Below are positions 1 to 64,000 of a stretch of DNA of 64,000 nt, in pieces. The stretch lies in contig NZ_CP091740.1 of assembly GCF_022014595.1 (NCBI RefSeq), positions 186,001 to 250,000 of the forward strand, written 5' to 3'. The position numbers and the translations under genes are program-made. Source of the DNA: Solitalea lacus. Lineage in GTDB: Bacteria > Bacteroidota > Bacteroidia > Sphingobacteriales > Sphingobacteriaceae. A model generated the notes under the pieces. That model did no database searches, was not told where the DNA came from, and worked only from the letters and a program-made list of their open reading frames with translations. Within the stretch, counting starts at the first letter, position 1; every line of letters starts with the position of its first letter.

Positions 1-376
1 TGATTTTATTCAGGCGCTCAGTCTTTACTTCTTTTCGCTCTGAACGTTGGCAAATGATTGGAGTAATCTCATCAATTCCTATTTCAGTTGCTTTTTCCAA
101 AAACCACTCTATTCGCTCAATATTTTTAGTGGGAGCAATGGCTACATGTAAGTAGAAATTTCTCTTGCCATAGTTTTCAATATGCTCTAAAACATGTAAT
201 GCGCATCTTTTAGGATGCGCATCTATAATTTCAGTCTTATAAAAACCTCCCCTACCGTCAATAAGATATATTATATCTCCGGTAGTTAGGCGCAATACTC
301 TAACACAATGTTTACTTTCCTCTTCATTAAGCTGGTATGAACTTCCTGCAATATCAGGTGTGTAAAACAAATGCAT
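1..376 (-). CDS. rsmE: 16S rRNA (uracil-1498-N3) methyltransferase RsmE, C-terminal end outside window
   Basis: The frame opens with ATG at 376 and is still open at base 1, giving 125 codons. The peptide begins MHLFYTPDIAG and contains ESKHCVRVLRL, the conserved N-terminal box of RsmE, followed by IAPTKNIERIEWFLEKATE and ITPIICQRSER, the start of the SPOUT methyltransferase fold. RsmE methylates N3 of U1498 in 16S rRNA on the assembled 30S subunit. The SAM-binding trefoil knot lies in the part not seen. It lies about 70 bases downstream of the CNNM gene on the same strand. The family call is firm; only the C-terminal half is unverified. Confidence 0.9.
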   Translation of the reverse strand, partial: MHLFYTPDIAGSSYQLNEEESKHCVRVLRLTTGDIIYLIDGRGGFYKTEIIDAHPKRCALHVLEHIENYGKRNFYLHVAIAPTKNIERIEWFLEKATEIGIDEITPIICQRSERKEVKTERLNKI

Positions 377-446
377 GTGAAAACTATTGAATCTTGAATT
401 AATTTCTCCCAACGCTGAGCTAATCGGAGATGTTAAGTATCGGTAG

Positions 447-1787
447 TTAAATTTCCGGCTCTCCTGGCTCCATGCTTAACATTACAATTCGAACAGATTC
501 AATCATTCGATTTGATTTCTTAAGAATGGTAAAATTATAGCCATATGCATCCATACTGTCACCAACATCAGGAATACGTTCGAAAATAACATTCATCAAT
601 CCTGCAACAGAATCATAATCATCATCTTCAGGAAGTTCAGATGGCAGGAATTCATTTACATCTGTAATAGGGGCAGATGCATTGACAATCCATTCATTAT
701 CAGCAACTTCTTCCACAACAGGGGCTTCTTCATCGTACTCATCTTGTATCTCCCCAACCAATTCTTCAACTATATCTTCAAGAGTTACCATGCCGGCAGT
801 CCCTCCAAATTCGTCAAGTACTATGGCCATAATAGGCTTCCGCTGCTGACGAAGTTCGGTTAGCAAATCACTGATCTTCTTTGATTCAGGAGTATATAAT
901 GGCTCTCGAAGCATCTCTTTTAAAACGATAGATTGCTTGTTTGCAACACGAGCCAAAATATCCTTTGCATGCAAAATACCGATAATGTTATCGATAGTCT
1001 TATCATACACAGGAATTCGTGTATACCCTTCATGAACTATCGTTTTTATAACATCATCAGGAGCTGTATTAATATCGATAGCTGCAATTTGCGTACGTGG
1101 AATCATAATGTTCTTCACAATACGCTCTTGAAAATCAAACACATTTTGAATTAAATCGTGCTCAGATTCTTCAAGTGCCCCACTCTGTTTGCCTTGTTCC
1201 AAAATTAGCTGCAACTCTTCCGAACTATGTGCTTCATGCCCATGAGCAGGTTCTATACCCACAGCTTTAAGAATAAGGTTAGCCATGCCGTTCAACAACC
1301 AAATAAATGGTCTAAATACTAAATAAAAGAAATGCAAAGGATAAGCTATTCCAATGGTGGTTGAAATCGGCCGTTGAATGGCGAATGACTTTGGAGCCAA
1401 CTCACCGAAAACAATATGCAAAATGGTAATTACCGTAAAGGCTATTGATGCAGCAATGGTATGACTTACAAGTTCAGGATTAGTCAGCTGAACATTAAGC
1501 AAATCAAATAAATTAATAATCAAGGCAGAAACAGTCCGTTCACCAAACCAACCTAAACCAAGACTGGCTAAGGTGATGCCTAACTGTGTGGCAGCAAGAT
1601 ATCCATCAAGATGCCTGACAATGTGTTTGGCCATTTTAGCAGCAGCGCTGCCTTCTTTGGCCTTAAGGTCAATTTGTGAAGAACGGACTTTCACAATTGC
1701 AAACTCTGCTGCAACGAAAAATCCGTTCAGAAATACTAAAAATAGAATAAGAAAAATATCGAAAACCGTGACGGAATCTGTTGCCAT
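447..1787 (-). CDS. CNNM/CorC-type membrane protein with CBS pair (TlyC/hemolysin-like, UPF0053)
   Basis: This 446-residue protein has a DUF21/CNNM transmembrane domain at about 1-190, with hydrophobic helices near 8-30, 108-128 and 145-175 and the family motif GELAPKS at 128-134. A CBS pair follows at about 220-345, with MIPRT at 228-232 and the very conserved LDEFGGTAGMVTLED beginning at 324. A CorC_HlyC transporter-associated domain sits at about 355-440. Such proteins are linked to Mg2+/Co2+ or Na+ transport in the inner membrane; the old name hemolysin is not supported as a function. The start lies five bases after the ppa stop, so the two are probably cotranscribed. The gliding protein GldE belongs to the same superfamily, but nothing here points to it. 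Confidence 0.88.
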   Translation of the reverse strand: MATDSVTVFDIFLILFLVFLNGFFVAAEFAIVKVRSSQIDLKAKEGSAAAKMAKHIVRHLDGYLAATQLGITLASLGLGWFGERTVSALIINLFDLLNVQLTNPELVSHTIAASIAFTVITILHIVFGELAPKSFAIQRPISTTIGIAYPLHFFYLVFRPFIWLLNGMANLILKAVGIEPAHGHEAHSSEELQLILEQGKQSGALEESEHDLIQNVFDFQERIVKNIMIPRTQIAAIDINTAPDDVIKTIVHEGYTRIPVYDKTIDNIIGILHAKDILARVANKQSIVLKEMLREPLYTPESKKISDLLTELRQQRKPIMAIVLDEFGGTAGMVTLEDIVEELVGEIQDEYDEEAPVVEEVADNEWIVNASAPITDVNEFLPSELPEDDDYDSVAGLMNVIFERIPDVGDSMDAYGYNFTILKKSNRMIESVRIVMLSMEPGEPEI

Positions 1788-1792
1788 ATAGC

Positions 1793-2335
1793 TTAGTTCT
1801 TATTCCTGAATGTCTTATCGTAAAGCTCTATTGCCTCATTAATCACTTTATAAGCATAACGCTTACCTAAAAAATGCTCTACTTTAACGTCTTTGTGTTC
1901 TAATGCCTTATAATCTGAGAAGAAACGCGCAATCTCTTTTTCAGTATGCGGAGGCAGTTCAGATAAATCATTGATGTGATTTACAGACATATCATTATTG
2001 GCTACAGCAATGATTTTGTCATCACGCTCATCACCGTCAATCATATGCATTACTCCAATAATTTTAGCTTCGATTATAGATAACGGAATTACTTCCTCTG
2101 AACATAATACCAAAATATCCAATGGGTCATTATCATCGCAATAAGTTTGCGGAATGAAGCCATAATTAGCTGGATACATTACTGAAGAAAATAAAACGCG
2201 GTCAAGTTTTAACAAACCGGTTTTTTTATCAACTTCATATTTAGCTTTAGACCCTTTAGGGATCTCAATAATTGCATTTACTACTTCCGGCCCTTTACTT
2301 CCCGGCTCAACCGAATGCCACGGATCAACTCCCAT
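1793..2335 (-). CDS. ppa: Inorganic pyrophosphatase, family I
   Basis: The soluble family I pyrophosphatase hydrolyses PPi to two phosphates and so pulls biosynthetic reactions forward. The 180-residue length fits the family. The metal-binding signature DDNDPLD is at 67-73, and the KGSKAKYE segment at 27-34 supplies substrate-binding Lys and Glu residues. [11 protein letters not shown] at 54-64 is the other conserved active-site stretch. It is cytoplasmic, with no signal peptide or membrane segment. The gene sits 41 bases downstream of the DedA gene and five bases upstream of the CNNM gene on the same strand. Confidence 0.96.
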
Positions 2336-2376
2336 AATTATTAGATATCTATATTTTTAAAATTATATTCACAATA

Positions 2377-3048
2377 CTAAACTTCAGCATTGGTTTTACT
2401 ATCAATCTTTGCTTTTGATTTTAAGTACCCTAGCACAACAGGAATCGTAGTGATAATCACAATTCCTAACACAATAAGCTCCAGGTGGTTTTTTAACCAA
2501 GGAAAGGCCTGCCCTAGAAAATACCCGATAAATACCATTGATGTCACCCAGCTTATACAGCCGATGATATTGAAGAAAAGGAACTTCTTGGGATCCATTT
2601 TAACAATACCTGCCACTATTGGAGCAAAAGTACGGATGATTGGTAAGAAACGAGCCATAACAATCATTCCAGCCCCTCTCTTTTCATAAAATTCGCTGGC
2701 GGCGTGCAAATGCCTTTGTTTGAAGAAAAAGGTGTCTTTTTTCTTAAAAAGCGTGGGGCCAGCTTTCAGGCCGAACCAGTAACCAACACTATTACCCAAA
2801 ATACCTGCAAGGACAACTGCCAAGGTAACAGTAACAACGCCTACTTCAACATTAGAGACAACATTCATTGGATATTGTGCCAAATGCAATCCTGTAATGA
2901 ATAACAATGAATCACCAGGAAGAAAAAAACCTACAAAAAGGCCTGTTTCAGCGAAAACAATAAATAATAGCAACCAAAAAGCAAACGGTTGCGCCAAAAT
3001 CCAATTAGGATCAATGATGTGTTTGAAAAACTCTAAAATTTCCTGCAT
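2377..3048 (-). CDS. DedA family membrane protein
   Basis: This 223-residue integral membrane protein belongs to the DedA (VTT/SNARE-associated) family. Visible marks are the acidic ETGLFVGFFLPGD segment at 34-46 in the first re-entrant region and MARFLPIIRTFAPIVAG beginning at 131, which carries the conserved arginines. DedA proteins have been linked to membrane homeostasis, and some members flip undecaprenyl phosphate or phosphatidylethanolamine; the substrate here cannot be read from sequence. The start is 53 bases downstream of the nuoN stop. No terminator is visible between them, so readthrough from nuo is possible. Confidence 0.9.
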   Translation of the reverse strand: MQEILEFFKHIIDPNWILAQPFAFWLLLFIVFAETGLFVGFFLPGDSLLFITGLHLAQYPMNVVSNVEVGVVTVTLAVVLAGILGNSVGYWFGLKAGPTLFKKKDTFFFKQRHLHAASEFYEKRGAGMIVMARFLPIIRTFAPIVAGIVKMDPKKFLFFNIIGCISWVTSMVFIGYFLGQAFPWLKNHLELIVLGIVIITTIPVVLGYLKSKAKIDSKTNAEV

Positions 3049-3101
3049 GACGATAGCGAAGGTACACTAATAAATAATAAAGTAAGGCAATATTTAAATG
3101 C

Positions 3102-4469
3102 CTACAAAATATTTGTCATGATACTAGGAGCTATACCTAGAACTAAAGTTATTAGCACACATAACATCAATACGAACTGATATGAGTTGCTCAACTGTAT
3201 AGTCTGCTCAGTTTGTGGCTCTCTAAGATACATGGCAATAATTACGCGGAAGTAGTAATATACTCCCACAGCTGCCATTAAAACGGCAATAGCAACCAAC
3301 CAAGTATAATGCATCGAAATTGCTACACCGAAGATGTAAAACTTACCAAAGAAACCGGCAGTTAAAGGGATACCGGCCAATGAACACATTGCTATAGTCA
3401 TCACAAAGGCTAGCACCGGATTGGTTCTTCCTAATCCATTAAATGCACTTAGATCATCTGTTCCCTTTTGCTCTTTAACAGCGATTAGTACTCCAAAAGA
3501 GGCTACAGAAGCAATAGAATATGCTATTGAGTAAATCAGTACAGCACTTGATGAAGCCTGTCCCATTCCTAAAATTGCAATAAGCATATATCCGGCATGC
3601 GAAATACTTGAATAAGCAAGCATTCGTTTAACGTTTTGCTGATAAGCAGCCGTAACATTGCCAATAAATAGGGTAAGAACAATAATTACTGCCAACGTAA
3701 CCGTCCAAACTGGAGGCACACTCGAAAAACCCAGGCTAAATAACCGTAGGAAAGCTGCAAAACCAGCAGTTTTCACCACAGTTGACATGTAAGAAGTAAC
3801 TAAAGTAGGTGAACCTTGATAAACATCCGGAGTCCAGAAATGGAATGGTGCCGCACCTACTTTAAAGGTTAAGGCCATAAGCATAAAAATTGCTCCAGAG
3901 TAAAACAATAAAGGCTCATCTCCAGCTTTACCTGCAATTTGAGTAATGTTAAAGCTTCCGGTAGCACCATAAACTAGTGCTATACCAAATAACAAAATAC
4001 CAGTGGCAAAACAACCCATTAAGAAGTATTTCAATGCGGCCTCATTAGATGCAGTATTAAATTTCTTAATGCCGGCCATGATATACATACTTACAGATAA
4101 AATCTCTATACCAATAAACAGCATGGACATATCCTGAAACGAAACCATTACGATTCCACCAGTTAAAGCAAAAAGCAGGATGGAATAATACTCGGCAACA
4201 TTTGAGCTTATCTTTTCAAAATAGTGGCCAGAAAGCAGGAAAATCAATAATGTAGTAACAATTAATAAAACACTAAAAGCAATGGCATAATTATTAAATA
4301 CCAACATATCGTTAAAATACGATTTGTTGGTTCCCCACTCTAAAACCAGTGATGCGGCCGAAGCTACCAAGCCCATAACTGAAACAGGTAACAATGCACT
4401 TTTGGCCTTATACAAGCCCATGTAAAGTACAAGGATCGCAGTAATTGATATAATTATAATTGATGTCAT
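3102..4469 (-). CDS. nuoN: NADH-quinone oxidoreductase subunit N
   Basis: NuoN is one of the three antiporter-like proton-pumping subunits of complex I in the inner membrane. The 455-residue chain is almost all hydrophobic helices. The conserved TM5 glutamate is visible in GIEILSVSMY (Glu122), and the TM7-TM8 region has PFHFWTPDVYQGSPT, the family hallmark. It is the last gene of the nuo operon, 75 bases after nuoM. Confidence is high from both sequence and operon position. Confidence 0.96.
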   Translation of the reverse strand: MTSIIIISITAILVLYMGLYKAKSALLPVSVMGLVASAASLVLEWGTNKSYFNDMLVFNNYAIAFSVLLIVTTLLIFLLSGHYFEKISSNVAEYYSILLFALTGGIVMVSFQDMSMLFIGIEILSVSMYIMAGIKKFNTASNEAALKYFLMGCFATGILLFGIALVYGATGSFNITQIAGKAGDEPLLFYSGAIFMLMALTFKVGAAPFHFWTPDVYQGSPTLVTSYMSTVVKTAGFAAFLRLFSLGFSSVPPVWTVTLAVIIVLTLFIGNVTAAYQQNVKRMLAYSSISHAGYMLIAILGMGQASSSAVLIYSIAYSIASVASFGVLIAVKEQKGTDDLSAFNGLGRTNPVLAFVMTIAMCSLAGIPLTAGFFGKFYIFGVAISMHYTWLVAIAVLMAAVGVYYYFRVIIAMYLREPQTEQTIQLSNSYQFVLMLCVLITLVLGIAPSIMTNIL

Positions 4470-4544
4470 TCTTAGTTATTATTATGGGTACATTGATTTA
4501 GGATAATGGCCTATTTGGCTCCTTATTTATCAATGCACTAATTA

Positions 4545-6011
4545 TTATTGCATTTTTAATTTAATAATCTCAAGCAGGTTATTTACTGATGCCTCAGAAA
4601 TCTGTAGCAAAAATTTGGGTTGAAATCCGAAGAATACAACCATAGCGCAGATAAGAAAAAGCACCAATTTCTCAGAACCAACAATATCAGTAAAGCCAAC
4701 AGAAGCAGTTCCTTCTTTACCAAACATTACATTTTGATACATTCGCAACATGTATACTGCTCCAAAAATGATCGTTAATCCTGCAACAACACCGTACCAA
4801 ATGTCGTATTGATAAATACTATTCAACAATAAGAATTCCCCAACAAAACCGTTAGTTAGTGGCAAAGCTACTGCTCCCAATAAAATTATTAGGAAAGTTG
4901 CTGCAAACACAGGAGCTTTAGCCGCAATACCTCCTAAAAGGTAACTTTCACGAACTTTAGTACGCTCTAAAACAATTTCAACTGCAAAGAATAAACCTAC
5001 AACATTGATACCGTGAGATATCATTTGAATCATTGCTCCTTGCATTCCTTGAGCATTCAGTGCAAAGATTCCAGCAGAGATTAATCCTACGTGTGCAATT
5101 GATGAATATGCTATCAATCGTTTTATATCTTTCTGAGTGAAGGCAATAACTGAAGCGTAAACCACCCCGATTAATGATAATATCAATGCAGTTTGCCCCC
5201 ATTGCATTACACCTAATGGAAATACAGGTAACAACCAACGCATTACTCCATAAATACCCATTTTAAGCATTATACCTGATAACAACATAGTTCCAATTGT
5301 CGGAGCAGTTGTATAGGTATCCGGCTGCCAAGTATGGAACGGGAATACAGGCATCTTGATGGCAAATGCCAAAAAGAAACACCAGAACAACCAAGACTGA
5401 GTGTCCTTATCTAAGTAAACTAAATAAAACTGGCTGATATCAAAACTATGCTCAGGTGTATTCATGTATAAATAGATAATACCAATTAACATGAACAAAC
5501 TACCAAACATGGTATATACAAAGAATTTAAAGGTTACACGTATACGATCCTCGCCACCCCAAATAGCAGAAATAAAATAGATTGGAATAAGCGCCGCTTC
5601 CCACGAAACATAAAACAAAAATGCATCTAAAGAAGTAAATACACCTACCAATCCGGCTTGCATAAAAAGAACCAAACCATAAATAGCATACGGCTTACGA
5701 AACTCTTTACGAAAAGATGAAAGGATGATTAATGGAACTAAAATTGTTGTCAACAGAACTAACAACAGGCTGATACCGTCCATACCTACCTTAAAACTAA
5801 TGCCTAATGACTCAACCCAAGGTTTGTTATAAATAAATTGCGAGTCAGGGTTTGCATAATCAAACTTCGACAAAGCAAAAAGAGCAAACACTAGTTCCAC
5901 CAATGAAAACCCAAGCGCAAGTTTTTTAGCTTGTTCTCCACGGGTTAAAGCAACAATTACTGAACCTAGTAGAGGGAATAAAACCAGTAATACCGTTATA
6001 TAATTGATCAT
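4545..6011 (-). CDS. nuoM: NADH-quinone oxidoreductase subunit M
   Basis: This 488-residue polytopic protein is the NuoM/ND4 antiporter-like proton channel subunit. The TM5 glutamate is in VSWEAALIPIY (Glu138). The conserved PVFPFHTWQPDTYTTAPT segment and the lysine-bearing QKDIKRLIAYSSIAHVG segment are present. Both elements carry residues needed for proton movement in homologues. It starts six bases after nuoL, so the two are translated from one mRNA. Length is close to that of other NuoM proteins. Confidence 0.97.
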   Translation of the reverse strand: MINYITVLLVLFPLLGSVIVALTRGEQAKKLALGFSLVELVFALFALSKFDYANPDSQFIYNKPWVESLGISFKVGMDGISLLLVLLTTILVPLIILSSFRKEFRKPYAIYGLVLFMQAGLVGVFTSLDAFLFYVSWEAALIPIYFISAIWGGEDRIRVTFKFFVYTMFGSLFMLIGIIYLYMNTPEHSFDISQFYLVYLDKDTQSWLFWCFFLAFAIKMPVFPFHTWQPDTYTTAPTIGTMLLSGIMLKMGIYGVMRWLLPVFPLGVMQWGQTALILSLIGVVYASVIAFTQKDIKRLIAYSSIAHVGLISAGIFALNAQGMQGAMIQMISHGINVVGLFFAVEIVLERTKVRESYLLGGIAAKAPVFAATFLIILLGAVALPLTNGFVGEFLLLNSIYQYDIWYGVVAGLTIIFGAVYMLRMYQNVMFGKEGTASVGFTDIVGSEKLVLFLICAMVVFFGFQPKFLLQISEASVNNLLEIIKLKMQ

Positions 6012-6017
6012 CTCTCT

Positions 6018-7922
6018 CTAAAACAAAAAGTTAAATACCAGAATTAAAATAATACCCACCACCATCATAAACATATAGCTACCTATATTACCAGTCTGCA
6101 CACGACGCACTTTATCTGCCGACCACTGCGTTAATTGTCCAAAGCCATTTACAACTCCGTCGATAACCGACTTATCTAATACTCGATAGAAAATCTGTGA
6201 TAAATTATCTAATGGACGTGTAAAGATTGCATTGTATAATTCATCAACATAAAACTTATTATATGATGCTTTTTCCAATCCAGAACGACGAGCTGTATCT
6301 CCTGCCGGAACACTAGCCTTTTTCACATACACCGTATACGCGTAGAAAATTGAAATTAACACGCCTACGACCGAAGCCGCCATTAATGCATATTCAGTAG
6401 CATGTGATAAATGACCATGCTGGTTATGCTCTAATATCTCTATTGACTGAGCAAAAACAGGCGATAAGAATTCATTCAACAGGTGCGAGCCACCTAGTAC
6501 TTCAGGCACACCAACAAATCCTCCTATTACAGAAAGCACGGCTAATACAATTAACGGAATAGTCATTGATGCCGGAGATTCGTGTAAATGATGATGTTGT
6601 TCTTCAGTCCCTCTGAATTTACCATTAAAGGTTAAAAAGAACATACGGAACATATAAAAAGCTGTCAACAAGGCACCACCCACACCTATAGCCCAAATAG
6701 TAGGACTAACCTGGAATGCATGGGCCAAGATTTCATCTTTAGAGAAGAAACCAGAGAATGGAGGAATACCTGCAATTGCCAGTGTTCCCATTAACATGGT
6801 AAACCAAGTAACAGGAAGGTGTTTTTTCAAACCTCCCATTTGGCGCATATCCTGCTCACCGCTCATAGCATGAATAACACTACCTGCACCTAAGAATAAT
6901 AACGCCTTAAAGAATGCATGAGTCATTAAGTGGAAAAATGCTCCTGTAAAAGCACCAACACCCAGACCCAAGAACATATAGCCTAACTGGCTTACCGTTG
7001 AGTAGGCCAATACCTTTTTAATATCATTTTGTGTTAAAGCAATAACAGCCGCAAAAATTGCCGTAGCCAATCCTATCCCAGCAACCACAGCCATTGAAAC
7101 AGGAGATAAGATATATAACACATTTGAACGGGCAATCATGTAGATACCTGCGGTAACCATGGTAGCAGCGTGGATGAGTGCTGAAACCGGAGTTGGACCC
7201 GCCATCGCATCAGGCAACCATGTATATAATGGCAGCTGAGCACTCTTACCCATAGCTCCAACAAAAAGCAATAATGTAATGGTTGTCAAAACAGAAGTAC
7301 TGACGGTTGACGCATTCGGAAAAATATCAGCATAACTGATACTACCAAAAGTAGAGAACAACATGAAGATTCCAATCAAAAACCCTAAGTCACCTATCCG
7401 GTTCATGACGAATGCCTTCTTAGCAGCACTTGCATATTCGGTATTTTTAAACCAAAATCCGATTAACAGATAAGAACATAACCCAACACCTTCCCAACCA
7501 ATGAACATGATTGCATAGTTAGAACCCATAACGAGCAATAACATAAAAAACACGAAGAGATTAAGATAAGCGAAATACTTACCGTAACCTTCGTCATCAT
7601 GCATATAACCGGTTGAGTAAACGTGGATAAGAAAACCTACTCCTGTAATGATTAACAGCATTATTGAGGTAAGCTGATCAAGCAGGAAGGAGAAAGGTAT
7701 TTTTAAAGAACCTACCGAAATCCAATCAAACAAATCTATGGTTTTGGCTCCATTTGCTTTAATATCAAAAAATACCAGAATGCTCAGGATAAACGATCCT
7801 AAAACACTGGCACAGCCAACAAGACCTACTAAACCTTTAGGATTTTTCTTGTAACCCAATCCGTTGATTAGGAAACCAATTAAGGGAAGTACAGGTATCA
7901 GCCAGGCTAATTGTTCCGTCAT
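6018..7922 (-). CDS. nuoL: NADH-quinone oxidoreductase subunit L
   Basis: NuoL is the distal antiporter-like subunit of complex I, with a long C-terminal amphipathic helix that braces NuoM and NuoN. The 634-residue length fits. Glu144 lies in IGWEGVGLCSYLLIGFWF, matching the key TM5 glutamate, and the segment LPDAMAGPTPVSALIHAAT is the classical family signature. A charged stretch near 540-600 followed by a final hydrophobic helix fits the lateral helix and last TM. The gene is preceded by a 61-base spacer after nuoK that contains a small hairpin. Confidence 0.97.
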   Translation of the reverse strand: MTEQLAWLIPVLPLIGFLINGLGYKKNPKGLVGLVGCASVLGSFILSILVFFDIKANGAKTIDLFDWISVGSLKIPFSFLLDQLTSIMLLIITGVGFLIHVYSTGYMHDDEGYGKYFAYLNLFVFFMLLLVMGSNYAIMFIGWEGVGLCSYLLIGFWFKNTEYASAAKKAFVMNRIGDLGFLIGIFMLFSTFGSISYADIFPNASTVSTSVLTTITLLLFVGAMGKSAQLPLYTWLPDAMAGPTPVSALIHAATMVTAGIYMIARSNVLYILSPVSMAVVAGIGLATAIFAAVIALTQNDIKKVLAYSTVSQLGYMFLGLGVGAFTGAFFHLMTHAFFKALLFLGAGSVIHAMSGEQDMRQMGGLKKHLPVTWFTMLMGTLAIAGIPPFSGFFSKDEILAHAFQVSPTIWAIGVGGALLTAFYMFRMFFLTFNGKFRGTEEQHHHLHESPASMTIPLIVLAVLSVIGGFVGVPEVLGGSHLLNEFLSPVFAQSIEILEHNQHGHLSHATEYALMAASVVGVLISIFYAYTVYVKKASVPAGDTARRSGLEKASYNKFYVDELYNAIFTRPLDNLSQIFYRVLDKSVIDGVVNGFGQLTQWSADKVRRVQTGNIGSYMFMMVVGIILILVFNFLF

Positions 7923-7951
7923 CTTTAGTTCAATTTGCGTATTTATTCAGC

Positions 7952-7970
7952 GCGACAGCTACTCTGTCGC
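7952..7970 (-). other. Small hairpin in the nuoK-nuoL spacer
   Basis: The spacer holds a perfect 7-bp inverted repeat, GCGACAG and CTGTCGC, around the five-base loop CTACT. No T-tract follows on the minus strand, so it does not look like an intrinsic terminator. It may be an mRNA stability or processing element inside the long nuo transcript. The structure is read directly; the role is a guess. Confidence 0.4.
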
Positions 7971-7983
7971 TACCTTAATCATT

Positions 7984-8313
7984 TTAATTTTTAAGTTTAT
8001 CTAACAGATCGATATCAATCGAATTGGTATTTCTGTAAATCATTACAATTATGGCTAAGCCTACAGCAACCTCGGCAGCTGCAACAGCCATAATGAAAAA
8101 TACAAATACCTGACCTGCGGCATCCCCTCGATATGCAGAGAAAGCAGTAAGCAACAAGTTAACGGCATTTAACATCAACTCAATTGACATGAATATAACA
8201 ATGGCATTTCGGCGAGTAAGTACTCCGATAATACCAATGAAGAAAATAATGGAGCTTAACAGAATGTAATGATTAAGCGGAACCAGAGTAATGGCGTTTG
8301 TTATATTTTCCAT
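7984..8313 (-). CDS. nuoK: NADH-quinone oxidoreductase subunit K
   Basis: This 109-residue subunit has three transmembrane helices. The two membrane glutamates needed for coupling in E. coli NuoK (Glu36, Glu72) have counterparts at Glu45 in [12 protein letters not shown] and Glu81 in [11 protein letters not shown]. NuoK links the quinone site to the antiporter-like subunits. Its start is one base after the nuoJ stop, showing tight translational coupling. Confidence 0.97.
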
Positions 8314-8314
8314 C

Positions 8315-8821
8315 TTATTGTTTTGGCTCCTTTCTGGCCAAAAGGACTGCGCCCACCATGGCCGAAAGAAACAGAATAGACACTATTTCAAATGGTAATA
8401 GAAACTCCTTAAACAAAACCTGACCTAAGTTTTTAACCAAACCCATATCAGCGTTTTGTAGAACAACTGTGTTTGAAGGATCTGTAGATTTTAAAGCAGC
8501 AGTAAGTACGGCCAAGCCGACACCTCCGGTAATAACTCCTACAAATTTCAGCAGATTAGTTTTTTGGGGTTCTGTTTCAACGTTAAGGTTAAGCAACATG
8601 ATAACGAATAGAAACAATACCATAATTGCACCTGCATAAACGATAATATTTACAATTCCGACAAACTGCGCGTTCAACAAAATATACTCACCTGTTAGTG
8701 TAAAGAATGTCAAAATCAAATACAACACGCTGTGTACAGGATTTTTAACCAACACTACAAGCAGAGAGCTGAAGATGGCCACAAATGCCAGAAAGTAAAA
8801 TAATGATTGTGTAATTGTCAT
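8315..8821 (-). CDS. nuoJ: NADH-quinone oxidoreductase subunit J
   Basis: NuoJ is a 168-residue membrane subunit of complex I with about five helices. The conserved TM3 stretch [19 protein letters not shown] begins near residue 59 and includes the region that forms a pi-bulge in resolved structures. It lies between nuoI (30-base gap) and nuoK (one-base gap). There is no cofactor. The call rests on the TM3 motif, length and place in the operon. Confidence 0.96.
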
Positions 8822-8851
8822 GATAAAAACGCCGCGAATTTAATCAATTAG

Positions 8852-9349
8852 TTATTTTTTATGGATAGGTTCAACTAATTTGTCCTTACCATAAATGAAA
8901 TTATCTCGATCGAAATTTGCCGGCGGAATATCGCCATCCAAATAAATAGCCTCTTTAGGACAAGCTTCTTCACAAAAACCACAGAAAATACAACGCAGCA
9001 TGTTGATTTCATAAGTTGCTGCATATTTCTCTTCACGATATAAGGCTTCCTCTCCAGGTTTACGTTCAGCAGCTATCATTGTAATTGCTTCTGCAGGACA
9101 TGATAATGCACATAAACCACATGCGGTACAACGCTCACGGCCCTCTTCATCACGTTTCAGGGAATGAATTCCTCTGAAGTTCGTTGAGAATTCACGCTTA
9201 ACATCAGGATACTGAATAGTAGCTTTCTTCCTGAAAAAGTGTTTCATCGTAATTCCCAACCCTTGGAAAATAGCAGGCAAATATATCCTTTCCAAAAAGG
9301 TCATTGGTTTTTGCTCTACTACTTTTTTTCTATTGGTTAATGATTCCAT
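8852..9349 (-). CDS. nuoI: NADH-quinone oxidoreductase subunit I (two 4Fe-4S clusters)
   Basis: NuoI carries clusters N6a and N6b, which pass electrons towards N2 in NuoB. Two ferredoxin motifs are visible: Cys74, 77, 80, 84 in CTACGLCALSCP and Cys120, 123, 126, 130 in CIFCGFCEEACP. The 165-residue protein has an N-terminal amphipathic helix near 17-40 that fits attachment to the membrane arm. It follows nuoH by 44 bases. Confidence 0.97.
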   Translation of the reverse strand: MESLTNRKKVVEQKPMTFLERIYLPAIFQGLGITMKHFFRKKATIQYPDVKREFSTNFRGIHSLKRDEEGRERCTACGLCALSCPAEAITMIAAERKPGEEALYREEKYAATYEINMLRCIFCGFCEEACPKEAIYLDGDIPPANFDRDNFIYGKDKLVEPIHKK

Positions 9350-9393
9350 CTTCTATTTTATACAGCACTTAGAAACTAAGTGAAGTTAGTTTA

Positions 9394-10458
9394 TTATTTA
9401 ATATGACCTGTCAAATACATAACCACACCTGTAATTCCAATATTGGCGATCGCTAAAGGCACTAACATATTCCAGCCTAAACGCATCAACTGATCGTAAC
9501 GGAAGCGCGGGATGGTCCAACGCACCCATACAAACAGGAACAGGAAGAATGCAATCTTTAAAAAGAATGCTGCCAAACCAATAATGGTAATAATATTTGC
9601 ATGAACACCACTTGCAGCTAAAGCATCTTGACCAGGGAAGTTATAACCTCCAAAGAACAATGCTGATACAACAGCTGATGAAACAAACATATTAATGTAT
9701 TCGGCAAACAGGTAGAAACCTAATTTCATACTTGAGTGCTCGGTGTGGTAACCGGCAACCAGCTCTGATTCACATTCAGGTAAATCGAATGGTGTACGGT
9801 TACATTCGGCGAACATACAAATCAAATAAATAAGGAATGCTACAGGTTGATAAAACACGTTCCATCCTAAACCTGAAATACCCATCAATGAACTTGATTG
9901 TCCCTCAACAATACCGCGCAAGCTTAAAGTACCTGTAACCATCAAGATGGCAATAATAGCCAACCCCATTGCGATCTCATAGCTGATACTTTGCGACGCC
10001 GCACGAATGGCTCCCATTAAAGAGTACTTATTATTAGACGCCCAACCTCCGATCATCATTCCGTATACACCTAAAGAAACTACTCCAAAAATGTATAACA
10101 GGCCTATATTGATATCGGCTACCTGTAAGGAAATTACTCTATCTCCTAATACCAGATCTCTTCCCCATGGAATAACTGCCGAACCGATGGTTGCAGTGAA
10201 CATTGCCAATGAAGGGCCAACTATAAACAATAATTTGTTTGCATTGGCAGGAAGAATCTCTTCTTTAGTGAACAACTTTACACCATCAGCCAATGGCTGC
10301 AAAATCCCCCAAGGTCCTGCTCTGTTCGGACCTAAACGATCTTGAAAGAACGCCGCAAAACGACGCTCAACCAAAGTCATGTACATGGCAACCACAAGGC
10401 TCACCACCAACACAACCGTAATTAAAAGAAACTTTTCTATTATAATTGATAATTCCAT
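9394..10458 (-). CDS. nuoH: NADH-quinone oxidoreductase subunit H
   Basis: NuoH forms much of the quinone chamber at the junction of the peripheral and membrane arms. The 354-residue polytopic protein has the N-terminal signature DRLGPNRAGPWGILQPLADG starting at 40 and the quinone-loop motif NRTPFDLPE at 220-228 followed by the acidic ESELVAGYHTE stretch. All are hallmarks of NuoH/ND1. It starts 41 bases after nuoG. Confidence 0.97.
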   Translation of the reverse strand: MELSIIIEKFLLITVVLVVSLVVAMYMTLVERRFAAFFQDRLGPNRAGPWGILQPLADGVKLFTKEEILPANANKLLFIVGPSLAMFTATIGSAVIPWGRDLVLGDRVISLQVADINIGLLYIFGVVSLGVYGMMIGGWASNNKYSLMGAIRAASQSISYEIAMGLAIIAILMVTGTLSLRGIVEGQSSSLMGISGLGWNVFYQPVAFLIYLICMFAECNRTPFDLPECESELVAGYHTEHSSMKLGFYLFAEYINMFVSSAVVSALFFGGYNFPGQDALAASGVHANIITIIGLAAFFLKIAFFLFLFVWVRWTIPRFRYDQLMRLGWNMLVPLAIANIGITGVVMYLTGHIK

Positions 10459-10499
10459 TTTCTTTAGCTTGAAAGCCTGTTAGGGCTTTGCATTAACTA

Positions 10500-11459
10500 C
10501 TATAAAATCTTTCTGTCTATTACAGGTAACAATTCTTTTTCCTCGTAATGATTTGCCGAAATTACTGAATGGCGGCTTACTTTAGTAGGGCCATCAATTG
10601 TCCAGTCATTTGTTTTCTTTTTATCGAAACGACAAGTATTACAGATAAATTCATCTACCTCTCCGTATTGGTCTTTACGTCCGGTTACACGAATTACATC
10701 TTCACCTTTGTACCATAAAGTAACCTTACCACAGCACTTATCACAGTCGCGATGTGCATCTACTGGCTTGGTAAACCAAACACGATTTTTAAAGCGGAAA
10801 GTTTTGTCAGTTAAAGCTCCTACAGGACAAACGTCAATAACATTGCCTGAAAAGTCATTATCGATAGCTTTAGAGATATAAGTGCCGATTTCAGAAGCAT
10901 CTCCCCTTCCTAAAACACCATGAACACGTTGATTGGTAATTTGATCAGCTGTATAAACACAACGGTAACATAAAATGCAACGATTCATGTGCAGCTTAAT
11001 ATTATCACCAATATCAATCATTTCGAAAGTACGGCGCTTGAACTCATATCGGCTTTGGTCTTTACCGTGTTCAAAAGAAAGATCTTGTAAATGACATTCG
11101 CCCGCCTGGTCACATACAGGGCAATCAAGTGGGTGGTTGATCAAGAGAAATTCAACAACACCTTTACGGGCCTCAATAACTTCTGGAGAAGTTATGTTTT
11201 GCACTATCATGCCGTCCATTACCGTTGTACGACATGATGCCACCAACTTAGGCATTGGTCGCGGATCTTTAGCAGAGCCTTGAGAAACCTTAACCAAGCA
11301 AGTGCGGCATTTACCGCCACTGCCCTTTAGTTTACTGTAGTAACACATTGCAGGTGGAACAATATCTCCTCCTATCATGCGAGCTGCATTCAGGATGGTT
11401 GTTCCCGGATCAACCTCTATTTCAATGTTATCTATCGTTACTTTTACCTTTTCAGACAT
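10500..11459 (-). CDS. nuoG: NADH-quinone oxidoreductase subunit G, short form
   Basis: This subunit has only 319 residues, against about 700-900 for NuoG in E. coli or Thermus. What remains are the electron-wire domains: an N-terminal 2Fe-2S ferredoxin fold (Cys39, 51, 54, 76), the His109-Cys113-Cys116-Cys122 4Fe-4S site, and a second 4Fe-4S site with Cys161, 164, 167 and Cys211. Further cysteines at 239, 242, 243, 273 and 276 resemble the start of the molybdopterin-type Fe4S4 domain. The large molybdopterin oxidoreductase-like domain is absent. The frame ends in a clean stop followed by nuoH, and short NuoG is to my knowledge usual in Bacteroidota, so this is unlikely to be a truncation. 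Confidence 0.93.
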   Translation of the reverse strand: MSEKVKVTIDNIEIEVDPGTTILNAARMIGGDIVPPAMCYYSKLKGSGGKCRTCLVKVSQGSAKDPRPMPKLVASCRTTVMDGMIVQNITSPEVIEARKGVVEFLLINHPLDCPVCDQAGECHLQDLSFEHGKDQSRYEFKRRTFEMIDIGDNIKLHMNRCILCYRCVYTADQITNQRVHGVLGRGDASEIGTYISKAIDNDFSGNVIDVCPVGALTDKTFRFKNRVWFTKPVDAHRDCDKCCGKVTLWYKGEDVIRVTGRKDQYGEVDEFICNTCRFDKKKTNDWTIDGPTKVSRHSVISANHYEEKELLPVIDRKIL

Positions 11460-11526
11460 AGTCTTTGTTAGAATTGAGATTTGATTTACGACATCAAATC
11501 ACCTATCATCTATCTAATCTTAAATA

Positions 11527-12888
11527 TTAATTTGCCGTTTCAACAACAGGAATCGGATCAGCATAGTTAGCTAAACCATAGTTGCCTTCCATTGCAGCAT
11601 TAGGTTCTTTAACGTGCCACTCAAACTCATCACGAAAATGACGGATTGCACTTGCCACAGGCCATGCTGCCGCATCGCCAAGCGGGCAAATAGTATTTCC
11701 TTCAATTTTCTTCGCAACATCAACCAATAAGTCGATATCACTCATTTTTCCATGACCATATTCAATACGGTGCAACACTTTCTCCATCCAGCCTGTTCCT
11801 TCACGACAAGGCGAACATTGTCCACATGATTCGTGATGGTAGAAACGTGAGAAATTCCATGTATTTCGTACAATACATGAGTCTTCGTCCATCACAATAA
11901 ATCCTCCCGAACCTAACATGGTTCCGGTTGCAAAACCACCCTCAGATAATGATTCATATGACATTAAACGAGGTTGACCGTTTGCTAGTTTTAAAATTAA
12001 ATTGGCAGGAAGAATTGGAACAGATGAACCTCCGGCAACTACCGCTTTTAAACGTTTTCCGTTAGCAATACCACCACAGTATTCATCAGAGTAAATAAAC
12101 TCTTCCACTGGCAATCCAAGCTCAATTTCATAAACACCAGGCTTATTAATATTTCCTGAGGCCGATATCAATTTAGTACCGGTACTTCTACCGATACCAA
12201 TTTTCGCATATTCATCACCGCCGTTCACCACAATCCAACTAACAGCAGCAATTGACTCAACATTGTTTACTACTGTTGGACAACCGTATAAACCGGCAAT
12301 AGCTGGAAACGGAGGTTTAATACGTGGATTACCCCGTTTACCTTCCAGTGATTCCAATAAGGCTGTTTCCTCTCCACAAATATATGCACCTCCTCCTGGT
12401 TGTACATACACTTCAAGATCGTAGCCAGAGCCTAAAATATTCTTTCCAAGAAATCCTGCATTCTTAGCTTCAGCAATTGCTTTTTCCAGAATACGAATTT
12501 GAGGCATCATCTCGCCACGAACATAGATATATGAAGTATTTGCGCCTAATGCATAACTTGAAACGATCATCCCTTCAATTAGGGTATGAGGCGTATGAGT
12601 CATCAGATAACGGTCTTTAAAAGTACCCGGCTCTGATTCGTCAGCATTACAAACCAAATAACGAGGAACACCTTCTGGTTTTGCCAAAAAGCTCCATTTC
12701 ATGCCCGTAGGGAACCCTGCGCCACCACGCCCACGTAAACCTGATTTTTTAACCTCCTCAACAACGTCATCAGGCGACATGGTTTTCAGCGCTTTTTCAA
12801 CCGCAGCGTAACCACCCTGCTTGCGATAAACGTCAAAGGTGTTAATTCCGGGAACGTTAATATCTTTAAGTAATATCTTTTGAGTCAT
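11527..12888 (-). CDS. nuoF: NADH-quinone oxidoreductase subunit F (NADH/FMN-binding)
   Basis: NuoF binds NADH and FMN and starts the electron chain. In its 453 residues the FMN/NADH site motifs GRGGAGFPTG (53-62) and GAYICGEETAL (167-177) are intact. The N3 4Fe-4S ligands are Cys355, 358 and 361 in ESCGQCSPCREG and Cys401 in ICPLGDAAAW. It is soluble and sits at the tip of the peripheral arm. The start is 12 bases after nuoE, and a 67-base AT-rich spacer separates it from nuoG. Confidence 0.98.
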   Translation of the reverse strand: MTQKILLKDINVPGINTFDVYRKQGGYAAVEKALKTMSPDDVVEEVKKSGLRGRGGAGFPTGMKWSFLAKPEGVPRYLVCNADESEPGTFKDRYLMTHTPHTLIEGMIVSSYALGANTSYIYVRGEMMPQIRILEKAIAEAKNAGFLGKNILGSGYDLEVYVQPGGGAYICGEETALLESLEGKRGNPRIKPPFPAIAGLYGCPTVVNNVESIAAVSWIVVNGGDEYAKIGIGRSTGTKLISASGNINKPGVYEIELGLPVEEFIYSDEYCGGIANGKRLKAVVAGGSSVPILPANLILKLANGQPRLMSYESLSEGGFATGTMLGSGGFIVMDEDSCIVRNTWNFSRFYHHESCGQCSPCREGTGWMEKVLHRIEYGHGKMSDIDLLVDVAKKIEGNTICPLGDAAAWPVASAIRHFRDEFEWHVKEPNAAMEGNYGLANYADPIPVVETAN

Positions 12889-12900
12889 ATTAAACCCGAA

Positions 12901-13407
12901 TTAATTCTTATTCATTAGCTGTGTTAACAATTCATCAACACTGTTTTCAGTCAGATTTTCATAGAAAGTATATTCAGGTCCAATCTGTAAAACAGGTCCG
13001 TAACCGCAGGCGGCCAAACATTCAACCCCTCTGAATGAGAATAATCCATCAGAAGTAACTTCCCCTTCTTTCACTCCTAATTTTTCTTCCAGATGCTTCA
13101 TGATTTTTTCGGCACCAACTAAACAGCATGGGCCGGTACGGCAAACCTCCAGTACATATTTGCCCGATGGTTTAAGGAAGAACATTGTGTAAAACGATGC
13201 AACTTCGTAAACCTCAATTGGGGAGATATTGAGCAATGAAGCAACATAATCCATTACTTCAGTACTGCACCAGCCGAACTCAGCTTGAGCCAGGTGTAAA
13301 ACCGGCAACAATGCTGATTTTTGTCTGCCTTCTGGATAGCGCGCAATAATCTCATCGACTTTTTTTTGCGCTTCTGCGGAAAACTTTATTTCTTTTACTG
13401 CTAACAT
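12901..13407 (-). CDS. nuoE: NADH-quinone oxidoreductase subunit E (2Fe-2S)
   Basis: This 168-residue thioredoxin-like subunit partners NuoF and holds cluster N1a. The four ligands have the expected spacing: Cys89-x4-Cys94 and Cys130-x3-Cys134 (ECLAACGYGPV). The N-terminal helical part (about 8-70) and the PVLHLAQAEFGW segment are typical. It is preceded by a 138-base spacer after nuoD that has no gene of its own. Confidence 0.97.
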   Translation of the reverse strand: MLAVKEIKFSAEAQKKVDEIIARYPEGRQKSALLPVLHLAQAEFGWCSTEVMDYVASLLNISPIEVYEVASFYTMFFLKPSGKYVLEVCRTGPCCLVGAEKIMKHLEEKLGVKEGEVTSDGLFSFRGVECLAACGYGPVLQIGPEYTFYENLTENSVDELLTQLMNKN

Positions 13408-13545
13408 TTCTTTTTAGAAGTAAGATTTGAGATTTGAGCTATCAGATATCCTCCTTGCTCAAAACCTTTTACCATTTCTTATTTATACATGCACCTGACA
13501 TTTTGAACTCTGTTAAAGTTTAGTCTCAATGTCTATTGCTTTATT

Positions 13546-14754
13546 TTATGCATCAAGCTCTCCGGCAATGACATTTAAGCTACTCATAGCTAAAATTGCA
13601 TCGGATATCATTCCTCCCTTAGCAATATCGGCATATGCCTGATAGTTGATAAAGCTTGGACGACGGAAGTGTAAACGGAAAGGAGCACGTCCTCCATCAG
13701 TAACTAAATAGAAGCCTAACTCACCATTTCCACCTTCCACTGCATGATATATTTCTGTTTTTGGAATTGGAACCTCTCCCATCACAATTTTAAAGTGATA
13801 GATTAATGATTCCATTGAACTGTAAACATCTTCCTTAGGAGGTAAGCAGTAATCAGGAACTTCAGCATTGAACACCCCTTTTGGTTCCTTTTCCATCTTA
13901 GCAAGGGCCTGCTTAATGATGCTTAAACTTTGCCACATTTCCTCATTACGCACAAGGAAACGATCGTATATATCACCTGTTGTACCTACAGGAATTTCAA
14001 AGTCAAATTCATCGTATGAACAATATGGCTGGGCAACGCGAACATCGTAATCTACACCGCATGAACGTAATAATGGTCCTGTCCAGCTATATGACAATGC
14101 TTTCTCAGCGCTTACCGGTGTAACACCAACACAACGGTCAATGAAAATACGGTTACGATTGAATAAGTTCTCGAACTCGCGCATTACCTCAGGAAATTCA
14201 TCAATGAATGTTTTGATTTTTGCAATAGCCACATCATTAAAATTGCGCTCGAAACCACCAATACGACCCATATTTGTTGTTAAACGAGATCCACAGATTT
14301 CTTCGAAAATTTCGTAAATGTGTTCACGTTTTTGGAATACGTATAAGAACCCGGTGAATGCTCCTGAATCAACACCGATAACCGAGTTACAAACCAAGTG
14401 ATCAGCAATACGGCTCAACTCCATCACAATAATTCGCATATAATCCACTCTCTTAGGAGTTTGTATGCCAAGGAGTTTTTCAACCGTCATATGCCAACCC
14501 ATGTTATTAATTGGCGCCGAACAGTAATTCAACCGGTCGGTAAGTGGAGTTATTTGATAAAACGGACGATGCTCGGAGATTTTTTCGAAAGCACGGTGAA
14601 TATATCCTATCGTCGATTGCGCACTTACAATGCGCTCACCATCCAATTCAAGGACATTCTGAAACACCCCGTGTGTAGCCGGGTGCGTAGGTCCCAGGTT
14701 AAGGGTGGTCGTTTCTTTTTCTAATGAGTGTTCACCTAATTTAATGTGAGCCAT
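13546..14754 (-). CDS. nuoD: NADH-quinone oxidoreductase subunit D (49 kDa)
   Basis: NuoD, descended from the [NiFe]-hydrogenase large subunit, forms the quinone-reducing site with NuoB. It has 402 residues. LGPTHPATHG at 20-29 is the classic motif, including the histidine that meets the quinone head group. The segments GYIHRAFEKI and SWTGPLLRSCGVDYDVR are also conserved. NuoC and NuoD are separate genes here, unlike the fused NuoCD of E. coli; a 176-base spacer lies between them. Confidence 0.98.
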   Translation of the reverse strand: MAHIKLGEHSLEKETTTLNLGPTHPATHGVFQNVLELDGERIVSAQSTIGYIHRAFEKISEHRPFYQITPLTDRLNYCSAPINNMGWHMTVEKLLGIQTPKRVDYMRIIVMELSRIADHLVCNSVIGVDSGAFTGFLYVFQKREHIYEIFEEICGSRLTTNMGRIGGFERNFNDVAIAKIKTFIDEFPEVMREFENLFNRNRIFIDRCVGVTPVSAEKALSYSWTGPLLRSCGVDYDVRVAQPYCSYDEFDFEIPVGTTGDIYDRFLVRNEEMWQSLSIIKQALAKMEKEPKGVFNAEVPDYCLPPKEDVYSSMESLIYHFKIVMGEVPIPKTEIYHAVEGGNGELGFYLVTDGGRAPFRLHFRRPSFINYQAYADIAKGGMISDAILAMSSLNVIAGELDA

Positions 14755-14930
14755 ATACGTTGTAATGTTGAATTAAGAATTATGAATTATAAATGCCCTC
14801 ATTTTAAATTCACAATCCAACATTTTGGTTTTTTAGTTTATGAATTTGCTCCTTAATCCAGTAATTCAATTGAGGAACATTGCCCTCTGCATAAAATGCA
14901 GCATTCCATTACTCGGTAGAGCAACAGTGA

Positions 14931-15440
14931 TTAACGGCCAAAGTAATCGTCGTTCTTATCCGTACGGTTTGGATCTTCCAATGGAAACTCCTTACGCATT
15001 GGGAAAGCAACCATATCGTCTACGTTCAAAATACGTCGTAAATCTGGGTGGCCTTCAAAGATGATTCCGAAGAAATCATATGTTTCACGTTCCATCCAGT
15101 TTGCTCCTAAAAAAAGACCTGTAAGTGATGCAATACGTGGAGCATGCTCTGGAAGGAAAACTTTTATACGGATGCGCACATTATTGGTAAGACTATGCAA
15201 ATGATAAATTACTCCTAGAGGCAATTCCTGTTCAGGGTAATGAATACCGCAAATATCTGTAAGAAAACGAAACTTCAACTCATCATCATTGTAAAGGAAT
15301 TGAACTACGTCAATAATCTTATCCTTAGTAGTAGTAAGCGTAAGAAATTCATGCGGTTCACTCACATTGAAGATAGCATCAGCAAACTTAGTTTGCAATT
15401 TCTCCAATACAGCCTGATTGTTAATCTCTTTTACTGCCAT
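14931..15440 (-). CDS. nuoC: NADH-quinone oxidoreductase subunit C (30 kDa)
   Basis: This 169-residue peripheral-arm subunit has the conserved C-terminal block: ERETYDFFGI, then GHPDLRRIL, then FPLEDPNRTDKNDDYFGR near the end. The protein has no cofactor and helps hold NuoD. It starts one base after the nuoB stop, so translation is coupled. No tail beyond the family core is seen. Confidence 0.96.
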   Translation of the reverse strand: MAVKEINNQAVLEKLQTKFADAIFNVSEPHEFLTLTTTKDKIIDVVQFLYNDDELKFRFLTDICGIHYPEQELPLGVIYHLHSLTNNVRIRIKVFLPEHAPRIASLTGLFLGANWMERETYDFFGIIFEGHPDLRRILNVDDMVAFPMRKEFPLEDPNRTDKNDDYFGR

Positions 15441-15441
15441 A

Positions 15442-15984
15442 TTATTGAATTCCGTATTTTGCTAATAACTGTTTGTATTCTTCTGAATCGCGACGACGTA
15501 ATGACTCGTTTTGTACCAATTCCTGAATTCGGTTTAAGCCATCAATAATCCCCTCAGGACGAGGAGGACAACCAGGAACATAAACATCAACAGGAATAAT
15601 CTCGTCTATACCTTGCAATACGCTATAAGTATCAAATATACCACCACTAGATGCGCATGCACCTACAGCCATTACCCAACGGGGTTCGGCCATTTGCAAA
15701 TAAACCTGACGCAGTACCGGTGCCATTTTCTTTGCAATGGTACCCATTACCATCAACAAATCGGCTTGGCGTGGTGAGAAACTCAAACGCTCAGCACCAA
15801 ATCGTGCCAAGTCATAATGGGCTCCCATTGTAGCCATAAACTCAATACCACAACAAGAAGTAGCAAAAGGTAAAGGCCATAAAGAATACGAACGGGCTAA
15901 ACCCACCGCTTTATCAAGAGAGGTTGCAAAAAATCCGGCTCCTTCTATGCCCGGAGGGGCCTCAACCATTTTAATATCGCTCAT
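15442..15984 (-). CDS. nuoB: NADH-quinone oxidoreductase subunit B (cluster N2)
   Basis: NuoB carries the terminal 4Fe-4S cluster N2 that reduces quinone. The ligands are in place: the tandem Cys44-Cys45 in [10 protein letters not shown], Cys110 in VGACASSGG, and Cys139 in VPGCPPRPE. At 180 residues it matches the PSST family. A 119-base spacer lies between nuoA and nuoB on the shared transcript. Confidence 0.98.
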
Positions 15985-16103
15985 ACGCTGAAATTTTTCT
16001 CAAAAGTCCTCTTAACAATAGAAAAGAGTAACAAAAGTACAACAATAATCAGATAAATATTGTTCTATCATGCCTTGGGTCGTTTTTAGAACAATTCTAA
16101 ACA

Positions 16104-16478
16104 CTATTCCCACTTAAGGGCACCTTTTTTAATGATATAAATGAATCCTAATAGCAAAAATGCCATGAACGTAAACATTTCTATCATTCCCAACAGGCCA
16201 AGTTCTTTAAAATTAACCGCCCATGGGTACATAAAGATTACTTCCACGTCAAACAAAACGAATAAAATTGCTACCAGGAAATATTTAATAGAAATTGGCT
16301 GGCGAGCATTACCCTGAGCCTCTACTCCCGATTCAAAAGGGGTCAATTTATCTGAAGTTTTACGCTTCGGGCCAATAAGGTGAGTGGCCAACATGGTAAC
16401 TACCACAAAACCAATGGCTACAAAAAACTGAAAAGCAATTGGTGCATAGTTAACAGGTAACTGCTCTAGTAATAACAT
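16104..16478 (-). CDS. nuoA: NADH-quinone oxidoreductase subunit A
   Basis: This is the first gene of the complex I operon. The 124-residue membrane protein has three helices (about 10-34, 63-82, 95-117). The quinone-channel loop contains TPFESGVE (46-53), and the second helix ends in DVEVIFMYPWAV (77-88), both typical of NuoA/ND3. A promoter candidate lies about 25-55 bases upstream and runs into the terminator of the preceding operon. Confidence 0.96.
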   Translation of the reverse strand: MLLLEQLPVNYAPIAFQFFVAIGFVVVTMLATHLIGPKRKTSDKLTPFESGVEAQGNARQPISIKYFLVAILFVLFDVEVIFMYPWAVNFKELGLLGMIEMFTFMAFLLLGFIYIIKKGALKWE

Positions 16479-16503
16479 AATGTACTATTTGTGATTTTTT
16501 TTG

Positions 16504-16534
16504 CAAAAATAAAAAAGAGAAGGTAAGTTTAAAA
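16504..16534 (-). promoter_or_regulatory. Candidate promoter of the nuo operon
   Basis: On the minus strand TATTTTTG (16511 down to 16504) matches the Bacteroidota -7 element TAnnTTTG. A TTTT lies 19 bases upstream (16534-16531) where TTTG is expected. The predicted start of transcription is near 16498, about 20 bases before the nuoA ATG. The -7 element lies in the T-tract of the terminator that ends the preceding operon. Confidence 0.5.
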
Positions 16535-16548
16535 CAAACCTTCTCTTT
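16514..16548 (-). terminator. Intrinsic terminator of the exbB-tonB-TPR operon
   Basis: An 11-bp inverted repeat, AAAGAGAAGGT at 16514-16524 and its complement at 16538-16548, is followed on the minus strand by a T-rich run. It lies 46 bases downstream of the TPR gene stop and just before nuoA, so it separates the two operons. Confidence 0.75.
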
Positions 16549-16593
16549 AGTTGAATATTTTATTAAGAAATTTCAATCAAGAGTAAGAACAAA

Positions 16594-18222
16594 CTACTTT
16601 TTGTTCTTACCTCCAGTTGTATTCAGACCTTTTATTACTTCTAATGCTTTTTGATTAGCTGGGTCGATTTCAATGACTTTGTTATAAAATGATTTAGCTG
16701 CAGTCAAATCGTTTTGAACTAAATAAGCATAACTTCCTAAATAATCATATGCTTCAATAAGATATTTAGCATTCTTTTGTTTGTCTGCTTCACCCAATTC
16801 AACTACTTTTTCATAATAAGGTTTTGCAAGACCAAGTTTGCTATCTTTATCTTGGGCTGCATTAGCCTGACCACGATATAAATAGCCTTGAATATAAGTT
16901 GGAGAAAGCTCAGTCACCTTTAAAAATGCACTATCCGCCTTTTTATAATTTTCAACTCTCATTGCAGATAACCCATAGTATAAATAATCAACAGGTTGCT
17001 TTTTTACATTTGGAATAGCAAAATAGCTATCATAAGCCTTGATCGCCGTTGGATACTGCTTTGACAAATAGCTCATCTTACCTAGCAAAGGATAAAGATC
17101 TATTTTTGAAGGATCTTTTACTAAAGCCTTTTGCATATAGGCAATTGCTAACGAATCCTTCTTATTATCCGATAAAATTTTAGCCATGTATTCATAATCC
17201 TGAGTTATGACATTACTTTCAGGTTGCTTTTGGAAGAAAGTATTCATGGCCTCCAAAGCTTCTGTAGGTTTCTTAATCTCGTACGCAGAATATGCCAATA
17301 AACGGTACATTACAGGTTTAACTTGGCAAGTTTTCAACAACAAATTAATTTGATCATATGCTGATTGGTACTGCTTTGCCAAGAACAACACGCTTGCATA
17401 ACGGGTATTTGAGTTACATGAGGCATCGGTTAAAGGCAAGTATTTATTCTTGTAAGTTTCAGTTGCTTTAGCGTATTGCCCAGAAACAGCATATAGTTCT
17501 GCCAACTCACGATAGGCAGGAGCATAGTTTGGATCAATCGAAATCGCTTTTTCCAATGGTGCTAATGATGATTCATAGTTTTGAGCACCACGATAAATAT
17601 GTGATTGTGCTACATAAGCCGCTACATAGTTTTTATCTAACTCAAGAGCTTTGTTGTAATTTGCTATTGCATTGTTACCATCCTTTTTAAGCAGGTAGGC
17701 ATTACCTAAGGTAGTATAAACTTCAGGATTTTTAGACGCAATCTTTTTGGCTTGCTCAATGTAAGCAATAGCAGTCTCAATTGATGCGGCATCGCCCTCT
17801 TCACCAGCTAAGGCATAAGCTTTGGCAGTTTCTAGATAAGGTCTGTAGTCTTTTTCCTTCTGACCAAGGGCAATAGCTTTGTCAAACAACGGCTTAGCAG
17901 ATACAAAGTTCTTTTTAAGGATACTTAGTTTCCCTTGTCCCACATAATTCAAACCAAACTGTGGATTTGCCGCCACACCTTTGTCAAAAAATACTTGGGC
18001 TGAGTCAAATTCAAGTGTTTTTACATAAACATCGCCCATATAATAATAGCTTTCAGCAGTAGTCGCCGGATTAGAAGCTAACTTGCTCAACATAGCTTTA
18101 GCTTTCTCGTATTGCTCCACTTCAATAGCTTTTCTTACATCATTGATGCTTTGGCCATAAGCGAATCCTGCTATGCAAAACAACGCTACGGTTATATTTA
18201 AAGCCTTCTTTATCATCTTCAT
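16594..18222 (-). CDS. Secreted tetratricopeptide-repeat protein of the TonB cluster
   Basis: The protein has 542 residues from the ATG at 18222; an earlier in-frame TTG at 18246 would overlap the upstream gene and is less likely. A signal peptide ends near AYGQS. The rest is a row of TPR helices, for example AESYYYMGDVYVKTLEFDSA, PEVYTTLGNAYLLKKDGNNA and APAYRELAELYAVSGQYAKA, about a dozen units by eye. TPR arrays bind other proteins, so this is probably a periplasmic or outer-membrane-associated scaffold. It follows the PstS-like gene by 16 bases and ends the operon of TonB motor genes. No enzyme domain is visible. Its partner cannot be read from sequence. Confidence 0.85.
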   Translation of the reverse strand: MKMIKKALNITVALFCIAGFAYGQSINDVRKAIEVEQYEKAKAMLSKLASNPATTAESYYYMGDVYVKTLEFDSAQVFFDKGVAANPQFGLNYVGQGKLSILKKNFVSAKPLFDKAIALGQKEKDYRPYLETAKAYALAGEEGDAASIETAIAYIEQAKKIASKNPEVYTTLGNAYLLKKDGNNAIANYNKALELDKNYVAAYVAQSHIYRGAQNYESSLAPLEKAISIDPNYAPAYRELAELYAVSGQYAKATETYKNKYLPLTDASCNSNTRYASVLFLAKQYQSAYDQINLLLKTCQVKPVMYRLLAYSAYEIKKPTEALEAMNTFFQKQPESNVITQDYEYMAKILSDNKKDSLAIAYMQKALVKDPSKIDLYPLLGKMSYLSKQYPTAIKAYDSYFAIPNVKKQPVDYLYYGLSAMRVENYKKADSAFLKVTELSPTYIQGYLYRGQANAAQDKDSKLGLAKPYYEKVVELGEADKQKNAKYLIEAYDYLGSYAYLVQNDLTAAKSFYNKVIEIDPANQKALEVIKGLNTTGGKNKK

Positions 18223-18238
18223 AGTCAAAAAAATAAAT

Positions 18239-19213
18239 TTATTCAAACAAATTTTTATCAGATAGCTCCACTAAGCGAACAGGCATACGCGCAGGCACCA
18301 AACCAGACTTCAGTACAATACGTTGACCTTTATCCCCAGCGACAAAAGCTGCAAATCCTGTACCTAAGCCCATATGCGAATCTCTGCTTAAAAGATACAC
18401 CCTTCTTACTAAAGGATAGAAACCTTGCGCAATGTAAGCCTGATACGGTTTACGGTATTCACCCGAACCGGGTTGGCCATCATCCGGAGCAATTGCTGCA
18501 ACTTTAATCTTCTTAAGAAAACTATTTGCGGTAGTATCGTCTGTATCACTAATCCAATTCACACCAATTATTCCTAAGGCATTTTTGTGTTTACTAACAT
18601 ACTCAATTACCTCTTTATTCGTCTTAACTGCAAAGAAATTTTTTGAAGAAAATTGATTCTTCCCTGCTAATTCCTTCATATACCGCACTGTACTTGAATT
18701 TGGATTATCAAATACAACTGAAATATCTTCATTAAGATTCGTGTTACCCAATTCGCTCCATTTTGTCACTTTCCCAGAAAAGATATCACGAAGGTTAGGC
18801 ATTGAAAAGGTTGAATCAGTATTTCCCGGATTTATTATCAATGCAATTGCGTCAATTGCAAACTTGGTACTTCGTACAACAAGTTTCCTATCTTGCAAAG
18901 GCTTAAGTTCATCAGCCGTAAGTTCACGACTAACAACTACTGCTCGAGCCGAATCCTTGATCAGATCAGCAATAGCATCTCCCTCAGCTTTGAAGTGCGG
19001 ATTTATTTTAGCCTTTGGATAAAGAGCATGAAAAACATCTAGCTCGGCTTGAATAATGGGTTCAAATGTTTCGTCTACAGAAATATTGATCTCTCCTGTG
19101 GTGGTCGTATCCAATGCTTTTTGATTAGAATTACTTCCACAACCCATCAGACCTACCACTCCAAGCACTGTTAAAGTGACCCAGCCGATTTTATTATAGC
19201 GTGACCTATTCAT
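18239..19213 (-). CDS. PstS-like substrate-binding lipoprotein in the TonB cluster
   Basis: This 324-residue protein starts with a lipoprotein signal ending in the lipobox LMGC, with Cys25 as the lipid anchor. The mature part is a periplasmic binding fold of the phosphate-binding (PstS) class: INISVDETFEPIIQAELDVF at the start, NLRDIFSGKVTKWSELG, the NPNSSTVRYMKEL segment and NALGIIGVNWIS. No ABC permease or ATPase gene is nearby; instead it sits between a small membrane protein (8-base overlap) and a TPR gene in the exbB-exbD-tonB operon. The ligand may be phosphate or another anion; PstS-type folds also serve other roles, so I do not give it the name pstS. Confidence 0.82.
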   Translation of the reverse strand: MNRSRYNKIGWVTLTVLGVVGLMGCGSNSNQKALDTTTTGEINISVDETFEPIIQAELDVFHALYPKAKINPHFKAEGDAIADLIKDSARAVVVSRELTADELKPLQDRKLVVRSTKFAIDAIALIINPGNTDSTFSMPNLRDIFSGKVTKWSELGNTNLNEDISVVFDNPNSSTVRYMKELAGKNQFSSKNFFAVKTNKEVIEYVSKHKNALGIIGVNWISDTDDTTANSFLKKIKVAAIAPDDGQPGSGEYRKPYQAYIAQGFYPLVRRVYLLSRDSHMGLGTGFAAFVAGDKGQRIVLKSGLVPARMPVRLVELSDKNLFE

Positions 19214-19445
19214 ATTCAGAATTGTTTTTTTTAATGAGCCTGTAACATCTAAACGCTCCGTACAAAATTATAGCGCTTCCAAGAATAATTTTATTATTCT
19301 TCGACATTCCAACCAAAACATTGGGTTTGAAAATAATCATACTGCCCAAAACAAGATAAGCAATAATGAAGGCCACCCCTAAAATTAGCAAAAATCGCTC
19401 TTTTGGCGATTTTTGCTTAAAATTATTATCAAACTGTTGCTCCAT
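19206..19445 (-). CDS. Small two-helix membrane protein in the TonB cluster
   Basis: I do not recognise a named family. The 79-residue protein has a polar N-terminus, a hydrophobic helix at about 18-40, a second at about 50-66, and a basic C-terminal tail (RLIKKNNSEYE). Both ends are likely cytoplasmic. It lies 24 bases after tonB, and its stop overlaps the start of the PstS-like gene by 8 bases, which supports it as a real translated gene. A role as an accessory of the ExbBD-TonB motor is only inferred from position. Confidence 0.75.
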   Translation of the reverse strand: MEQQFDNNFKQKSPKERFLLILGVAFIIAYLVLGSMIIFKPNVLVGMSKNNKIILGSAIILYGAFRCYRLIKKNNSEYE

Positions 19446-19469
19446 GAGAGCTAAATTGATGTTAAAAAA

Positions 19470-20294
19470 TTAATCTAAACGGAATACAATTGGTAAACTG
19501 AACTGTACACGCACTGGTCTACCATTTTGTTTGCCTGGCTTCCACTTCGGCATTGCTTTCACAACGCGTGCAGCTTCTTCGTCACATCCAGAACCAATTC
19601 CGCGAAGAACTTTCACATCGGTAATTGATCCATCTTTCTCAACAACGAAAGTAACCATTACACGACCTTGAACGTTATTTTCACGAGCCATTGCTGGATA
19701 ACGAAGGTTTTTTCCAATGAACTTACCTATTTGCTCCAATCCACCTGGAAACTCAGGGTTTTCCTCAACATGTAAAAAGATTTCCTGAGTATCTTCTACT
19801 ACCTCGTTGCCGGTACCAGTACCAATTACTGGTTCTTCAACAGGAGCAGGTCCTTCATCAGTTCCCTTTACGGTTTGAGTACTCACTTCCGCCTTAATTT
19901 CATCCTGTACAGGAGGTGGTTCTTCATCCCGAACTTCTTCATCCTTTTTAATTACCGGAGGAGTAAACTTAATAGTTGTTCTCACCGGAGGTGGAGGTGG
20001 TTCTGATGGTGGCGGAGGTGGAGGTGGTTGAGTTTTATCCACTGGCGGCGGAGCCATCAGTTCATTTGACTGAACCACTTTTATTTCATTATCTTCAGGA
20101 ATTACACCTGAGATAATGCGAGCAATAACTGGAGCAGCTATGCCTAAAGAGAAGAAAATAATAGCTAATACGGTACCTTTCTTCATGTTCTTAGAATACT
20201 GCTTGCGCAGATCATAAGCTCCGTATGCTTTATTTCGTCCTTCAAAGACTTGTTCGCACCATCTGCTATCTTCTAAATCTATCTTTCCTGCCAT
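19470..20294 (-). CDS. tonB: TonB energy transducer
   Basis: The 274-residue protein has a short cytoplasmic N-terminus, a single transmembrane helix at about 39-61, a proline-rich periplasmic spacer (81-104, mostly Pro with Ser and Glu) and a C-terminal TonB domain from about 182, with NLRYPAMARENNVQGRVMV and VKAMPKWKPGKQNGRPVRV. It carries energy from the ExbB-ExbD proton motor to TonB-dependent outer-membrane receptors. The N-terminal region RNKAYGAYDLRKQY is common in Bacteroidota TonBs. It follows the second exbD by 20 bases. Confidence 0.93.
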   Translation of the reverse strand: MAGKIDLEDSRWCEQVFEGRNKAYGAYDLRKQYSKNMKKGTVLAIIFFSLGIAAPVIARIISGVIPEDNEIKVVQSNELMAPPPVDKTQPPPPPPPSEPPPPPVRTTIKFTPPVIKKDEEVRDEEPPPVQDEIKAEVSTQTVKGTDEGPAPVEEPVIGTGTGNEVVEDTQEIFLHVEENPEFPGGLEQIGKFIGKNLRYPAMARENNVQGRVMVTFVVEKDGSITDVKVLRGIGSGCDEEAARVVKAMPKWKPGKQNGRPVRVQFSLPIVFRLD

Positions 20295-20314
20295 TTCTCG
20301 ACAATGTTTTTATC

Positions 20315-20956
20315 TTACTTTTGAACGTAAGGATTATCATTAATCATTTTCAAATCACCAGGAGTGATATCAACAATAGCATAACGACCATTATTGGTAA
20401 TGTTCATCTCATCCAAAATATCCACTAGGTTTTTGTAAAGAGATTTATCATCAGCTTTAATTAAGACAATTAGGCCCTCTTTGTTGTTCCTGATTCTTGA
20501 ATAATTAGCTTTAAATGTTTCCTCAGATATCTTCTTGTCTTGCGCCATCTGTTTGTAAATCTTGATAGAGTCAAGAGATGGGTTACGCTTACGACTTTCT
20601 TCTAACAAAATCTTACGAATTCCATTAGCTCCAAAGTTCGTAACCAAAGGGTTCTGAACTTCTTCCCCGATACCGAAGTAATAAACAATTTGATCTTTCC
20701 CCGTTAAAAGAATTGTCATCGCTTGAGAAGCCTTGATTTTGGTCTTATCTTCTTCTTTCATGTTTTCTTCTTTAACAGGCATATTAATATCCATAACGGA
20801 TGGTTTGCTCATAGAGGTGGTTAGCATGAAGAAAGTGATCAACAAGAAACCAAGGTCAACCATTGGAGTAAAATCCACACGAGTTGAGAGCTTCTTGCCT
20901 CTTTTCTTTCCGCCCTTCTTATGTCCACCGCCCCCGGAGGTATCTATATCTGCCAT
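20315..20956 (-). CDS. exbD: ExbD/TolR-family biopolymer transport protein (second copy)
   Basis: This 213-residue protein has a Gly/Lys-rich cytoplasmic N-terminus (about 8-24), one transmembrane helix at about 33-50 with the proton-path aspartate Asp34 in FTPMVDLGFLLITFFML, and a long periplasmic part. It differs from its neighbour at 20979 in the N-terminal extension and in the periplasmic domain. Two unlike ExbDs next to one ExbB is a usual arrangement in Bacteroidota. They may form a heterodimer inside the ExbB pentamer. Confidence 0.92.
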   Translation of the reverse strand: MADIDTSGGGGHKKGGKKRGKKLSTRVDFTPMVDLGFLLITFFMLTTSMSKPSVMDINMPVKEENMKEEDKTKIKASQAMTILLTGKDQIVYYFGIGEEVQNPLVTNFGANGIRKILLEESRKRNPSLDSIKIYKQMAQDKKISEETFKANYSRIRNNKEGLIVLIKADDKSLYKNLVDILDEMNITNNGRYAIVDITPGDLKMINDNPYVQK

Positions 20957-20978
20957 TGCTCAAATTTCTTTAAAAAGT

Positions 20979-21599
20979 TTACAAATTAGGAGCTTGTTCC
21001 ATATTGGTAATAAAGTTGAAACGGTTAGCCTTTTGAGCCTGCAACGTAGCAATGATATTTTTTACTACTGGATAATTTGACTCGCGATCACCTTTAATAG
21101 CAATAACTGCAGCGCTATTGGTTACACGACGTGATTCTATTAACCAGTCTTTCAATTCATTTGTTGCATTTTGAGTAGAATCACAAGGAACGCCTTTAGT
21201 TTGTTCATTGTATTTCTTACGCTGATCCTTACTCATTGCTAAGTAGCTTTTCAACTCATTCATCGGAGTACCAAAGTTAGCTAACTTTGAGAACTCTTCT
21301 TTCTCAGCCGGCGTAAAAGATATTTGTCTTTTAGCGGCCATATTATCCAATAGGGCTTTTCTAAATTCCGTTCCTTCTAATCCAAAGAAGATTCTTCCGC
21401 CCTTATCAACAGAAATCAAAATCACTTTGGTATCAGGAAGTTTTATTTCCGATATAGAAGACGGGGTATCAACTACAACAGCTTCCTCTGGCTTAAACTG
21501 CGTTGCCAACATAAAGAAGGTCAACAACAAGAAAGCCACGTCGGTCATCGCTGTCATATCCACCATCGTACTCTTGCGCGGAACTTTAACTTTTCCCAT
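20979..21599 (-). CDS. exbD: ExbD/TolR-family biopolymer transport protein (first copy)
   Basis: This 206-residue protein has a short N-terminus and a single helix at about 17-33 with the conserved Asp20 in MTAMTDVAFLLLTFFML, the residue that takes up protons from the ExbB channel. The periplasmic domain holds two cysteine-poor alpha/beta segments and ends in NFITNMEQAPNL. It lies 69 bases after exbB and 22 bases before the second exbD. It is more divergent from the second copy in the periplasm than in the helix, which fits different jobs for the two proteins. Confidence 0.92.
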   Translation of the reverse strand: MGKVKVPRKSTMVDMTAMTDVAFLLLTFFMLATQFKPEEAVVVDTPSSISEIKLPDTKVILISVDKGGRIFFGLEGTEFRKALLDNMAAKRQISFTPAEKEEFSKLANFGTPMNELKSYLAMSKDQRKKYNEQTKGVPCDSTQNATNELKDWLIESRRVTNSAAVIAIKGDRESNYPVVKNIIATLQAQKANRFNFITNMEQAPNL

Positions 21600-21668
21600 C
21601 TTTTATTTATTAACGTACAAATAATCTATTAATTATCTAGCTACCAAGCTATAACAAACAAGTAAGTC

Positions 21669-22505
21669 TTACTTGTGTTTAGCTGCAAAGTTTTGAACGA
21701 TGCTGTAACCAGCCTCATCAATAGCGTAAGTAATAGTATCGATACGAGTGGTAAAGTAAGCGTAGAATACTGCCGCGATAGCAGAGTTGCCAATACCCAA
21801 TGCAGTGTTGATAAGTGCCTCAGAGATACCTACCGCAAGAGCTGCTGAGTCAGGAGCACCTGCATTACCAAGAGCCGAGAACGCTTTAATCATACCCAAT
21901 ACTGTACCTAAAAGAGCGAATAGGGTCGAAACTGACGCTAAAGTAGCGGTGATAACCAAGTTTTTCTCTAACATTGGTAATTCCAAAGTGGTCGACTCTT
22001 CAATCTCTTTCTGGATTGCCAATACTTTTTGATCAACATCCATACCGCTAGCAGTTTCCATCTCTTTGTATTTAACCAAAGTGGATTTAACTACGTTAGC
22101 AACTGAACCTTTTTGGATGTCGCATTCTTTGATAGCTGCATCTACGTTACCAGCGTTCAATAATGAACGAACTTTTGAAACGAAAGCTTGAGCCGAACCT
22201 TTACCTGAAGCTGCAGAGATAGTAATGAAACGTTCAATAGCCACCGTAAGGTTAATCAATACTAATGATAATAGGATAGGTACGATAACACCACCCATGT
22301 ATACCAGGCCTAAATAGTGACCAGCACCTTCTGCTATAGGATGACCTCCTACTACCCCACCCTCAAAGTTTGACGGGCTACCCAAAATGAATTTGTAAAT
22401 CAAAATACCTACCACTACACAGGTAGGAATTACCCAAGCCGCAAAATTTGAATTGAACTTAGTGTTCTCTACTTTTTTAGCTGTTTGTTGTGCTGCGTTT
22501 GCCAT
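21669..22505 (-). CDS. exbB: ExbB/MotA/TolQ-type proton channel protein
   Basis: The 278-residue protein has four hydrophobic segments: about 20-41, 65-90, 182-212 and 225-250. The MotA/TolQ/ExbB domain is clear in ASVSTLFALLGTVLGMIKAF followed by SEALINTALGIGNSAIAAV. Together with ExbD it forms the proton-driven motor that energises TonB. It is the first gene of a seven-gene operon and has its own promoter candidate upstream. The extra N-terminal helix before the core three-helix fold is common in Bacteroidota. Confidence 0.94.
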   Translation of the reverse strand: MANAAQQTAKKVENTKFNSNFAAWVIPTCVVVGILIYKFILGSPSNFEGGVVGGHPIAEGAGHYLGLVYMGGVIVPILLSLVLINLTVAIERFITISAASGKGSAQAFVSKVRSLLNAGNVDAAIKECDIQKGSVANVVKSTLVKYKEMETASGMDVDQKVLAIQKEIEESTTLELPMLEKNLVITATLASVSTLFALLGTVLGMIKAFSALGNAGAPDSAALAVGISEALINTALGIGNSAIAAVFYAYFTTRIDTITYAIDEAGYSIVQNFAAKHK

Positions 22506-22580
22506 TGTTTAAAAAAATTTAATTAATCTTTAATCACTTAATTAAGTTTCAATTGTGCTGTTTATTTTTTTGAGCGTTTG

Positions 22581-22588
22581 CAAAAATA
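22581..22588 (-). promoter_or_regulatory. Candidate -7 element of the exbB operon promoter
   Basis: On the minus strand TATTTTTG matches TAnnTTTG. The expected -33 TTTG is not perfect; a T-run lies about 18-19 bases upstream. The predicted leader before exbB is about 70 bases. Confidence 0.45.
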
Positions 22589-22820
22589 TTAGTTTTTCTA
22601 TAATAAAAAATTTTTTTTAAACGATTATCAATTATTTAACATTGGTAAAGCCTATCATTTTCAAAATTTTATTCTTTAAGCTTGATTTCGATCAAGAAAC
22701 CTTTTTAAAATATACAAAGATTTAGTAACAATAATATGTGCTTCTGTGCCTGGTTATAACTGTTTTATCTAATGATGCAAGTACTACATATATTCCATAA
22801 CAACTGGGTAAAAAATAACA

Positions 22821-22845
22821 AAGTCCTGGAATGAACCCAGGACTT
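22821..22845 (-). terminator. Terminator of pckA
   Basis: A 9-bp perfect stem, AAGTCCTGG at 22821-22829 and CCAGGACTT at 22837-22845, has a seven-base loop and is followed on the minus strand by a T-rich run. It lies 28 bases downstream of the pckA stop. Confidence 0.75.
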
Positions 22846-22872
22846 GTTGCAAACACAAACTATAATAAAAAA

Positions 22873-24489
22873 TTAAACTTGAACAGACATTTTCGGCAGT
22901 GCCTCTTTCAGTTCAGCACTTGCATTATCTGCAAACTGCTCGAAATTCTTAATGAAGCGCTGTGCCAAATCATTTGCTTTTTGATCATATGCTTCTTTAC
23001 TCTCCCAGGTGTTGCGCGGATTTAACACTTCCTGTGGCACGTTAGGACATGTAACAGGCATATTTAGTCCAAATATTGGATCAGCAGTATAAGCTACATC
23101 ATTTAATTCCCCTTTAAGGGCAGCTGTGATCATAGCTCGGGTATAAGCCAATTTCATACGAGAACCTACGCCATAAGGGCCTCCGGTCCATCCTGTATTA
23201 ATTAACCATACATTTACATTATGCTCATCCATCTTCTTACCTAATAAATCGGCATACTTAGTTGGATGAAGTGGCAAAAATGCTTTACCAAAACCCGCTG
23301 AAAAGGTTGCCTGCGGCTCAGTAACACCTGCTTCAGTTCCTGCAACTTTTGCAGTATAACCTGAAATAAAGTGGAACATGGCTTGCGACTTTGTTAATTT
23401 GGAAATCGGAGGTAAAACCCCAAAAGCATCTGCTGTTAAAAAGAATATATTCTTAGGAGCCCCACCAACCGATGGATTAACAGCATTAGTTATATAATTA
23501 ATCGGATATGATACACGTGTATTTTCGGTAACATCAATGTTTGAAAAATCAACAGTAGAAGTTCCTGCATAACAGCGAGTGTTTTCTAAAAGTGAACCGA
23601 ACTTAATGGCATTAAAAATCTGTGGCTCCTTTTCTGCGGTTAAGTCAACGCATTTAGCATAACAACCACCTTCAAAATTAAACACCGTTTCACCTGCCCA
23701 TCCATGCTCGTCGTCTCCAATTAATGAACGCTCTGGATCAGCCGAAAGAGTTGTTTTACCTGTTCCAGAAAGACCAAAGAAAATGGCGGTATCCCCATCT
23801 TTACCAATATTAGCCGAACAGTGCATAGAAAGCACTTGCTTTTGATGTGGTAAAATAAAGTTAAGGGCAGAGAAAATACCTTTCTTAATCTCTCCAGTAT
23901 AACCAGTTCCGCCAATAATGATCATTTTGCGAGTAAAGTTCATGACTGCAAAATTATGCTGGCGTGTACCATCAATTTGAGGATCAGCTTTAAAACCCGG
24001 AGCAGCAATAATTGTCCATTCAGGATCAAATGCTAATACTTCTTCTTTAGTTGGACGAAGGAATAAGTTGTTAGCAAATAAATTTTGAAAAGCTGTTTCG
24101 GTTACAACACGAATGTTTAGGCGATGATTTTGATCTGCACAAGCATAAGCATCACGTACAAACACTTCTTTACCGGCCAAATACGCCTGCATACGATGTA
24201 GCAATTGATCAAACTTTTCGGGCTCAAATTTAATGTTGATATCCCCCCACCAAACCTCATCACGGGTAATGTCATCGCAAACGATAAAGCGATCTTTTGG
24301 TGATCGTCCTGTAAATTCTCCTGTGTCAATTGATAATGCACCTGTATCTACCAGATGGCCTTCCCCGCGGCAAATGGCTTCTTCTACAAGTTCTGCTGGT
24401 GATAAATTCCAATAGGCGGCGGCTACATTACCTAACCCTACGGTTGCTAAAGTAGCGTTCGGAGCCTTGATGCCTAATTCATTCTCCAT
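22873..24489 (-). CDS. pckA: Phosphoenolpyruvate carboxykinase (ATP)
   Basis: The enzyme turns oxaloacetate and ATP into PEP, CO2 and ADP, the first step of gluconeogenesis; in succinate-producing anaerobes it can run in reverse. I choose the ATG at 24489, giving 538 residues that begin MENELGIKAPN, as in other ATP-type enzymes; an upstream TTG would add an unlikely tail. The P-loop GLSGTGKTT is at 239-247, the metal-binding IGDDEHGW at 257-264, and the PEPCK-specific GEIKKGIF at 199-206. TGRSPKDRF near 60 binds substrate. It is a single-gene unit with its own terminator and promoter candidate. Confidence 0.97.
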   Translation of the reverse strand: MENELGIKAPNATLATVGLGNVAAAYWNLSPAELVEEAICRGEGHLVDTGALSIDTGEFTGRSPKDRFIVCDDITRDEVWWGDINIKFEPEKFDQLLHRMQAYLAGKEVFVRDAYACADQNHRLNIRVVTETAFQNLFANNLFLRPTKEEVLAFDPEWTIIAAPGFKADPQIDGTRQHNFAVMNFTRKMIIIGGTGYTGEIKKGIFSALNFILPHQKQVLSMHCSANIGKDGDTAIFFGLSGTGKTTLSADPERSLIGDDEHGWAGETVFNFEGGCYAKCVDLTAEKEPQIFNAIKFGSLLENTRCYAGTSTVDFSNIDVTENTRVSYPINYITNAVNPSVGGAPKNIFFLTADAFGVLPPISKLTKSQAMFHFISGYTAKVAGTEAGVTEPQATFSAGFGKAFLPLHPTKYADLLGKKMDEHNVNVWLINTGWTGGPYGVGSRMKLAYTRAMITAALKGELNDVAYTADPIFGLNMPVTCPNVPQEVLNPRNTWESKEAYDQKANDLAQRFIKNFEQFADNASAELKEALPKMSVQV

Positions 24490-24519
24490 AAAAAATTTAT
24501 ATTTGATTGATTGGTAAGG

Positions 24520-24551
24520 CAAAAATGTGCAAAATAGGCTAAAAAGGCAAA
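24520..24551 (-). promoter_or_regulatory. Candidate promoter of pckA
   Basis: On the minus strand TTTG (24551-24548) is followed after 20 bases by CATTTTTG (24527-24520), one mismatch from TAnnTTTG. The spacing is one base longer than the Bacteroidota norm. The predicted leader is about 25 bases. Confidence 0.45.
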
Positions 24552-24642
24552 TACCCAGGCATAAAGATGGAGAGATAGCGTCTAAAATACACTAACAAAA
24601 TCGAGGTTTAAATAAAATAGGCCAAGAAAAGGTGGTCGCAAA

Positions 24643-24984
24643 CTATCCACCAACTTTTTTTACCTTATAATTGAGTGATTGCAGCAATGCCATAATTCTA
24701 TCTCGAAAATCGCCCTGAATAACAATCATTCCGTCCTTTACTGTACCCCCTACACCACATTTCGACTTTAGCATTTTGCCCAGTGTTTCAAGGTCTTGCT
24801 CAGTTCCAACGAATTCTGTAACCAACGTTACCATTTTACCGCCTCTTTGTTTTTTATCTAACTGAACTTTTAAGTTCTGTTGATTAGGTGGCAAAGTTTC
24901 CTGAATTTCTTCCCGTTCGTATTGAAACTGAAAATCAGGATCCGTTGAGTACATAATGCCGCTAATGTTTTTTTTCTTAGACAT
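24643..24984 (-). CDS. SUI1/YciH-family translation factor homologue
   Basis: This 113-residue protein has the SUI1 (eIF1-like) fold in its C-terminal two thirds: VTLVTEFVGTEQDLETLGKML, KCGVGGTVKDGMIVIQGDFR and a basic end (NYKVKKVGG). The bacterial YciH protein can act on initiation complexes but its job in the cell is uncertain. The first 30 residues are polar and probably unstructured. The start lies 11 bases after the lipid kinase stop, suggesting cotranscription. Confidence 0.9.
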   Translation of the reverse strand: MSKKKNISGIMYSTDPDFQFQYEREEIQETLPPNQQNLKVQLDKKQRGGKMVTLVTEFVGTEQDLETLGKMLKSKCGVGGTVKDGMIVIQGDFRDRIMALLQSLNYKVKKVGG

Positions 24985-24995
24985 AATTCTAACGA

Positions 24996-25895
24996 TTACT
25001 TTGAATTATTATTAAGGGGTACCAACACTTTCATTGAGGCAGGAACAATTTTCACATCAATTGTTCCTGCTAAAAAGCGAGGTTCTCCATCCAAATGTAC
25101 TGCTTCATCTTTGTTTCGGCTAATTTGTATTTCCTTACCTTTAATTATTTCAACATAGGGAGATTTATGGGCAGTACCGTTCATTAAACGCCATGCTAAA
25201 ACCGGAAATTGATATGACGCAAAAGGCTTCACTATTGTTACATCGAGTAAACCGTCTGTAATATTTGCTAAGGGTGCAATATGTGCATTATTCCCAAACT
25301 GAGTTGAATTGGCAAAACTTACCATAAATGCATCCCTGTTAATGACCTTTCCATCAATAGAAAGATTATAATTAACCGGCTTATAGTTTTTTAGCTCTTG
25401 AAATACAGATTTAATATATCCTGAAAGTCCCCTCTTTTTATTATTAGCAAACATTGCACTTATATGAGCATCAAACCCCATTCCGGCAACGTTAAAAAAA
25501 GGAATATCATTCAAAACAGCCGAATCAATTATCTTTATTTCATTTTGGTTGAGAATCTGAATAGCCTTTTCCACATCCATCGGTATCTGCAGATGCCTGG
25601 CAAGACCGTTACCTGAGCCATAAGGCACAATACCTAATGTAGCTGAAGCTCCCATGCTCAATATACCTCTGGCTACCTCGTTTACGGTTCCATCACCTCC
25701 AACAGCTACAATAACATCAAATCCTAAATGCACAGCTGATTTGGAAAGCTTCCGGGCATGATCAACAGCATTAGAATAAGCCATTTCATATTCATACATG
25801 GAATGGTCCAGATGATCAATGATTAACTGCTCTACTCTTTTCTTGCTTTTACCGCCAGAAATAGGATTAATTACAAATAGGATATTTTTTTTCAC
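24996..25895 (-). CDS. Diacylglycerol/lipid kinase family protein (YegS/BmrU-like)
   Basis: This 299-residue soluble or membrane-surface kinase has the DAGK catalytic domain at 1-130: NPISGGKSKK at 10-19, the nucleotide-binding GGDGTVNE at 66-73 and PYGSGNGLAR at 91-100. The C-terminal beta-sandwich contains FANSTQFGNNAHIAPLANITDG and the DGEP segment near the end. Members phosphorylate lipids such as diacylglycerol or phosphatidylglycerol, or make sphingoid-base phosphates in sphingolipid-producing Bacteroidota; the substrate is not readable. It is divergent from metK across 291 bases. Confidence 0.9.
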   Translation of the reverse strand: MKKNILFVINPISGGKSKKRVEQLIIDHLDHSMYEYEMAYSNAVDHARKLSKSAVHLGFDVIVAVGGDGTVNEVARGILSMGASATLGIVPYGSGNGLARHLQIPMDVEKAIQILNQNEIKIIDSAVLNDIPFFNVAGMGFDAHISAMFANNKKRGLSGYIKSVFQELKNYKPVNYNLSIDGKVINRDAFMVSFANSTQFGNNAHIAPLANITDGLLDVTIVKPFASYQFPVLAWRLMNGTAHKSPYVEIIKGKEIQISRNKDEAVHLDGEPRFLAGTIDVKIVPASMKVLVPLNNNSK

Positions 25896-26025
25896 TTCTC
25901 TAAAAACATGCTAAAGCACGCTAATGCAAAGATGTACAAAATATAGTTTGGATTTAAAATGGAGTGATTGAATTGTCCAAAAAATAATTTCCTACCTTTC
26001 CTATCGACTTAATGATTTTTATTTA

Positions 26026-26056
26026 TTTACCGAAAATAAAATTATTACTATTTTTG
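26026..26056 (+). promoter_or_regulatory. Promoter of metK
   Basis: TTTA at 26026-26029, a 19-base spacer and TATTTTTG at 26049-26056 match the Bacteroidota sigma-A promoter (TTTG-N19-TAnnTTTG) with one mismatch. The predicted transcript starts near 26062, just before the aptamer-like sequence. This is the best promoter match I found in the window. Confidence 0.7.
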
Positions 26057-26065
26057 CGGCAATTA

Positions 26066-26120
26066 ATGTGGACTGATTTGATTGCTTGCAACCACAAAAA
26101 AAAATGCTAAAACATATTTC
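26066..26120 (+). promoter_or_regulatory. SAM-II-like riboswitch aptamer in the metK leader
   Basis: The order of conserved blocks follows the SAM-II (metA motif) aptamer. P1 is GTGG (26068-26071) pairing with CCAC (26092-26095). The first loop holds TGATTTG (26074-26080) and GCTTGCA (26084-26090). A ten-base A-rich linker leads to GCTAAAAC (26106-26113), which can form the pseudoknot with GCTTGC: C89-G106, G88-C107, U-A pairs and G84-C113, with one C-A mismatch. These blocks include the uridines known to contact SAM in the family. Position fits: it lies right after a promoter and before metK, the SAM-making enzyme. The aptamer ends about 65 bases before the ATG, with no terminator or covered RBS in sight, so the switching mechanism is unclear. 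Confidence 0.72.
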
Positions 26121-26186
26121 CGCATTTTCTCCGCAACAATCAGCAACCAGTTTTCAAATTTATCACAGTAGATTTATAGGAAGTAT

Positions 26187-27437
26187 ATGGCTTATTTATT
26201 CACTTCGGAGTCGGTATCAGAAGGACATCCGGATAAAATTGCAGATCAGATTTCAGATGCGCTCATAGATAATTTCTTGGCTTTTGACCCGGATTCAAAA
26301 GTTGCCTGTGAAACATTGGTAACAACCGGACAAGTTGTGTTGGCTGGTGAAGTAAAATCAAAAACTTACCTGGATGTTCAACAAATTACGCGTGATGTAA
26401 TTCGTAAAATTGGTTATACCAAAAGTGAATACATGTTTGAAGCTAATTCTTGTGGTGTTTTGTCGGCAATTCATGAGCAATCAAGCGATATAAATCAAGG
26501 TGTAGAAAGAACCAACCCTGAAGACCAAGGAGCAGGTGATCAAGGAATGATGTTTGGCTATGCAACTAACGAAACTGATAACTACATGCCACTAGCCCTT
26601 GATCTTGCTCACCAACTGTTAATTGAGCTTGCAGCGCTTCGCAGAGAAAATAAAGAGATTGCTTATTTGCGTCCTGACGCCAAATCACAAGTAACTATCG
26701 AGTATTCTGATGATCACAAGCCGGTGCGTATTGATGCAATTGTAGTTTCAACGCAGCATGATGAGTTTGATTCAGAAGCTAACATGGCAGAAAAGATCAA
26801 AAACGACATCATCAACATTCTAATTCCTCGAGTTAAGGCAAAACAAAAGTCTGAGATTCAAGCTTTATTTAACGATATTAACTACCATATTAACCCTACC
26901 GGTAAATTTGTTATTGGTGGACCACATGGTGATACCGGCTTAACCGGTCGCAAAATTATTGTAGATACTTACGGAGGAAAAGGAGCTCATGGAGGCGGCG
27001 CGTTTTCTGGTAAAGATCCATCAAAAGTGGACCGTTCAGCCGCTTACGCAACCCGTCATATAGCCAAAAACTTAGTAGCATCAGGAGTTTGTAGCGAAGC
27101 ATTGGTTCAGGTATCATATGCAATTGGTGTTGCTAAACCAATGGGTTTATATGTAAACACATACGGCTCTTCAAAGGTTAATCTTACTGATGGTGAAATT
27201 GCCAATAAGCTAAGTGAGCTATTTGATATGCGTCCTTATTTCATTGAGTCTCGCTTGAAATTAAGAAACCCTATTTACCAGGAAACAGCAGCTTACGGAC
27301 ATATGGGCCGCAAAAATGAAATTGTTTCAAAATCATTTTCTCTGCCTGATGGTAAGACAATTACCAAAGATGTGGAACTGTTCACTTGGGAGAAACTTGA
27401 TTATGTAGATAAAATCAAAGCCGCATTCGGTTTATAA
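26187..27437 (+). CDS. metK: S-adenosylmethionine synthetase
   Basis: MetK makes SAM from methionine and ATP, releasing phosphate and pyrophosphate. It has 416 residues. The ATP/methionine-binding start [19 protein letters not shown], the signature [12 protein letters not shown] (115-126) and the phosphate-binding [19 protein letters not shown] are all intact. It is a cytoplasmic tetramer in homologues. The ATG is preceded by TAGGAAG. The gene has a promoter, an aptamer-like leader and a strong terminator, so it is a single-gene unit probably controlled by SAM level. Confidence 0.98.
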
Positions 27438-27444
27438 AAACACT

Positions 27445-27478
27445 AATCCCTTCGAAAACCCGAAGGGATTTTTTTTTA
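27445..27478 (+). terminator. Terminator of metK
   Basis: A perfect 10-bp stem, AATCCCTTCG at 27445-27454 and CGAAGGGATT at 27461-27470, has a six-base loop and ends in a run of nine T. It lies eight bases after the metK stop and overlaps the region just before the Nudix gene. Confidence 0.9.
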
Positions 27479-27493
27479 TTCCTATTTTTGCGC

Positions 27494-28048
27494 ATGCAAG
27501 AATTAGAAAACCCTTGGGTAACTCTTGAGTCGAGAGAGATTTATAATAACCCCTGGATTAAACTTACCGAACACAAGATCATCAACCCCTCTGGCGGCAA
27601 TGGAATTTATGGTGTGGTTTCCTTCAAAAACTACGCTATAGGTATTGTGCCTATGGATGATGAAAACAACATTTGGCTCGTTGGTCAATATCGTTACGCT
27701 ACTGATTCATACAGCTGGGAAATTCCGGAAGGTGGCGGGCCATTGGAAATCTCTCCTTTGGAGTCGGCGAAAAGGGAACTCCTGGAAGAAACTGGACTAA
27801 AGGCAGAAAAGTGGGAACTTATACAAGAGATGCATTTATCTAATTCGGTTACGGACGAAAAAGCATTTATTTATCTTGCAAAAGACTTAACTCAATTTGA
27901 AGCCACTCCCGAGGAAACAGAACAACTTATTGTTAAAAAAATTCCTTTTGAGGAAGCATTTAACATGTCCCTTAATGGGGAAATAACAGACTCAATAACT
28001 ATTGCCGCTTTATTCAAAGTGAAGCTTCAAATGTTGTTATCAAAATAA
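27494..28048 (+). CDS. Nudix hydrolase (ADP-ribose pyrophosphatase-like)
   Basis: I take the ATG at 27494 (184 residues, MQELENPWVTLESREIYNNP); a TTG two codons upstream is less likely. The Nudix box runs GGGPLEISPLESAKRELLEETG, written here in two parts: GGGPLEISPL and ESAKRELLEETG. The catalytic REXXEEXG core is present, but the first Glu of the G-x5-E-x7 pattern is replaced by Ile or shifted by one. The N-terminal layout and the EIPEGGG segment resemble enzymes that cleave ADP-ribose or similar nucleoside diphosphates. The substrate is not certain. TATTTTTG ends three bases before the ATG, so the message may have almost no leader. PlsC follows after 14 bases. Confidence 0.88.
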   Translation: MQELENPWVTLESREIYNNPWIKLTEHKIINPSGGNGIYGVVSFKNYAIGIVPMDDENNIWLVGQYRYATDSYSWEIPEGGGPLEISPLESAKRELLEETGLKAEKWELIQEMHLSNSVTDEKAFIYLAKDLTQFEATPEETEQLIVKKIPFEEAFNMSLNGEITDSITIAALFKVKLQMLLSK

Positions 28049-28062
28049 TACTATTAATACTA

Positions 28063-28794
28063 ATGAAGAAAATTTTGGGATACATTCTTACTCCCCTATT
28101 TTATTTAGTCTTTGGCTCATTCTTGGGCATTTTTCATATTGTTCAAATCATCGCTTTAAAAGTGTTTGGCAAAAAAGCACATAAAAAATCTGTTGATGTG
28201 CTAAACTTCTTTCTATTGTATAGCTTAACAATACTTGGCACTCGCATAAAAGTGAAATTTAAATTTACGCCACCCAACGACCGGCCTATAATTTTTGCGG
28301 CAAACCATCAAAGCATGTTTGATATACCAGGCATAATTTGGTTCTTACGCAAATATTACCCAAAATTTGTTTCTAAAATTGAATTGGGGAAAGGTATACC
28401 AAGCATCTCTTATAACTTAAGAAATAGTGGTGCAGCTTTAATAAACCGTAAAGATTCAAAACAAGCCTTAACAGAAATTGCTAAACTAGGTAAACTAGTT
28501 GCCCAGCATAATTATTCAGTAGTTATATTCCCCGAAGGTACCCGCTCAAAAAACGGACAAATGAAAAACTTTGCAGTTGGCGGCCTCAATATTTTACTTA
28601 AAAAAGCGCCTAATGCATTAATTGTTCCAGTTGCAATAAAGAACAATTGGCGGATACACCGCTTTGGTAAATTCCCGTTATCAGCAGGAGAAAGTGTAAG
28701 TTGGACGGTTTTAAAAGGAATTGAATCTCAAGGAAGAAACATTGAAGAAATTGTACTTGAAGCCGAACAGGCAGTTAGAGCTGAATTGGCTTAA
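28063..28794 (+). CDS. plsC: 1-acyl-sn-glycerol-3-phosphate acyltransferase
   Basis: The enzyme adds the second acyl chain to lysophosphatidic acid to make phosphatidic acid at the inner membrane. The 243-residue protein has an N-terminal hydrophobic helix (about 5-32) and the acyltransferase motifs NHQSMFD (81-87, the H-x4-D catalytic pair) and FPEGTRS (156-162). ALINRKDSKQAL and VPVAIKNNW match motifs II and IV. It starts 14 bases after the Nudix gene and probably shares its mRNA. Bacteroidota can carry several such acyltransferases, so the acyl preference is open. Confidence 0.92.
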   Translation: MKKILGYILTPLFYLVFGSFLGIFHIVQIIALKVFGKKAHKKSVDVLNFFLLYSLTILGTRIKVKFKFTPPNDRPIIFAANHQSMFDIPGIIWFLRKYYPKFVSKIELGKGIPSISYNLRNSGAALINRKDSKQALTEIAKLGKLVAQHNYSVVIFPEGTRSKNGQMKNFAVGGLNILLKKAPNALIVPVAIKNNWRIHRFGKFPLSAGESVSWTVLKGIESQGRNIEEIVLEAEQAVRAELA

Positions 28795-28809
28795 AACAGT
28801 TTTAAATAC

Positions 28810-28843
28810 CTAGTCCGATAAGCCGCAAACATCATCGGACTAG
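28810..28843 (+). terminator. Probable terminator after plsC
   Basis: A 10-bp perfect stem, CTAGTCCGAT at 28810-28819 and its complement at 28834-28843, has a 14-base loop. It is followed by a weak T-rich stretch (AGTATATTTTCC) instead of a clean T-run, so termination may be partial. Confidence 0.55.
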
Positions 28844-28932
28844 AGTATATTTTCCTTCAATATTACTTCTCTTTAAACGTTGACTGTCAGGTATTTTTTG
28901 TAAATTTCTTCTTATACCAAACTTCAACTACA

Positions 28933-30636
28933 ATGAAAAGCGCTCTACTTTTTTCTACCATTACATTATTATTAATTAGAAGTCAAATTGATCATTCTTT
29001 AATTAATAAATCCGTTAATTCACAAGCCGGAATTCCTATTTGTTTTGGTGGTCCCAAATTCAGTTTGAATACAGATACCATTCCACCAATACTTTATACT
29101 GGCCTTGGCAATTATCATTTCCCAACAAGTACAAAGGATGAACGGGCTGCAAAGTATTTTGACCAAGGATTAACCCTTTATTATGCATTTAATCACGCAG
29201 AAGCCGGTCGTTCGTTTAAAGAAGCGGCCAAATTAGATGAAAATATGGCAATGGCATATTGGGGACAAGCCCTATGTATGGGACCCAACATAAATATGCC
29301 TATGGATACATCAAAGAGTGCTGAAGTATTTGCATTGACACAAAAAGCCTTTTCGCTAATGGATAAATGTAATGAAAAAGAAAAAGCATTAATTGACGCC
29401 ATAACTAAACGTTATAATATATATCCAAATGTAGACCGTTCATTCCTCGACAAAGCTTATGCCGGGGCAATGAAAAAAATAACTGAAACCTATCCGACAG
29501 ACAATGATATTGCTGCCTTATACGCTGAAGCGCTAATGGATTTACACCCTTGGGATTTTTGGCAAAAAGACGGATCGCCCCAACCCTGGACAAATGAGAT
29601 ATTAACCATTTTGGAAAACATTTTTTCACGCAATCCTCAGCATATTGGCGCAAATCATTTTTACATCCACGCGGTTGAAGCGTCTCCTAACCCATCAAGA
29701 GCCCTGGCTTCTGCTAATAGATTACAAACATTGGTTCAGGGGGCTGGCCATCTGGTTCATATGCCATCACACATTTATATACAAACTGGTCAGTATGAAG
29801 AGGGAACTAAGGCCAATAAATTTGCAATTTCTGTAGATGAGAAGAACTTGAAAGACGGTATGCTTAGTGTTGCCTACCCAGAACATAATATTCATTTTCT
29901 ATATTCCACTTTAACCTTGGAGCGAAAGAGCAAAGAGGCTCTTACATATGCGCAGAAAGTAAAAGAAAGCATACCAGAGGCTTTTTTAGCGGATCCCATT
30001 TTTGCAGGGTATGCTCAAAACTTATACGCTACTCCAGTATATGCGCTTGTGCGCTTCGGCAAATGGGATGAAATCTTGAAGTTAAAAGAACCTCCAAAGG
30101 AATTTCCATTTTTGAGAGGACTGTATCATTATGCCGCAGGAATGGCTAACGCACGTTTGAACCGAATTGAAATGGCTACTGAACACCAGGCTGTATTACA
30201 GTCGCTAGTGTCTGAAAAAACGGTTAAAGAGCTCATCATATTTCAGACAAATACGGCTGCCAAACTGCTAACTATTTCAGCTTATGTACTGGAGGGTGAA
30301 ATTAATGCGAGCAAAAAGGATTACAACAAGGCTTTGCCGGCTCTTAAAACAGCAATGGAGCTTGAGGAAGACTTATATTACAATGAACCAGCCGATTGGC
30401 CCAACCCAGTTAAGAATAATTATGGAGCAGTTTTATTAGAAGCTGGCAGAAGCCGTGAAGCGGAAGAAGTCTATTTAAAGGCCTTAAAAAAATTTCCTGA
30501 AAACAGTTGGGCCCTAACTGGATTGTTTAATTCGCAGATTGCCCAACAAAAAGGTACTGCTGCAATGGAAACTAAAAAACGACTTGAAAAAGCAAATGCA
30601 TCTGCAGATTTTGTTCTTTCCAGCTCCCGATTATAA
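28933..30636 (+). CDS. Tetratricopeptide-repeat protein of unknown function
   Basis: I do not recognise a named family. The 567-residue protein has a hydrophobic N-terminus (ALLFSTITLLLI at 4-15) that may be a signal or anchor. TPR-like repeats begin near 60 (AAKYFDQGLTLYYAFNHAEA, then SFKEAAKLDENMAMAYWGQA) and return near the C-terminus (NYGAVLLEAGRSREAEEVYL). The middle holds several conserved-looking histidines, for example NHFYIHAVEASPNPSRA and HLVHMPSHIYIQ, spaced as if to bind a metal or haem, but no CxxCH motif is present. It stands alone between the plsC terminator and the head-GIN gene. It is probably periplasmic. Confidence 0.8.
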   Translation: MKSALLFSTITLLLIRSQIDHSLINKSVNSQAGIPICFGGPKFSLNTDTIPPILYTGLGNYHFPTSTKDERAAKYFDQGLTLYYAFNHAEAGRSFKEAAKLDENMAMAYWGQALCMGPNINMPMDTSKSAEVFALTQKAFSLMDKCNEKEKALIDAITKRYNIYPNVDRSFLDKAYAGAMKKITETYPTDNDIAALYAEALMDLHPWDFWQKDGSPQPWTNEILTILENIFSRNPQHIGANHFYIHAVEASPNPSRALASANRLQTLVQGAGHLVHMPSHIYIQTGQYEEGTKANKFAISVDEKNLKDGMLSVAYPEHNIHFLYSTLTLERKSKEALTYAQKVKESIPEAFLADPIFAGYAQNLYATPVYALVRFGKWDEILKLKEPPKEFPFLRGLYHYAAGMANARLNRIEMATEHQAVLQSLVSEKTVKELIIFQTNTAAKLLTISAYVLEGEINASKKDYNKALPALKTAMELEEDLYYNEPADWPNPVKNNYGAVLLEAGRSREAEEVYLKALKKFPENSWALTGLFNSQIAQQKGTAAMETKKRLEKANASADFVLSSSRL

Positions 30637-30711
30637 AAAGTTTTAATTCAGGTGCAACATTTATAAGGATACTTGCGTCAGATATGCAAAAAGAAACAAA
30701 TCCATTTAAAT

Positions 30712-31464
30712 ATGAACTTTATAAAGAAAACAAATCTTCTTTTTGCATTAACAGCAATAGGTTTTGCGTCTACGCCAGAAGTCTTTGCTACAGATTTTTC
30801 ATTAAAAAATACAGTAACAAAGAAAACTGATCAAACAGAAACTCGCAACGTTTCCGGATTTCATGGAATTAAAGTAAGTGCTGGCATTGATGTCTACATA
30901 ACGCAAGGAACTACTGAGAAAGTTACAGTTACTGCAGACGATGATGTTATTGGCAAAATTAAGACTGTTGTTAAAAACGGTGTTTTGGAAATTTATGAAG
31001 AAAAAAGCAGTTGGTCGAGCTGGAGCTGGAATAACCAAACCCGTAAAGTTTATGTAACAGCCAAAGATCTAAACTCTATTGTTGCCAGTAGTGGCTCCGA
31101 TGTTTCATCAACCAACCAGATTAAAGCTAACAAATTGTTTACCGAAGCTTCTTCAGGTGCCGACTTAAAACTTAATCTTAATGTAAATGAATTGATCTGC
31201 GAAACATCTAGTGGTTCTGATGCCGAACTTAGCGGCACAGCAAAATCTTTTAATGTAAAATCATCAAGTGGCAGCGATGTAGACGCTTACAAACTTACAT
31301 CGACAATTTGCGTTGCCCAAGCTAGTAGTGGTTCTGATATCGACATTACTGTTACTCAGCAACTTACTGCTGATGCAAGCAGTGGTGGAGATATTTCATA
31401 CAAAGGCAATCCAAAGAATGTTAAAAAGAATGAATCAAGTGGCGGGGATATTTCTGCAAACTAA
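30712..31464 (+). CDS. Head GIN domain (DUF2807) secreted protein
   Basis: The ATG at 30712 gives 250 residues with a clear signal peptide ending near EVFATD. The mature part is a DUF2807 (putative auto-transporter adhesin, head GIN) domain, a right-handed beta-helix. It begins NVSGFHGIKVSAGIDVYITQG and then carries seven copies of the turn motif SSGSD/SSGAD/SSGGD, at regular spacing to the C-terminus (the last is SSGGDISAN). Proteins of this family are common and secreted in Bacteroidota; the function is not known. An upstream TTG at 30673 is in frame but would put polar residues before the signal peptide. Confidence 0.9.
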   Translation: MNFIKKTNLLFALTAIGFASTPEVFATDFSLKNTVTKKTDQTETRNVSGFHGIKVSAGIDVYITQGTTEKVTVTADDDVIGKIKTVVKNGVLEIYEEKSSWSSWSWNNQTRKVYVTAKDLNSIVASSGSDVSSTNQIKANKLFTEASSGADLKLNLNVNELICETSSGSDAELSGTAKSFNVKSSSGSDVDAYKLTSTICVAQASSGSDIDITVTQQLTADASSGGDISYKGNPKNVKKNESSGGDISAN

Positions 31465-31489
31465 ATTATAATCGACCTAAATAAACACT

Positions 31490-31524
31490 GAAAAGCAGCC
31501 TTAATTTAGACTGCTTTTCTTTTT
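31490..31524. terminator. Bidirectional terminator between the head-GIN gene and the MBL gene
   Basis: A 9-bp perfect stem, GAAAAGCAG at 31490-31498 and CTGCTTTTC at 31511-31519, with a 12-base loop, is followed by TTTTT on the plus strand. The A-run within the left arm gives a short T-run on the other strand. It sits between convergent genes. Confidence 0.7.
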
Positions 31525-32923
31525 AAATCGTAAACTGCTGATGTCGATACGGTATTTCAACATGATTGAAGCCCTGAAGCTGCAGTTTTTCTTTAAACTC
31601 TCGTTGCACCTCATACTCACCATGAACAAGAAAGACTTCCTTCACTTTAGAAGGATCTTGACTAGACAAGAATTTAGACAAATCCTTGTAATCTCCATGA
31701 GCACTTAATGAATCAATTTTGCCGACCTCGGCTTTTACCAAATACTTCGTGCCAAAAATATGCACAACTTCAGGTTTGTTTAATAGCCGCCCTCCTAATG
31801 AGTTTGGCTCACAATACCCCACAAACAAAATAGTATTCTTCTCATTGCCTACTCCATTGGCAATATGGTGCTTTACTCTACCGGCTTCCGCCATACCCGA
31901 GGCAGAAATTATAATACAAGGTTCTTTTCTAAAATTTAACGCCTTTGACTCTTCCAAATCCTCAACAAAATGAAGGCCCTTAAAATCAAATGGATCCTTA
32001 TCATACTTTAAGATAGATTCCACATCTTCATTAAAGTATTCTGGATAACTTTTAACTACCCTGGTTGTTCGCTCTGAAAGTGGGCTGTCAACAAACGTAT
32101 CTATAGGAGGCAATTCACCTGCGTTTTCAAGATTATTTAGAAGGTACAAAAGCTCCTGAGTACGCCCCACGCTAAATGCCGGAATAATCAGTTTTCCTCC
32201 CTTCTTAAAACAGGTATGTTTAATGTAATGAAGCAAATCTCTTTCTGCAGGCGCAGCATCGTCATGCAAAGTATTTCCGTAAGTAGATTCCAAAATGATA
32301 TATTGTGCCTGAGGAAATGATTGGGGAGATCGCAATATTTCAGTTCCGTATCTTCCAACATCTCCACTAAAAGTAATCCGGATTTGCTCCCCTTCTTCCC
32401 TGATATTCAAATGAACTGCAGCACTCCCAATAATATGGCCCGCATCTGTAAACAAAACTTCAACTTCATTATCAATTCTAAACCATTTACCATAATTAAT
32501 GGGAACAAACTGATCAAAACAAGCCTCTACATCTTTTAAAGTATATAAGGGGATTAAAAGTTGTCGCCCTTCTCTCTTTCGCTTTTTATTTATGAAACTA
32601 ATATCAGCATCTTGTATTCGGGCGGAGTCCTGAAGCAGCAATTTCGTTAAATCTATTGTAGCAGGCGTACAATAAATTTTTCCACTGAACCCTTCTTTTA
32701 CCAACCTGGGAATTAGTCCGCAATGGTCAATGTGGGCATGTGACAAGATTAACGTGTCAACCTCCTGCGGATTAAAGCCGAAATGAGAGTTCAACCCTTC
32801 AGTTTCAGCTCCACCTCCCTGAAACATTCCACAATCAAGCAAAATCTGTTTGCCTGAACGTGTACTAATCAGATGTTTACTGCCGGTAACATTTTGTGCG
32901 GCCCCGTGAAAGGTAATGTGCAT
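31523..32923 (-). CDS. Metallo-beta-lactamase/beta-CASP family hydrolase (RNA-processing type)
   Basis: The 466-residue protein has the MBL fold with HAHIDH at 62-67 for the two metals, preceded by TGSKHLI and DCGMFQGG. The beta-CASP insert is in the middle (FSVGRTQELLYLLNNLE, TFVDSPLSERTTRV), and the C-terminal RMMBL part has SASGMAEAGRVKHHI, SLSAHGDYKDL and LVHGEYEVQ. This set is typical of CPSF73-like or RNase J-like nucleases. The bacterial members in this subgroup are probably RNA endo- or exonucleases, but the target is unknown. It reads towards the head-GIN gene and is a single-gene unit. Confidence 0.9.
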   Translation of the reverse strand: MHITFHGAAQNVTGSKHLISTRSGKQILLDCGMFQGGGAETEGLNSHFGFNPQEVDTLILSHAHIDHCGLIPRLVKEGFSGKIYCTPATIDLTKLLLQDSARIQDADISFINKKRKREGRQLLIPLYTLKDVEACFDQFVPINYGKWFRIDNEVEVLFTDAGHIIGSAAVHLNIREEGEQIRITFSGDVGRYGTEILRSPQSFPQAQYIILESTYGNTLHDDAAPAERDLLHYIKHTCFKKGGKLIIPAFSVGRTQELLYLLNNLENAGELPPIDTFVDSPLSERTTRVVKSYPEYFNEDVESILKYDKDPFDFKGLHFVEDLEESKALNFRKEPCIIISASGMAEAGRVKHHIANGVGNEKNTILFVGYCEPNSLGGRLLNKPEVVHIFGTKYLVKAEVGKIDSLSAHGDYKDLSKFLSSQDPSKVKEVFLVHGEYEVQREFKEKLQLQGFNHVEIPYRHQQFTI

Positions 32924-33009
32924 AGTTTTTCAAATTATGTGACAGCCGTTAGACTTTAGTTAATATACTCACATTTTTTGATACTGCGAAAAAGCCAAAT
33001 TTGGAAGCG

Positions 33010-33159
33010 ATGGTTACTCCAATAAACTACTTTTTAGGCATGAAGCTGCATCGGCTTGACGTAAAACCGAGATTTCCGCTTTTTGAAAACCACGATCATT
33101 TGCTTCATAAATATTTTCAACGTATTTCTGCAGATTTCGGTCAACCAATTAAAACATGA
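33010..33159 (+). CDS. Possible 49-residue protein, unproven
   Basis: An ATG at 33010, preceded by GGAAGCG, opens a 49-codon frame that ends in TGA at 33157-33159. The peptide starts MVTPINYFLGMKLHRLDVKP and is rich in His, Phe and basic residues; it has no signal peptide or known motif. The composition looks more protein-like than random AT-rich sequence would, and the sdh terminator just downstream could serve it as well. Without a homologue I rate it as weak. Confidence 0.25.
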   Translation: MVTPINYFLGMKLHRLDVKPRFPLFENHDHLLHKYFQRISADFGQPIKT

Positions 33160-33199
33160 TGCTCAAGCAAAAAACTAATACTCTTAAAACGTTTGCAAT

Positions 33200-33231
33200 A
33201 AAAAAAGACAGCTTTTAGGCTGTCTTTTTTT
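33200..33231. terminator. Terminator of sdhCAB
   Basis: A perfect 13-bp inverted repeat (seven A plus GACAGC at 33200-33212, and its complement at 33219-33231) with a six-base loop gives T-runs on both strands. It lies 22 bases after the sdhB stop. Confidence 0.9.
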
Positions 33232-33252
33232 ATTCACGCACTTTATGCTCTA

Positions 33253-34011
33253 TTAATGAGCCACTTTTGCAGTGAAATAATCACGGTTCATGCGTGCGAT
33301 ATTTTCCAATGAAATACCTTTAGGACATTCCACTTCGCAAGCTCCGGTATTAGTACAGTTACCAAAACCTTCTTTATCCATTTGCTCAACCATGTTTTGA
33401 ACACGTGAATAGCGCTCAGGCTGTCCTTGAGGCAACAAAGCCAATTGAGATACTTTTGCCGAAACGAACAACATCGCTGATGCGTTCTTACATGTAGCAA
33501 CACAAGCACCACATCCAATACATGCAGCCGCTTCAAATGACTTATCCGCATCCTCTTTAGAAATTGGAAGAGAGTTTGCATCTTGAGCGTTACCAGTGTT
33601 AACCGAAATGAATCCGCCGGCAGCAATAATACGATCAAATGATGAGCGATCAACTACTAAGTCCTTAATTACAGGGAAAGCAGTTGCTCTCCAAGGCTCT
33701 ACTACAACTGTATCACCATCGTTAAAAGAACGCATGTGCAATTGGCAAGTAGTAATACCTTCCTTAGGACCATGTGGACGTCCGTTGATATACATTGAAC
33801 ACATACCGCAAATACCCTCACGACAATCGTGATCGAATGCGATAGGCTCTTGTCCTTTTTCAACCAATTCTTCGTTTAACACGTCGAACATTTCAAGGAA
33901 AGACATATCAGGTGATACATTCTTAACCGGATAGGTTACTAACTCTCCTTTTTGATTTTCGTTTTTTTGACGCCAAACTTTCAGCGTCAAATTCATATTT
34001 CCGTCACTCAT
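33253..34011 (-). CDS. sdhB: Succinate dehydrogenase/fumarate reductase iron-sulfur subunit
   Basis: The 252-residue protein carries three clusters: 2Fe-2S with Cys63, 68, 71 and 89 (CREGICGMC); a 4Fe-4S site with Cys164, 167 and 170 (CIGCGAC); and a second set with Cys174 and Cys219, 225, 229 (ACEVECPKG). It passes electrons between the flavin of SdhA and the quinone/haem part. The sequence is of the type B (Wolinella/Bacillus) class used by Bacteroidota for succinate oxidation and, in many, for fumarate respiration. It is the last gene of the sdhCAB operon, after an 85-base spacer. Confidence 0.95.
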
Positions 34012-34096
34012 GATTTTGAGTAGTTTTTTAGATTAAAGAATCAAGAATTAAGAGCCAAGAAGTCTGTCTTAATTCTCGACTCTTATTTCTTATCTG

Positions 34097-36091
<1,995 letters not shown>

Positions 36092-36105
36092 GTTATGATC
36101 AGATT

Positions 36106-36792
36106 TTACTTATTAATAACGAAATAAACGTAAAGAGGCATTAAAGCAAATAATACAGGAACAATGATTGAATACCATTTACCAATAGCTTTAATTGCCG
36201 GAGTATATTTATAATGATTTAATCCTAACGATTGGAATGAACTTTGAAAACCATGCATTAAGTGATATGACAAAGAAATCATAGACAACACATAAACAAT
36301 TACTAACACAATGTTGCTGAATACTTCTTTCATTTCAGAATACATATCGTGCATCCCAGCAGCACCTTCAGGAATTCCTCCTTTGGCATCGAAGCGGGCT
36401 TTTACCCAAAAATCGCCTAGGTGAATGATAAGAAAGATCAAAATCAATGTACCCAGTAAACCCATTGAACGTGAGTACCAACTGCTATTAACATTAGATC
36501 CTGAAATAGCATACCCTTGCGGTCGAGCCGCCTTGTTCTGACGAGTAAGAATTAATGATTGGATAATGTGTAAGATGATGCCTGCAAATAATACAATTTC
36601 CATGGAGCGAATAACCCAATTGGTTCCCATGAAATGAGCTGCGGCATTAAACAATTCACCTGATTTGTCAAAAAAAATCAGTGAGTTTACTCCCACGTGA
36701 ACAATAAGAAATGTAATTAAGAAGATGCCAGTGATCCCCATCACAAACTTTCGCCCAAGTGATGATGTAAAAAAAGATGAAGAACTACTCAT
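36106..36792 (-). CDS. sdhC: Succinate dehydrogenase/fumarate reductase cytochrome b subunit
   Basis: This 228-residue membrane protein has five hydrophobic helices and several histidines placed for two b haems ([34 protein letters not shown]). That is the type B single-anchor form, which joins quinone and haem chemistry in one subunit. It opens with a Ser-rich N-terminus before the first helix. A promoter element is visible 27-34 bases upstream. Confidence 0.92.
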
Positions 36793-36818
36793 TTTTACGA
36801 GATTTTAATTTTGGAACA

Positions 36819-36826
36819 CAAATGTA
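36819..36826 (-). promoter_or_regulatory. Candidate -7 element of the sdhCAB promoter
   Basis: On the minus strand TACATTTG fits TAnnTTTG exactly. No TTTG is seen 19 bases upstream, so this rests on the -7 element and on position only. Confidence 0.45.
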
Positions 36827-36930
36827 TCTAAAAATTGAAAAAACGCTTATAATGGGTCTTATTTAGATTCATTCTATTGTTTTTTATCAAACATCCCAAA
36901 TAATAAGTAGAAATTATCAGGTGTATTACC

Positions 36931-38280
36931 TTATTTTCCTATTCCCAACAGACCAATTAAAATAAATCCTACAATAATGGCAACAGCAATACCTACCAAT
37001 CCAGGAATCATAAAACTATGATTAAGCACATACTTGCCAATTTTTGTAGAGCCTGTTCGATCAAAGTTTATGGCTGCCAATAAGGTTGGATAGCCCGGCA
37101 AAAAGAAATCGCTGTTTACAGCCGGAAACATTGCAATTAAAGATGGATTAGCAAGGCCTAAAGTGAGCCCTAATGGCATCATCGTTTTAGTAGTTGCACT
37201 TTGGCTAAACATCAACATTCCCATAATAAAAATGGCTACCGCAAATAGCCATGGATATGAAGCCGTAATCGTACCCATCAGCTCTTTAATCACAGGCTCA
37301 TTATTCGCCATAAAGGTGGAACTCATCCAAACCACTCCAAATACCGATACAACGGCCGATGCCATTGAGGTAAATAAACTTGCCTTTGTGATCTCGGCTG
37401 GTGAGGTTTTTGTGATTAACATTATTAGTGCTGCTGCCGACAAAGTAACTACTTCAATAATTGTAACCATTTTAAGTGATCCATCAGCATTAACACTAAA
37501 ATTGGCAGATCCTTCTGCCATTTCGGGCACAAGGTGAGGAAACGCCCCTCCTATTAAAATCATAAATATTGCAATACCAAATATTGCTACGGAGATCTTA
37601 GCTCCTGGTTTTAACTCCTTAATATTAGCGTCATCTTCCGATTCCAAGCTTTTGGCAAATTCTGGATCTTTCATTCTTTCCAAGAACTCAGGATCCTGAT
37701 TCAGCTCTTTCCCCATTTTATATACAGATGCGCAGGAGGCAAGTACCCCTAACAAACACGCCGGAATACACACTTTCATAACATCAATTGAAGCCCCTGG
37801 ATATGCCAAAATAGCTGCTAATGCTGCTGTTGCTGCCGACATAGGGCTGCCTGTTAACGCTAAATGAGAAGCAATTACTGAAGCACTTAATGGCCTTTCA
37901 GGTCTAATTCTCTTTTTTGCTGATACTTCTGCAATAATTGGAAGCAATGAATAAACAATATGAGCAGTTCCTGCAAATAAGCAGAGTACATAAGTAGTTA
38001 TTGGGGCCACAAAGGTAATTTGCTTCGGATTACGACGAATCACCCGCTCTGCAATACTTACCAGATAATCCAATCCCCCGGCGGCTTGTAATGTAGCAGC
38101 GGTAGTCACAATTGAAAGGATGATCAACATTACATCCTGCGGTGGCTCAGTTGGGCGTAATCGAAATACCTGCACATAGATAAACATACCCAACACTCCC
38201 ATTAACCCTAAACCGATTCCTTTTAAACGGGAGCCGATAAGAATCATGGTCAGTAGAACAATGAATTGTAGCCAAATCAT
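36931..38280 (-). CDS. dcuA: Anaerobic C4-dicarboxylate transporter, DcuA/DcuB type
   Basis: This 449-residue polytopic protein matches the Dcu family from end to end: an N-terminal helix (WLQFIVLLTMILIGSRLKGI), AAGGLDYLVSIAERVIRRNP, LSASVIASHLALTGSPMSAA and the C-terminal FFLPGYPTLLAAINFDRTGST. Dcu carriers exchange fumarate or aspartate for succinate and take up C4-dicarboxylates. The neighbours are asparaginase, aspartase and sdhCAB, so import of aspartate and export of succinate is a sensible reading. Whether it is DcuA or DcuB cannot be fixed by sequence alone. It lies 138 bases upstream of sdhC. Confidence 0.92.
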   Translation of the reverse strand: MIWLQFIVLLTMILIGSRLKGIGLGLMGVLGMFIYVQVFRLRPTEPPQDVMLIILSIVTTAATLQAAGGLDYLVSIAERVIRRNPKQITFVAPITTYVLCLFAGTAHIVYSLLPIIAEVSAKKRIRPERPLSASVIASHLALTGSPMSAATAALAAILAYPGASIDVMKVCIPACLLGVLASCASVYKMGKELNQDPEFLERMKDPEFAKSLESEDDANIKELKPGAKISVAIFGIAIFMILIGGAFPHLVPEMAEGSANFSVNADGSLKMVTIIEVVTLSAAALIMLITKTSPAEITKASLFTSMASAVVSVFGVVWMSSTFMANNEPVIKELMGTITASYPWLFAVAIFIMGMLMFSQSATTKTMMPLGLTLGLANPSLIAMFPAVNSDFFLPGYPTLLAAINFDRTGSTKIGKYVLNHSFMIPGLVGIAVAIIVGFILIGLLGIGK

Positions 38281-38368
38281 AGATGATAGTTAAAATTATA
38301 TAAGCTAATGAAAGAGGCGTAGCCAATACCTTCACTTCCTACATGATATATACGTTATAGAAAAACAA

Positions 38369-38407
38369 AAAAGCTTTCCAGGGCACGTAAATCCCGAGAA
38401 AGCTTTT
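38369..38407 (-). terminator. Terminator after the asparaginase gene
   Basis: A 10-bp perfect outer stem, AAAAGCTTTC at 38369-38378 and GAAAGCTTTT at 38398-38407, with an imperfect inner part, is followed on the minus strand by a T-rich run. It lies 63 bases after the stop of the asparaginase gene and separates it from dcuA. Confidence 0.75.
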
Positions 38408-38469
38408 ATTAATCAAAACTTCAATAACGGAAAAGGCGTGATTTCTATAAAATAATCCATGCCATGCTA

Positions 38470-39528
38470 TTAATATTGGAAGAACATATCCTGAACCTTT
38501 GCTTTGTCAGACGTTTTTGTCAAGGCAAGCATCAATAAAATTCTGGCTTTTTGAGCATTAAGGTCATCAGAAACTACCGTTCCTAAAGCGTCGTCATCCA
38601 CCTCATCATGCAGGGTAACCCTACCTCCAGGAGTACGGGTAGCACGCACTACAACAACACCTTTTGAAGTGGCAGCCTTAATAGCATCATAGTTTTTCTT
38701 ATTCATATTGCCATTACCTACACCGGTAAATACAATGCCCTTTGCTCCAGCTTTAACAAATGCTTCAATTGCAGTGGGGTCAGCATCAGCATACATATAT
38801 GCAATATCGACTCTTGGTAAACTGGTCAATCCAGACACATCATATGGAGTATCCTTTCCTGGCTTACGAACAGGGTTATAATAGTATTGCACCTTTTGAT
38901 CATAAATCAACCCAACAGGCCCGAAATTAGTTGAAAGGAATGTTTCAAGTGAAGTAGAATTAGTTTTTGTTACCGAACGGGCATCAAAAACACGTTCGTT
39001 CATTGCTAGCATTACACCTCTACCCTGACTCTTAGGGTCGGCGGCAACAACCACTGCATCTAGCAAGTTTTTAGGTCCATCGGCACTGATTGCGGTTGCA
39101 GGACGCATTGCGCCAACCAAAACTACCGGCTTGTTATATTTCACAACTAAGTCAAGAAAATACGCTGTTTCTTCCTGGGTATCAGTCCCGTGTGTAATAA
39201 CTATAGCATCGGCCTCATTTTTGGCAAAAATCTCATTAATCCGCTTAGCCAGTTTAAGCCAAACTTCAATTGACATGTCCTGACTACCAATTGATGCTAC
39301 TTGTTCTCCAGTTATTTTTGCCAGTTTATGAATTTGGGGAACAGCGTTCAATAATTCATCAATAGGAAGCTTGCCTGCTGTATAAGCGGCTCTTTCCGCA
39401 GCTGCACCAGCTCCAGCAATGGTACCTCCGGTAGCCAAAATTTTAACCCTGGTGTTTTGTGCAAGCGCAGTAACCGTAAACCCTACTGCTAGCACAATTA
39501 AGACTAATTTAAAGAGAGAGCGTTTCAT
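38470..39528 (-). CDS. ansB: L-asparaginase, type II (periplasmic)
   Basis: This enzyme splits asparagine to aspartate and ammonia. The 352-residue precursor has a signal peptide ending at ALAQ (about residue 24). Catalytic motifs are intact: TGGTIAG at 33-39 with the nucleophile Thr36, and the second triad segment THGTDT at 112-117 with Thr115 and Asp116. GSQDM at 81-85 is also conserved. A periplasmic location fits a scavenging role. It follows aspA by 24 bases and shares its mRNA. Confidence 0.95.
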   Translation of the reverse strand: MKRSLFKLVLIVLAVGFTVTALAQNTRVKILATGGTIAGAGAAAERAAYTAGKLPIDELLNAVPQIHKLAKITGEQVASIGSQDMSIEVWLKLAKRINEIFAKNEADAIVITHGTDTQEETAYFLDLVVKYNKPVVLVGAMRPATAISADGPKNLLDAVVVAADPKSQGRGVMLAMNERVFDARSVTKTNSTSLETFLSTNFGPVGLIYDQKVQYYYNPVRKPGKDTPYDVSGLTSLPRVDIAYMYADADPTAIEAFVKAGAKGIVFTGVGNGNMNKKNYDAIKAATSKGVVVVRATRTPGGRVTLHDEVDDDALGTVVSDDLNAQKARILLMLALTKTSDKAKVQDMFFQY

Positions 39529-39552
39529 ATAGATATTCTTTATTTGTTTAAT

Positions 39553-40962
39553 TTATTCTTTAATGAATTTAGGGTGAATCATGTTTTCCATGCTATAGAT
39601 CTCATCCCATTTCTCCTGTGAAATTACTTTGCGTTCTTTTACTACAATATCATGAACAGATTTGCCTGTATTAAGTGCTTCTTTGGCAATAGACGCTGAT
39701 TCTTCGTATCCTAAAATCGGATTAAGAGCAGTTACAATACCGATACTATTCATTACCAGATTGCGGCAAACTTCTACATTGGCAGTAACCCCGTTAATAC
39801 ATTTTGAAATAAGCGTATGAATGGCATTGGTCATATATTCCAATGAGGTGAATAAACTAAAGGCAATTACGGGTTCCATCACGTTTAGTTGCAATTGACC
39901 TGCTTCTGCTGCCAAAGTTATGGTAACGTCAGCACCAATAACGTAATAAGCTGTTTGATTAACCACCTCTGGAATTACAGGATTTACTTTTCCAGGCATA
40001 ATTGAAGATCCGGGCTGCATTTTGGGCAGATTAATCTCATTCAACCCAGTTCTTGGCCCAGATGATAACAAACGTAAATCATTACAGATCTTTGAAATTT
40101 TTATGACGCTCCTTTTAAGCGTTCCTGAGATCTGAACATAGGCACCCGTATCAGATGTAGCCTCAATTAAATCTTCTGCCAGTGTAATTGGAATACCTGA
40201 GATTTCAGCAAGATATTTTGTACAAAGCTCAGGATAGCCTTCGGGTGCATTTATACGAGTCCCAATAGCAGTAGCCCCCATATTACATTCACAAATTAGC
40301 TTTTGCGATTCCCGCATACGTTGAATGTCTTCTCCTATGGTTGTTGCCCAGCCATGAAACTCATCACCCAATGTCATGGGAACAGCATCTTGCAACTGGG
40401 TGCGCCCCATCTTCAGAACATCTTTAAACTCTTCTGCTTTGCGTGAAAATGCCGTTTGTAACGCTTCTAATGCCTTAACATAAATATCTATCTTCTTATA
40501 AAGAGCAATCCTAAACGCAGTCGGGTAAGCATCATTAGTTGATTGCGAACAATTCACATGGTTATTGGGATGCAAATACTCGTAATCACCCTTATTGTGC
40601 CCCATATACTCCAGACCGATATTTGCAATAACTTCATTGGCATTCATATTACATGATGTTCCAGCTCCCCCTTGGATAAGATCTGAAACAAACTGATCAT
40701 TATATTCGCCTGCAATTAACTTGTCACTTGCATATACAATTGCTTCTGCAATTTTAGGATCCAGCACTCCGCTGTCACGGTTAGCTAATGCCGCCGCTTT
40801 TTTTACATATCCAAAAGCCTGAATGAACAATGGCTCTTTCGAAATAGGAATTCCGGTAATACTAAAGTTTTCAAGCGCTCGTAAAGTTTGTACCCCATAG
40901 TACACCGAATTTGATATTTCTTTTTCTCCAAGAAAATCGTGCTCTTTTCTAACTGATGACAT
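39553..40962 (-). CDS. aspA: Aspartate ammonia-lyase
   Basis: AspA removes ammonia from aspartate to give fumarate. The 469-residue chain has the superfamily signature GSSIMPGKVNP at 318-328, with the catalytic Ser in the mobile loop. The opening DFLGEKEISNSVYYGVQT and NNHVNCSQSTNDAYPTAFR are also characteristic and separate it from fumarase. It lies 36 bases after the porin gene and 24 before asparaginase, so the fumarate made here would feed the nearby sdhCAB. Confidence 0.95.
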   Translation of the reverse strand: MSSVRKEHDFLGEKEISNSVYYGVQTLRALENFSITGIPISKEPLFIQAFGYVKKAAALANRDSGVLDPKIAEAIVYASDKLIAGEYNDQFVSDLIQGGAGTSCNMNANEVIANIGLEYMGHNKGDYEYLHPNNHVNCSQSTNDAYPTAFRIALYKKIDIYVKALEALQTAFSRKAEEFKDVLKMGRTQLQDAVPMTLGDEFHGWATTIGEDIQRMRESQKLICECNMGATAIGTRINAPEGYPELCTKYLAEISGIPITLAEDLIEATSDTGAYVQISGTLKRSVIKISKICNDLRLLSSGPRTGLNEINLPKMQPGSSIMPGKVNPVIPEVVNQTAYYVIGADVTITLAAEAGQLQLNVMEPVIAFSLFTSLEYMTNAIHTLISKCINGVTANVEVCRNLVMNSIGIVTALNPILGYEESASIAKEALNTGKSVHDIVVKERKVISQEKWDEIYSMENMIHPKFIKE

Positions 40963-40998
40963 ATTTATATAATATTAAAGATTGGCTTTCAATTCAAG

Positions 40999-42198
40999 CT
41001 ATAAGAATACCAGTGGCGTAATTATTCCAAAAGTGACTCTGTTATTATTGTAATCTACATTATTTAGAGTTGTTTTAGAAAAATCTGTAAAGCGGTAGTT
41101 ATGACCCACATAACTTACAAAGATTTTTAAATTTAAGTCTTTAGAAGGTAAGACTTCAATTCCAGGGATATAACAATAGCCTGTATAAATTTGTTGTTTG
41201 GAATCAGCATTAGTATAATAAGTATCTGCATTATCCCAACGGCCTTTATCTATAAAACCTACAAAGAACAAGTTCAATTTAGGAATCACCCTAAAATCAA
41301 GCCGAGTCCAATAACTGTTATAAACTGTTCCTTGAGCAGTTCTGTTATCATAAGCAGGCCCACTTACTATGTACTTTGTGATAATACCTTCGCGGTCGAG
41401 TTGTTCACTACACCATTTGTAATCAAATTGAATCCTGAACGTTTTAGATGGGGTTACCTGTACACCCATTGATGCATAGTTTATAAAAAAGTTTTTGGCT
41501 TCATTGAATAAACTATACGACCATATGGTTTGTAATTTACCATCCAATAAATTTCCTCTCCAGTTAGCGATGTAAGCCATAGGAGCTTTGCTTTCCTGTA
41601 CAAAATTAACATCACCAGGATATAATTCTGCAAAGGTTTTGGTACGGGTATTTAATACCTGGAAAGACAAAGAATGGTTTTTGTTCAGATTAAATCGGGT
41701 ACCAATACCGGTTAAAAAATTATCCGCTGCATCAATAAAATCAGTATACTGATAAATATCAATAGGGTTAGCATCAAACTCATATCCTCCCCAATCAGCA
41801 CACATTTTACCAATCGACATGTACCAAAACTCCGAATCCTTTTTCATTTTGAACTCAACAAATGCAAGGTCTGTTGAGCGGCTGATATTATCTACGGATT
41901 CAGAGGTGGCCGGACGAGTGTATCGATCACGGAAGCGAAAGAATGTCCGCTTACTAACATTTCCCTTAAACTCAAGCCTGAATTGTTCCATTTGAAAACG
42001 GAAGTTATTAAACCCATCATTAAAATAGGCATTTCCGGCTGCTCTGATATTAGCAATGAGATCTACATTTTTTAACAGCTCCTGTTTTCCAATTGGAATA
42101 ATTGACTTCGCTACGGTTGAGTCAATTTGCTTTTGGGCAAGCAATGTAAGCGGGGAAAAGATTAATAAAAGAGAGAGAGCGTAAATTAGTTTTTTCAT
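40999..42198 (-). CDS. Outer-membrane porin-like beta-barrel in the aspartase operon
   Basis: This 399-residue protein begins with a signal peptide ending near LLAQ and continues as alternating aromatic/polar strands with Asn-rich turns, ending in a hydrophobic residue pair after IITPLVFL, as outer-membrane barrels do. It resembles the phosphate-selective porin (OprO/P-like) fold by general look, but I cannot name a subfamily. It is the first gene of the aspA-asparaginase operon, so it may pass amino acids or dicarboxylates across the outer membrane. That function is an inference from position. Confidence 0.8.
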   Translation of the reverse strand: MKKLIYALSLLLIFSPLTLLAQKQIDSTVAKSIIPIGKQELLKNVDLIANIRAAGNAYFNDGFNNFRFQMEQFRLEFKGNVSKRTFFRFRDRYTRPATSESVDNISRSTDLAFVEFKMKKDSEFWYMSIGKMCADWGGYEFDANPIDIYQYTDFIDAADNFLTGIGTRFNLNKNHSLSFQVLNTRTKTFAELYPGDVNFVQESKAPMAYIANWRGNLLDGKLQTIWSYSLFNEAKNFFINYASMGVQVTPSKTFRIQFDYKWCSEQLDREGIITKYIVSGPAYDNRTAQGTVYNSYWTRLDFRVIPKLNLFFVGFIDKGRWDNADTYYTNADSKQQIYTGYCYIPGIEVLPSKDLNLKIFVSYVGHNYRFTDFSKTTLNNVDYNNNRVTFGIITPLVFL

Positions 42199-42526
42199 GG
42201 TTCACAATTTATTTATGATAAAAAAGTACTGTTCTTAAATTCATTTAAACCGATAAAATTTGAATGGCAATGCAAGTAATCAGCAGTAACTTGAACGAAA
42301 ACGAATGTTTATACGAATAGGACGACGAAAATCAATATTTAAATTACACAATTATTACATAACAAGAAAGAAAATCCACCTAATTTTAGTTTTTAAGTGT
42401 TGTAGTATTATTTAATCAACTTTTAATAATGCTTTGATAATATGACATTTGAATTGAATTACATTACCCCCATAAACAAAAAAACCGACCAGTACTGGTC
42501 GGTTTTCATTTAAACTTATTATAATT
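42199..42526. other. 328-base region between degP and the aspartase-operon porin
   Basis: The region contains the degP terminator (42481-42506) and, to its left, the upstream region of the porin operon. That part is AT-rich with no open frame of note and no clear TAnnTTTG; TACTTTTT on the minus strand, about 25 bases before the porin, is the closest match. I see no other structure. Confidence 0.4.
42481..42506 (-). terminator. Terminator of degP
   Basis: A perfect 26-base palindrome that can fold as a 10-bp stem (AAAACCGACC with its complement) around AGTACT is followed on the minus strand by a T-run. It lies 21 bases after the degP stop. Confidence 0.85.
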
Positions 42527-44014
42527 TTATTTCGTTGCAACAGGGAATGAAAAACTGTAACGAGAGCTTGGTTCGTCCGGATAAATTCCTTCTAAATTGA
42601 CCATGCCATTTTTACTGTTTTTTAAGGCCGCTTTAACATCCTCTTCTGAAGAAACAGTTTTACCATTCACTCGGGTAACAACAAAACCTTGCTGAATATC
42701 ATACTGAGCTAACACGCCGCCTTCCTTTAAGGCCGTTACTTTCACGCCACTTTGGACTCTATATTTGCGTTTTTCTGCATCACTCAACGGACTAAATTTA
42801 GCCCCTAACTTATCATATGCAGCACTCGAAGTTGATTTTACCAATGATGCTGTGTTCTCGGCATTTTTAAGAATCACTCTAATATTTTTCTCATTTCCAG
42901 CACGTAAAACCGTTAAATTCACGGCATCACCAGGACGGTGTAAACCAATCTGTTCCTGCAAATCAGCACCCGATTTAATAACATTACCTTCAATTTTGGT
43001 AATTAAATCTCCTGATTTAACCCCAGCAGCTTCAGCAGCACCACCTTCCATAACGGATTCAACATACACACCGTTAATAGTTTTCAGACCTTTTTCCTGA
43101 GCAAGCTCGGCACTGTTTTCATTAAACTGAACACCTAAATAACCACGCTGTACAGTTCCAAAATTTAAGATATCGTTAATTACCTTTTTTGCAAGATTAA
43201 CAGGAATAGCAAAACCATATCCTTCATAAGCTCCAGTTTGAGAAGCAATGGCTGCATTAATTCCAATTAATTCACCATTAGTATTTACCAATGCGCCCCC
43301 ACTATTGCCAGGATTAATTGCTGCATCGGTTTGGATAAATGCTTCAATTGGACGAGAGTCCGGATCATCATTTCTCAAAATACCTATATTACGGGCTTTT
43401 GCACTTATAATTCCGGCTGTAACGGTTGAGGTAAGATTGAAAGGATTACCTACTGCCAACACCCACTCCCCGACCTTTACATTATCAGAGTTACCATATT
43501 TAACAAAAGGTAGGTTCTTCTCTTCTATTTTAATCAAAGCCAAATCAGTATTTGGGTCAGTACCGATAAGTTTTCCTTTAAACGAGCGTTTATCATTCAA
43601 CACTACTTCAATTTCATCGGCACCTTCAACAACATGATTATTGGTAACAATGTAACCATCAGGAGCTATAATCACTCCCGAACCTGAAGCTTTTTGAGGT
43701 TGACGGCTCCGCCCTCTTCCCCCAAAGAAATCGTCAAACATATCACCGAATGGGTTATATTGCTGCTGCCCCCTACCAGAAGTATAGGTAGTTTTAATAT
43801 GCACAACACCGGGGGTTACCAATGCTGCTGCACCGGTAAAGTCAACATCGCCGGCTGAGCCAACCATGCTCCCTTTTTCACCCCAACTAACAAACTTCAC
43901 ATTCTGTTTGTCTTCAATTGAAATTTCGCTTTTGTTCTCGAAAACTTTGTATGCCCCAACGGCCACTACACCACCAACGCAGGCAGTTAATAATGTTAAA
44001 GCTATTTTTTTCAT
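42527..44014 (-). CDS. degP: DegP/HtrA (Do family) periplasmic serine protease
   Basis: The 495-residue enzyme degrades or refolds damaged envelope proteins. The N-terminus has a signal or anchor helix (about 3-22). The catalytic triad is His127 (TNNHVVE), Asp157 (NTDLALIKI) and Ser238 (NPGNSGGAL). Two PDZ domains follow, about 285-385 and 395-490, with YLGVQFNE and GSGV-like ligand-loop features. A Gly/Gln/Phe-rich loop (84-105, with PFGDMFDDFFGG) stands in the LA-loop position. A -33/-7 promoter candidate lies just upstream. It is divergent from dapF. Confidence 0.95.
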   Translation of the reverse strand: MKKIALTLLTACVGGVVAVGAYKVFENKSEISIEDKQNVKFVSWGEKGSMVGSAGDVDFTGAAALVTPGVVHIKTTYTSGRGQQQYNPFGDMFDDFFGGRGRSRQPQKASGSGVIIAPDGYIVTNNHVVEGADEIEVVLNDKRSFKGKLIGTDPNTDLALIKIEEKNLPFVKYGNSDNVKVGEWVLAVGNPFNLTSTVTAGIISAKARNIGILRNDDPDSRPIEAFIQTDAAINPGNSGGALVNTNGELIGINAAIASQTGAYEGYGFAIPVNLAKKVINDILNFGTVQRGYLGVQFNENSAELAQEKGLKTINGVYVESVMEGGAAEAAGVKSGDLITKIEGNVIKSGADLQEQIGLHRPGDAVNLTVLRAGNEKNIRVILKNAENTASLVKSTSSAAYDKLGAKFSPLSDAEKRKYRVQSGVKVTALKEGGVLAQYDIQQGFVVTRVNGKTVSSEEDVKAALKNSKNGMVNLEGIYPDEPSSRYSFSFPVATK

Positions 44015-44042
44015 GTTTTCTATTTTACTATTCCTTCTAACT

Positions 44043-44075
44043 CAAAATTAATACTCGTTTATTACAAAAACCAAA
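44043..44075 (-). promoter_or_regulatory. Candidate promoter of degP
   Basis: On the minus strand TTTG (44075-44072), a 21-base spacer and TAATTTTG (44050-44043) fit the Bacteroidota promoter except for two extra spacer bases. The predicted leader is about 20-25 bases. Confidence 0.45.
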
Positions 44076-44087
44076 TGCCTTTTATTT

Positions 44088-44095
44088 TAGTTTTG
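44088..44095 (+). promoter_or_regulatory. Candidate -7 element of the dapF promoter
   Basis: TAGTTTTG fits TAnnTTTG. No good -33 element is seen at the right distance, and the leader would be about 60 bases. It is placed back-to-back with the degP promoter candidate. Confidence 0.35.
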
Positions 44096-44162
44096 TAAAA
44101 TTGAACTTACAAACTACGAAACGATTCGTATTTAAGTTTTAGTATATCAAATTTAAAATTTA

Positions 44163-44945
44163 ATGAAACTTAAGTTTTTTAAATATCAAGGCGCAGGAAA
44201 TGATTTTGTATTAATCGACAATAGGACCTCGCCCATTTCTATCAATACAGAACTATTCCGCCATCTATGCGATCGCCGTTTTGGTATTGGAGGAGATGGA
44301 ATTATGTTACTGCAAAATCATCCCGGATATGACTTCGAAATGATTTATGCCAATTCTGATGGCAATCCAAGTACCATGTGTGGCAACGGCGGCAGATGCA
44401 TAACTGCCTTTGCCAATCATCTAGGCATTTTTAATGCCGAAACCAATTTTATTGCTGTAGACGGCCCTCATTATGCCAAAATGACCGACAAAGGCGTTAG
44501 TTTACAAATGATAGACGTAAAAGGAATTGAAGAACAGCCCGATCATTTTGTCCTAAATACTGGCTCTCCTCATTATGTTTCAGAGGTAGTTGATGTAAAG
44601 AGTCTGGATGTTTTTAAAGAAGGAAGGTCTATTCGTTACAATGACCGCTTCAAAGCGGAAGGCATCAATGTAAACTTTGTTGAAGACAAAGGTGATCATC
44701 TGATAGTACGTACTTATGAACGCGGAGTTGAAGATGAAACGCTTGCGTGCGGCACAGGAGTTACAGCCGTGGCTTTAGCCATGATGAAAAAGAAAGGAAT
44801 TACCGGAACACATACTACTCAAATTAAGGCAATGGGTGGAGACTTGTCAGTTACGGCAACTACTACTGATGGAATTAACTTCAGCGATGTATATTTGGAA
44901 GGCCCTGCAGAATACGTTTTTGAGGGAGAGATTGAAGTTGAATAA
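44163..44945 (+). CDS. dapF: Diaminopimelate epimerase
   Basis: DapF converts LL- to meso-diaminopimelate for lysine and peptidoglycan synthesis. The 260-residue protein has the two catalytic cysteines: Cys73 in TMCGNGGRC and Cys196 in LACGTGVTAVA. The opening FFKYQGAGNDFVLIDNR is a family signature. It is cytoplasmic and stands as a single gene with a strong shared terminator. Confidence 0.96.
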   Translation: MKLKFFKYQGAGNDFVLIDNRTSPISINTELFRHLCDRRFGIGGDGIMLLQNHPGYDFEMIYANSDGNPSTMCGNGGRCITAFANHLGIFNAETNFIAVDGPHYAKMTDKGVSLQMIDVKGIEEQPDHFVLNTGSPHYVSEVVDVKSLDVFKEGRSIRYNDRFKAEGINVNFVEDKGDHLIVRTYERGVEDETLACGTGVTAVALAMMKKKGITGTHTTQIKAMGGDLSVTATTTDGINFSDVYLEGPAEYVFEGEIEVE

Positions 44946-44965
44946 ACTGAGTATCAATACTTAAG

Positions 44966-44998
44966 AAAAGGAGGATCTAATAAGCAGATCCTCCTTTT
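44966..44998. terminator. Bidirectional terminator between dapF and the amidohydrolase gene
   Basis: A perfect 13-bp stem (AAAAGGAGGATCT at 44966-44978 and its complement at 44986-44998) with a seven-base loop gives a T-run on each strand. It is placed between convergent genes. Confidence 0.9.
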
Positions 44999-45030
44999 TA
45001 TATGTGCAGTTTGTATTTTAACTTCTGAGT

Positions 45031-48000
45031 TTAATGAACTCCAAAACAACTACAACCGCTATGCAGGAAACTGTTTGTTAAACTGTTAAACTGGAAATTT
45101 TCACTGTTATTGCCTTCTTCCCAAAAAAACTTACCCCGTGGCCTGTTATAATTTCCAATCTCATTCATTGATTCAGCATCATACAAACGTCCGTTCAACA
45201 TTACATATTTAATGCTTTCGGAATTGCGAATATTTTCCAACGGGTTTTTATTCATCACAATCATGTCAGCAAGTTTACCAATCTCCAATGATCCAATTTC
45301 CTTATCCATCCCTAAATAGAGGGCTCCATTTAAGGTAGCGCTTCGAATTGCCTCCAAGGCCGTCATTCCTCCTTGGGCCAGCATCCATAATTCCCAATGC
45401 GCCCCAATACCTTGAATTTGTCCGTGAGAACCCATATTTACTTTTGTTCCCCCATCACTTAAGTACTTACAAACTTTTGACGCGGAGATATGATTGTAAT
45501 CGTTTTCTTGAGTGGTTTGACGACGACGGGAACGTGCATCAATAACCGCCTTAGGAGTAAAGTTTAACAATCGGTTGTTTTCCCAAACATTAGTTTTATC
45601 ATACCAATAATACTCTCCACTTAGTCCTCCGTAAGCAACAATTAAGGTAGGTGTATATTGTGTTTTACTTGAATTCCATAATTGTTTCACATCTTCATAC
45701 ACATCCGAAACAGGTATGTTATGCTCAACTCCGGTATGTCCATCCAAAATCATGCTCATATTATGAGTAAAAGTAGAACCTCCTTCCGGCACCACTTGCA
45801 TCTGCAATTCACGTGCAGCTTGAATTACCTGCTGACGTTGCTCACGACGTGGCTGATTATAACTTTTAACAGAGAAAGCACCCACCGCCTTTAAACGACG
45901 CAAATGTGAACGGGCATCGTCCAAACTGTTAATAACCGCTTTGAAATCCCCATCGGCCCCGTATAAAATAGTCCCGGTTGAATAAATACGCGGACCAACC
46001 AATAAACCAGCTTTAACCATTTCACCTTGACTAAACACCATTTCTGTATTATTAGATGGGTCATGTGTGGTAGTAACTCCAAAAGCAAGGTTGGCATAAT
46101 ATGGCCATTGAGTTTTTGAAGAAACCCCTCCTGCTCCCGCTGAAATATGAGCATGCACGTCCACCATGCCAGGCATGATTGTTTTACCAGCAACATCAAT
46201 CACCTTGGCATCGGAAGGAATTGAAACTGAAGTAATATCTCCGATTGCAATAATCTTATTTTTTTCAACTACGATTGTTCCATTTTCAATTACCTCATCA
46301 CCTTTCATACTAATAATGCGTGCTCCTTTGAAAGCAATCTTACCTTCAGGTACATCTGACTTAAGGGTTAGCCCAATTTTAACTCCTGTTGAATCTAAAG
46401 CAGGAAGTTTACCTGGTGCGCCCTCAACAAAATTGAATGAATTTTGAATTGATCGGGTGAAATATTCTGGCCCTAATAACCAGTGCAGTTTTTGACTATC
46501 CCTTGACCAGTGCAAACAGGTGCCTGCATCTTTAGACACTTTAAATACCGGAATAGCACTGGTTTTACCCGAAAGGTCAACTGTTGATCCAGTTGCAGGG
46601 AAAGGAGCAATATACGCCTGGAACAGCTCTGTAAATGCAATCCATTTATTATCCGGGCTTACAACAAACTGATTGGCGTACTGTGAAGAAAAATGCGAAA
46701 TTGGGCTGGTTCCATTAACATCAACACTCTTAAACACTTTCTTCCCGTCATCATTCGTTAAATAGAAAATACGTGTTCCATCATTGTTAAACTGTGGTTG
46801 ACTTCCTTCTTTGCATAAGAGACTAGCCGTGCCTCCTGAGGCAGGTATGGTATAAATGCCTGGATTTTTCCCAAATGAAAAACCGCTTAACTCATTCCCG
46901 TTTCCTTTGCGAAACACAATTTTGTCTCCTTTGGGGGAATACGATGGTGAAAAATAGAAACCCTTTTCAGAAGTTAGCTTTACAATTTTCCCAGTTTTAA
47001 ACTCAAACTTGTTTAATGACCCTTTGCTTTTATCATTCCATGAAACAAAAACTAATGCACTGCCTTCTAAATTAAATGCGGGTTCAAATTCAAAATCGTT
47101 TCCTTTGGTTATACGCTCAGGCTTACCATTTGGCAATTCTTTTACATATAAGTAACCTGCGGCATTAAAAACCAACCTTTTACCATCAGGAGAAGTTGCC
47201 GCCTGTCGAATCATTTTTGCTTCAAACTCATCTTTATAAACCTCTTGTTGAAAATGTAGGGCATCAGCAATGGTATGCTCAGCTGTTACCTCAAATGGTA
47301 CTTCCTTAGCCTTTTTTTGTGCTACATCAACATTCAAGATTTTGCCTTTTGCAGAAATAATGATGTTTTTACTGTCAGGAGTCCAGTTGAAGTTGGTATA
47401 AGGACCAAAAATAGCCCATGCTTCCTGCTGATCATGAGACAATGGCTGATAAATTGGCCATTCTTCCCCTGTTTCAATATTTTGAAGATAGAGTACGCTT
47501 TCCAATCCTATTCGCTTTACAAATGCCAGCAGCTTTCCATTGGGTGAAACCTGCGGCCTGATTGCTCCTCCAGGACCTCCTGTTACTTCATGAACTTCGC
47601 CGGTTTTAAGATCCATACTTTTTATAGCATAAATTCCAGAGTAAGGATCCTTGTTATATTGAAATAATGGACCAGGAGTTTCATCCTCACTCCAATACAA
47701 AAAACGACCATCAGGAGATAGGGCCGGCTCCCCTGCATCCTGTTGATCATTTTTCTTTTTAGTGAGCTGTAGTCCTTCCCCCCCCGAAATATGATACATC
47801 CACATCTCTCCCGCACCTAGTGATCTAAAACCTGTAAAGTGTTTACGGGCAATAATATATTGGTTATCAGGCGTCCAAACGGCATTGTTAAGTAATCGGA
47901 AGGTTTCTTTAGTAAGCTGACGAGGACTAGATCCATCGTGGTTCATAAGCCAAATATTGTCTCCTCCACCGGCATCACTAGTAAATGAAATCATCTTCCC

Positions 48001-48294
48001 ATTAGGACTAAATCTTGGCTGAACTTCGTAAGCCAATCCCCCTCTGAGAAGTTTGGCTTTCCCTCCAGTAATTGGCATCACGTAGATATCGCCCAGCAAA
48101 TCAAATAGAATTTCTTTCCCATCCGGACTAACATCCAAATTCATCCAGGTGCCTTCCCTGACTGTAAAACTCACTTTTTTTGATGGTGATCCAGGATTAT
48201 TAACATCCCATTTGGGCTTGTCTTTTTCTTGTGCATTAACCCCCTGAAATAAGCCAAAAACTGAAACTAACAGAACTAAGTACTTCTTCTTCAT
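45031..48294 (-). CDS. Secreted beta-propeller/amidohydrolase fusion protein
   Basis: The 1087-residue protein has a signal peptide (MKKKYLVLLVSVFGLFQGVNAQ), then a long region of TolB/PD40-type propeller repeats to about residue 640, with many copies of the form SPDGK (DVSPDGKEILFDL, RFSPNGKMISFTS, TSPDGKRLVF). A metal-dependent amidohydrolase domain follows: TIMPGMVDVHAHISAG near 712 gives the H-x-H pair, then DGHTGVEHNIPV and GSHGQIQGIGAHWEL carry further metal histidines, and IGSLEIGKLADMIVM is the usual end. The C-terminus closes with a short CSC motif (GCSCFGVH). The likely job is hydrolysis of a cyclic amide or peptide-like substrate in the envelope; the substrate is unknown. It is a single-gene unit. 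Confidence 0.88.
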   Translation of the reverse strand: MKKKYLVLLVSVFGLFQGVNAQEKDKPKWDVNNPGSPSKKVSFTVREGTWMNLDVSPDGKEILFDLLGDIYVMPITGGKAKLLRGGLAYEVQPRFSPNGKMISFTSDAGGGDNIWLMNHDGSSPRQLTKETFRLLNNAVWTPDNQYIIARKHFTGFRSLGAGEMWMYHISGGEGLQLTKKKNDQQDAGEPALSPDGRFLYWSEDETPGPLFQYNKDPYSGIYAIKSMDLKTGEVHEVTGGPGGAIRPQVSPNGKLLAFVKRIGLESVLYLQNIETGEEWPIYQPLSHDQQEAWAIFGPYTNFNWTPDSKNIIISAKGKILNVDVAQKKAKEVPFEVTAEHTIADALHFQQEVYKDEFEAKMIRQAATSPDGKRLVFNAAGYLYVKELPNGKPERITKGNDFEFEPAFNLEGSALVFVSWNDKSKGSLNKFEFKTGKIVKLTSEKGFYFSPSYSPKGDKIVFRKGNGNELSGFSFGKNPGIYTIPASGGTASLLCKEGSQPQFNNDGTRIFYLTNDDGKKVFKSVDVNGTSPISHFSSQYANQFVVSPDNKWIAFTELFQAYIAPFPATGSTVDLSGKTSAIPVFKVSKDAGTCLHWSRDSQKLHWLLGPEYFTRSIQNSFNFVEGAPGKLPALDSTGVKIGLTLKSDVPEGKIAFKGARIISMKGDEVIENGTIVVEKNKIIAIGDITSVSIPSDAKVIDVAGKTIMPGMVDVHAHISAGAGGVSSKTQWPYYANLAFGVTTTHDPSNNTEMVFSQGEMVKAGLLVGPRIYSTGTILYGADGDFKAVINSLDDARSHLRRLKAVGAFSVKSYNQPRREQRQQVIQAARELQMQVVPEGGSTFTHNMSMILDGHTGVEHNIPVSDVYEDVKQLWNSSKTQYTPTLIVAYGGLSGEYYWYDKTNVWENNRLLNFTPKAVIDARSRRRQTTQENDYNHISASKVCKYLSDGGTKVNMGSHGQIQGIGAHWELWMLAQGGMTALEAIRSATLNGALYLGMDKEIGSLEIGKLADMIVMNKNPLENIRNSESIKYVMLNGRLYDAESMNEIGNYNRPRGKFFWEEGNNSENFQFNSLTNSFLHSGCSCFGVH

Positions 48295-48457
48295 CTATTA
48301 TGAATTAACGCGCAATTTAAGTAAAAGTAATTGTTTGAAAGATTCAGGAATGTTTAAGGGTTATTCTTGCCAATAAATGAATTATGAATTTCAACAAGTA
48401 ACTCTTAATTCGTAATAAGTTTAATTCTTTGTTCCTTTGTTCTTTATTCTTCTTAAG

Positions 48458-49801
48458 ATGAATCAAGGCACACTACTGATAATTGATGACGAGGAAAAAC
48501 TTCGGAAACTACTTGCGCGTATACTTTCTTTAGAAGGCTATATAGTTATAGAAGCGGCAACAGGAAAAGAGGGTTTAAAAAAACTTGAACTTGAACAAAT
48601 TGATGTGGTGTTAAGCGATGTCAAACTGCCCGATGCAAACGGAGTTGAGCTGACACAAACCATAAAAACAAGATTCCCTGAAATTGAAATTGTTGTGTTA
48701 ACTGCATTTGGAACGATTGCCGATGGCGTAAAGGCCATTAAAAACGGGGCTTTTGATTATATTACTAAAGGCGACGACAATGACAAGATTATTCCCTTGG
48801 TAGCTAAAGCAATGGATAAAGCTTTAAGTCAAAAAGCAATATTACGTACCAACAAAAAAAGCGGGGAACAATACCTGTTCAAGAATATTATTGGAAAGTC
48901 GAAACAAATATTAGAAGCCATAGCATTAGCAAAAAAAGTAGCCACCACTGATGCCACAGTTTTGCTTTTAGGTGAAACAGGGACAGGGAAAGAGGTTTTT
49001 GCCCAGTCAATACATCAGGAGGGCAGCCGTAAAAGCAAGCCATTTGTTGCCATTAACTGCGGAGCTTTTTCAAAAGAATTACTTGAAAGTGAGTTGTTCG
49101 GTCACCGTTCCGGCTCATTCACCGGAGCTATTAAGGATAAAAAAGGATTATTTGAAGAGGCTGACGGAGGAACAATTTTTTTGGATGAGATTGGAGAAAT
49201 GAACATCGACTTGCAATCAAAACTCTTACGAGTGTTGGAAAGCGGTGAGTTTTTAAAAATAGGCGACACCAAACCTACCAAAGTAAATGTAAGAGTTATA
49301 GCAGCCACCAACCGCGATTTAAAAGCAGAAAGCGATAAGGGTCATTTCCGCCTTGACTTATATTACCGATTGAGTGTTTTTCAAATAAGCTTGCCCCCGC
49401 TGCGAGAACGCAAAACTGACATTCAAGAGATAGCTTCATTTTTCTTGCGCTATTTCTCTGCTAAAAATAACAAGCCTATTAAATCTATGAATGCTGAATT
49501 TATAGATCGATTAAAGGATTATAATTGGCAGGGAAACATTAGGGAATTGAAAAATATTATGGAGAGAGCTATAATTTTATGTGATGGGAAGGACCTTAGT
49601 GCGACTGATTTGCCTTTCGAGATTCAACACTACTCTGCTAGTGAAGCGCCAAGCTTTTCTTCATTTGATTTAGCTTCTGTTGAAAAGCTCCATATTAAAA
49701 AAGTGCTACAACATACAGGTGGCAATAAAACTGAAACCGCAAGGTTACTCAATATTGGATTGACTACGCTTTACCGGAAAATTGAAGAGTATAAAATTTA
49801 A
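48458..49801 (+). CDS. Sigma-54-dependent response regulator (NtrC family), probable regulator of the kdp locus
   Basis: The ATG at 48458 gives 447 residues (an upstream TTG is unlikely). The receiver domain (1-120) has Asp10-Asp11, the phospho-acceptor Asp54, Thr82 and Lys104. The AAA+ domain (about 145-375) has Walker A GETGTGKE at 172-179 and DEIGEM at 243-248. The sigma-54 contact loop reads GSFTGA at 219-224 where GAFTGA is the norm. A Fis-type HTH ends the protein (TGGNKTETARLLNIG). It is the only response regulator in the window and lies upstream of kdp on the same strand, so it is the best candidate partner for the kinase at 58780. That link is inferred from position; an unrelated gene lies between. 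Confidence 0.9.
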   Translation: MNQGTLLIIDDEEKLRKLLARILSLEGYIVIEAATGKEGLKKLELEQIDVVLSDVKLPDANGVELTQTIKTRFPEIEIVVLTAFGTIADGVKAIKNGAFDYITKGDDNDKIIPLVAKAMDKALSQKAILRTNKKSGEQYLFKNIIGKSKQILEAIALAKKVATTDATVLLLGETGTGKEVFAQSIHQEGSRKSKPFVAINCGAFSKELLESELFGHRSGSFTGAIKDKKGLFEEADGGTIFLDEIGEMNIDLQSKLLRVLESGEFLKIGDTKPTKVNVRVIAATNRDLKAESDKGHFRLDLYYRLSVFQISLPPLRERKTDIQEIASFFLRYFSAKNNKPIKSMNAEFIDRLKDYNWQGNIRELKNIMERAIILCDGKDLSATDLPFEIQHYSASEAPSFSSFDLASVEKLHIKKVLQHTGGNKTETARLLNIGLTTLYRKIEEYKI

Positions 49802-49841
49802 AAAGGTGAGTTATTTAATTTAAGTAATTTTATAACTATTC

Positions 49842-49867
49842 TTTCTAACTATATTTTCTAACTATAT
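49842..49867. repeat. Tandem 13-base direct repeat (two copies)
   Basis: TTTCTAACTATAT occurs twice with no gap, 41 bases after the stop of the response regulator gene. A related TATAACTATTC precedes it. It may be a slippage product or a protein-binding site; nothing further supports either. Confidence 0.6.
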
Positions 49868-50120
49868 TTTTCATTACTCTTTAAACTTTCGTTCCACAAC
49901 AACCTATAGACTTCTAATCTACCAAGCACGACTATACTATAAAACGCTAACTATCATTTACTTAATTAAATTATTGTAACTTTAAGATAACAGCAAACTC
50001 ATTCAGACTGTATCCCTCATAAATAGCAGTTGCCTCTCGCTAATGCTCATTACCATCATTCTATAAGTTATATCGACTCTAAAGTTGAACTCATTTGTAA
50101 CCAATTAATAAACTTAAATG

Positions 50121-50131
50121 AAGGAGGTGAT
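50121..50131 (+). promoter_or_regulatory. Full-length Shine-Dalgarno sequence before the gene at 50133
   Basis: AAGGAGGTGAT is complementary over 11 bases to the 3' end of 16S rRNA, with GGAGG five bases before the ATG at 50133. It decides the start: an ATG at 50118 lies upstream of the site and is not the start. Such strong sites are rare in Bacteroidota. Confidence 0.85.
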
Positions 50132-50132
50132 T

Positions 50133-50909
50133 ATGAAAACCCGTTCAATTTTTAATTTCATTCTGACGTTGTTGAGCCTTTTCAGTTTTACCACGATCAA
50201 AGCCCAGGAAGAACCTAAAGGCCAGCTGTATCTTGTTCATGAAGACATGGTGATTCCTGAAAAGGTGGATCAGTATGTCCAGGCAGCTAAAGGATTGGCT
50301 GATATCATGATGAAACATAATAATGGGGCGATGCCTTATTGGGTAGCTAGCCGCGACGATTTTACCTTTATATATGTTATCCCAATAAGTGGATATGGCG
50401 CTGTGGATATGGTTGATAAAACCTTTACTGATTTGGAAAAAGCGGTGGGAAAAGAGACGTTTGAAGCCAAAATGAACCAGTATGATGGCACCTTTTATAC
50501 TCACCGCGATTTTATGGTTCGTTACAGAGCCGATCTTTCTTACATGCCTGATTTTCCGGCTGATCAAACATTCCGCCACTGGGATTTCTATTATCTCGAT
50601 CCTTCCAAAACAAAAGAAGCTATACAAATTGCTAAAGAATGGAAAGCCCTATTTGAAAAGAAAAAAGTATCAAGTGGTTACCGACTCAATATTGCCGACA
50701 TTGGGTTAGAACCTGCATTTATTGTAGTACAGGGAGCTAAAAGTGAAGCCGATTTTTATAAGCGGTCTCAAGAACTTGATAAGATGTTAGGTGAAGAGGG
50801 GGCCGCCTTAATGAAAAAAACCTGGACGGTTACCAAAAAATATGATCATAAGAATGGCAGATTACATCCCGAATTATCTTATATGCCGGCTGCTACCTCC
50901 AAAAAATAA
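50133..50909 (+). CDS. Secreted protein of unknown function
   Basis: I do not recognise the family. From the ATG set by the Shine-Dalgarno site the protein has 258 residues, with a signal peptide ending near IKAQ (about residue 25). The mature part looks like two similar alpha/beta halves, one starting YLVHEDMVIPEKVDQYVQAA and one starting HWDFYYLDPSKTKEAIQIAK; each has a strand, a helix and a strand, as in ferredoxin-like (ABM or NIPSNAP-like) folds. No catalytic motif is apparent. It stands between the sigma-54 regulator and the kdp genes on the same strand and has its own terminator, so its tie to kdp is uncertain. Confidence 0.8.
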   Translation: MKTRSIFNFILTLLSLFSFTTIKAQEEPKGQLYLVHEDMVIPEKVDQYVQAAKGLADIMMKHNNGAMPYWVASRDDFTFIYVIPISGYGAVDMVDKTFTDLEKAVGKETFEAKMNQYDGTFYTHRDFMVRYRADLSYMPDFPADQTFRHWDFYYLDPSKTKEAIQIAKEWKALFEKKKVSSGYRLNIADIGLEPAFIVVQGAKSEADFYKRSQELDKMLGEEGAALMKKTWTVTKKYDHKNGRLHPELSYMPAATSKK

Positions 50910-50946
50910 CTAAAACCCATAAATCCGAACTTTAAAAATAATTTGT

Positions 50947-50980
50947 AAAAGGGGCTGCTTTCAAACGGGGCCCCTTTTAT
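50947..50980 (+). terminator. Terminator of the gene at 50133
   Basis: A 9-bp perfect stem, AAAAGGGGC at 50947-50955 and GCCCCTTTT at 50970-50978, has a 14-base loop and T-rich tail. It lies 38 bases after the stop. Confidence 0.75.
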
Positions 50981-51185
50981 TGTTTATATTTTTGAATTAG
51001 ATCCCCCATCCATTTTGACAATACCCTACCAAAATGAAAAGGTCGCTATCCTTGATCTTTTTGTGATGCTAAAAATATTTCAGTTCATATCGCTACAAAT
51101 CAAACCTTTTTATAAATCTATATTAAAGTACTTCTATTGAGGAATAGCTTTTGGCATACCGTATCCATAAAGATATTAACCCATC

Positions 51186-51302
51186 ATGAAGGCTCAACAA
51201 AAACGACAGGGCACAACTGCCCTTATTCCTTATCAAATTTTAACTACAGGCTTTAGTCTGTTAATTCTGTTTGCTGTAACCATTCGCATTTTTTTAAACT
51301 AA
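51186..51302 (+). CDS. 38-residue membrane micropeptide upstream of kdpF
   Basis: The reading frame ATG to TAA encodes 38 residues: a basic N-terminus (MKAQQKRQGTTALIPY) and one hydrophobic helix (about 17-35). It ends eight bases before the next small frame at 51310. The strict sequence of three short frames, each with a single membrane helix and close spacing, ahead of kdpA supports translation. It has no name I know; it could be a second KdpF-like stabiliser or a regulator of the pump. Confidence 0.6.
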   Translation: MKAQQKRQGTTALIPYQILTTGFSLLILFAVTIRIFLN

Positions 51303-51309
51303 AATCAAA

Positions 51310-51390
51310 ATGACCATCGCGTTAATCATGGCCGGACTAGTTTGTTTTTGGCTGTTTTTCAAATCAATCGATTTCTTCGAGAAAATATAA
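51310..51390 (+). CDS. 26-residue membrane micropeptide upstream of kdpF
   Basis: This frame encodes MTIALIMAGLVCFW followed by LFFKSIDFFEKI, one membrane helix with a short amphipathic C-terminus. It lies 7 bases after the 38-residue frame and 15 before kdpF. The pattern of a small hydrophobic peptide with a SIDFFEK-like tail just before kdpF seems familiar from other kdp loci, but I cannot name a family. No start other than the ATG at 51310 fits. Confidence 0.6.
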   Translation: MTIALIMAGLVCFWLFFKSIDFFEKI

Positions 51391-51405
51391 TTTTTAGGCT
51401 TAACC

Positions 51406-51483
51406 ATGACTGTATTATTCATTATATCAATTGCGGTATTTATTTACCTCGTTTACGTGTTACTGAAACCGGAAAAATTTTAA
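51406..51483 (+). CDS. kdpF: Potassium-transporting ATPase small subunit KdpF
   Basis: The 25-residue peptide is a single helix ending in YVLLKPEKF, which matches the typical KdpF end (LLRPEKF). KdpF stabilises the KdpABC complex in the inner membrane. Its stop is two bases before the kdpA ATG. The frame is too short for usual ORF cut-offs. Confidence 0.9.
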   Translation: MTVLFIISIAVFIYLVYVLLKPEKF

Positions 51484-51485
51484 CC

Positions 51486-53201
51486 ATGAACACAGAAATT
51501 ATAGGAGTAGCTTTTACTTACGTTCTAACCGTATTATTAGCCATACCACTAGGTAAGTACATTTCCAAAGTTTTTGGCGGTGAAAAAATCTGGTCGGATT
51601 TTATGGCCCCGCTTGAACGATTTTTCTTCAAATTCTCAGGCATAAATCCAAAACAAGAAATGAACTGGAAGCAGTTCTTAAAAGCCTTGTTAACTATCAA
51701 CATGGTTTGGTTTGTCTTGGGCTTCCTTTTATTGGTTTTTCAAGGGTTTCTTCCATTAAACCCTGACGGTAATCCAAATATGACTCCAGATTTAGCATTC
51801 AATACCGTTATCAGTTTTATGATAAACTGCGATTTACAGCATTATTCTGGTGAGGCAGGTGTAACTTACTTAACACAGCTATTAGTAATAAATTTCCTGA
51901 TGTTTGTTAGCGCTGCTACAGGTATTACTGCTTTAGCTGCCTTATTTAATGGGCTAAAAGCAAAAACAACTACTAACGTTGGCAACTTTTGGGATATTTT
52001 CGTTAAAACAAACACTCGTATCTTATTGCCATTATGTGTTGTTGTTTCCATCATACTAATTTTTAATGGAACCCCGGCTAGTTATGAAGGAAAAGATTCA
52101 ATTATAACCCTTCAGGGAGATCACGTTCAAATATCACGTGGTCCAGCTGCCGGAATGATCGCCATTAAACACATTGGAACCAATGGAGGAGGTTGGTTTG
52201 GTGCAAATTCAGCTCATCCACTTGAAAATCCAAACTATTTCACTGCTGTTACCGAACTGGTTGCCCAAGTGCTTATTCCTATTGCAATGATCTTTGCATT
52301 AGGTTTCTACTTAAACCGCAAGAAACTCTCTTATGTCATTTATGGCGTAATGACCATTGGTATGCTGTGTTTGGTTGTCCCATCTCTTATTTCAGAGTTA
52401 AACGGCAATCCGGCAATTGAAAAAATGGGTATTTCACAACCAACAGGAGCCATGGAAGGAAAAGAAGTCCGTTTTGGACCGGCCCTGTCAGGTTATTGGA
52501 GTACCATGACCACTATTATTTCCACGGGCTCGGTAAATTCTATGCACGATAGTAGCATGCCGGCTTCGGGGATGTTCCAATTATTAGGAATGATGATCAA
52601 CTCTTTTTACGGAGGCTGTGGTGTAGGTATTTTAAACTACTATATCTATCTCATTATTGCAGTATTTATTTCGGGGTTGATGGTTGGTCGCACCCCAGAG
52701 TTTATGGGACATAAGGTTGAAGCTCGCGAAGTGAAAATCGCCGCACTGATTACATTGTTAAGTCCGCTCTTGATATTGGCCGGAACTGCGATTTCTTCTT
52801 ATGTAATTGTGAATCATCCGGCAGCAGACTGGGCCGTTAAGCCAGGCAACTGGCTCAACAACCCCAGCTTCCATGGTTTTTCAGAAATGCTGTATGAATA
52901 CACCTCATCAAATGCCAACAACGGATCTGGCTTTGAAGGCTTGGGTGATAACAATATTTTCTGGAATGTAACTACAGGGTTTGTGCTTATCCTTGGGCGT
53001 TTCTTGCCAATCATTGGCCCTGTAGCCATTGCTGGTTTATTGGCAGGCAAGAAATACATTCCTGAATCAGCCGGAACCTTGAAAACCGATTCAATCACTT
53101 TCGGGGTGATGACTTTAACCGTAATCATCATTATCAATGCACTGTCTTATTTTCCTGCTTTAGCATTAGGACCAATTGCCGAATATTTCACAATGAAGTA
53201 A
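51486..53201 (+). CDS. kdpA: Potassium-transporting ATPase subunit A
   Basis: KdpA is the potassium-selective channel-like subunit. I choose the ATG at 51486 (571 residues, [13 protein letters not shown]), right after kdpF; the open frame continues upstream across the small genes but that is chance. Pore segments [18 protein letters not shown] (106-122) and [19 protein letters not shown] (231-249) are clear. The first filter reads NCDLQ where the E. coli protein has NTNWQ; Asn114 and Gln118 are kept. kdpB follows after 20 bases. Confidence 0.95.
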
Positions 53202-53221
53202 TCTGCATAATCAAAAAAGAA

Positions 53222-55264
53222 ATGAAAAAATCCAGAAATATACCATTGTTTGAAACCTCATTAGTTAAAGAGGCAATTAAGCAAGCATTCATAAAACTGA
53301 ATCCCAAAATCATGTTCCGTAATCCAGTAATGTTTACCGTTGAATTAGGAACTGTGATAATGCTTTTTGTGACCGTTTATTCACTAAACAATTCCGGACA
53401 AGGTTCATTTTCATATAACCTAGTCATTTTTATCATTTTACTGCTAACGGTATTATTTGCCAATTTTGCAGAAGCGTTGGCAGAAGCTCGTGGTAAGGCA
53501 CAAGCTGAAACCTTACGCAAAACCCGTGAAGAAACTCCTGCCCGCTTGTTTAAAAAAGCTGATGACCTGCTTGTTGGAAAAGAGCAAATAATAGCCTCTT
53601 CACAATTAAAAAAGGCCGATATTTTTATTTGCGAAGCTGGCGACATCATCCCTACCGATGGTGAAATCATTGAAGGATTAGCAACCATTGACGAATCAGC
53701 GATTACCGGTGAGTCTGCTCCTGTAATACGTGAAGCTGGCGGTGATAAATCTTCTGTTACCGGTGGAACGAAAGTTTTGTCAGACAGAATTATCGTGCGT
53801 GTTTCTACCGAGCCGGGTGAAAGTTTTTTAGATAAAATGATTGCCTTGGTAGAAGGTGCATCACGACAGAAAACGCCTAACGAAATTGCCTTAACCATTT
53901 TGTTGGCAAGCTTCACCTTGGTATTTGTAATTGTGTGCATTACTTTAAAACCTTTTGCTGATTATGCCAACACGCCAATTACGATTGCAGCCTTAATCTC
54001 GCTGTTTGTTTGTTTAATCCCAACAACCATTGGGGGGCTCCTTTCGGCAATTGGCATTGCCGGTATGGATCGCGCTTTACGTGCCAATGTAATCACTAAA
54101 TCGGGTAAAGCAGTTGAAACTGCTGGTGATATTGACACCTTGTTGTTAGATAAAACAGGAACCATCACTATTGGCAATCGTAAAGCCACCAATTTCTGGC
54201 CAGTAAATGGCAGCGATCGTAAGCAACTCATCGAATCGAGTGTATTAAGCTCTTTAGCTGATGAAACCCCTGAAGGAAAATCAATTATTGAACTGGCAGG
54301 TATAAACATTGCTAGCCTTAAACCTGCACAGGCAGAATACATAGGCTTTACAGCTGAAACGCGTTGTAGTGGCGTTAACATTGGTGCTAATCGTCGTATA
54401 CGTAAAGGGGCATTTGATTCCATTCGCAATATCGTGCTAGAGGCCGGGAACAAAATTCCTGTTGAAACAGAAGATCGAGTTAAACAAATTGCATCTAATG
54501 GAGGCACTCCATTAGTGGTTTCAGAAAATGAACATATAATGGGAGTAGTTGAATTGCAGGACATTATTAAGCCCGGCATTTCTGAACGTTTTGAGCGTTT
54601 GCGTAAAATGGGTGTTAAAACTGTAATGGTTACGGGAGATAATCCGTTAACAGCAAAATACATCGCAGAAAAAGCTGGCGTGGATGATTTTATTGCTGAG
54701 GCAAAGCCAGAGGATAAGATGAACTACATAAAAGCCGAACAGGCTCATGGTAAATTGGTAGCCATGATGGGCGATGGAACCAACGATGCGCCAGCCCTAG
54801 CACAAGCAGATGTGGGTGTTGCTATGAATAGCGGTACACAAGCTGCTAAAGAAGCCGGCAACATGGTTGACCTGGATAACGACCCCACCAAGCTGATCGA
54901 GATTGTTGAGATTGGCAAACAATTGTTAATGACGCGCGGTACACTTACTACCTTTTCAATTGCCAACGATGTGGCTAAGTATTTCGCTATTGTTCCGGCT
55001 CTGTTTATGGCTTCTATCCCTGCTTTACATGGATTGAACATTATGAAATTAACCAGTCCCGAATCGGCCATTCTTTCTGCAGTGATTTTCAATGCTATTA
55101 TTATTCCGTTGTTAATTCCATTGGCATTAAAAGGTGTTGCTTACAAACCAATCGGGGCAAGCAAACTGTTGCGTCGCAACCTTTTGATTTATGGAATGGG
55201 AGGAATTATTGTTCCATTTATAGGCATAAAATTGATTGACTTGGTAATAACGCTGTTTTTGTAA
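53222..55264 (+). CDS. kdpB: Potassium-transporting P-type ATPase subunit B
   Basis: KdpB is the ATP-hydrolysing subunit of the KdpFABC high-affinity potassium pump. In 680 residues the P-type landmarks are present: TGES at 162-165, the phosphorylated Asp310 in [19 protein letters not shown] and [19 protein letters not shown]. Inner-membrane helices flank them. It starts 20 bases after kdpA and ends 23 bases before kdpC. Confidence 0.97.
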
Positions 55265-55287
55265 GCTTCTTCTAAATCAGAAATAAA

Positions 55288-55848
55288 ATGAAAAAATATA
55301 TTCTTCCTTCAGTAATTCTTACCGGTTTATTGGCAATATTACTTGCCGGTATCTATCCACTATCACTTTCCGGAATTGCAAGATTTGCTCCTGGAAATGG
55401 TGGCGGTGAAAAAGTATTATTTAATGACCGCATTGTTGGCTATGCCAATGTAGGTCAAAAATTTACCGCCGATAAATACTTTCAGGGTCGTCCATCAGCA
55501 ATTGACTATAATGCATCTGGTTCGGGTGGCTCAAACAAAGGTCCATCCAATCCCGATTATTTAAAAATCGTTCAGAACCGAATTGACACCTTTATGGTGC
55601 ATAACCCAGGAGTAAAAAAAGAAGAAATTCCTGTGGAATTAGTAACTGCTTCGGGAAGTGGTTTAGACCCAGACCTATCTCCAGCAGCAGCAAGAGTTCA
55701 GGTTCCTCGCATTGCAAAAATCAGGGGAATTGAAGTTGAAAAGTTGTACAATCTAATTGATCAGCAAACGGAAAAACAATTTTTTGGTTTGGGACCTAAT
55801 AAGATTAATATATTGAAGTTAAATGTTGCATTAGATCAAATAAAATAA
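55288..55848 (+). CDS. kdpC: Potassium-transporting ATPase subunit C
   Basis: The 186-residue KdpC has one N-terminal helix (about 4-27) and a periplasmic domain. Family motifs are GSNKGPSNPDYL and the highly conserved TASGSGLDPDLSPAAARVQVPRIA, given here in overlapping parts: ASGSGLDPDLSPAAA and RVQVPRIAK. KdpC raises the potassium and ATP affinity of the complex. It is followed after 57 bases by a porin-like gene. Confidence 0.95.
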   Translation: MKKYILPSVILTGLLAILLAGIYPLSLSGIARFAPGNGGGEKVLFNDRIVGYANVGQKFTADKYFQGRPSAIDYNASGSGGSNKGPSNPDYLKIVQNRIDTFMVHNPGVKKEEIPVELVTASGSGLDPDLSPAAARVQVPRIAKIRGIEVEKLYNLIDQQTEKQFFGLGPNKINILKLNVALDQIK

Positions 55849-55905
55849 AGGCTGTAGCTATTCCCTGTTAATTTAATGTTTAACGACTATTTTTTACTAA
55901 AAAGA

Positions 55906-56973
55906 ATGAAGAAATTACTTATTGTCATGTCACTATTTACAATCATTGGAAAAGTTAGTGCACAGGATAAAAATTTCCAGTTTTCTGGGTTTCTGGAGGT
56001 CTATTATTCTTATGATTTTAATAAGCCGGCCGATCATAATAAGGAAGGGTTTATATATTCACACAACAGGCATAATGAATTAAACTTAAACCTGGGATTT
56101 GTGAAGGGTTCTCTAGCTTCTGACCGGGTAAGGGGGAATTTTGCTTTAATGACTGGATCCTATTCAAATGCCAATCTTTCGGGAGAGCCGGGAGTATTAA
56201 AAAATATATATGAAGCCAATGCCGGTGTAAAGTTAGCGGCTAAAAAAAACTTATGGATAGATGCCGGAATTTTTGCCTCTCACCTAGGTTTTGAAAGCGC
56301 TCACTCACCAAGCTGTTGGAACCTAACCCGAAGCATTATTGCCGATAACTCCCCTTATTACGAGAGCGGCATTAAGCTGAATTATGATTCCGACAATGGC
56401 AAATGGACCTTCGCCTCTATGTATTTAAACGGCTGGCAGCGTATCACACGCATTGATGGAAACTCTACTCCTGCTTTTGGCACTCAGGTAACCTATAAAC
56501 CCAATAATAAGGTTTTATTGAATTATAGCACATTTATTGGAAACGACAAACCGGATAGTGTTCGCTTAATGCGTTATTTCAATAATTTTTACGGCATTTT
56601 GCAATTAACATCAAAATTTGGACTTATTGCTGGAGTTGATTATGGATTGGAACAAAAAACTAAAGGTTCCTCAGACATGAACAATTGGTTTGGAGGAGCT
56701 TTAATAGCCAAATATGTGTTTAATGACAAGGTGGCTTTGGCGGCACGTTATGAATATTATCAGGACGAAAATGAAGTGATCATCACTACAGAAGCTCCTG
56801 ATGGTTTCAAAGCATCAGGATATTCTTTAAACTTTGATTATGCCCCCATTAAAAATGCATTATTCAGGATTGAAGGAAAATTATTAAACAGCAAGAATGC
56901 GGTTTTTACCAAGGAAAACAGTTTGGTAAACAATGATGCTTTTATCACAACTTCCTTGTCTATTTCGTTTTAA
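55906..56973 (+). CDS. Outer-membrane beta-barrel protein of the kdp operon
   Basis: The start at 55906 (MKKLLIVMSLFTIIGKVSAQ) gives a clean signal peptide and a 355-residue protein; an ATG ten codons earlier would put bulky residues before it. The mature part is a chain of amphipathic strands with turns rich in Asn and Asp and ends in a C-terminal Phe (ITTSLSISF), as outer-membrane barrels do. It resembles the porin-like outer membrane proteins often found in Bacteroidota kdp loci. A role in passing potassium across the outer membrane is plausible but not shown. Confidence 0.82.
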   Translation: MKKLLIVMSLFTIIGKVSAQDKNFQFSGFLEVYYSYDFNKPADHNKEGFIYSHNRHNELNLNLGFVKGSLASDRVRGNFALMTGSYSNANLSGEPGVLKNIYEANAGVKLAAKKNLWIDAGIFASHLGFESAHSPSCWNLTRSIIADNSPYYESGIKLNYDSDNGKWTFASMYLNGWQRITRIDGNSTPAFGTQVTYKPNNKVLLNYSTFIGNDKPDSVRLMRYFNNFYGILQLTSKFGLIAGVDYGLEQKTKGSSDMNNWFGGALIAKYVFNDKVALAARYEYYQDENEVIITTEAPDGFKASGYSLNFDYAPIKNALFRIEGKLLNSKNAVFTKENSLVNNDAFITTSLSISF

Positions 56974-57036
56974 GATAAGAAACAATGATGATGGAGAGTT
57001 GCATTCAAGCTATTCCATACACTATTATTCCTAATT

Positions 57037-58161
57037 ATGCCAGAGAAAGATCAAACGGCTCAAAGTTTTTTAAATCTCATTCAACGCTCAAAGCGCGGAA
57101 AGTTTAAGATCTACATCGGCATGAGTGCCGGTGTTGGTAAAACTTATCGCATGTTGCAAGAGGCGCAATCCTTACAAAAAAACGGCATTGATGTTAAAGT
57201 CGGGTATATAGAAACCCATAATCGTAAAGAAACACATGCATTGCTGCATGGACTACCTGTAATTCCACGTAGGAAACTTTTTTATAAGGGCAAAGAACTA
57301 GATGAGATGGACCTAAATGCAATCTTAACAATAAGACCAGACGTGGTAATTGTTGACGAACTTGCACATACCAACATTGAAGGCAGTAAGAATGAAAAAC
57401 GCTGGCAGGATGTAGTTGATATTTTAAATGCAGGCATCAACGTTATCAGCGCAGTAAACATTCAGCATATTGAAAGTATTAATGAAGAAGCGCAAAAAAT
57501 TAGTGGTGCTGAAATTAAAGAACGGGTTCCCGATAGTGTTTTATTGATGGCTGATGAAGTGGTAAATATAGACTTAACAGCGGATGAGCTTATTTCCCGA
57601 CTGAAGGAAGGCAAAATTTATGATGTAACCAAGGTGCCTACTGCTTTAAACAACTTCTTTCAAAGTGATAAAATTCTTCAGTTAAGAGAACTTGCTTTAA
57701 AAGAAGTGGCTCGGCAGGTAGTTAGGAAAATTGATACTGAGATCCCAAAAACTATCCGGCAAAGACAAGAAGTATTTTTGGCTTGCATTAGTACGCAAGA
57801 ACATTCAGCCAAAACCATTATTAGAAAAACGGCCCGACTGGCAGCCTATTATAATTCAAAGTGGATGGTCTTATATGTACAAACTCCGCATGAAAGTATG
57901 GATAAAATCAAACTTGACTTGCAACGACATTTGATCAACAATTTTAAAATGGCGACGGAAATGGGTGCCGAAGTAATTAAACTTAAAAGTGATGATGTGA
58001 CCGAAGGCATGCTGGAAACTATTGAAAAGTATAGCATAACCACTATTTGCTTAGGAAAGCCCGAATTTAGTTGGTGGAAAGTACTGACAGGGAAAGCTCT
58101 TTTTGAGAAGCTCCTGCAAAAAATAGAAGATAAAGACATTGATATAGTAATACTGTCATAA
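57037..58161 (+). CDS. kdpD: KdpD N-terminal sensor protein without a kinase domain
   Basis: This 374-residue protein has the KdpD N-terminal domain with the P-loop GMSAGVGKT at 28-36 and VDELAHTN at 106-113, then a universal stress protein-like domain at about 245-374. In E. coli KdpD these are followed by four membrane helices, a GAF-like region and the histidine kinase; all are absent here, and the gene ends in a proper stop. The kinase function is probably supplied by the protein at 58780. The USP-like domain is the part that binds c-di-AMP in some Gram-positive KdpD proteins; whether that holds here is unknown. Confidence 0.9.
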   Translation: MPEKDQTAQSFLNLIQRSKRGKFKIYIGMSAGVGKTYRMLQEAQSLQKNGIDVKVGYIETHNRKETHALLHGLPVIPRRKLFYKGKELDEMDLNAILTIRPDVVIVDELAHTNIEGSKNEKRWQDVVDILNAGINVISAVNIQHIESINEEAQKISGAEIKERVPDSVLLMADEVVNIDLTADELISRLKEGKIYDVTKVPTALNNFFQSDKILQLRELALKEVARQVVRKIDTEIPKTIRQRQEVFLACISTQEHSAKTIIRKTARLAAYYNSKWMVLYVQTPHESMDKIKLDLQRHLINNFKMATEMGAEVIKLKSDDVTEGMLETIEKYSITTICLGKPEFSWWKVLTGKALFEKLLQKIEDKDIDIVILS

Positions 58162-58213
58162 GGAATCACCTTATTTCAATAAACTATTGTTGAACCTTTA
58201 AAATAATAAACTA

Positions 58214-58735
58214 ATGAAAGCGAAAACAAAACATAAACTCGGACTATGGTTTTTATTTATTGTTATTTTATTTATGGGTCTGAGTGGCACACGATACATC
58301 TATAAAATGGGTCAAAGCTCTAAAGCAATATTAAAAGACAATTATGTATCAATTGGGTTTGCAAAAGCAATGATTAAGGCGCTTGACGTAATGAAGGATC
58401 AGGATTCTGTCAAGTCAAAAGAGGCAATTCAGCTGTTCAAAAAAAATTTGAACCTTGAAGCAAGTAACATTACCGAGGTTGGTGAAAAAGAAATTGTTGA
58501 GCAATTAAGCAAAGATTTTGAACTGTATCTTAAAAATCCTTCTTCAACAACCTTAGCCGATTCAATGCGCACCCGTATTTATAAAATCAGCGAGTTAAAT
58601 ATGCTTGCATTAGAACATAAGAATATTGCAGCTCAAAAAACAGCCGATGCAGCAATTATGCATATTTCGCTATTGCTGGCCCTTGGTATTTTAACCTGTT
58701 TCAGTTTAATTTTTAATCTTGCAAACATAACTTAA
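58214..58735 (+). CDS. Kinase-less copy of the sensor half of the next gene
   Basis: The 173-residue protein has two membrane helices (about 9-31 and 149-167) around a periplasmic four-helix-like domain, and then stops. It aligns from the first residue with the N-terminus of the kinase at 58780: by hand count 41 of the first 58 residues are identical, and both share NITEVGEKE. The copy ends directly after TM2 (IFNLANIT) with no HAMP, PAS or kinase domain. The frame is open, of normal composition, with ATG start and close spacing, so it looks like a working gene and not a decayed one. It may pair with the full kinase. Confidence 0.85.
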   Translation: MKAKTKHKLGLWFLFIVILFMGLSGTRYIYKMGQSSKAILKDNYVSIGFAKAMIKALDVMKDQDSVKSKEAIQLFKKNLNLEASNITEVGEKEIVEQLSKDFELYLKNPSSTTLADSMRTRIYKISELNMLALEHKNIAAQKTADAAIMHISLLLALGILTCFSLIFNLANIT

Positions 58736-58779
58736 GAGACAGTTCATCGGGTTACCTCCCTTTCTTCTATTTCATTAAA

Positions 58780-60489
58780 ATGAAAACTAAAACAAAACTC
58801 ACTCTTGGACTCTGGTTTCTTTTCATTATTATTTTAATAATGGGCCTTACAGGCACGCATTATATTTATAAAATGGGAAGAGACTCAAAAACTATATTAA
58901 AAGACAATTATGAGTCAATTGAGTACGCCAAGGTAATGTTGCAGCAGCTCGATGAACTTCAGGGAAAAGATCCTGCCAAAATTCAAACCGCCCTTATTTT
59001 ATTTAAGAAAAACCTTAAGCTTGAAAAACAAAATATTACAGAAGTTGGAGAGAAAGAATTGGTTGATGAGATAAATCTTAGCTTCATGCAATTAACACAA
59101 AATTCTTTGTCTCCAGAATTAATATTGAGCATACGTGAGAAGCTTTTTAAACTTAGCGAGATGAACATGCAAGCTCTGGTGCGAAAAAACAATACTGCTC
59201 AAAAAAATGCCGAACAAGCAGTTATTTATATTTCGCTGTTACTGGCCATTTGCATTATGGTATGCTTCAGTTTCATTATCAATTTCCCTGGATATATTGC
59301 CAATCCAATTCGACAATTAACAGAAGGGATCAAGCAAATTGCCAACAAGCGCTACGATCAACGATTGCATTTCCAGTCGGGAGATGAATTTGGAGAACTG
59401 GCTGAAGCTTTTAACAGCATGGCCAAACAATTGGATGCTTATGAAAACAGCAACTTGGCCAAAATTCTCTTTGAGAAAAAGCGCATTGAAACCATTATCA
59501 ATAATATGCATGATCCAATAATTGTGTTGGATGAAAACAGCAAAGTATTATTTACCAATCCACAGGCGATTTCAGTTTTGGGAAGCAAAAATGAATACCT
59601 GCTTGGCAAGCATGCTCCGGATGTAGCACTAGTTAATGATTTAATGCGGACCCTTCTTGGTGGCCAATTTATTGGTAAAGAGTTAAAAATTTATGCTAAT
59701 GGTAAGGAAAGTTATTTTGTTCAGGAAGTATTTGATGTAAATAATGAAAGTAAAACTTTGGGCAAAGTGATTGTGTTGAAAAATATCACTAAGTTTCATG
59801 AGTTAGATGAAGCTAAAACCAATTTTATTGCTACTATCTCACACGAATTGAAAACACCAATTTCATCGATAAAAATGAGTGTAAAGTTGCTGGAAGATGA
59901 TCGAATTGGAGTAGTTAATGCCGAACAAAAGCAACTGATTCATAACATTGCCGATGACTCTCAACGGCTACTTAAAATAACAGCCGAACTACTTGATCTG
60001 GCTCAGGCTGAAACCGGAAACATACAATTGAGTTTTCGTAAAACAAAACCACAAGCCATCGTTGACTATGCAGTAAATGCGATAAAAGTAATGGCCGAGC
60101 AAAAATCATTGCAACTTAAAATAAATTGTTCCGAGAATTTACCAATGGTGAATTCCGATATGGAAAAAACTGCATGGGTGTTGGTAAACTTCCTGTCCAA
60201 TGCCATAAGGTACAGCCCTACCGATAGTAGCGTTGAAATTGATGTATATAATGATAACAACGAGGTAGTTTTTGCTGTACAGGACCATGGCAAGGGTATT
60301 GAAGAAAAATATAGGGGCAAAGTCTTTGATCGTTATTTCAAAGTTCCGGGCATTGATAAAACTACCGGAGGAACCGGTTTAGGCTTAGCAATTTCTAAGG
60401 ATTTTATTGAAGCCCAAAGTGGCCGTATTTGGGTTGAAAGTGAACTTGGAGAAGGTGCCATGTTTGCTTTTGCATTACCTGTTGCTTAA
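58780..60489 (+). CDS. Sensor histidine kinase of the kdp locus
   Basis: The 569-residue kinase has TM1 (about 9-30), a periplasmic domain (to about 147), TM2 (about 148-169), HAMP (170-222), a PAS domain (about 232-340), the HisKA domain with phospho-acceptor His355 in ISHELKTPISS, and a C-terminal HATPase with NAIRYSP, DHGKGIEEKYRGKVFDRYF and GGTGLGLAIS. It follows the kinase-less copy by 44 bases and is the last gene of the kdp run. It most likely senses an envelope signal or low potassium with KdpD and phosphorylates a regulator, the best candidate being the NtrC-type protein at 48458. It is not a true KdpD in layout. Confidence 0.92.
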   Translation: MKTKTKLTLGLWFLFIIILIMGLTGTHYIYKMGRDSKTILKDNYESIEYAKVMLQQLDELQGKDPAKIQTALILFKKNLKLEKQNITEVGEKELVDEINLSFMQLTQNSLSPELILSIREKLFKLSEMNMQALVRKNNTAQKNAEQAVIYISLLLAICIMVCFSFIINFPGYIANPIRQLTEGIKQIANKRYDQRLHFQSGDEFGELAEAFNSMAKQLDAYENSNLAKILFEKKRIETIINNMHDPIIVLDENSKVLFTNPQAISVLGSKNEYLLGKHAPDVALVNDLMRTLLGGQFIGKELKIYANGKESYFVQEVFDVNNESKTLGKVIVLKNITKFHELDEAKTNFIATISHELKTPISSIKMSVKLLEDDRIGVVNAEQKQLIHNIADDSQRLLKITAELLDLAQAETGNIQLSFRKTKPQAIVDYAVNAIKVMAEQKSLQLKINCSENLPMVNSDMEKTAWVLVNFLSNAIRYSPTDSSVEIDVYNDNNEVVFAVQDHGKGIEEKYRGKVFDRYFKVPGIDKTTGGTGLGLAISKDFIEAQSGRIWVESELGEGAMFAFALPVA

Positions 60490-60540
60490 ACAATAGTTAT
60501 TAAAGATGCTTCATTATTAGAATAATTATTAATATTGGCC

Positions 60541-60555
60541 CCGGTTTGAAACCGG
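60541..60555 (+). other. Short perfect inverted repeat before the RDD gene
   Basis: CCGGTT and AACCGG around the three-base loop TGA end 12 bases before the ATG at 60568. It could hold an mRNA hairpin close to the start, but there is no T-run and no other support for a role. Confidence 0.35.
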
Positions 60556-60567
60556 AACTAAATAATA

Positions 60568-61011
60568 ATGAAATATAAGCCAAATCTGGTCAAGAGAGTA
60601 CTCGCCACACTTATTGATTACTCTTTATGGGTGTTAATTATCTTCCAGTATATACATCTGTTTGGAACTGAAACCGAAAAAACCATACAGGTAACAGGCT
60701 GGACAGCTTTCCCATTATTGATTTATTGGATTGTCTATTTTGTAATTGTAGAAGGAATTACAGGCGGAACACTGGGTCACCATATCTTCAATCTGAAAGT
60801 TTTAACTCTTGACAGAAATAAAATTGGATTGTATGAGTCTTTCATGCGAAGATTATTTGATCCAATCGATATTTTCATTTATGGTATTCCGGCCTTTATA
60901 GCCGTAAAATATACCAAAAAAAACCAGCGATTAGGTGATTTAGTAGCCGGAACTATTATTGTCGACTTGAATGATGCCGAACAGGTCCGCACTTCATCTT
61001 TATTAAGCTAA
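60568..61011 (+). CDS. RDD family membrane protein
   Basis: This 147-residue protein has three hydrophobic helices (about 12-30, 46-66, 97-115). It begins NLVKRVLATLIDYSLW, the RDD-type opening (Arg then Asp-Tyr), and contains EGITGGTLGHHIFNLKVL and the QRLGDLVAGTIIVDL end that mark the family. Some RDD proteins have been linked to sodium/proton exchange or to small-molecule transport; the role here is open. It lies 78 bases after the sensor kinase and may or may not be in that operon. Confidence 0.88.
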   Translation: MKYKPNLVKRVLATLIDYSLWVLIIFQYIHLFGTETEKTIQVTGWTAFPLLIYWIVYFVIVEGITGGTLGHHIFNLKVLTLDRNKIGLYESFMRRLFDPIDIFIYGIPAFIAVKYTKKNQRLGDLVAGTIIVDLNDAEQVRTSSLLS

Positions 61012-61168
61012 CTATGAAAGGTAACAGCTTCAATTTTTCCAACACTGTTAAATTTCAATTAAATCCTTCATTTTTTACTTGCATTTGGAAGTCTTTTTCA
61101 GAATAATTGCTACTTTTAAAATTTTGTCGGTGATCAGCATCCCGCATTTTTAATTTACAGAGGAAGAT

Positions 61169-64000
61169 ATGTTACGGGTTGATAGCAATAAACCATCTAA
61201 AATTGTTTACTCGTTGTTGCAGCATGAGTTTTTGGGTTATTTGTTTGAGCCCCATATTGTTCAAATGAATCGTGAGTACACTTACTCGCTCGTACATAAA
61301 CGCCTGTTTTCACATACTTCTTCTGAATTTGCTCGTTTTTTAGATGATACTGACCATCAACTTATCGCGCTTTTAGAACAGGTTGAACAAGAAAATATCA
61401 TCCGTCGCTTTCACAAACAGCCAATTCGTCCGCGTGAATTCTTTACCAAATTCTGGACTGACGCCTTAAAGGCCAAAGTACAACCCTTTATTGAAGCAAC
61501 TTTGAGTCAAGCTATTGAATTAATGCGCAATAAGGCGGTTTTTGAAATGGGGAAAGAAGGCAACCCAACCTGGCAATCAATTAGCATTGCCGAACAACCT
61601 GCTTCGGTCCTGTTTCATTTCAGACGGAATGAAGATGCTACCCGCTATTTTCCTACCATAAAATATAAAGACAAGCGCATTGAGTTTATGTTTAAGGATG
61701 CGCAAATTATTGCCAACCAGCCCGCCTGGATGCTGCTAAATGACACGCTTTATAATTTTGAAGGTGAATTGGAAGGAAAAAAACTGGTTCCGTTCTTAAA
61801 CAAGCGCTTTATTGAGATTCCGCGTTCTTCTGAAAAAACGTACTTCGAAAAGTTTGTTGCTCCTTTGATTGAAAAGCATCACGTTTATGCCGAAGGCTTT
61901 GATATAATAACTGAGAAATACGAAGCAGCACCACAACTGAAACTCAACCTAAAAAAGGAAATTCCAAGTTTAGACTTGAGTTTCCGTTATGGAAAATACA
62001 AATTCCCTTTCGGTTCACAATCAGCTGTTTCCGTGTCGGTTGAAAAAAAAGATGAAAACTACGCTTTTCACCGCATAAAAAGGTCTGTAAACTGGGAACA
62101 AAAAAAAGCGAACGAACTGCTTACTTTAGGCTTAACACTAGAAATACCTAACCATTTTCACTTACACCGATTGTCAGCAGAACCGGATGAGTTTTCGCTT
62201 CATGAATGGCTCAATGAACATTTCGAGGAATTACAAAAAACCGGCTTTGCAATTGATCAATCGGGAGATAAACGTTATGTGTTTGGAAAATCGTCAATCA
62301 ACCTTTCGTTTAAAGAAAATAATGACTGGTTTGATATCCACGCAATTGTCAGATTTGGTTCGTATGAAATTCCGTTTATCGATCTAAAACATCATATTCT
62401 TAATCGAAAACGAGAGTTTACATTGCCATCAGGCGAAATTGCAATAATTCCTGAAAGTTGGTTTAATACCTATGGTAACTTGTTCGCCTTTGCCGAAGGA
62501 AACAAACACCTTAAACTTAAAAAGCATTTTGTTGGTTTGGTGCAAGAGTATGCTAATTCTGAGCTGGCCGAAGTTACAATGGATAGAAAACTTCGCCGTT
62601 TAGAGCAGTTTGAAGAAATTGAAGACATTCCAATTCCCGAACATTTTAAAGGTGAATTAAGGCCTTATCAGAAGGCAGGTTTCAACTGGTTCAATTTCCT
62701 GAGTAGTTATAATTTAGGCGGATGTCTTGCCGATGATATGGGTTTAGGAAAAACCGTTCAAACCCTGGCACTTTTACAAAAGGTGAAAGAGCAGAGTGAC
62801 GTTCATCAAACCTCACTGCTTATCATGCCTACCTCGTTAATTGATAACTGGATTAGTGAAGCAAAGAAATTCACCCCAAAACTAAAAGTACATGTTTTTA
62901 CTGGAGCTGCTCGTGACAAAGACGTTTCACTATTTGCCAAATACGATTTAATTTTAACCACCTATGGCATTGTTCGGATTGATCATGAGTTGTTGGAAAA
63001 ATTCTACTTTCATTACATCATTTTAGATGAGAGTCAGAATATCAAAAATCCCCATAGCAAAAGTGCCCGATCAGTTAAAACGCTAAAATCGAAGCATAAA
63101 TTAATACTTACCGGTACACCGGTAGAAAATACTGTTGCTGATTTATGGACACAACTTTCATTTGTTAATCCTGGCTTACTGGGATCGCATACCTATTTTC
63201 AAAATGAGTTTATCATTCCAATAGAGAAAAAACAAGACGAGGAAAAGCTTCTTCGCTTACAAGCTTTAATAAAACCGTTTATCTTACGTAGAACCAAGGA
63301 CCAGGTTGCCAAAGAGTTGCCGGATAAAACGGAGCAGATTTTCTACTGCGGAATGAGTGAGGAGCAAGAAAAAGTATATGAAGAAACCAAATCATTCTAC
63401 CGTAATGAATTATTGCGCTTAATAACAGAAAGTGGCGTTGCTAAATCGCAGATTCCGGTATTACAGGGTTTAACCCGTTTGCGCCAAATTGCTAATCACC
63501 CTAAACTGGTTGATGAGTCATACAAATTTGATTCGTGGAAATTTTCATTGGTAATTGAACTGTTGCAGAATACATTGACCAGAGGTCATAAAGTACTTGT
63601 GTTTTCACAATTTGTAAAGCATTTGCAGTTGCTTAGAAATGTACTTGATGGCCTAAATATTAATTATGCTTATTTGGATGGAGCCACACAAAACAGAAGT
63701 GCGAACATTAAAGCCTTTAAGGAGAATGATGATATTCAATTGTTTTTAATCTCGATAAAAGCCGGGGGAACTGGTCTCAACTTAATTGAAGCGGATTATG
63801 TGTTTCTGCTTGATCCTTGGTGGAATCCTGCCGTTGAACAGCAAGCCATTGACCGCGCACATCGTATAGGCCAAACCAAAAATGTATTTATCTATAAGTT
63901 CATAACTAAAAACTCCGTGGAAGAGAAGATTTTAAAACTGCAAAAGAAGAAAAAATCACTATCCAGTTCGTTAATAACGGTTGAAGATTCATTTGAGAAA
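61169..64000 (+). CDS. SNF2-family DEAD/DEAH-type helicase, C-terminal end outside window
   Basis: The frame starts with ATG at 61169 and is still open at the last base (944 codons). The first 500 residues have no motif I recognise. The SNF2 ATPase follows: Walker A LADDMGLGKT near 522, DESQ (the DEAH-box position) in IILDESQNIKNP near 617, LTGTPVEN near 647, and the helicase C domain with ISIKAGGTGLNLIEADYVF and DPWWNPAVEQQAIDRAHRIGQ at about 862-900. These enzymes move along DNA or remodel DNA-protein complexes. Few residues should be missing. No SWIM zinc motif is seen in the N-terminus. It has no defence-type partner in view. Confidence 0.92.
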   Translation, partial: MLRVDSNKPSKIVYSLLQHEFLGYLFEPHIVQMNREYTYSLVHKRLFSHTSSEFARFLDDTDHQLIALLEQVEQENIIRRFHKQPIRPREFFTKFWTDALKAKVQPFIEATLSQAIELMRNKAVFEMGKEGNPTWQSISIAEQPASVLFHFRRNEDATRYFPTIKYKDKRIEFMFKDAQIIANQPAWMLLNDTLYNFEGELEGKKLVPFLNKRFIEIPRSSEKTYFEKFVAPLIEKHHVYAEGFDIITEKYEAAPQLKLNLKKEIPSLDLSFRYGKYKFPFGSQSAVSVSVEKKDENYAFHRIKRSVNWEQKKANELLTLGLTLEIPNHFHLHRLSAEPDEFSLHEWLNEHFEELQKTGFAIDQSGDKRYVFGKSSINLSFKENNDWFDIHAIVRFGSYEIPFIDLKHHILNRKREFTLPSGEIAIIPESWFNTYGNLFAFAEGNKHLKLKKHFVGLVQEYANSELAEVTMDRKLRRLEQFEEIEDIPIPEHFKGELRPYQKAGFNWFNFLSSYNLGGCLADDMGLGKTVQTLALLQKVKEQSDVHQTSLLIMPTSLIDNWISEAKKFTPKLKVHVFTGAARDKDVSLFAKYDLILTTYGIVRIDHELLEKFYFHYIILDESQNIKNPHSKSARSVKTLKSKHKLILTGTPVENTVADLWTQLSFVNPGLLGSHTYFQNEFIIPIEKKQDEEKLLRLQALIKPFILRRTKDQVAKELPDKTEQIFYCGMSEEQEKVYEETKSFYRNELLRLITESGVAKSQIPVLQGLTRLRQIANHPKLVDESYKFDSWKFSLVIELLQNTLTRGHKVLVFSQFVKHLQLLRNVLDGLNINYAYLDGATQNRSANIKAFKENDDIQLFLISIKAGGTGLNLIEADYVFLLDPWWNPAVEQQAIDRAHRIGQTKNVFIYKFITKNSVEEKILKLQKKKKSLSSSLITVEDSFEK

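Follow-up and report, generated by a model that had tools for sequence, protein, structure and literature searches.

A SAM-II (RF01726) aptamer before metK in Solitalea and a leader predicted to pair with it across genera

Introduction

How might a SAM-II riboswitch control a gene whose start codon lies well beyond the aptamer, in a leader with no evident terminator? The question is raised by the metK leader of Solitalea lacus. A sequence-only reading of the window, by which we mean the whole 64-kb stretch of DNA analysed here, had proposed a SAM-II-like riboswitch at this place and had suggested that its output stage may differ from those of known SAM-II switches. SAM-II RNAs of the RF00521 class, that of the metX crystal structure, are built from a P1 stem plus a pseudoknot. 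Those described are mostly associated with terminators and in some cases with occlusion of the Shine-Dalgarno sequence, according to the available parts of PMC9373788, PMC2258182 and PMC6061858; neither arrangement was seen at the metK leader of the window. Here we ask what the aptamer is, how widely it is linked to metK, and what the leader that follows it is predicted to do.

Results

The metK leader contains a SAM-II aptamer

When the whole window was searched with covariance models, the RF01726 ("SAM-II long loops") model aligned from position 1 to 60 with 26062-26120 of the forward strand, scoring 69.3 bits (gathering score 44; E 2.7e-11; Table 1). This was the sole Rfam match above its gathering score in the 64 kb and the only RF01726 match in the Solitalea genome, and it confirms, at the level of sequence, that the metK leader holds a genuine SAM-II aptamer of the long-loop type. 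The proposal of the sequence-only reading therefore stands, and the covariance search by which it was to be checked was decided by RF01726 and not by the alphaproteobacterial model RF00521 (SAM_alpha): the two share the order of conserved blocks and the combination of P1 and pseudoknot, but RF00521 scored 16.2 bits, below its cut-off of 36. SAM-I (RF00162) gave no match above its cut-off in the metK leader. The conserved blocks that had been picked out by eye lie where they were described, namely GTGG at 26068-26071, GATTTG at 26075-26080, CTTGCAA at 26085-26091, CCAC at 26092-26095 and an A-run at 26097-26104, followed by GCTAAA at 26106-26111, and the identical aptamer string is also found on contigs of Solitalea agri and S. 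longa. Since RF01726 is already listed for Bacteroidetes (Weinberg et al. 2010, PMC2864571, Table 1), finding SAM-II in this phylum is by itself no novelty; the window element shares with the listed family its full-length covariance match, phylum and cis-regulatory position, and its aptamer is no different.

Table 1. Coordinates of the features of the metK leader within the window
Feature	Position	Strand	Basis
-7 promoter box TATTTTTG	26049-26056	+	sequence; same box class in leaders of 198/207 relatives
SAM-II (long loop, RF01726) aptamer	26062-26120	+	cmscan, 69.3 bits against gathering score 44
P1 5′ strand, UGUGG	26067-26071	+	pairs with 26092-26096 in MFE of aptamer alone; inner pairs in relatives
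Loop L1: GAUUUG, pseudoknot 5′ strand (26083-26084), CUUGCAA	26075-26091	+	sequence, model match, 207 leaders
P1 3′ strand, CCACA	26092-26096	+	MFE of aptamer alone; pairing across 207 leaders
A-rich linker, GCUAAA core (26106-26111), pseudoknot 3′ strand (26113-26114)	26097-26114	+	sequence, model match, 207 leaders
Post-aptamer leader (candidate expression platform), imperfect reverse complement of aptamer	26121-26186	+	window folds; group tests
Predicted helix C: GCAUUUU with AAAAUGC 26101-26107 (linker and core)	26122-26128	+	pair probabilities 0.80-1.00
Predicted helix B: with 26078-26089 (L1 and pseudoknot strand; C26085 bulged)	26133-26143	+	ten pairs, 26079-26089/26133-26142, at 0.91-0.94; outermost pair in MFE
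Predicted helix A: CAGUUU with GGACUG 26070-26075 (includes P1 5′ strand bases)	26148-26153	+	MFE structure
metK, methionine adenosyltransferase (SAM synthetase)	26187-27437	+	TIGR01034, 516.7 bits, cut-off 309.4; ORF

Comparison with relatives, which the sequence-only reading had put forward as a further check, upholds the assignment. The landmark pattern of the aptamer fits 207 of 210 metK leaders; the other three (L234, L236 and L274), in which the aptamer can be seen by eye, are omitted from all counts over 207 leaders. The four inner pairs of P1 are formed in 828 of 828 cells, and one of them covaries, being U-A in 141 leaders and A-U in 66, with the other three invariant. The first pair of the P2 pseudoknot can form in 166 leaders, the second in 154 (as UA and GC types), the third in 126 and the fourth in only 68; when the first three pairs were slid out of register, the counts lay between 38 and 134. 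In the window, only G26084-C26113 and U26083-A26114 are standard P2 pairs; U-U and A-A face each other next, which makes the pseudoknot short, and the C-A mismatch that had been read into it does not occur in this register. We infer that the aptamer at 26062-26120 binds SAM.

The sequence TATTTTTG, which we take to be a -7 box of the Bacteroidota type, precedes the aptamer, where a good promoter had been suspected. In 198 of the 207 leaders, a box of the form TAnnTTTG (with TTCG also allowed) lies no more than 45 nt upstream of P1, against 9.3 expected from shuffles, and its position in the window implies that transcription starts near 26062, at the 5′ end of the aptamer. A leader peptide was considered and rejected: a 14-codon reading frame (26066-26110) opens with an ATG at 26066 and has its stop at the GCTAA core, but that ATG is present in only 28 of 207 leaders, with 6 of the 28 frames ending at the core, and the frame is therefore not conserved.

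RF01726 is linked to metK

At E ≤ 0.001, 293 of the 300 genomes sampled from the order carry RF01726 (198 above the cut-off), as do 189 of 201 from the family (152 above) and 63 of 395 from the phylum (57 above), 62 of these 63 belonging to the class of the window; sets of more than 40 genomes were searched with stricter filters, at which weak matches are lost. All 210 loci fetched, drawn from ranked lists rather than at random and leaving out one weak match (G351, 31.9 bits), lie within 330 nt upstream of metK on the same strand, three of them as judged by eye. In 15 metK loci (of 30 fetched) from genomes without RF01726, an Rfam search found nothing upstream of metK on the same strand; the matches elsewhere were SAM-I on the opposite strand in L211 and two microRNA matches at chance level in L203. 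By eye, several of the RF01726-free leaders are short, with a promoter of the TTTG type near the ATG.

Some individual loci depart from the general picture. In G016, from the family of the window (f1, genus g16; locus L199, one of the 15 without a match), the metK promoter box appears to be kept and the riboswitch leader to be missing, while its congeners have the leader; this is possibly a natural deletion experiment. A Crocinitomicaceae MAG (PAZE01000031.1; L304), which is named to another family, carries an aptamer pattern of the Solitalea type before metK with 81.7% identity, and transfer, convergence or a misbinned contig are possible sources. Two RF01726 matches per genome were found in G779, G803 and G828, the second match in G828 being weak (30.7 bits); these assemblies are fragmented, with about 3% contamination, so that a mixture of strains is possible. 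A scan of viral contigs for the SAM-II pattern found nothing.

SAM-I and SAM-II lie before different genes

Besides the metK aptamer, the Solitalea genome contains four SAM-I riboswitches (72.7-81.2 bits), and four SAM-I matches and one SAM-II match are found in each of all four Solitalea genomes. The genes that follow the SAM-I elements are hom (homoserine dehydrogenase), metH, a metZ-like gene (O-succinylhomoserine sulfhydrylase-like) and a metX-like gene, names that reflect the best NCBIfam families, with the metZ-like and metX-like products scoring slightly below the cut-offs of their nearest models and metH cut by the end of the locus. Across 63 SAM-I loci of about 3 kb each, 60 contain a homologue of hom, metH, the metZ-like or the metX-like gene, and metK occurs in none. 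By a hand count from the match lists, SAM-I is also present in 57 of the 63 SAM-II genomes of the phylum sample, those lacking it being G351, G424, G432, G540, G544 and G558.

SAM-II precedes metK in two relatives with small genomes, G005 (L013) and G008 (L112; 76% complete), that have no SAM-I match, and here the metK switch may have outlasted a SAM-I regulon. On contig C111 of G304, a SAM-I element (118716-118829, reverse strand) and a SAM-II element (119508-119565, forward strand) lie about 0.7 kb apart on opposite strands.

The leader downstream of the aptamer is its imperfect reverse complement

Complementarity of the leaders to their aptamers was first apparent by eye. In the folds described here, all computed with the pseudoknot and SAM left out, the window aptamer alone forms P1 in its minimum free energy (MFE) structure; the full leader is predicted to form helices A to C, with a P1 probability of 0. 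As the fold was extended stepwise, P1 dropped out of the MFE structure once the 3′ end reached 26124, and helices B and C stood at 26142. Helix C appears in the MFE structure of three of the four Solitalea leaders (the window, L003 and L016) and not in that of L002, where the folds of L002, L003 and L016 began at a fixed distance before TTGC rather than at a mapped start. The overall stability of the window leader is ordinary compared with dinucleotide shuffles (z -0.65; 53 of 200 shuffles fold as well).

Ensemble folds of leaders from 43 genera, with up to three leaders per genus, extended this picture, bearing in mind that genera within one family are not independent in these counts. Native leaders are predicted to pair with the whole aptamer more than their dinucleotide shuffles do (0.42 versus 0.27; higher in 41 of 43 genera), and the same holds for pairing with L1 (0.49 versus 0.20; 35 of 43) and with the core (0.46 versus 0.30; 36 of 43), while retention of P1 is lower (0.08 versus 0.25; 40 of 43). 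Reversed leaders and leaders taken from other genera pair with the whole aptamer at 0.25 and 0.32, with the native leader higher in 39 and 37 of 43 genera, respectively. Whole-aptamer pairing exceeds that of shuffles in each of five families, and a run with mononucleotide shuffles (up to two leaders per genus) agreed; in the single leader from family f12, pairing with the core was below that of shuffles (0.25 versus 0.57). Both sequence and predicted pairing mark the post-aptamer leader as an imperfect reverse complement of the aptamer across genera.

When 9-mers were scanned along the aptamer, downstream complements were most strongly in excess for the 9-mer that covers the conserved GATTGC (35 of 43 genera; mean z -1.44). 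Its complement GCAATC occurs in leaders at a genus mean of 0.255, about 40-fold above the 0.006 of shuffled leaders, with the same-sense control at 0 and the reversed control at or near zero; the exact hexamer is found in only 16 of 43 genera and in 25 of 139 leaders of the GATTGC type. Its exact counterpart GCAAGC was found in none of 11 leaders of the GCTTGC type, which include the window.

Within one genus, an anti-core hairpin could be aligned across 20 of 50 leaders, made up of 18 of the 19 chosen by pattern (L125 omitted) together with L123 and L250 added by eye. Pairing was found in 93.7% of cells, against 20-54% in slid controls, and the covariation score was reached by none of 500 shuffles. 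One pair is GC in 9 leaders, UA in 8, GU in 1 and unpaired in 2; the count of pairs with both partners changed (two) was reached by 209 of 500 shuffles, and the signal lies mainly in one pair of one genus. By eye, three of the other 30 leaders (L125, L234 and L236) have the same type of hairpin and 27 have another, which seems to oppose the linker.

No terminator is found in the leader, which is rich in C

With metK starting at 26187, the aptamer ends 66 bases before the ATG, close to the distance of about 65 bases first noted, and the early impression that no terminator follows and that the start is not obviously covered was borne out by the searches and folds. A search for intrinsic terminators, defined by a G+C hairpin with a T run after it, found none in 25900-26400, with a mean of 0.4 in shuffles, and the SAM-free hairpin is unlikely to act as one because its stems are A/U-rich. 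Folded alone, leaders are no more structured than shuffles (z 0.13). Predicted leader accessibility is higher in the locked state, with the aptamer held, in 41 of 43 genera (up to two leaders per genus), partly by construction because the aptamer is omitted from that fold.

Post-aptamer leaders contain 19.5% C and 9.9% G, with C exceeding G in 43 of 43 genera. A milder bias is present in controls: C exceeds G in 15 of 15 metK leaders without SAM-II (0.197 versus 0.137) and in 47 of 60 leaders of SAM-I-controlled genes (0.241 versus 0.177), and among 21 leaders of genes in the window, that of metK itself included, C exceeds G in 11 (0.146 versus 0.131). The SAM-II-free metK leaders and the SAM-I-controlled ones weaken the composition as evidence specific to Rho, and because such controls share it, the bias argues only weakly for a Rho step. 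Rho is encoded in the genome (646.5 bits, cut-off 509.45).

Discussion

The metK leaders examined here combine an RF01726 aptamer, always placed before metK among the loci fetched, with a downstream stretch that resembles the aptamer's reverse complement. Equal predicted accessibility of the start region, a leader with no excess of structure, the lack of a terminator, the abundance of C and the presence of a rho gene lead us to propose an OFF switch whose bound state would be unstructured. The transcript would begin at or near the aptamer, which would fold first, as P1 and the pseudoknot, into a form able to bind SAM. If SAM is absent, the segment 26120-26153 would refold the whole aptamer into one long hairpin of helices A, B and C; if SAM binds in time, the aptamer would hold, 26120-26153 would be left free, and the leader up to the ATG would remain unstructured, C-rich and G-poor. 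This SAM-bound state would be the OFF state, in which the freed leader may load Rho and bring about premature termination, the output that we favour. We consider it probable that the metK leader is a SAM-II feedback OFF switch of this design, with a SAM-free leader that hairpins the aptamer and a SAM-bound leader that is unstructured, a judgement that leaves the Rho step aside. That the output stage may differ from those of known SAM-II switches, as was first suspected, is supported by the absence of a recognisable terminator, the unchanged start region and the pairing of leader with aptamer above shuffles in 41 of 43 genera.

Complementarity between leader and aptamer could also be incidental, owed to base composition or common ancestry, with no switching fold behind it. 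The ordinary overall stability of the window leader would suit this account, as would a duplex-energy test in which a genus's own leader was better than leaders of other genera in 22 and 25 of 43 genera, with no clear separation. We nevertheless regard it as improbable, given the weaker whole-aptamer pairing of shuffled, reversed and other-genus leaders (exceeded by native leaders in 41, 39 and 37 of 43 genera), the roughly 40-fold excess of GCAATC over shuffled leaders and the covarying anti-core helix of one genus. The direction of the switch might likewise be the opposite, with the SAM-free hairpin as the repressed form and SAM binding freeing the leader for ribosomes; the leader alone is indeed no more structured than shuffles, and the SAM-free hairpin is the chief structure predicted for it. 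Such an ON switch would mean positive feedback on SAM synthesis, and helices A to C do not reach into the last 33 nt ahead of the ATG (26154-26186); we regard it as very improbable.

Given an OFF switch, Rho loading on the freed leader followed by premature termination appears to be the likeliest single output, tentative as that assignment is; mRNA decay and a translational effect rank next. A translational output acting at the start region or Shine-Dalgarno sequence would have precedents, since the Shine-Dalgarno sequence is the described target of metX-type SAM-II and SAM-V (in available parts of PMC9373788 and PMC6061858) and the SAM-II aptamer of Sinorhizobium meliloti metA reportedly acts on a start some distance away (PMC9373788, same limitation). 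It seems unlikely here, where the predicted accessibility of the region from -20 to +15 does not change between the free and locked states (0.56 versus 0.55, means over 43 genera with up to two leaders each; less accessible when locked in 13 genera, more in 9), which rules against occlusion of the start codon, and where the end of GCTAAA lies 54-169 nt from the ATG (median 76 in 150 leaders; 75 in the window). An effect on mRNA stability, in which the SAM-free hairpin would shield the 5′ end and an RNase would cut the freed leader, fits the predicted contrast between a long 5′ hairpin in the free state and a single-stranded U/C-rich leader in the bound state, and SAM-dependent changes in stability are reported for S. 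meliloti SAM-II mRNAs in the accessible part of PMC9373788. There, however, high SAM stabilised the mRNAs, which is the opposite sign, and we hold this output to be doubtful to a similar degree.

Several known systems bear on the proposed switch. In the E. coli ribB (FMN) riboswitch, a stretch of the leader is exposed to Rho in a ligand-dependent manner, and SAM-VI elements precede metK in other groups. The former, named among terminating loci in the portion of PMC12121620 consulted, follows the same logic of exposure to Rho as we propose, with a different aptamer and species and with the action of Rho in Solitalea being conjectural. Elements of the SAM-Chlorobi and SAM/SAH classes likewise precede metK in other groups (PMC2864571, in part), as does the SMK (SAM-III) element according to a title cited there. 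All four classes share the metK leader position with the Solitalea aptamer but are different RNA families, and in the window no family except RF01726 scored above its cut-off. Neither the reverse-complement leader nor the division between SAM-I and SAM-II was found in the main-text passages of PMC2864571 consulted; within the sources available in whole or part, a literature search found no description of this output stage or of that division, parts of which may stand in Additional File 1 of the same paper, and no experimental work on SAM-II switches of Bacteroidota.

A broader picture may tentatively be drawn for the metK leaders of the window's family and related families of Bacteroidota. These elements would have an output stage of their own, a fast-drifting reverse-complement leader that hairpins the sensor when SAM is absent and is single-stranded for Rho or an RNase when SAM is bound, so that unstructured means OFF; SAM-I would guard methionine synthesis and SAM-II alone SAM synthesis, as two sensors with different set points. 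With both classes present in 57 of the 63 SAM-II genomes sampled, one cell would hold two unrelated classes of SAM-sensing RNA, divided by pathway step. An anti-aptamer leader that is conserved and yet drifting offers a concrete and testable route by which SAM-II may control a gene far from its start codon, with neither a terminator nor occlusion of the Shine-Dalgarno sequence.
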